From an uncultured Gammaproteobacteria bacterium (lineage in GTDB: Bacteria > Pseudomonadota > Gammaproteobacteria > Rariloculales > Rariloculaceae): a DNA stretch of 20,707 nt. The notes beneath the pieces were generated by a model. It was not told the origin of the DNA. It was given only the letters and a program-made list of their open reading frames with translations, and made no database searches. The translations under genes were made by a program, and so were the position numbers. Of the stretch, positions 1 to 20,707 are shown piece after piece (the first letter of the stretch is position 1; each line of letters opens with the position of its first letter). The stretch lies in the NCBI GenBank assembly GCA_946887385.1, contig CAMPKU010000048.1:1-20707 (forward strand), in the 5' to 3' direction.

Positions 1-987
1 TCGGCGGCGTCGCGAATCGTTTCGCGCCGATCGGCGATTCTGGCCGCGATGCCGGCACTTCCGGAGATCGCTGCCATACCCACCGTTCGCGCAGCCGAGC
101 AAGCCGCAGCCTCGCCGTCGGCGCCGCTGCCGCAAGCGACGGCGAGCGAGATACAGCCGCTGCGCGGCGAAGCGGCTGCGAGCGCCGTCACTGAGGCAAT
201 CGAACCACCTGCTCCGGCTGTCGCCGGCGTGCAGCCGAGTGCGGCGCCCATATCCGTGGCGGACAGCGCTACGGCCGAAGCCGCAAGCTCCGCGACGGCC
301 GCAAGTAACTCGACCTGGTTGACGGCCCTGCTCGCGCTCGGCGTCGTCATCGCACTGGCAACGCCTTTGCTGTTAGTGCGCCGGCGTAAACACGAAAAGA
401 CGAGGCAAAGCGGCGCCAAGCTGCGCCCTTCCCCGCCGCGGCAGCTAGTCGATCCCGTGGCCGGCTTCGACGTGGTCGAAGGTGACCTACCGCGCACGCC
501 CTCGCAATCGCCCGGGCTCCCACTCGACATCGCGGCGACGGGCTCCGTCGATCTCGACGTTGGAGCGCCAATCACGGGGGACGCGCGCGTGGATTGGTTC
601 GCCGATCCCGCCGGTCCGACGGCGCCGGCCGGCGCCGCTGCCGCCGACCCGACGATCGAGGAAGCGGCGCCTGTTCAGCTCGTCGGCGCAGTCACCGTTC
701 CGGAACAGCCGCCCGAGCGCGCGGTCGATGTCGCCGACCCGACGATCGAAGACGAGCAACACACGCTGACGATCGTCGAGCTCGACATGCTCCGCGAGGA
801 CTACGAAGCCGAGTACACGCTCACACAAGAGGCGAGCAAAGCGCTGCGCGACGCCGTCGCGGATCTCAAAGCCACGCAAGCCGCGCGCGCGGCAAACGCC
901 GACACGGCTACTCTCGAGATGCCGCAGCAGCCGCAGACCGAAACGATCGAGACACAACAAACGCAAAAGTTGCGATCGTCGCGCTGA
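1..987 (+). CDS. C-terminal part of a single-TM inner-membrane protein, FimV-like layout (5' partial)
   Basis: The reading frame is open to the first base of the window, so the true start lies upstream; the ATG at 49 is only the first in-window methionine. Counting from that ATG, residues 1-88 are an Ala/Pro/Ser-rich low-complexity linker. Residues about 90-110 form one hydrophobic membrane span, closed by a basic stop-transfer RRRKHEK. About 200 mostly acidic residues follow. They contain two copies of ADPTIE(E/D), and a charged helical, possibly coiled-coil stretch lies at about 247-283. A periplasmic low-complexity part, one TM and an acidic cytoplasmic tail is the layout of FimV/HubP-type proteins, but I see neither the LysM domain (it would be upstream) nor a clear FimV C-terminal domain. 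Function is not assignable; the FimV comparison is inference from architecture only. Confidence 0.7.
   Translation, partial: SAASRIVSRRSAILAAMPALPEIAAIPTVRAAEQAAASPSAPLPQATASEIQPLRGEAAASAVTEAIEPPAPAVAGVQPSAAPISVADSATAEAASSATAASNSTWLTALLALGVVIALATPLLLVRRRKHEKTRQSGAKLRPSPPRQLVDPVAGFDVVEGDLPRTPSQSPGLPLDIAATGSVDLDVGAPITGDARVDWFADPAGPTAPAGAAAADPTIEEAAPVQLVGAVTVPEQPPERAVDVADPTIEDEQHTLTIVELDMLREDYEAEYTLTQEASKALRDAVADLKATQAARAANADTATLEMPQQPQTETIETQQTQKLRSSR
642..749 (+). repeat. In-frame 18-bp direct repeat encoding ADPTIE motifs
   Basis: The 18-base string cgccgacccgacgatcga occurs at 642-659 and again at 732-749, exactly 90 bases (30 codons) apart and in the same frame. It gives the repeated peptide ADPTIE in the cytoplasmic part of the membrane protein. 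This looks like a short peptide motif duplicated within the protein, not a mobile or regulatory repeat. Confidence 0.6.
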
Positions 988-1099
988 TCGGTGTAAGTGC
1001 AAAAACCGGTCCAGGGCGCGCGTCGCGCACGGGAGAGCCTTTCGGCGTGGCACCAACGCGTGGCCGTCAACTTTGGCGCGCAGCTTGCAGCACGCGCAA

Positions 1100-1960
1100 A
1101 TGGACGATCGGCACGAGACCCGCAACGACGATGAAAACGGCCTCGTCGAGCAACTCGCCGAAGAAATACGCCGGCGCCGCGTGATTTTATTCGCGGGCGC
1201 CGGCCTGTCGGCCGAGCTCGGCTTGCCATCCTGGGAAGCGTTCATCGGCCGACTCGGACCCGATCTCGGCTTCGATCCCGAAGCGTTTCTCAGCCTGAGT
1301 ACCGACTTCCGCTCGCTCGCCGAATACTATCGGTTGAAGAAAGGGTCGATCGACGGCTTGCGCGAACGGATGGCACGCGACTGGGCCGTGCCGGACGACA
1401 CTCTCGCGGCGTCCGACGCACATCGCCTCATCGTTCGGCTCGGTTTTCCGCTGATCTATACGACGAATTACGACGCGTTGCTGGAGCGGGCATTCAAGCT
1501 GCACGGCGTGGCGGTCAACAAGGCCACGACAGCGAAGGACATCGCGAGCCTCGACCCGAATCTCACGACGATCGTGAAATTCCACGGCGACCTCGAGGAA
1601 GGCGGCTCGCTCGTGCTTACGGAAACCGACTACTTTCGCCGGTTGGCGTTCCAGGATCCGCTCGACATTCAGCTCATGGCGGATGCGCTGGGGCGCGGCG
1701 TGCTGTTCCTCGGCTACAGCGTATCGGACGTGAACTTGCGCCTGCTGCTATTCCGGTTGCGCGAGATCTGGCTCGAATCCGGGCAGAGCGAATCGCGACC
1801 ACGATCGTACATCGTGATGACGCGGCCGGATCCCATACAGGAACGCATCCTCGACTCGTTGGGCGTGACGCCGTTGATCGGCTCCCGCGGCAACGCGAAC
1901 GGCGAGGCTGCCGCGCTGCTCACGTTCCTAAAGCGCCTCGCAGCGCTGGTCCGGCTATAG
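1100..1960 (+). CDS. SIR2-like domain protein (predicted NAD-hydrolysing enzyme)
   Basis: A 286-residue protein that is almost entirely one SIR2-like (SIR2_2 type) Rossmann domain. Numbered from the ATG at 1100, the NAD-binding GAGLS motif is at 33-37, TTNYD at 121-125, FHGD at 161-164 and GYSVSD at 205-210. The Asn of TTNYD (N123) and the His of FHGD (H162) correspond to the catalytic pair of SIR2 NADases such as those in Thoeris ThsA and DSR proteins, so the site looks intact. No DNA-binding, SLOG, TM or STAND domain is attached. The frame also opens at a TTG at 1073; neither start has a good Shine-Dalgarno and I prefer the ATG. It lies 67 bases upstream of a small basic-protein gene on the same strand. 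It could be an anti-phage NADase or a housekeeping SIR2; family assignment is firm, role is not. Confidence 0.85.
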   Translation: MDDRHETRNDDENGLVEQLAEEIRRRRVILFAGAGLSAELGLPSWEAFIGRLGPDLGFDPEAFLSLSTDFRSLAEYYRLKKGSIDGLRERMARDWAVPDDTLAASDAHRLIVRLGFPLIYTTNYDALLERAFKLHGVAVNKATTAKDIASLDPNLTTIVKFHGDLEEGGSLVLTETDYFRRLAFQDPLDIQLMADALGRGVLFLGYSVSDVNLRLLLFRLREIWLESGQSESRPRSYIVMTRPDPIQERILDSLGVTPLIGSRGNANGEAAALLTFLKRLAALVRL

Positions 1961-2014
1961 ACGGGCTGACGACGCGAACCGGAGCCATCCGGTTCCAAGT
2001 CGCGCACAGGGAAT

Positions 2015-2020
2015 AGGAGG
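2015..2020 (+). promoter_or_regulatory. Perfect Shine-Dalgarno of the 61-residue basic protein
   Basis: AGGAGG followed by a 7-base spacer to the ATG at 2028. This near-ideal ribosome binding site is the main reason to accept the short downstream frame as a real gene. Confidence 0.75.
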
Positions 2021-2027
2021 AGCGGCC

Positions 2028-2213
2028 ATGGCGAGACGGACTACCAAGGCGACGGCGAAAAAGAAGCCGAAACCGGCGAGCAAGAAGGTGCGCCGGAAAC
2101 GCGTCAAACGCGCCGCGGCGATCAAGCAGCTCGCAAAAAGCGGCGGTACGCCGCGCGCGAAAGTCTGGACTCGCTTGCGGAAGGCCGGCGCCGCCGGTGA
2201 CGAGTGGCGGTGA
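2028..2213 (+). CDS. Small Lys/Arg-rich basic protein
   Basis: A 61-residue protein with a perfect Shine-Dalgarno. The first half is a polycationic tract (MARRTTKATAKKKPKPASKK and onward, with alternating Ala/Pro/Thr), resembling the low-complexity tails of bacterial histone-H1-like proteins. The second half, from about residue 31 (AAIKQLAKSGGTPRAKVW), could form a short helix or hairpin. There is no signal peptide or membrane segment. It follows the SIR2 gene by 67 bases on the same strand and may be co-transcribed; it is convergent with the next gene, 16 bases away. Such a protein would be expected to bind nucleic acid, but no known family is recognisable. The coding call rests on the ribosome binding site and the strongly biased composition. 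Confidence 0.7.
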   Translation: MARRTTKATAKKKPKPASKKVRRKRVKRAAAIKQLAKSGGTPRAKVWTRLRKAGAAGDEWR

Positions 2214-2229
2214 GCGCCGGCCCGTCAGC

Positions 2230-2604
2230 TCAGTGACTGCGCCCGATGATCCGGTTCCAGTAAGCCGGCGGCGTTTCCTGTTTCGGCACGAGCCACTGAT
2301 CGGGCGAGGCCGCCATGCGTCCCATGGCAGTGATCTCGCGCCGGCTGTCATCGGCGAGATCAACGTACTTGGCGCCCTGCTCGAGTGACGTGCCTTCGAC
2401 GACGATCGGGATCTGACGCAGCTCGTCGACCGTAAACTCGTCGGCGAGCGCCGAAACCACTTCCTTCAAATCAGCAGCCGGGACGGTGGCGATGCGTTCG
2501 CCGATGTTTTGCCCCGCCATGCGATTCGGGTTCAAATCGCCTTCGTACGCGTCCGGGTGCTTGCGCTGCTCCTGCGGGTAGTCGCGATCGGGATGTTTTG
2601 GCAT
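2230..2604 (-). CDS. Uncharacterised 124-residue cytoplasmic protein
   Basis: Not a family I can name. The frame extends further upstream, but the ATG at 2604 is preferred because a GGAAGGA-type Shine-Dalgarno precedes it about 11 bases upstream and the upstream extension is low quality. The N-terminal third is polar and rich in Asp, Asn, Pro and His (MPKHPDRDYPQEQRKHPDAY, then a GQNIG motif at about residues 31-35). The rest looks like a compact alpha/beta domain with a predicted helix (ADLKEVVSALADEFTVDELR) and a C-terminal PPAYWNRIIG. There is no signal peptide, TM segment or cysteine. It is convergent with the small basic-protein gene and divergent from the LysR gene, with 124 bases between the start codons. 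Its regular coding pattern and ribosome binding site support a real gene; function unknown. Confidence 0.7.
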   Translation of the reverse strand: MPKHPDRDYPQEQRKHPDAYEGDLNPNRMAGQNIGERIATVPAADLKEVVSALADEFTVDELRQIPIVVEGTSLEQGAKYVDLADDSRREITAMGRMAASPDQWLVPKQETPPAYWNRIIGRSH

Positions 2605-2728
2605 GCCCTTGATCCTTCCGTGGTGGTCTCGATGGCAGCAAGTTGCGTGCCATGAGGACTGATTTTTTCTCGGCCGGATCGACGGGATGTTGTAGTCTCT
2701 CGGTCGGCGAGGCACCCAATAACAAACC

Positions 2729-3658
2729 GTGGAACTCAGGCATCTACGCTACTTCGTTGCCGTCGCCGAAGAGCTCAGCTTTACACGCGCGGCGGCCCGG
2801 CTGCGCACCGCGCAGCCGTCTCTGAGCCAGCAGATCCGTCAGCTGGAAAAATCCGTGGGCGTGAAACTGCTCGACCGCAGCCGGCAGCACGTTGCGCTAA
2901 CGCATGCAGGACGCATCTTTTTGCAGCAAGCGAAGGATATCCTCGCACGCGTGGAGCACGCGGGGCGGCTCGCGAAGCGGGCTGCCGATGGGCGCGCGGG
3001 CGAGCTGTCGGTCGGTACTTTTCCATCGGCCGACGTGCGCATCCTGCCCGCGCTGCGGCCGCTCCTGGCGCAGCACCTGCCGGACTTGCGCCTGATCCTG
3101 CACAGCAAATACGCCGTGGACCCCATCGCGGGTCTTCAGTCGGGATCCCTCGACGTGGCTTTCGTGCGCGGCCCGCTCGAGGGTGATGGTCTCGACGCCG
3201 TGGAGTTGCTGCGCGAGCAGCTCGTCATCGTGCTGCCTTCTCATCATGCGCTCGCGCGTCGCAAAGCGATTCCGGTGAACAGCCTCGACGATCTGCCATG
3301 CATCACGATGGAGCGCCGGTTGTCGCCGCCGCTGCACGATGCCGCGGCGAATCTGTATCGCGCAGCGAAAATTCGGATGCATGCCGTCTCCAGCGCCGAT
3401 AACGTGCTGGGCCACCTCAAGCTGGTGCAGGAGGGGCTGGGCTTCGCCTTGCTGCCGGATTCCATCAGCGCGTTGCTGCCCCCCGGCGTCACTTTTCGGC
3501 CGCTCGACTGCGACCCCGTGCCGACCGTATCGCTGCTGGTCGCCTGGAAAGCCGGCAACGGCTCGAGACTCGTGCGCGAGCTCGTCGACCTGGCGAGCCG
3601 CTGCGGCAGCACATTGAAAGACGCACCACGTCTAACGCGCAAGGCGAAGAAGTCTTAG
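2729..3658 (+). CDS. LysR-type transcriptional regulator
   Basis: A 309-residue protein with the classical LysR organisation. An N-terminal winged helix-turn-helix occupies residues about 1-60 (MELRHLRYFVAVAEELSFTR followed by AAARLRTAQPSLSQQIRQLE). A linker helix to about 90 leads into a two-lobed periplasmic-binding-like effector domain. The start is a GTG at 2729, chosen because it gives the canonical MELRHLRYF beginning; no strong Shine-Dalgarno is visible. The sequence style resembles the BenM/CatM/HcaR branch that senses aromatic or organic acids; that is inference from the N-terminus only. It is followed after 40 bases, on the same strand, by the CoA-transferase gene. It is therefore the natural candidate regulator of the 3699-10419 series and could be transcribed with it. 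Divergent spacing to the 2604 gene leaves room for an autoregulatory site, but I could not identify a convincing one. Confidence 0.93.
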   Translation: MELRHLRYFVAVAEELSFTRAAARLRTAQPSLSQQIRQLEKSVGVKLLDRSRQHVALTHAGRIFLQQAKDILARVEHAGRLAKRAADGRAGELSVGTFPSADVRILPALRPLLAQHLPDLRLILHSKYAVDPIAGLQSGSLDVAFVRGPLEGDGLDAVELLREQLVIVLPSHHALARRKAIPVNSLDDLPCITMERRLSPPLHDAAANLYRAAKIRMHAVSSADNVLGHLKLVQEGLGFALLPDSISALLPPGVTFRPLDCDPVPTVSLLVAWKAGNGSRLVRELVDLASRCGSTLKDAPRLTRKAKKS

Positions 3659-3698
3659 CCCGTAGCCCGGCCGCTCAGTAGACTGCGGCTAGCCCGCC

Positions 3699-4961
3699 AT
3701 GAACAACACAGCCGAAGCCGACACCGCAGCCGGACCGTTGTCCGGACTCACGGTGCTCGACCTGACGCTGGCGTTGGCAGGGCCGTTCGCTACCTTTCTT
3801 CTGGCGGGGCTCGGCGCCCGCGTCATCAAGATCGAGAACCCGGCCGCTCCCGATCACTGCCGCGAGAACGCGCCGTTCATCGGGCGAAACGGCGTAACGC
3901 TCGGCCGTTCGGCGCCGGATGACGTCTCTGCCGCAGCATTGAACCGCTTGCGCGGCAAGTATGCGGTTACGCTGAACTTGAAACAGCCGGGGTCGGTGGA
4001 AGTCTTCGCAGACCTGGTGCGGCAAGCGGATGTCGTCGTGGAGAACTTCGCACCGGGTACGCTCGAGCGGCTTGGCGTCGGTTACGAGTTCGCGCGCGAG
4101 CGCAATCCGCGCATCGTCTATTGCTCGATATCCGGATATGGCGCCGATCACTCGACGACGGGCTCGGGCAAAGCCATGGACAGCATCGTTCAGGCGTTGA
4201 GCGGACTGATGATGACCTCGGGCGCGCCCGACGATCCGCCGGTCCGTGTGGGTGTGCCGTTCGCCGATCTCTCGGCACCGGTTTTTGCCGTCGTCGGCAT
4301 TCTTGCGGCGCTTCGTCAACGCGATGTTACCGGTGCTGGTCGGCACGTCGACGTCTCGATGCTCGGCGTGTTGACATCGCTCGTGGCGGCGGAGCCGTTC
4401 GACTTGCTCGAAACGTGCGGCGTACCGCAGCGCACGGGGCGCATGGTGCCGCGACTCACGCCGTTTGGTGTTTACGAGTCGGCTGACGGCTATCTCGCGA
4501 TCTGCGCGCCGACGGACCAGTTCGCGCGCGGTGTGTTCCTGGCCATCGGCCGCCCCGAGCTCGAGAACGATCCGCGCTTTGCGACGCGCGACGCGCGCGT
4601 GGCCAACAAGGAGGCCATCAACGGCGAGATCGAGACGTTCACGCGCAGCCGGCCGACGGCAGAGCTCGTGCCGCTGTTCGAGCAGCACGGCGTCCCCGCG
4701 GCACCGGTCCGCACGCCGGCCGATGCTGTCCGCGATCCGCACGTGCTGGCGCGCGGCGAGACTGTGGCGCTCGAGCATCCGGTGCTCGGGCGCGTTGCAG
4801 ATTTGATCGGCCCGGGTGTGCCGATTCGTTTCTCGGGTACCCCATCCGGCCAGGCGCGACCCGCGCCGGGCGTCGGCCAAGACAACGCGCTCGTGTACGG
4901 AAACTGGCTCGGCTACGCCCCCGACACCCTCGAGCGGCTGCGCGCCGCCGGAAACATCTGA
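3699..4961 (+). CDS. Class III (CaiB/BaiF family) CoA-transferase
   Basis: A 420-residue cytoplasmic enzyme of the usual family length that should move CoA between an acyl-CoA donor and a carboxylic acid. Family signatures are in order: GLTVLDLT near residue 16, LAGLGARVIKIENP at 35-48, DVVVENFAPGTLERLG at 111-125, RNPRIVYCSISGYG at 135-148, and QALSGLM at 165-171. The stretch VGVPFADLSAP follows, in which Asp190 aligns with the catalytic aspartate of formyl-CoA transferase. The start ATG has only a weak ribosome binding site. The first dehydratase subunit begins 8 bases after its stop. FldA, the CoA-transferase for phenyllactate in clostridia, belongs to this family and also sits beside dehydratase genes, so a 2-hydroxy acid or aryl/acyl carboxylate substrate is plausible. 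The actual substrate cannot be read from the sequence. Confidence 0.93.
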   Translation: MNNTAEADTAAGPLSGLTVLDLTLALAGPFATFLLAGLGARVIKIENPAAPDHCRENAPFIGRNGVTLGRSAPDDVSAAALNRLRGKYAVTLNLKQPGSVEVFADLVRQADVVVENFAPGTLERLGVGYEFARERNPRIVYCSISGYGADHSTTGSGKAMDSIVQALSGLMMTSGAPDDPPVRVGVPFADLSAPVFAVVGILAALRQRDVTGAGRHVDVSMLGVLTSLVAAEPFDLLETCGVPQRTGRMVPRLTPFGVYESADGYLAICAPTDQFARGVFLAIGRPELENDPRFATRDARVANKEAINGEIETFTRSRPTAELVPLFEQHGVPAAPVRTPADAVRDPHVLARGETVALEHPVLGRVADLIGPGVPIRFSGTPSGQARPAPGVGQDNALVYGNWLGYAPDTLERLRAAGNI

Positions 4962-4969
4962 GGCGCACC

Positions 4970-6112
4970 ATGGGCGCGAGCGTCATCGATGAGCTGCGCG
5001 CTGCATTCGAAGAGCCGTTTTCGGCGCTCGGCCGCGATCCGGCACGAGACCGCGAAACGGTCGTCGCATCGTGGCCGTCGGTTCCCGTCGAGCTCGTGCG
5101 CACGGCAGGATTTTCGCCGGTCTTCGCTCGCGGCAGCAGCGCACCGACGCCGGCCGCGGACCGCGTGCTCGAGCCCAACCTTTTTCCGAACCGGCTGCGG
5201 CAGCTCGTCGAAGCCGCGTTAGCCGAGCGCCTAGCCCATGTTGCCGCCATCGTGCTGCCGCGCAGCTCGGACCCCGACTACAAGTGCTTTCTGTATCTGC
5301 GCGAGCTTAAGCGCCGCGGCATTGCGGCTGCACTGCCGCCCGTGTTGCTGTTCGATGTGTTGCACTCGGACACTCCGGAAGCGCACGCGTATAACGCCGA
5401 CCGAACGCGCGACCTGTCGGCCCGCCTCGCCCATCTCGCAGGTCGGCAACATCGAGCCGACGACCTTCGCGGTGCAATCGTAAGCGCCAATCGCGCGCGC
5501 GCCGCGGCACGGCGCCTTCAAGCGCTACGCACCGAGACCCCGCGCCTGGCCGGCGCTGACGCGCTACCGCTGCTCGGCGCCTTCTGGCAGCTTGAGCCCG
5601 AGCGTTATGCCTCGCTCGCGAATGCCGCAGCAGACTCGTTGGCCTCGCGAACGCCATTGGAAGGACCGCGCGTGCTCGTGGCCGGGGTGCCCGTCGATGC
5701 GCCCGCCATGCATGCAGCCATCGAAGCCGAGGGCGGCGTCGTGGTGGCCGAGGTGAGCCCGTTTGGCCGCTGCGGCACCACAACGGACGTTGAGCTTACG
5801 AACGACGCAGTCGCTGCGCTCGCAAGTCATTACGCGCGCGAGTCGATCGACGCGCGCCTGCCGGTCGGGGCGTTGATGCGCAAGCTCGGCGACGCGCTGG
5901 GCGCGGCCGAAGCCGTCGTGCTCTCGCAGCCGCAGGACGATGCGAGCTTCGGCTGGGACTATCCGCGCGTGCGCGAGCTGCTCGCGCGGCACGCGATTCC
6001 GCACATCGTGCTCGCCGGCGAGCCCGCGATCGGCGCAACGGCCGTGGAGCGCGAACGCATCCGCTCGCTGCTCGCTGGCGCACGCACTCGGCCGGAGGTC
6101 CGCTGTGGCTGA
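4970..6112 (+). CDS. 2-hydroxyacyl-CoA dehydratase/benzoyl-CoA reductase-family subunit, Fe-S cysteines missing
   Basis: A 380-residue protein with the fold signatures of the HgdB/BcrB/FldB family. These are VPVELVRTAGFSPVFARG (38-55), a dinucleotide-like VLPRSSDPDYKCFLYLREL (95-113), the long central helical region, then GPRVLVAGVPVDAP (232-245) and YPRVRELLARHAIPHIVL (331-348). Active members bind a [4Fe-4S] cluster through three cysteines. Here the usual CD pair reads S100-D101, the first ligand region (EPNLFPNRL) has no Cys, and the third region (LSQPQDD, about 318-324) has none. The only cysteines are C106, C268 and C379, none at the expected positions by my reading. It starts 8 bases after the CoA-transferase and overlaps the next gene. 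It may be a structural or regulatory partner that has lost its cluster. The family call is good; the ligand mapping is by eye. Confidence 0.82.
   Translation: MGASVIDELRAAFEEPFSALGRDPARDRETVVASWPSVPVELVRTAGFSPVFARGSSAPTPAADRVLEPNLFPNRLRQLVEAALAERLAHVAAIVLPRSSDPDYKCFLYLRELKRRGIAAALPPVLLFDVLHSDTPEAHAYNADRTRDLSARLAHLAGRQHRADDLRGAIVSANRARAAARRLQALRTETPRLAGADALPLLGAFWQLEPERYASLANAAADSLASRTPLEGPRVLVAGVPVDAPAMHAAIEAEGGVVVAEVSPFGRCGTTTDVELTNDAVAALASHYARESIDARLPVGALMRKLGDALGAAEAVVLSQPQDDASFGWDYPRVRELLARHAIPHIVLAGEPAIGATAVERERIRSLLAGARTRPEVRCG
6094..6098 (+). promoter_or_regulatory. Shine-Dalgarno that fixes the GTG start at 6105
   Basis: GGAGG with a 6-base spacer to GTG at 6105. It lies inside the 3' end of the upstream subunit gene, pointing to translational coupling and ruling against the longer frame opening at 5940. 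Confidence 0.7.
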
Positions 6113-7370
6113 GAAGCAGCTGCAGTCGACACTCGCGGCGGCTGCGTTCCAGAAGCAGTGGTTCGGCGATTTGCGGCAACGCGTCTTCAACGAGCGCCGG
6201 CCGTACGCGCTCATCCAAGCGGACGTGCCGTTCGAGCTGTTCGATCTATTGGAGATCCCCGCCGTCAGCAATCAGTGGTGGTCGTCGCTCGTGGCCGCGA
6301 AGCGCCAAGCGCCGGCGTTTCTCGCTGCGATGACGGCCGACGGCATTCCCGATCAACTGTGCCGTTACTGCAGCCTCGGGCTCGCGACCACGCGCTACGC
6401 TAAAGCCGGCGAAGCGCCGTGGGGCGGGTTGCCGGCGCCGCGCCTGCTGTGTGCGCGTTTGACCTGCGACTGTATCCACCGCGTGTTCTCGCTTTGGGCC
6501 GAGGCATTCGGCGCCGAGCTGTTCGAGATCGAGCACACGGGTGCGAGCGAGCTGCCGCCGCGCTGGTGGGAGCTCACGCGCCATCGCTGGCGCGAGCTCA
6601 TCGAGCCGCATCGGCTCGAGTTCGTAGCGACCGCGCTCGAGCGCCTCATCGAGCGCCTGGAATCGATTAGTGAGCAGCGCCTCGACCACGCGGAGCTGCG
6701 CGAACGCCTCGCCCGCGTGAATCGGCAAGAAGAGATTTTCGACGCGGCGCGGCAGCTGATCGCAGCAGCGCCTGCCACGCCCGTACGCATGACCGAGCAG
6801 ATCGCGAACGTGATGGCGACGCAGTGGGTGCGGGGAACCGACTGGGCAGTGGCGCACGCGCAGCACTTTTACGACGAGGTGCGAGCGCGCGTCGACGGCG
6901 GTGTAGCGGCGTGCGAAGGCGAGAGGCTGCGTCTCATGTGGGTGGGCGCGGGATTGTGGCACGACACGGATTTCTATACCGCCTTCGAAGAATCGCACGG
7001 CGCGGTATTCGTGTGGTCGATGTATCTCGCGTTCGGTCCCGACGGCTACATTCGTTACGGGCTCGAGGATCCGCTCGCCGCGCTCGCGAGCCGGACCGCA
7101 AGCTTCAACGAGTTCCTGCACAACCCGCCGTGGGCCGCGGAGTGGACCGTGGCGCAGGCGCTCGAGCATCGCATCGACGCGGCGCTCGTGCTGCATCCGC
7201 AGAGCATGAAGCCCTCGGCAACCGGCCGCCTCTTCATCGAGCGTGCGCTCGAGGAAGCCGGCATTCCCGCGCTGGCGGTGGAGGCCGACGTGGTCGATGC
7301 GCGAGCTTGGGATGCTGCCGCAGCCCGTAAAGCCGTCGCGTCGTTTCTCGACGAGCGCGTGCAGCGATGA
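6105..7370 (+). CDS. Second 2-hydroxyacyl-CoA dehydratase/benzoyl-CoA reductase-family subunit
   Basis: A 421-residue protein. The frame opens much further upstream (5940), but the GTG at 6105 is chosen. It has GGAGG at 6094-6098 with a 6-base spacer, and it overlaps the end of the previous gene by 8 bases, as expected for a coupled subunit pair. Family features are GIPDQLCRYCSLGLA (80-94), CDCIHRVFSLWAEAFG (121-136), a long helical middle, and a C-terminal MKPSATGRLFIERALEEAGI (368-387) ending in a VEADVVDAR acid-rich loop. C86 and C121 fit the first two cluster ligands, but the third position reads M368 where active enzymes have Cys. Unusual extra cysteines C89 and C123 sit beside the retained ones. 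Together with its partner it should form the heterodimer that reduces or dehydrates a CoA thioester. No gene for the HgdC/FldI-type ATPase activator is present in the window. Confidence 0.85.
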   Translation: MAEKQLQSTLAAAAFQKQWFGDLRQRVFNERRPYALIQADVPFELFDLLEIPAVSNQWWSSLVAAKRQAPAFLAAMTADGIPDQLCRYCSLGLATTRYAKAGEAPWGGLPAPRLLCARLTCDCIHRVFSLWAEAFGAELFEIEHTGASELPPRWWELTRHRWRELIEPHRLEFVATALERLIERLESISEQRLDHAELRERLARVNRQEEIFDAARQLIAAAPATPVRMTEQIANVMATQWVRGTDWAVAHAQHFYDEVRARVDGGVAACEGERLRLMWVGAGLWHDTDFYTAFEESHGAVFVWSMYLAFGPDGYIRYGLEDPLAALASRTASFNEFLHNPPWAAEWTVAQALEHRIDAALVLHPQSMKPSATGRLFIERALEEAGIPALAVEADVVDARAWDAAAARKAVASFLDERVQR

Positions 7371-8575
7371 GAACGGCAACCACGAACGTTTCGCAGACGC
7401 TGTGGCTGCTGCCCTTCGGCGTCACGCTGGTTGCAATGTTCTCGCTGCAGCTGTCGAACCTTGGGTTTTCGCCGCTGCTGCCGTCGATCCAGGCGGACGT
7501 GGGCATGAGCTTCACGCAGCTCGGGTTCTTTACGGGTCTCTACGGCTTGCTCGCGCTGCTGCTCAGCGTGCCGGCCGGCTTCGCCGCCAAGCGTTTCGGC
7601 GAGAAGCGCGTGCTTGCGGCCGGGCTCGTTGGCGTCGCAATCGGCAGCGTGTTGCTCGCGCGCGCGTGGAATTTCGAGTCGGCCGTCGCCTTCCGCGGCC
7701 TCACGGTCTTCGGTTATCGCTTCGCTTTCGTCAGTGTGCTCATCGCAGTGGCGATGACTGCGCCGCCGCAGCTGCGCGGCCGAACCATGGGCGTGCTCGG
7801 CGCAACCTCGGCAATGGCTTCGGTCGTCGGCGCGCCGCTCGGCGGAGCCCTCGTCGGCGAGCTCGGTTGGCGCACGGCGATCTTGGGATATGCGGCCATG
7901 GCGTTGCTCGGCGCCGCCGTGTTCTTTCTATTTTATCGCGCCACGGCGGAGCCCGATTCGGCGAAGCCGCCAGCGGCCGTGCCCGCCGACGGCGCGCGAT
8001 ATACGAGCGCCTTTCGCACACCCGTAGTCTGGCTGCTTGCGCTCGTCGTCGGCCTCGGCGGCTTCGGCCAGTTCACCGTCACGTATTTCGTGCCGAGCGT
8101 GGCCGACTCCGTCTATGGTCTCAACGCTGCTGCAGCCGGTGTCATCATCAGCACCGGCTACATCGCTGCCATCGTGCTGAACCTGCTCATCGGCATACTC
8201 GCCGATCGCATGAACAAGCTCGTCATGCTCGGCGGAATGGTGGCCGTGCTGGCCGTAGCCTCTGCGTCGTTGGCGGTGGAGCACGAGCTGTTGTTTCGTG
8301 TGGCCACGGCCGTCGTCATCGGCGTCGGCTTCTCCGCGGCGAATCAGCTCTACGGGCTCGCAGGCAGCTTGATGCCGCGCCGAGAAACAGGCAACGCGAT
8401 GGGCATCGTGAGCCTCGGCGCGGGACTGTTCGGCTATTTCGGGCCGCAGATGCTCGGCATCCTGCGCGACACGACGGGCTCGTTTGCCGCGGGCTTCTAC
8501 ATGGTGGCCGTCGCGGATCTCTTGACGCTCGGATTGATCGTGCTGCTCTATCGCTTGACTCGCCGCCCAGCGTAA
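7367..8575 (+). CDS. MFS transporter (12 TM)
   Basis: A 402-residue major facilitator protein. About twelve hydrophobic segments can be followed, with a short cytoplasmic loop after TM2 (AAKRFGEKRVLAAGL, about 73-87) matching the MFS motif A position, a central loop near residues 190-210, and the equivalent ILADRMNKLVMLGG loop in the second half. The start codon overlaps the stop of the preceding dehydratase subunit (ATGA). The gene is thus part of the same transcription unit and most likely imports the substrate of the CoA-transferase/dehydratase pathway or exports a product. The closest feel is the organic-anion/CynX-like branch of MFS, but substrate cannot be deduced. The next gene follows after 13 bases with a strong ribosome binding site embedded in this gene's stop codon. 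Confidence 0.92.
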   Translation: MRTATTNVSQTLWLLPFGVTLVAMFSLQLSNLGFSPLLPSIQADVGMSFTQLGFFTGLYGLLALLLSVPAGFAAKRFGEKRVLAAGLVGVAIGSVLLARAWNFESAVAFRGLTVFGYRFAFVSVLIAVAMTAPPQLRGRTMGVLGATSAMASVVGAPLGGALVGELGWRTAILGYAAMALLGAAVFFLFYRATAEPDSAKPPAAVPADGARYTSAFRTPVVWLLALVVGLGGFGQFTVTYFVPSVADSVYGLNAAAAGVIISTGYIAAIVLNLLIGILADRMNKLVMLGGMVAVLAVASASLAVEHELLFRVATAVVIGVGFSAANQLYGLAGSLMPRRETGNAMGIVSLGAGLFGYFGPQMLGILRDTTGSFAAGFYMVAVADLLTLGLIVLLYRLTRRPA

Positions 8576-8580
8576 GGAGG
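8574..8580 (+). promoter_or_regulatory. Strong Shine-Dalgarno overlapping the MFS stop codon
   Basis: AAGGAGG, whose first two bases belong to the TAA stop of the MFS gene, followed by an 8-base spacer to the ATG at 8589. It fixes the start of the exported hydrolase and suggests translation coupled to the transporter. Confidence 0.75.
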
Positions 8581-8588
8581 ACACGTCG

Positions 8589-9425
8589 ATGCCACGTTGC
8601 TTGAGTGTGTTGGCCGCCTTGTGGCTCGGCATCGCGGGCCACGTTGCGGCTCAAACGCTGCCCGCGACGGGCGACCAGCACCGCCGCTATGTGTTTGCGC
8701 CGACGGGCACCGAGATGCCGTATCGGCTGTATGTGCCGAGCACATGGGACGGCCGGCGCTCGCTGCCGATCCTGTTGTTCTTACACGGCGCGGGTGCGAA
8801 CGAGAGCACGTATCTCGACATGGCGGACGGACTGCTCGGCAAGCTCGCCGAGGAGCATGGCTATATCGTCGTCTCGCCGCTCGGCTTCTCTCCTCTCGGC
8901 GCCTACGGCAATCCGCTACGGTTGCCCGCGGTGTTCGGCGAGTCGGAGGCGGCGGCCGAGCAGCGCGCAGCCGTCACGCCCGATCGTCGCCGCGAGCTGG
9001 CCTTGAGCGAGCTCGAGGTCATCACGGCACTCGAGATCGTGACGGAAGAATACGGTGCGGATCGGTCGCGCACGTTCTTGGCGGGGCATTCGATGGGTAG
9101 CGGCGGGGCCTGGCACCTGGCCGCGCGCTATCCGGAGCGCTGGCGGGCCGTTGCGCCGATGTCCGGACCGTTCATAGATAAGGAGACGTATCCCTTCGAC
9201 ACGATCCGCAGCTTGCCGATCTTCGTCACGGAAGGCACCGGCGCCGCACCGTCGCTCGCCGGCAGCCGCGCGCTTGCCGAGTTCATGCGCGCCGGCGACT
9301 TGGAATTCGACTACCTCGAGGTCGACGGCAACCATGGCAGCATGGTGCCGATGGTTTGGCCCGCGATCTTCGAGTTCTTCGATCGCGTTGCTGCAAGCGC
9401 CGTCGCCGTCGATACTGATCGATAA
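8589..9425 (+). CDS. Exported alpha/beta hydrolase (esterase, PHB-depolymerase-like)
   Basis: A 278-residue protein with a signal peptide (hydrophobic residues about 5-20, cleavage near HVAAQ at 18-22), so it is periplasmic or secreted. The alpha/beta-hydrolase core follows. An oxyanion strand LPILLFLHGAGAN has H66-G67, the nucleophile elbow GHSMG has S168, and the catalytic His candidate is H249 in DGNHGSM. The layout (oxyanion HGxG, GxSxG, late NHG) is that of feruloyl-esterase, PHB-depolymerase or peptidase-type small esterases. The acid residue is unclear: the usual G-x-x-D loop reads VTEGTGAAPSL, with E215 the only acidic residue near the expected place. It is the fifth gene of the plus-strand series and is followed by a second exported hydrolase after 16 bases. 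It probably releases a carboxylic acid from an ester outside the cytoplasm (inference). Confidence 0.88.
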   Translation: MPRCLSVLAALWLGIAGHVAAQTLPATGDQHRRYVFAPTGTEMPYRLYVPSTWDGRRSLPILLFLHGAGANESTYLDMADGLLGKLAEEHGYIVVSPLGFSPLGAYGNPLRLPAVFGESEAAAEQRAAVTPDRRRELALSELEVITALEIVTEEYGADRSRTFLAGHSMGSGGAWHLAARYPERWRAVAPMSGPFIDKETYPFDTIRSLPIFVTEGTGAAPSLAGSRALAEFMRAGDLEFDYLEVDGNHGSMVPMVWPAIFEFFDRVAASAVAVDTDR

Positions 9426-9441
9426 CGTTGGGGGAAGTGCA

Positions 9442-10419
9442 ATGAAATTGCCAAATCGATTCGGAAGCATCGCTCAAGGCGTGCTCGTGGTGGGATACGC
9501 GGCCGGGATCGCGGCGACGACAGCGGCACAGACAGAGCCCGCGCGCGCCATCACGAAGCTCACGGTCGTCGACGTGCAGCAAACCGGCACCGCGCCCACG
9601 GGCCCATTCCCGGTCGTCGTCGAGCACGATCCCGGACTCGCCACTCACACCATTTACCGCCCTCGAGCGCTCTCGATGGACGAGCACCCGGTGCTCGTCT
9701 GGGGCGAAGGCGGCTGCGCGAACAACGGGCTCATGTTCCCCGAGTACTTGAGCGAAATCGCATCCCACGGCTTCGTCGTCATCGCCGACGGCCCGCCGCT
9801 CGCGCGCCCGGCCGGCGGGCCTGGTGCGGGCGGCGGCGGGCCTCCGCCCGGTGGCGCCGCCGGTCCGCCCGCGGACCGCGGGAGCATGGTGAACGGCACG
9901 GATCTTGTCGCAGCCATGAACTGGCTCGAGGCGGAAAGCAAGCGCCGCAACAGCCGCTTCTACGGAAAGGTGAACGTGGAGCGCATCGCTGCCATGGGCA
10001 TGTCCTGCGGCGGCTTGATGTCGTACGGCGCTTCGAACGATCCGCGCGTGGCGACGGTGGGGATTTGGAACAGCGGCCTATTCGAAGACGCGCGCAACGC
10101 GGCGATCTACGCCGGGATCCACGGCTCGGTGATCATCGTGACCGGCGGCGAATCCGACATCGCCTATGCCAACGGTAAGCGCGACTTCGAAGTCATGCCG
10201 GCCCGGATTCCGGTCTTCTACGGCGTGCACCCGTCGGTGGGTCATGGAGGCACCTACAACCAAGACAACGGCGGGCCTTTCGGCGTCGTGGCCGTCGCGT
10301 GGCTGAAATGGCAGCTACAAGGCGACACGAGCGCAGCGGGCCGCGGTTACTTCGTGGGCAACGATTGCGGCATCTGCAAAGACGCCGGCTGGCAAATCGA
10401 TGCACGCGCATTGCCTTGA
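9442..10419 (+). CDS. Exported alpha/beta hydrolase with Gly/Pro-rich insert
   Basis: A 325-residue protein. The frame opens further upstream, but the ATG at 9442 has a gggga ribosome-binding stretch just before it and begins a good signal peptide (hydrophobic about 9-28, cleavage near TAAQT). Triad candidates are visible: S188 in GMSCGG, D239 in GGESD and H268 in VGHGGTY. The early strand HPVLVWGEGGCANN carries the oxyanion region. Residues 124-145 are an extremely Gly/Pro/Ala-rich loop lacking charged residues, placed between core strands where a lid would be. Three cysteines occur late or near the ends (C92, C309, C312) and could form a disulphide in the periplasm. It is the last gene of the plus-strand series, ending 11 bases before the convergent monooxygenase gene. 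Substrate unknown; polyester, lactone or aromatic-ester hydrolysis are possibilities. Confidence 0.85.
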   Translation: MKLPNRFGSIAQGVLVVGYAAGIAATTAAQTEPARAITKLTVVDVQQTGTAPTGPFPVVVEHDPGLATHTIYRPRALSMDEHPVLVWGEGGCANNGLMFPEYLSEIASHGFVVIADGPPLARPAGGPGAGGGGPPPGGAAGPPADRGSMVNGTDLVAAMNWLEAESKRRNSRFYGKVNVERIAAMGMSCGGLMSYGASNDPRVATVGIWNSGLFEDARNAAIYAGIHGSVIIVTGGESDIAYANGKRDFEVMPARIPVFYGVHPSVGHGGTYNQDNGGPFGVVAVAWLKWQLQGDTSAAGRGYFVGNDCGICKDAGWQIDARALP

Positions 10420-10430
10420 GACAGCCACGT

Positions 10431-11717
10431 CTACGCAGCGGCCACCTTGGCTCCGGGCGCAATCAACGGCGGGGCGGCGTTGAGCCGGTCCTTGGCGAAA
10501 CCGGCGGCAGCGCGGTAACGGCTCATGAACTCCTCGCGTTCTTGCGCGGGGATCACGGCGTCGATGTCGTCAAAAACGCCGCCGCAGCGCTCGTCGAGGA
10601 GATTCAGTAACCCGAATGGGCCGGCCCCGCGGTTGCGTAGCACGACGGCCGAGATCTCGGCGCACAGCTTGCGGTCGTAGGCCTGAAGCGCTTCGCGGGT
10701 GACACCGTGCTCGATCATCGCCGCCCCGAGCACACGCGCATCGACGATGGCTTGGCTGGCACCGTTCGAACCCGTGGGATACATGACATGCGCCGCGTCG
10801 CCGAGCAGCGCAACGCGGCCGTCGACCCATGTGGGCACCGGATCGCGGTCGATCATCGGGTACTCGAACACTTCGTCGGCGCCGCGCAGCATGGCGGGCA
10901 CGTCGAGCCAATCGTATCGCCAGCCTTCGAAGTGATGGATGAACGAGTCGATCGCCACCTGCTTGTTCCAATCGCCGGTGCTCAAGCCGCGCGAGCTGTC
11001 GACGGTGATCTCCGCGATCCAATTGATGGTGGCAAGGCCTGTCGCCGGGTCGGGCTGCGAGATCGGATAGAACACCACGCGATGGCGGTGAGTGCCGAGA
11101 CCGACGAATGAAGCACCGCTACGAATGGGGATACCCGGCGTCGTTCCGCGCCACATGATGGCGCCGCCCCAATGGATCGGCGGCTGCGCAGGATGCATCT
11201 GCGCCCGCACGGCCGAATGCAGGCCGTCGGCGCCGATCAGCAGCCTGCCGCGAAGCTCCGTGCTCGCTCCGCCCGCGGTGCGCACCAACACCGTGACGCT
11301 ATCGGCCTCGTTTCGGTAACCGACCACGCGATGCCGCGCGCGCACCGCGCCAGGACCGAGGCGCTCGACGGCCGTGCGGTGGAGCAGCATCTGTAAGAGG
11401 CCGCGGTGTACTGCGTACTGCGGCCACCGGTAACCCGCGAGCATGCCGCGAGGCTCGGAGTACACGTCCTTGCCGTTCAACCCGACGAGCGCCCATTCCC
11501 GCGCCTGCACCCCGATCGAATCCAGTTGGTCGGCACCGATCCCGAGCTCGTACAACTCGCGCACCGCGTTCGGCTGAAGGTTGATTCCTACGCCGAGAGG
11601 CTTGAGCTCGCCGACGGCCTCGAGCACGAGGCACGGCACGCCAATCTGCTGCAACGTGAGAGCGACACCGAGTCCGCCGATTCCGCCACCGGCAATGAGT
11701 ACGGGCAAATCGGCCAT
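10431..11717 (-). CDS. FAD-dependent monooxygenase, PhzS-like
   Basis: A 428-residue class A flavoprotein hydroxylase. The Rossmann GxGxxG (GGGIGG, residues 10-15) is at the start. A KPLGVGINLQPNAVRELYEL stretch follows, then the second FAD/NADPH fingerprint LLIGADGLHSAVRAQ, and the GD motif RVALLGDAAHVMYPTGSNG. The N-terminal and GD regions read very like Pseudomonas PhzS (5-methylphenazine-1-carboxylate 1-monooxygenase) and relatives annotated as flavin-dependent oxidoreductases. No phz cluster is present, so the substrate is probably another aromatic or heteroaromatic acid. The start ATG at 11717 gives the canonical MADLPVLIAGGG. It is the last gene of the minus-strand series, 92 bases after the periplasmic-protein gene, and is convergent with the exported hydrolase. 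The reaction (NAD(P)H- and O2-dependent hydroxylation) is family knowledge. Confidence 0.92.
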   Translation of the reverse strand: MADLPVLIAGGGIGGLGVALTLQQIGVPCLVLEAVGELKPLGVGINLQPNAVRELYELGIGADQLDSIGVQAREWALVGLNGKDVYSEPRGMLAGYRWPQYAVHRGLLQMLLHRTAVERLGPGAVRARHRVVGYRNEADSVTVLVRTAGGASTELRGRLLIGADGLHSAVRAQMHPAQPPIHWGGAIMWRGTTPGIPIRSGASFVGLGTHRHRVVFYPISQPDPATGLATINWIAEITVDSSRGLSTGDWNKQVAIDSFIHHFEGWRYDWLDVPAMLRGADEVFEYPMIDRDPVPTWVDGRVALLGDAAHVMYPTGSNGASQAIVDARVLGAAMIEHGVTREALQAYDRKLCAEISAVVLRNRGAGPFGLLNLLDERCGGVFDDIDAVIPAQEREEFMSRYRAAAGFAKDRLNAAPPLIAPGAKVAAA

Positions 11718-11809
11718 CGGAACCTAAACGCCTGGGACACCAATTGCGGCGCCAGAGGATCCTCGACTCGAGGCCTGCGCGCAAGACCTCTTACGCGCGC
11801 GCGGCCGCC

Positions 11810-12601
11810 CTATTCCCGGCCGGGACCTTGCCGCGAATCGATGGCGAGACCGTACGTGGGGTCGCAGTCGTAGGGGTAAACGTGATCGGCGCCGCGCCGA
11901 AACGACATGACGCGCGCGGCCGTGCCTTCGAACGAGCCGGCATCCTCGAACTGTTGCGTGACGATGAGCGTGTTGGCATCCGCGAGGCGGAACCGCTCGA
12001 GAAGACGCACGCTCTCGGTGTACTCGACGCCGTTGTTGAACAACGTGCCGGGGAGGAGCTTGGCCGTGTCGACTACCAGAGTGTTGTTTTCCCAGCGGCC
12101 GATCGAATGGCCGGTTTGCGAGTGCGGCCAATCATCGGGGTGCTCTGTCTCGTTCATGAAAATGATGCGCACGAGGTCGAAGTACTCGAGCTTGATGACG
12201 ACGAGATCGCGGCCTTCGAAGATCTCGATCGGGAACGGGCCCTGCATCGAGTAGATCACGCCCGGCGGCCGGCACGTCAAAGAGACGTCGGTCTGGTTTT
12301 CGGGATCGTAGCTTTTTGCGGCTTCGCGTAGGTTCGCGTGCACGTTCAGGCCGCCGTAGTCGCCGGGCGGAAACTCGGTCGCGCCGGCATCGGCGAGCAG
12401 CAGGGCGCCCTCGCGGAACTGCGCGATCAGCTCGGCTTCAGCAGGCGTCGCGGCCCGCCGAGGCGGCGTAGGCCCCGGCGCCATGGACCAAAAACCCGCG
12501 ATGCCGTGCCCTTGCGGCGACTGGGCATGTAAATTCCCCGCCGTCACCGCGAGGCCAGCAGAGCACGCGGCGAGCGCGGCCAATACGTTCTGCGCTCGCA
12601 T
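11810..12601 (-). CDS. Uncharacterised periplasmic protein (RWENNTLVVDT motif family)
   Basis: A 263-residue exported protein: the signal peptide covers about residues 1-27, ending LHAQ. The mature part contains a CRPPGVIYSM segment, a beta-strand-rich middle and the motif IGRWENNTLVVDTAKLLPG. Variants of that motif (GRWEGDTLVVDT) recur in a family of uncharacterised secreted proteins of soil and freshwater proteobacteria and acidobacteria. I know no established function. Its ATG lies one base after the stop of the upstream DUF6152 gene (TGATATG), so the two are almost certainly translated together. These two families are often seen as neighbours (my recollection, not checked). A role in handling a periplasmic or surface ligand is a guess; only export and coupling are supported by the sequence. 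Confidence 0.8.
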   Translation of the reverse strand: MRAQNVLAALAACSAGLAVTAGNLHAQSPQGHGIAGFWSMAPGPTPPRRAATPAEAELIAQFREGALLLADAGATEFPPGDYGGLNVHANLREAAKSYDPENQTDVSLTCRPPGVIYSMQGPFPIEIFEGRDLVVIKLEYFDLVRIIFMNETEHPDDWPHSQTGHSIGRWENNTLVVDTAKLLPGTLFNNGVEYTESVRLLERFRLADANTLIVTQQFEDAGSFEGTAARVMSFRRGADHVYPYDCDPTYGLAIDSRQGPGRE

Positions 12602-12602
12602 A

Positions 12603-12983
12603 TCAGTTATTGGTTCCGGGCGGCACGCCGATCTCGGTTCCGTCGTCGCGGAACGCGCGCGTGATGCGGATCAGATACGTGCCATCGAGCGAAGGCATCC
12701 CTTCGAGCTTCACTTTGTCGCCGGGCTTGAAGCTCGTCTGGCTCCAGCCGCGCCGGCGCAAGATCGACGGCGAGGTGGTCTCGGCCGTCCACTCCTGGCT
12801 CTCGCCGTCCTCGCTCACGACCTCGAGCTTGAGGATTGCGTGCGGGTTGCTGAACCGAAACTCGGTGACCGTGCCGCTGATGTTCGTGCGCTCATCGACC
12901 TTGTAAAAAACCGGTGCCGAATGGTGCGCGTAGGCAGCGCCGGCCGCAACGAGCAGCACGCCGAAAACACCCGAACGAAGCAT
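12603..12983 (-). CDS. DUF6152-family periplasmic protein
   Basis: A 126-residue exported protein. A short signal peptide (MLRSGVFGVLLVAAGAAYA) ends right before the HHS typical of this family, followed by the conserved layout: GTVTEFRFSNPHAILKL, a W-x-x-E strand (QEWTAET), a SILRRRGW segment, then FKPGDKVKLEGMPSLDGTYL. Two starts are possible. The ATG at 12983 gives a standard signal peptide with an AAGGGTGA-type ribosome binding site about 9 bases upstream. An in-frame ATG at 13034 overlaps the stop of the upstream hydrolase (ATGA) but would add 17 residues before the signal. I choose 12983. Function of DUF6152 is unknown; the fold looks like a small beta-barrel. It sits between an exported beta-lactamase-fold hydrolase and another exported protein. 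Confidence 0.85.
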   Translation of the reverse strand: MLRSGVFGVLLVAAGAAYAHHSAPVFYKVDERTNISGTVTEFRFSNPHAILKLEVVSEDGESQEWTAETTSPSILRRRGWSQTSFKPGDKVKLEGMPSLDGTYLIRITRAFRDDGTEIGVPPGTNN

Positions 12984-13030
12984 CACGTTGTCACCCTTAC
13001 CTGCCCACGGCTTCGCATTCAATATACCAG

Positions 13031-14293
13031 TCATGGCGTATCGACCAACGCTTGGTACACGAGCGTTTCCACTTTCTGCAGCAGATCGGCGTCGTTCGGC
13101 AGTACCTGGCCCATGATGACCATGACCATACCCTCCGCGGGGTTCACGCTGAAGGTGGTGGTCGCCGCGCCGCCCCAGCCGAAAGTGCCGACCGACCCCA
13201 GCCGCCCGAGCGCCGCCGCATCGATCGTCACGGAAACACCGAGCCCGTAGCCTGTCGCGGCCGGCCCGCTCGCCGCGATGGAAGGAATGTTCTGCGGCAG
13301 GTGGTTCTGCGCCATGAGCTCTACCGTCTTGCGGCCGAGAATCCGCACGCCGTCCAACTCGCCGCCGTTCAACAGCATCCGCGCGAAGCGCAGGTAGTCC
13401 GGCGCGGAGCCCGACAGACTCAGAGTGCCGAAGGCGTGCTCCGTGAAGCGCGCGTAGCGATCGGCGCTGTCGGGCACGAGCTTGCCCTCGGCGTTGCGGT
13501 CGTACACGGTGGCGAAATCGCGCTTCATGGCCGGCGGCACGCCGAATGCCGTATGGCGCATACCGAGCGGCTCGAGAACGGCGGTGCGCACGTAATCGGC
13601 GTAGGGCATGCCGGCGAAGTACTCGACGAGATACGCCTGCACGTCGTGACCCAGTCCGTACACCCACTGCTCGCCGGGCGAGTAGCGCAGCGGCACCGTC
13701 GCGAGGCGATCGATCTCCTGGCGTAGCGAATCGAGCTCGAACATGCCGAGCCCGGCCTCCCGGTACAGCACGTCGACTTCGGAGTTGCCCAATCCACTCG
13801 ACAAGCCCAGTGTGTGGCGGAACGCGTCTTGGATCGTGGGCTTGCGCTTCGGCGCTTCGAGAACCGGCCGGCCGTTCGAGTCCTTACCCGCATACACCTT
13901 CAAGTCGGCGAACTGCGGGATGTACTTGTCGAGGGGATCGGTGAGCTGGAACAGACCGCGCTCGTACAGCGTCAACAGCGCCACGCTCGTGATCGGCTTG
14001 GTCATCGAATAGAGCCGGAACATTGCGTCGGCCCGCATCGGCTGGCGTGACTCGAGGTCCATATAGCCGTAGTTGCGTTGGATCACTTCGCCATGACGCG
14101 CCAACGCTACGACCATGCCGCTCAGGCGACCGGCGGCAATTTCGCGCTCGAGCAACTCATCGAGCCGCTCCAGACGCTGTGGTGAAAGGCCGGCCGCCTC
14201 GAGCGCTTCAGCAGAGACGGGCGCCGGCGCATGCCAAAGCGCCGTGGCGCAGACGAGGTAGGTCACGAGGCGGAGGACGCTCTTTTCGTGCAT
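13031..14293 (-). CDS. Exported serine hydrolase of the beta-lactamase/family VIII esterase fold
   Basis: A 420-residue exported enzyme. The frame opens upstream, but ATG 14293 has GAAGGG at a good distance and starts a signal peptide (hydrophobic 8-25, cleavage near PVSA). Catalytic motifs of class C beta-lactamases and family VIII esterases are in order: S96-M-T-K99 (SxxK) in RLYSMTKPITSVAL, Y212 in WVYGLGHDV at the Tyr position, and WGGAATTTF (373-381) in place of KTG. The replacement of KTG by WGG is typical of esterases and peptidases of this fold rather than true beta-lactamases, so I favour an esterase or D-aminopeptidase-like activity. It is the first gene of the minus-strand series (hydrolase, DUF6152 protein, periplasmic protein, monooxygenase) and is divergent from the SnoaL-like gene across 185 bases. 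Confidence 0.92.
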   Translation of the reverse strand: MHEKSVLRLVTYLVCATALWHAPAPVSAEALEAAGLSPQRLERLDELLEREIAAGRLSGMVVALARHGEVIQRNYGYMDLESRQPMRADAMFRLYSMTKPITSVALLTLYERGLFQLTDPLDKYIPQFADLKVYAGKDSNGRPVLEAPKRKPTIQDAFRHTLGLSSGLGNSEVDVLYREAGLGMFELDSLRQEIDRLATVPLRYSPGEQWVYGLGHDVQAYLVEYFAGMPYADYVRTAVLEPLGMRHTAFGVPPAMKRDFATVYDRNAEGKLVPDSADRYARFTEHAFGTLSLSGSAPDYLRFARMLLNGGELDGVRILGRKTVELMAQNHLPQNIPSIAASGPAATGYGLGVSVTIDAAALGRLGSVGTFGWGGAATTTFSVNPAEGMVMVIMGQVLPNDADLLQKVETLVYQALVDTP

Positions 14294-14372
14294 GGGAAGC
14301 CCTTCGTGAGACCGCCGATGCAGTGTAGCAGCGGCAGGCCGGAGCCGCAGCGCGCTGCCAAGCCTGCATGGT

Positions 14373-14458
14373 AGGTCGACCTCCTTCGAGGCAGCCGCAG
14401 CCGGGTTACCAAGCGTGGACAGGCAACGGTGCTCTTGAGGTACGCTCGTCACCTCGAG
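14373..14458. promoter_or_regulatory. Palindromes in the divergent region 14294-14478 (possible operators)
   Basis: Two dyads lie in the 185-base region between the divergent hydrolase and SnoaL-like genes. One is a perfect 10-bp palindrome AGGTCGACCT at 14373-14382. The other is an inverted repeat CTTGAGGT (14434-14441) and ACCTCGAG (14451-14458) with a 9-base spacer and one mismatch, ending 20 bases before the ATG at 14479. They could be regulator sites, but short palindromes are expected by chance in this much GC-rich DNA. No regulator gene is adjacent. Confidence 0.25.
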
Positions 14459-14478
14459 TGGTCCGATCCGGAGGAAAC

Positions 14479-14946
14479 ATGATAGCTGCACGCATTGGTC
14501 GGCGAACGGTTAGGCCCATCGCCGTCGTGGCCGCCACATGGCTTGCGCTCACCGCTGCCGCGCAACCTTCGCAGCTCGAGCTCAACAAGCGGATTGCCAC
14601 CGAGTTCTACGACGCAGCCATCAACCGGAAAGACTTCGCGGCAGCGTCGCAATACCTCGGCAACGATTATCGACAACACAACCCTACGGCAGCCGACGGT
14701 CGCGAGGGGCTGCGGGCATTCATCGATTTCCTCCGCACGCGCTTTCCGAACCAGCGCGGCGACATCAAGCGCGTCATCGCCGAAGGCGATCTAGTGGTGT
14801 TACACGTGCACTCGACGCGCGGCGACGATACGCCTGGGCGCGCGATTGTGGACATTTTCCGCCTCGAGAACGGCAAGGTCGTCGAGCATTGGGATGTGAT
14901 CCAAGATGTACCTGCGCAGCCGGCTAATGCGAACGGTATGTTCTGA
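14479..14946 (+). CDS. Exported SnoaL-like (NTF2-fold) protein
   Basis: A 155-residue protein with a GGAGG ribosome binding site at 14470-14474, which decides the ATG at 14479 over an earlier in-frame opening. Residues 1-28 are a signal peptide ending TAAAQ. The mature part is one SnoaL/NTF2-like cone. An N-terminal helix (ELNKRIATEFYDAAINRKDF) leads to the YLGNDYRQHNPTAADGREGL signature at about 62-81, with His-Asn of the polyketide-cyclase-like pocket. The strands VVLHVHS and AIVDIFRLENGKVVEHWDVI complete the sheet. Proteins with the QHNP...G and HWDVIQ pattern are widespread and mostly uncharacterised; some act as isomerases or hydratases on small carbonyl compounds. It is a stand-alone gene, convergent with the sucrose phosphorylase gene 6 bases away. 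Family is clear, substrate is not. Confidence 0.88.
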   Translation: MIAARIGRRTVRPIAVVAATWLALTAAAQPSQLELNKRIATEFYDAAINRKDFAAASQYLGNDYRQHNPTAADGREGLRAFIDFLRTRFPNQRGDIKRVIAEGDLVVLHVHSTRGDDTPGRAIVDIFRLENGKVVEHWDVIQDVPAQPANANGMF

Positions 14947-14952
14947 GCCGCG

Positions 14953-16428
14953 TTAGGCCGCGCACCCTAGATCGAGCCGCTCGACTCTTCCCGCGCTCGA
15001 GTACTCGAGGCAATGCTCGCACGACTCAAGATTTACCGTGAGTCGCGCGATTTCCTCGCCGAGCCGCCAAGTTAGCTCGAGCGTGTCATCCGGCGATTCG
15101 CCGATCTCGAACGTGCCGCCAAAAGCGGCATGCTCGTTGCGCAACCGAATGAGATCGATCAGGCGCTGCACGCAGGGCCGTGCCAGCGCTTCGTCGATCT
15201 CGGCTCGCGTGTACGAGTGCCGGTTGATGTCGCGGCCCACTCCGGTTCGAGCGAGCAGCGCCATGTCGTTCCTGCCGGCGAGCAGACCTACGTAGTACAC
15301 CTGCGGAATTCCCGGGACGAAAAACTGGATGGCACGGGCGAGCAGATACTTGCCATCGTCTGCGCCGAGAGCGTCATAAAAAGTGCAGTTCACTTGGTAG
15401 AGATCGAGATTCGAAGCAGCCGCGCCCGTCGCGCGCGCGCGTTCGCCGCGGCTGTTCGCGTGGATGTCGGCGACGAGACGGTCGAGCTCCTCTTCTGCAA
15501 GGAGCCCGGGGCGCCCGTTCTCGCCGCGCTCGGCCGCGATGTCGATCACACCGATGCCGTCATGGGTATCGAGCACGGTGAGTGCGTTGCGCGGGCGCAG
15601 CGCAATCCAACGCTTCAGGGCGCGCGCCGTGCCTCGGAAGAAGGCGTGCAGCACCAGCGGCGGCAACGCAAAGTCGTACACCCAATCCACGTGGCGGGCG
15701 ATCTCGATCTGCTGCTCGTAGTGCGAATGCACTTCCACGAGCACCTCGAGCCCGTGGCGCCGCGCACGAGCGGCCAACGCGCCGATGAACTCCAAGGTCT
15801 CGGGCAGCATGAAGCAGCTCTGCCCGGCCTTCTTGATCGCGTAACCGATCGCATCGAGCCGGATCATCTTGATGCCGTGCGCGCCGAACGTTTGCAGGAT
15901 GTCCTCCAGGTACTCGCGGCCGCAGGGATGCGTAACGTCGATGTCGATCTGCTCGGACGTGAACGTGGTCCAGAATAGTCGGCGAGTGCCATCCGCGAGC
16001 GTAAGCGCGGTGAACGGCAAGCCCGGCCGCGGCCGATAGATTGCGAGCAGATCGCGCTCGGCAGCGCCTTGCGGAAATACGCCGTCCAGCGTGAGAAACA
16101 ATCCTGCGAACCGGCTGTGAGCGCCGCGCTCGGCGAAGTCCAGGAACTGCTGAGAGCGGCTCGATATGTGGTTCACGATCACGTCGGCCATCAAGTCGAT
16201 TTCCCGCGCGAGCGCCATGACGTCGTGCCAATCGCCCAAGCGCGCGTCGACGCGAGTGTGGTCGATCGGGTCGAAGCCCGCATCGGCGCCGTCGATGCGC
16301 TCGAAGAACGGCAGCAGGTGCACGCCGCCGAACAGCCCCGAGAGAGGTCCCGCGAGCAGCTCGCGCAAACCCGCGAACGTGCCTCCGACGCGGTCCACGT
16401 AGGCGATCAGTTGAACGCGGTTCTTCAC
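14953..16428 (-). CDS. Sucrose phosphorylase (GH13 subfamily 18)
   Basis: A 491-residue cytoplasmic enzyme that should convert sucrose plus phosphate to glucose-1-phosphate and fructose. It aligns by eye almost without gaps to Bifidobacterium adolescentis sucrose phosphorylase (504 residues). The nucleophile D192 (MIRLDAIGY), acid/base E232 (VLVEVHSHY) and stabiliser D290 (DTHDGIG) fall at the same numbers. The substrate-loop residues in IYRPRPGLPF and LDLYQVN (D342, Y344, Q345) are kept; these argue for sucrose over sucrose-6'-phosphate or glucosylglycerate. The frame opens far upstream, but the GTG at 16428 gives the canonical start VKNRVQLIAYVDR (initiator GTG read as Met) and overlaps the transporter stop as GTGA, so the genes are co-translated. 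An odd CEHC pair occurs at 470-473. Confidence in family is very high, in exact substrate high. Confidence 0.95.
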   Translation of the reverse strand: MKNRVQLIAYVDRVGGTFAGLRELLAGPLSGLFGGVHLLPFFERIDGADAGFDPIDHTRVDARLGDWHDVMALAREIDLMADVIVNHISSRSQQFLDFAERGAHSRFAGLFLTLDGVFPQGAAERDLLAIYRPRPGLPFTALTLADGTRRLFWTTFTSEQIDIDVTHPCGREYLEDILQTFGAHGIKMIRLDAIGYAIKKAGQSCFMLPETLEFIGALAARARRHGLEVLVEVHSHYEQQIEIARHVDWVYDFALPPLVLHAFFRGTARALKRWIALRPRNALTVLDTHDGIGVIDIAAERGENGRPGLLAEEELDRLVADIHANSRGERARATGAAASNLDLYQVNCTFYDALGADDGKYLLARAIQFFVPGIPQVYYVGLLAGRNDMALLARTGVGRDINRHSYTRAEIDEALARPCVQRLIDLIRLRNEHAAFGGTFEIGESPDDTLELTWRLGEEIARLTVNLESCEHCLEYSSAGRVERLDLGCAA

Positions 16429-17702
16429 TTGGCGGGAGTCGGCGCGGGCACGGGCGTCACCACCGGCGCCGATGCGTCGCGGCCGTAGTCGGCGCGGTCG
16501 GACGCCTGCAACCGGCGCGCGAACGGATCGAGCAGCCAGTTGCCCGCAAGCCCCGCGAGCATCAGAAAGGCGAATACCGTTGCAAGCACGAAGCCGGCTT
16601 CGGTCGTGCCGTAGGCGTCGCTGATCGCGCCCATTGCGAGCGGCCCGAGCGCCGCCGCCGCTGCCGTGAAGAACAAGATAACGCCGGCGGCCGCGCCATG
16701 CTGCGACTTTGGAAAGCAGCTGATGCCCTTGGAGTTCAGCGTCGGGTAGACGATGGACATGAACAGCCCGGAAAGCGGGAGTAGCCACGCTGCGGCGTCG
16801 ACTCCGAAGGACAGCGAGCCGAGGAAGCACAGAAAAATCGCCGCGCCGACGATTGCAAGCGCGGCCGTCCAGGACACGTGCGCCAAGAGCCACGCTCCTA
16901 AAAATCGGCCGGCGGCGCGCAGAACGAAGAACAGCGTGAGGGCATAGGCGGGCAGCCAGGCGAACGCGCCGCCGTAGTTGAGCAGATACGTCGGCATCCA
17001 GACGTAGACCGCTACCTCGACAGCAACGTAGAACATCACGAGAGCCGACACGCCGAGTGCGAGGGGATCCCGCAGCACACTCACCATCGCACGCAGCGTG
17101 GGCCGCTCTGCCGTGGTTTTTATCGTATCGGGATAACGCACTCGCCAAGCCATCGCCACGAGCAATACGCAAATCGCCGCGGCTGCTACATAGAGCCATT
17201 TCCAGGAAAGACCTCGAGCGATCAACGTTGCGACGACGGCCGGGCCCACGATGGCGCCGACGGCGAAGAAGCCCTCGATCGTGTTCATGAATCGCGTATG
17301 CGACATCGTGGACGCGGAGACGTCGCCGACGAGGGCCAGCGCGCCGATCTTGAAAACGCTGATGCCGAGGCCGGATAGTGCCAAGAGCATCACGAAGACG
17401 CCGAACCGGTCGCTAACTGCAAACACGAGCGACGCGGCTCCGTACAAGGAGAGGCCGACGATGAGCGTACGCTTGCGCCCCGTCCGATCGGCGAGAAACC
17501 CGAGCAGCAGCGCGCCCGCCGCTATGCCGGCCATCGTCGCGTATTGAAAAGCGCTGGCTGCCGTCATGCTGAGGGAGAACTCCGCGATGACGGCTGGAAT
17601 TACACTGCCGACGGCATCGGTCGTCATCGCGAAGGTGAAGAACATCAAACAGACGAGCGCTCGGATCATCCGCTCGTCATGGCCCTCATCGCTTGCCGGC
17701 AT
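16425..17702 (-). CDS. MFS transporter, probable sugar (sucrose) carrier
   Basis: A 425-residue major facilitator protein with about twelve TM segments. The GFLADRTGRKRTLIVGLSLY loop after TM2 is a textbook MFS motif A, and a long central loop (RYPDTIKTTAERPTL, about 189-203) separates the halves. The C-terminus is a Pro/Ala-rich tail. The half-way segment VWMPTYLLNYGGAF resembles fucose-permease-like (FHS) carriers. The coding end overlaps the sucrose phosphorylase start by GTGA, so the carrier probably supplies its sugar without phosphorylation, as phosphorolysis requires free sucrose. The start at ATG 17702 has no ribosome binding site of its own; a strong one 28 bases upstream serves a 5-codon mini-ORF. 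An in-frame stop closes the frame above, so the only other start would be the internal Met12 (17669). Confidence 0.9.
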   Translation of the reverse strand: MPASDEGHDERMIRALVCLMFFTFAMTTDAVGSVIPAVIAEFSLSMTAASAFQYATMAGIAAGALLLGFLADRTGRKRTLIVGLSLYGAASLVFAVSDRFGVFVMLLALSGLGISVFKIGALALVGDVSASTMSHTRFMNTIEGFFAVGAIVGPAVVATLIARGLSWKWLYVAAAAICVLLVAMAWRVRYPDTIKTTAERPTLRAMVSVLRDPLALGVSALVMFYVAVEVAVYVWMPTYLLNYGGAFAWLPAYALTLFFVLRAAGRFLGAWLLAHVSWTAALAIVGAAIFLCFLGSLSFGVDAAAWLLPLSGLFMSIVYPTLNSKGISCFPKSQHGAAAGVILFFTAAAAALGPLAMGAISDAYGTTEAGFVLATVFAFLMLAGLAGNWLLDPFARRLQASDRADYGRDASAPVVTPVPAPTPAK

Positions 17703-17706
17703 AGCC

Positions 17707-17724
17707 CTAACGCCAAGCTCTCAT
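17707..17724 (-). CDS. Five-codon mini-ORF (MRAWR) in the leader of the MFS/sucrose phosphorylase operon
   Basis: On the minus strand ATG AGA GCT TGG CGT TAG begins 6 bases after a perfect AGGAGG and ends 4 bases before the transporter ATG at 17702. The perfect site is too far (28 bases) to serve the transporter directly, so ribosomes should load on the mini-ORF and re-initiate. Two of its five codons are Arg (one the generally rare AGA) and one is Trp. It may be a translational-coupling or attenuating leader; it may also be chance. No family can be assigned to five residues. Confidence 0.4.
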   Translation of the reverse strand: MRAWR

Positions 17725-17730
17725 CGGATT

Positions 17731-17736
17731 CCTCCT
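17731..17736 (-). promoter_or_regulatory. Perfect Shine-Dalgarno in front of the MRAWR mini-ORF
   Basis: AGGAGG on the minus strand with a 6-base spacer to the mini-ORF ATG at 17724. It is the strongest ribosome binding site near the transporter operon yet is not at a usable distance from the transporter start. Confidence 0.6.
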
Positions 17737-17782
17737 GCGAATGCGGGGACGATCGGTACGCGGCCGGAATGTAGCATGCTGG

Positions 17783-17796
17783 TGCAAACGGTTGCA
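17783..17796. promoter_or_regulatory. LacI/GalR-type operator-like palindrome
   Basis: TGCAAACGGTTGCA is a 14-bp palindrome with six of seven base pairs symmetric and a central CG. This is the form typical of LacI/GalR-family operators; it also satisfies the TGNAANCGNWNNCW pattern. It sits in the 144-base divergent region between the sugar carrier/sucrose phosphorylase operon and the ceramidase gene, flanked by two GCATGC copies (17774-17779 and 17794-17799). LacI-family proteins commonly control sucrose genes, so this is a reasonable operator candidate, though no LacI gene is in the window. Confidence 0.5.
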
Positions 17797-17819
17797 TGCG
17801 GGGCACTGGCGCGTATGCT
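17792..17819 (+). promoter_or_regulatory. Possible sigma-70 promoter of the ceramidase gene
   Basis: TTGCAT at 17792-17797 and TATGCT at 17814-17819, separated by 16 bases, each match four of six consensus positions. The predicted start of transcription would be about 20 bases before the ATG at 17847. The -35 element overlaps the LacI-type palindrome, which would allow repression. By eye only. Confidence 0.35.
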
Positions 17820-17846
17820 GCGCCAATACCGGCACGGGGACGCGCG

Positions 17847-19211
17847 ATGCACGCGAAGTCGATCACGGGCTATTGGGCCGTAGCCGCCATCTCGCTGTGC
17901 TCGATGCCGGCGGTCCACGCGCAGCCGTCGAGCCAAGCCGGCGCTGCACTGCGCGCGGGCGCGGCGCGCATCGACTACACGCCGCGCGGCGCGCCTCTGC
18001 CGGGCAACTTCATCGGCGTGCTCGACCCGATTTTCGTGCGCACCCTGGTGCTCGACAACGGCAGCACTCGCGCCGCATTGGTCTCGATCGACGCAGGAGC
18101 CATTCCCGGCGATCTGTACGACAAGGTAAGTACGCGGGCAGCAGCGGAGCTCGAGATTCCGGCGAGCCAGCTACTGATGTCAGCGAGTCACACGCACAGC
18201 GTTCCGTTTCGCCTCGACGCCGCCGTCGAGGAAACGGTCCTGCAGGGGCTGCGCGACTCGATCGCGCGGCTGCAACCGGCACGCGTGGCGTGGGGCACGG
18301 GCGTCTCGTACATCAACGTGAACCGCGACCGCATCGATTCGAACACGCAGCGCTGGTGGGAAGGGCCGAACTACGACGGTCCGTCCGACAAGACCGTGGC
18401 AGTGGTCCGCGTCGAGACGCCAACCGGCGCCCCGATCGCGGTTTACTACAACTACGCCGTGCACGGCGTGATCACCGGCACGCTGGACATGATCAGCGGC
18501 GACATCCCGGGCTCGACATCGCGCTACATCGAGGACTCGCTCGGTGGCGGCGCAGTCGCGCTCTGGGCGAGCGGCGCAGCAGGCGATCAGAATCCGATTT
18601 ATTTTCATCAGACCTATGCGCTGCGCGAGATACGTATCGCGGAATACGCGAAACGCGGCGAAGACATCAGTAACGCGATGCCGCCGGGGGGCCAAGGACT
18701 CAATCGCAATGATCCGCGCGTGCAGTTGCTCATGGAGCAGCAGAAGCGCATGAACGAGACGCTTGGCCAAATGTTGGGCGAAGAAGTGCTGCACGTGATG
18801 CGCGAAGGGCTCGAGAGGCCGCCGAACGACGCGACGCTGCGCGGCGCGCAGACGAGCCTCTCCTGCCCGGCTCGACAGCGAACGGACGCCGGCCGGGCGG
18901 GCACGCCTGGCACGTACGCCGATGCCGGCGAGGTCGCTATCGGCCTCGGCGCGTTGCGCATCGGCGACGTGTATATCGGCGCCGTGAATGCAGAGGTCTA
19001 CACCGACATAGCACAACGTTTGAAACGCGAATCGCCCTTCAAGCACACGATGATGTCGACGCTCACCAACGGGATGGCGCAGACCGGCTATATTCCCAGC
19101 GAAGAGGCTTTTGGCTTCAACGTGTTCACGGTGCTCAACTCCCGGCTGAAGCCGGGCTGCGCCGAAGCGGGAATCGTCAGCGGCTTGCTCGAGCTGATGC
19201 GCGGGCTCTGA
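17847..19211 (+). CDS. Exported neutral/alkaline ceramidase-family amidohydrolase (N-terminal domain only)
   Basis: A 454-residue exported protein. ATG 17847 is chosen over the earlier in-frame 17796 because a GGGGAC stretch precedes it and it starts a clean signal peptide (cleavage near VHAQ at 23-26). The neutral ceramidase N-terminal domain follows. The metal-site signature SASHTHS (112-118) contains H115 and H117, NVNRDRI lies at 158-164, a second His in NYAVHGVITG is H206, and GDIPG and GAAGDQNP lie at 218-222 and 243-250. Family members hydrolyse the amide bond of ceramide with zinc. Pseudomonas ceramidase is about 670 residues with a C-terminal immunoglobulin-like domain; this one ends early and seems to lack it, so membrane-lipid access or substrate may differ. 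Some relatives of this length are annotated only as ceramidase-domain proteins. It is convergent with the DUF3237 gene. Confidence 0.88.
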   Translation: MHAKSITGYWAVAAISLCSMPAVHAQPSSQAGAALRAGAARIDYTPRGAPLPGNFIGVLDPIFVRTLVLDNGSTRAALVSIDAGAIPGDLYDKVSTRAAAELEIPASQLLMSASHTHSVPFRLDAAVEETVLQGLRDSIARLQPARVAWGTGVSYINVNRDRIDSNTQRWWEGPNYDGPSDKTVAVVRVETPTGAPIAVYYNYAVHGVITGTLDMISGDIPGSTSRYIEDSLGGGAVALWASGAAGDQNPIYFHQTYALREIRIAEYAKRGEDISNAMPPGGQGLNRNDPRVQLLMEQQKRMNETLGQMLGEEVLHVMREGLERPPNDATLRGAQTSLSCPARQRTDAGRAGTPGTYADAGEVAIGLGALRIGDVYIGAVNAEVYTDIAQRLKRESPFKHTMMSTLTNGMAQTGYIPSEEAFGFNVFTVLNSRLKPGCAEAGIVSGLLELMRGL

Positions 19212-19217
19212 GCGAAC

Positions 19218-20264
19218 CTAAGGGCCGCTCACGCTCTCGTAGAACGAGAGCGCGACACCGCCCTGCCCCATGCTCGGATCCGAGCTTAGATACAAGTTCG
19301 CGTTGAGATAAGCATAAGGACCGTCGGCGCGCGTTTCGAACGTCGGCACGAGCGAGCCGAACGAGCCGCCGTTGCGCACGATGACGATTTCGCCGTCACT
19401 CGTCTGCCACAAGTAATGCGCATCGATCGTCGCCGGCGGCGAAAGCAGCTGATAGTCGGCGCCGCCCATGAGTACCTGGCCCGCAATACGCCCGCTCAAG
19501 ATACCGCCCGTGATCGGAATGATATTGCGCATGCCGCGCTTGCTCTCGCCCACTCTCTGCGACGGGCTGAGCGTGACGTTTTCCGTGATCAGAAGGTCGC
19601 CTTGCCGCTCGCTCGCATCTTTGCTGCGATAACCCCACGGCTGCGCCGCAACATCGGCCGGCTTGGCGATCGAGACGCTGCCGTCGTTGCCGGAATCGGT
19701 CCTGACGTTCGACACGTCGTAGACTCGCAGCTGCATGACCTTAGCGGCGGTGTTCAGCTCCCGCCGGGCGACGAACTGCCCGGAGTTCAACCACGCGTGC
19801 ATGCTGTCGTTCGGCGCCTCGAAATCCATGACGACTCTGACATCCGCGGCGTTCGGCCCGATACCAGCGTTGCGGGCATAGATGAAACTTCCGTCGGACG
19901 CCCGGAGCACCAGAGCCTGCTCGATCTCGATGGTTTCATTGGCCAGCGTGAGCTCGAAGTCGAGAGCACCGGGCGCAACCGTGCCCGACAGTCTCGGTCC
20001 CTCGACGGAACCTTCGAGCCCAACGGCTACGCGTCGCAATCCGTACTGCGTTTGGCCGACATCCACGGTGCGCTCGAGCGGAATTTCGATCTCGAAAAGC
20101 AGGCGCCCGCCTTCCGGATTCGGAATGCCCTGCGGCATGCCGCAGTCCCACGTGGCATGGGGGATCAGCGTTTGCCGCGAGGTTTGCGCCTGCACACACG
20201 AGGAGGCGAGCGTGAGCGTCGCCGAAGCTCCCAACACCGACAGAAACGTGCTCGCGGTTTTCAT
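19218..20264 (-). CDS. Exported protein with two DUF3237 domains
   Basis: A 348-residue protein. The frame extends upstream over the sulfatase end, but ATG 20264 starts a proper signal peptide (MKTASTFLSVLGASATLTLA, cleavage near VQAQ at 24-27). Two domains of the DUF3237 type occur in tandem. The first is at about 53-184 (LSGTVAPGALDFEL, then SDGSFIYARNAG, MHAWLNSGQFV and MQLRVYDV). The second is at about 224-344 (GILSGRIAGQVLMGGADYQL, then SDGEIVIVRNGG, YAYLNANLYLS and VALSFYES). Most proteins of the family carry a single copy of about 150 residues. The function of the family is unknown; the shape is a small beta-barrel. The second copy retains the PGGADwq-like turn (MGGADYQ), whereas in the first it has become APGALDFE, so the copies have diverged. 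It follows the sulfatase by 7 bases on the same strand. Confidence 0.83.
   Translation of the reverse strand: MKTASTFLSVLGASATLTLASSCVQAQTSRQTLIPHATWDCGMPQGIPNPEGGRLLFEIEIPLERTVDVGQTQYGLRRVAVGLEGSVEGPRLSGTVAPGALDFELTLANETIEIEQALVLRASDGSFIYARNAGIGPNAADVRVVMDFEAPNDSMHAWLNSGQFVARRELNTAAKVMQLRVYDVSNVRTDSGNDGSVSIAKPADVAAQPWGYRSKDASERQGDLLITENVTLSPSQRVGESKRGMRNIIPITGGILSGRIAGQVLMGGADYQLLSPPATIDAHYLWQTSDGEIVIVRNGGSFGSLVPTFETRADGPYAYLNANLYLSSDPSMGQGGVALSFYESVSGP
19232..19252. terminator. Perfect 8-bp stem-loop near the convergent stops (weak terminator candidate)
   Basis: CGCTCTCG at 19232-19239 and CGAGAGCG at 19245-19252 form a perfect 8-bp stem with a 5-base loop, 20 bases past the ceramidase stop and inside the last codons of the opposing DUF3237 gene. 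There is no T-run on either side, so it is not a standard rho-independent terminator. It could still pause transcription or protect a 3' end. Confidence 0.3.
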
Positions 20265-20271
20265 ATAGGCG

Positions 20272-20707
20272 CTACCGCGCACTGCCTTCCACCGTTGAAG
20301 TGAGCGCCGCTGCTTCGGCGTCCACCGAAGCTTCCCAATCCGTGAGCAACATGTCGAGCTCCTGCGCAACGTCCTGCCGCCACTTCGCAACGTCGTTGCG
20401 CTCGCTAAGATCGGTGCGCAGGTCGAACACATAGGTGTGCGGGCCATCGACGACGAGCTTCCAGTTTCCACGGCGCACCGCAGCTTGTTTGCTCGCGCCG
20501 GTGCCGGAGCGCCAAAACAGCGTCCGCTCGCGCTCCGGCTCACGGCCCTCCCAAACGGGAAATAGGTTGACGCCTTCGAGCCTCGCCTCGGCGGGAAGCG
20601 GCGCGCCGGTGACCGCGAGAATCGACGCCGTAAGATCCATCGTGATTCCGACCTGATCGGAGACGCTGCCGGCCGGAATCCGATTCGGCCAGCGGACGAT
20701 CGCGGGC
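20272..20707 (-). CDS. Sulfatase, C-terminal part (5' partial)
   Basis: The frame is open to the end of the window and reads PAIVRWPNRIPAGSVSDQVG, ITMDLTASILAVTGAPLP, then EGVNLFPVWEGREPERERTL and GNWKLVVDGPHTYVFDLRTD. This is the canonical C-terminal third of arylsulfatase-type sulfatases: the R-WP-IPAG stretch, the D-x-x-x-T helix, and the GxWKLv...LfDLxxDxxE end. The catalytic Cys/Ser of the C/S-x-P-x-R motif and most metal ligands lie beyond the window edge, so type and activity cannot be judged. No obvious C-terminal extension. The DUF3237 gene follows after 7 bases on the same strand, suggesting an operon. The substrate may be a sulfated glycan, lipid or aromatic ester; the ceramidase nearby hints at sulfated lipids, but that is a guess. 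Confidence 0.92.
   Translation of the reverse strand, partial: PAIVRWPNRIPAGSVSDQVGITMDLTASILAVTGAPLPAEARLEGVNLFPVWEGREPERERTLFWRSGTGASKQAAVRRGNWKLVVDGPHTYVFDLRTDLSERNDVAKWRQDVAQELDMLLTDWEASVDAEAAALTSTVEGSAR

What the first reader, a model, noticed from the sequence alone, without database searches (positions are those of the whole stretch)
3699..7370. fldABC-like CoA-transferase plus dehydratase gene trio without a visible activator
The sequence shows a CaiB/BaiF CoA-transferase directly followed by two overlapping subunits of the 2-hydroxyacyl-CoA dehydratase/benzoyl-CoA reductase family. Gene order matches the phenyllactate system (FldA transferase, FldB/FldC dehydratase) of anaerobic clostridia. 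That system needs an ATP-driven one-electron activator (FldI/HgdC), normally encoded within or beside the cluster; none is in this window. The neighbours (flavin monooxygenase, secreted hydrolases, sulfatase) suggest an aerobic or facultative host. A radical dehydratase in such a context would be unusual, and a variant working without the activator would be new.
Basis: partly seen in the sequence, partly recalled or inferred. Interest (0 to 1): 0.75.

Follow-up and report, generated by a model that had tools for sequence, protein, structure and literature searches.

The report
Rewired dehydratase-like pair lacking its activator
Bacteria that appear to breathe oxygen carry a conserved gene set that looks like an oxygen-sensitive radical enzyme but has lost the parts that make the radical, so it probably does a different, still unknown reaction on coenzyme-A-bound acids.

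Summary
The trio is real: a family III CoA-transferase (3699-4961), two HGD-D subunits (4970-6112; 6105-7370, GTG start), then an overlapping MFS gene. It is not simply FldABC minus its activator. In the alpha-like subunit B, two canonical cluster cysteines remain (C86, C121), two are new (C89, C123), the third canonical one is lost (M368) and Gln57 replaces the acid/base Glu; the four Cys and Gln57 occur in 241 of 241 aligned B proteins. In the beta-like subunit C no Cys column is shared by more than 8 of 23 sequences. Of 25 relatives' genomes, the 9 with further HGD-D genes all have TIGR00241 activases above cut-off; of the 16 others, 14 have none and 2 only sub-cut-off fusions. All 25 match COX1. 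Named sphingomonads carry it on plasmids beside transporters, CoA-transferases and hydrolases. Cys-less relatives exist. Best reading: a non-radical acyl-CoA enzyme on a dismantled radical-dehydratase scaffold, in a module degrading ester-derived acids. Substrate, metal and reaction are unproven; structure prediction never ran.

The parts
2729..3658 (+). LysR-type regulator; best NCBIfam match HcaR (265 bits, below its cut-off 356)
   Evidence: 86% identical copy in the same place in L001
3699..4961 (+). Family III (CaiB/BaiF) CoA-transferase
   Evidence: PF02515 372 bits; best solved-structure match YfdE; beside C in L001-L003, L007, L008, L013 on the same strand and in L004, L005, L010, L011 divergently
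4970..6112 (+). HGD-D subunit C (beta-like): no clade-wide cysteine
   Evidence: PF06050 111 bits; profile matches BzdN, HadC, MbdN; 23 sequences aligned; dN/dS 0.34 to L001
6105..7370 (+). HGD-D subunit B (alpha-like), GTG start, 421 aa
   Evidence: PF06050 149 bits; profile matches MbdO, BzdO, HadB; dN/dS 0.10 to L001
6273..6275 (+). codon Q57 of B, aligned with a Glu of MbdO and HadB
6360..6371 (+). codons C86-R-Y-C89: canonical ligand 1 plus a new cysteine
6465..6473 (+). codons C121-D-C123: canonical ligand 2 plus a new cysteine
6960..6962 (+). codon H286 of B (WHD motif), absent in the Cys-less relatives
7206..7208 (+). codon M368 of B, at the place of the lost third ligand cysteine
7367..8575 (+). 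MFS transporter, overlaps subunit B by 4 bases
   Evidence: PF07690 183 bits; after B on the same strand in L001-L004, L008, L011, L012 and L006; opposite strand in L007, upstream in L013, not seen in L005 and L010
8589..9425 (+). putative esterase; relatives near the cassette in clade 1
   Evidence: PF00756 41 bits; family F7
9442..10419 (+). alpha/beta-hydrolase-like protein (PETase-like 22.4 bits, below cut-off 28); relatives also in clade 2 loci
   Evidence: family F4

Best explanation
The locus is a small catabolic module: hydrolases (probably exported) free a carboxylic acid from an ester, a carboxylate transporter (MFS here, TRAP in relatives) brings it in, the family III CoA-transferase makes its CoA thioester, and the B-C heterodimer acts on that thioester. 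B-C descends from the ATP-dependent 2-hydroxyacyl-CoA dehydratase / benzoyl-CoA reductase fold, but its radical machinery is dismantled: no activase, no beta cluster, an alpha site rebuilt as four cysteines (CRYC...CDC), acid/base Glu changed to Gln. It therefore most likely does polar, oxygen-tolerant acyl-CoA chemistry (hydro-lyase, isomerase or C-C lyase), the four-Cys site holding either a fully Cys-ligated [4Fe-4S] cluster or zinc. Shown: gene content, residue changes, co-occurrence in relatives. Inferred: B-C pairing, thioester substrate, export of the hydrolases, metal, non-radical reaction, pathway order.
For: C86, C89, C121, C123 and Q57 in 241 of 241 aligned B proteins. Of 104 distinct profile hits in the loci held, 57 cover all positions read: 26 have Q57, all four Cys, H286 and no Cys at 368; 29 have E57, 24 of them with Cys368; 2 are Cys-less; no hit, partly covered ones included, has Q57 with Cys368 or E57 with all four Cys. 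Position 368 aligns with BzdO Cys380 and the SC of MbdO/HadB, Q57 with a Glu of MbdO/HadB (read by eye); E there in 9 of 10 canonical sequences. BzdO ligands Cys95/128/380 and Glu65 are from PMC11971306 (passages). No Cys column in more than 8 of 23 C sequences. Activase over cut-off in 9 of 9 genomes with further HGD-D genes and in 0 of 16 without. G438, a single 3.22 Mb contig, has no TIGR00241 and no PF01869 at E 1e-3. PF00115 in 25 of 25. CoA-transferase, transporter and hydrolase genes recur beside the pair. Purifying selection.
Against: No assay and no structure. The 25 genomes are related, mostly drafts, completeness not given; G003 and G008 hold long activase-like fusions below cut-off. 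An unknown electron donor cannot be excluded. The four cysteines are not shown to meet in space. Cys-less relatives (L139, L140, L066, L148) show that the site can be lost, so its catalytic role is doubtful. Not all hosts need be aerobes: 9 of 25 also have canonical-type HGD-D genes and activases, L005, L010 and L011 have glycyl-radical-enzyme-family genes nearby, and the only PF00115 match of G004 (long frame, modest score) may be a nitric oxide reductase.
Confidence: 0.6

Rival explanations
1. It is still a 2-hydroxyacyl-CoA dehydratase (for example of an aryl-lactoyl-CoA to a cinnamoyl-CoA) that works in air without an Archerase, fed by another reductant or by none.
For: The gene content mirrors FldABC. 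In Croceicoccus marinus a gene labelled p-hydroxycinnamoyl-CoA hydratase/lyase (Pfam: ECH_1) and an aldehyde dehydrogenase lie beside it; in G438 an aldehyde dehydrogenase and 4-hydroxybenzoate 3-monooxygenase (TIGR02360, 613 bits); in Novosphingobium ES2-1 a tannase/feruloyl esterase. The window's LysR matches HcaR best.
Against: The beta cluster and the three-Cys open-iron alpha site of the known mechanism (PMC11574389 section 6) are missing or replaced, and the acid/base Glu of BzdO (PMC11971306 passages) is Gln here. Phenylpropanoid-type neighbours were seen in 3 loci only.
Confidence: 0.22
2. B-C is not an enzyme of its own but a partner of the CoA-transferase (scaffold, redox or oxygen sensor), the four cysteines being a structural or sensing site.
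For: Cys-less relatives keep several of the same neighbours; C evolves fast (dN/dS 0.34).
Against: B is strongly conserved (dN/dS 0.10) with 101 near-invariant residues in 241 proteins, more than a scaffold usually needs.
Confidence: 0.12
3. An ordinary ATP-activated radical dehydratase whose activase lies elsewhere in the genome.
For: Clear HGD-D homology of both subunits; 9 of 25 carrier genomes have activases over cut-off; the window's own genome could not be searched.
Against: Those 9 are exactly the genomes with further HGD-D genes; 14 others have no match at all; ligand cysteines are lost.
Confidence: 0.04

Closest known systems
Class I benzoyl-CoA reductases BzdNO and MbdNO
   Same: same family and subunit pairing by profile: B matches MbdO/BzdO, C matches BzdN/MbdN
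   Different: no Cys at the third alpha ligand or at the beta ligand positions that aligned, Gln at the Glu place, no ATP-driven electron module in the window or in G001
2-hydroxyacyl-CoA dehydratases (HadBC; FldBC by analogy)
   Same: HGD-D pair next to a family III CoA-transferase; B matches HadB, C matches HadC
   Different: no activase in most carriers, cluster sites altered, oxidase-bearing hosts
Double-cubane cluster proteins (6ENO)
   Same: HGD-D domain; C has weak similarity
   Different: C has no clade-wide cysteine
CoA:oxalate, formyl- and succinyl-CoA:carboxylate CoA-transferases (YfdE and kin)
   Same: the 3699 gene covers the whole PF02515 model
   Different: far below the cut-off of every NCBIfam model it matched; substrate unknown

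Membership tests
ATP-dependent 2-hydroxyacyl-CoA dehydratase (component D + activase) | two homologous HGD-D subunits | tested here: met
   PF06050 in both; definition from PMC11574389 section 6
ATP-dependent 2-hydroxyacyl-CoA dehydratase (component D + activase) | three Cys ligands of the alpha [4Fe-4S] cluster with an open fourth iron | tested here: not met
   third ligand position is not Cys (mostly M in clade 1 and N or S in clade 2, T in Acidobacteria); two extra Cys
ATP-dependent 2-hydroxyacyl-CoA dehydratase (component D + activase) | three Cys ligands of the beta [4Fe-4S] cluster | tested here: not met
   no Cys column in more than 8 of 23 sequences; S100 where HadC has Cys and D324 where HadC and BzdN have Cys (read by eye)
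ATP-dependent 2-hydroxyacyl-CoA dehydratase (component D + activase) | cognate activase (TIGR00241) | tested here: not met
   in relatives: 0 of 16 over cut-off in genomes with only this type, 0 of 3 in G438, G632, G658. The window's genome is not held
ATP-dependent 2-hydroxyacyl-CoA dehydratase (component D + activase) | ketyl-radical dehydration of (R)-2-hydroxyacyl-CoA | not testable with these tools
   needs enzyme assay and EPR
Class I benzoyl-CoA reductase | equivalents of BzdO Cys95, Cys128, Cys380 and Glu65 | tested here: not met
   Cys95 and Cys128 places are Cys; Cys380 place is not. The Glu place is Gln by alignment to MbdO and HadB; BzdO itself did not align there
Class I benzoyl-CoA reductase | ATP-binding (PF01869) subunits in the cluster | tested here: not met
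   none among 20 window genes; none over cut-off in G001
Family III CoA-transferase | full-length CoA_transf_3 domain | tested here: met
   positions 1-366 of 366, 372 bits
FldABC phenyllactate system | orthology to FldA, FldB, FldC with the activator FldI | not tested
   no Fld sequence was compared; only the activator family was sought

The most novel reading that the evidence does not exclude
A widespread, oxygen-tolerant enzyme class built on the radical-dehydratase fold that handles 2-hydroxyacyl (perhaps aryl-lactoyl) CoA esters with a four-cysteine metal site, or in some members with no metal site at all, and without any ATP-driven activator.
Probability: 0.25. Interest if true: 0.9.

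Novelty: new variant of a known kind. Interest (0 to 1): 0.7.

Why it matters
Source databases name these genes benzoyl-CoA reductase or 2-hydroxyacyl-CoA dehydratase, implying anaerobic radical chemistry in bacteria that carry terminal-oxidase genes. If the radical parts are really gone, those names mislead, and the family offers a natural series (three-Cys canonical, four-Cys, Cys-less) for asking how a radical metalloenzyme is converted to another chemistry. Named sphingomonad strains carry it, so it can be tested.

Tried and rejected
Rejected: activator hidden elsewhere. PF01869 alone overcounts: the PF01869 proteins of G002, G224 and G632 lack the CxxG[ST]GxF motif that a regular expression found in 6 of 6 activase loci tried (L045, L046, L047, L051, L141, L142); the fused protein in L052 (G008) lacks it too; those of G003, G007 and others were not tried (the motif is recalled, from no call). 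So TIGR00241 was used. Rejected: DCCP-like role for C (no clade-wide cysteines). Rejected: decayed genes (dN/dS 0.10-0.34). Not settled: whether the Cys-less forms branch inside or beside clade 2 (ultrafast bootstrap 69 and 61; L148 was not in that tree).

Paper searches. Five gave no paper; in the listings of the others (one search listed 25 of 62,769) I saw no title about this clade. Rows left out of counts: 47 of 104 distinct hits did not cover all positions; two of the 29 E57 rows (L016, L133) have odd letters at the cysteine places and five (L020, L021, L039, L126, L130) read T at 368, perhaps misalignment. In one search L013 contains masked bases.

Full report
What is there. The window encodes, on the + strand, a LysR regulator (2729-3658), a family III CoA-transferase (3699-4961), HGD-D subunit C (4970-6112), HGD-D subunit B (6105-7370, GTG start) and an MFS transporter (7367-8575), then an esterase and an alpha/beta-hydrolase-like protein. 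Subunits B and C match the alpha-type (MbdO, BzdO, HadB) and beta-type (BzdN, HadC, MbdN) chains of solved structures respectively. The order is CoA-transferase, beta-like, alpha-like. None of the 20 genes called in the window is a PF01869 activator.

Conservation. CoA-transferase, C and B lie side by side in L001 (Gammaproteobacteria, 88% B identity) and in Acidobacteria loci at 62-66% B identity, with the CoA-transferase divergent in L004, L005, L010 and L011. L009 (60%) is titled Candidatus Methanoperedens, an unexpected place that may be a binning error; it was not followed up. A second clade at 42-46% identity typically has TRAP genes, C, a double CoA-transferase, B, DctP and another CoA-transferase, often with a PGA_cap (CapA-family) gene. 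Named carriers with B on a plasmid are Novosphingobium sp. EMRT-2, ES2-1, THN1 and PP1Y and two Croceicoccus marinus records (neighbourhoods of three, EMRT-2, ES2-1 and one Croceicoccus, were read); Sphingomonas sp. ASY06-1R has it too. In those three records C is labelled hypothetical protein; Pfam still finds HGD-D at 30 bits for EMRT-2.

How common. Strong matches: 14 of 296 genomes of G001's order (27 of 296 at E 1e-3), 4 of 398 Pseudomonadota (G001, G438, G632, G658; 7 of 398 at E 1e-3) and 6 of 396 Acidobacteriota (91 of 396 at E 1e-3, the rest weak). G001 and all six Acidobacteriota were already known, so the Acidobacteriota sample added no new carrier.

The radical machinery. PMC11574389 (section 6 read) defines these dehydratases by an alpha [4Fe-4S] cluster with three Cys and an open iron, a beta [4Fe-4S] cluster with three Cys, and an ATP-driven activase. 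PMC11971306 (passages) gives BzdO ligands Cys95, Cys128, Cys380 and the acid/base pair Glu65 and His131. In B the first two ligands are kept (C86, C121), the place of Cys380 (position 368) is not Cys, and two cysteines are new (C89, C123). The four Cys and Gln57 occur in 241 of 241 proteins: the window plus the 120 best hits of each of two searches, so the sample leans to close relatives. Of 57 distinct fully covered profile hits, 26 have Q57 with all four Cys, 29 have E57 and 2 are Cys-less; no hit has E57 with all four Cys or Q57 with Cys368. Five of the 29 read T at 368 and two have odd letters at the cysteine places, perhaps misalignment. Q57 aligns with a Glu of MbdO and HadB; BzdO itself did not align at that place. 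In C no Cys column is shared by more than 8 of 23 sequences; in the window's own close group C106 (119 of 121) and C268 (88 of 121) are common, but C106 is present in only 4 of the 23.

Activase. Among 25 genomes, TIGR00241 is over cut-off in G004, G005, G006, G009, G010, G011, G012, G221 and G274, exactly those with further HGD-D genes. G003 and G008 have only sub-cut-off fused proteins; the other 14 have none. These 14 include G226, which has the Cys-less form. One weak HGD-D piece of G130 on another contig was not examined; it is probably the C gene cut off by a contig end. Fisher tests give 5e-7 (over cut-off) and 3e-5 (any match), overstated because the genomes are related. G438 and G632 are each essentially one contig (3.22 and 4.05 Mb) and have no TIGR00241. 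G438 also has no PF01869; G632 has one weak PF01869 protein over cut-off (35.5 bits) without the activase cysteine motif. PF00115 (COX1) occurs in 25 of 25; the family also holds nitric oxide reductases (recalled), and the single match of G004 may be one.

Cys-less relatives. L139 (G632), L140 (G658, C and B fused), L066 (G226, fused) and L148 (Rhizobium sp. SSA_523 plasmid) lack all four cysteines and H286. They keep CoA-transferase genes in all four loci; L139 and the G226 locus keep TRAP genes, L140 keeps PGA_cap, a CocE-type hydrolase and hydrolase F4. His286 missing together with the cysteines suggests one functional unit. Their branching next to clade 2 is weakly supported.

Mechanism. 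With no beta cluster, no activase, no open-iron ligand set and no acid/base Glu, the known ketyl route looks unavailable. Strong constraint on B (dN/dS 0.10 against L001) says it has a function. I infer polar acyl-CoA chemistry. The neighbours (ester-hydrolase-type genes, TonB receptor, TRAP or MFS, CoA-transferases) suggest uptake and activation of an acid from an ester. Hydroxycinnamate- or 4-hydroxybenzoate-type genes next to it in three loci hint at phenylpropanoids, too few to claim. For contrast, an HGD-D pair outside this clade on a Rhizobium leguminosarum plasmid sits beside two genes annotated as activases.

Limits. No structure was predicted; the spatial meeting of the cysteines, the metal and the reaction are open. 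The window's genome is not held. That the clade is undescribed rests only on the listed searches of an open-licence library, of which I saw listings, one section of one paper and passages of another.

Noticed in passing
window 1100-1960 (+): SIR2-like protein (SIR2_2, 95 bits; PADLOC ThsA model, 111 bits); no partner gene was identified. Possibly a lone defence-type NADase.
   Followed up: partly
L139 8481-9716 (-), L140 8291-10675, L066, L148 13944-15248: Completely Cys-less versions of B, twice fused to C, with several of the same neighbours.
   Followed up: partly
L145 11036-11923, L146 11003-11887, L147 11015-11893: The C subunit is annotated as hypothetical protein in the plasmid records, so the pair looks like a single gene.
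   Followed up: yes
L149 7809-13237: Rhizobium leguminosarum plasmid: an HGD-D pair outside this clade with two annotated activases, an ABC substrate-binding protein and rhodanese-like genes nearby, in a bacterium usually regarded as aerobic (recalled).
   Followed up: no
L005 1394-3694 (-), L010 497-2863 (-), L011 13871-16312: Glycyl-radical (PFL-like) enzyme family near the cassette in three Acidobacteria (Pfam was run on L005 only).
   Followed up: no
L138 3048-4157 and other F5 genes: CapA/PGA_cap proteins recur with both clades; the L138 copy weakly matches the MslH peptide epimerase model (87 bits, cut-off 700).
   Followed up: no
window 19221-20264 (-); L146 21529-22083 (-): DUF3237 protein in the window; another DUF3237 gene lies between the hydroxycinnamoyl-CoA lyase and aldehyde dehydrogenase genes in Croceicoccus.
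   Followed up: no
window 14956-17702 (-): Alpha-amylase-family protein (weak, 33 bits) whose predicted start slightly overlaps the end of an MFS transporter gene, an unusual pairing.
   Followed up: no
window 12606-14293 (-): Beta-lactamase-fold (PF00144, 196 bits) protein followed without a gap by a DUF6152 protein.
   Followed up: no
L009: A relative at 60% identity in a contig binned as Candidatus Methanoperedens (archaeon); probably mis-binned or transferred.
   Followed up: no
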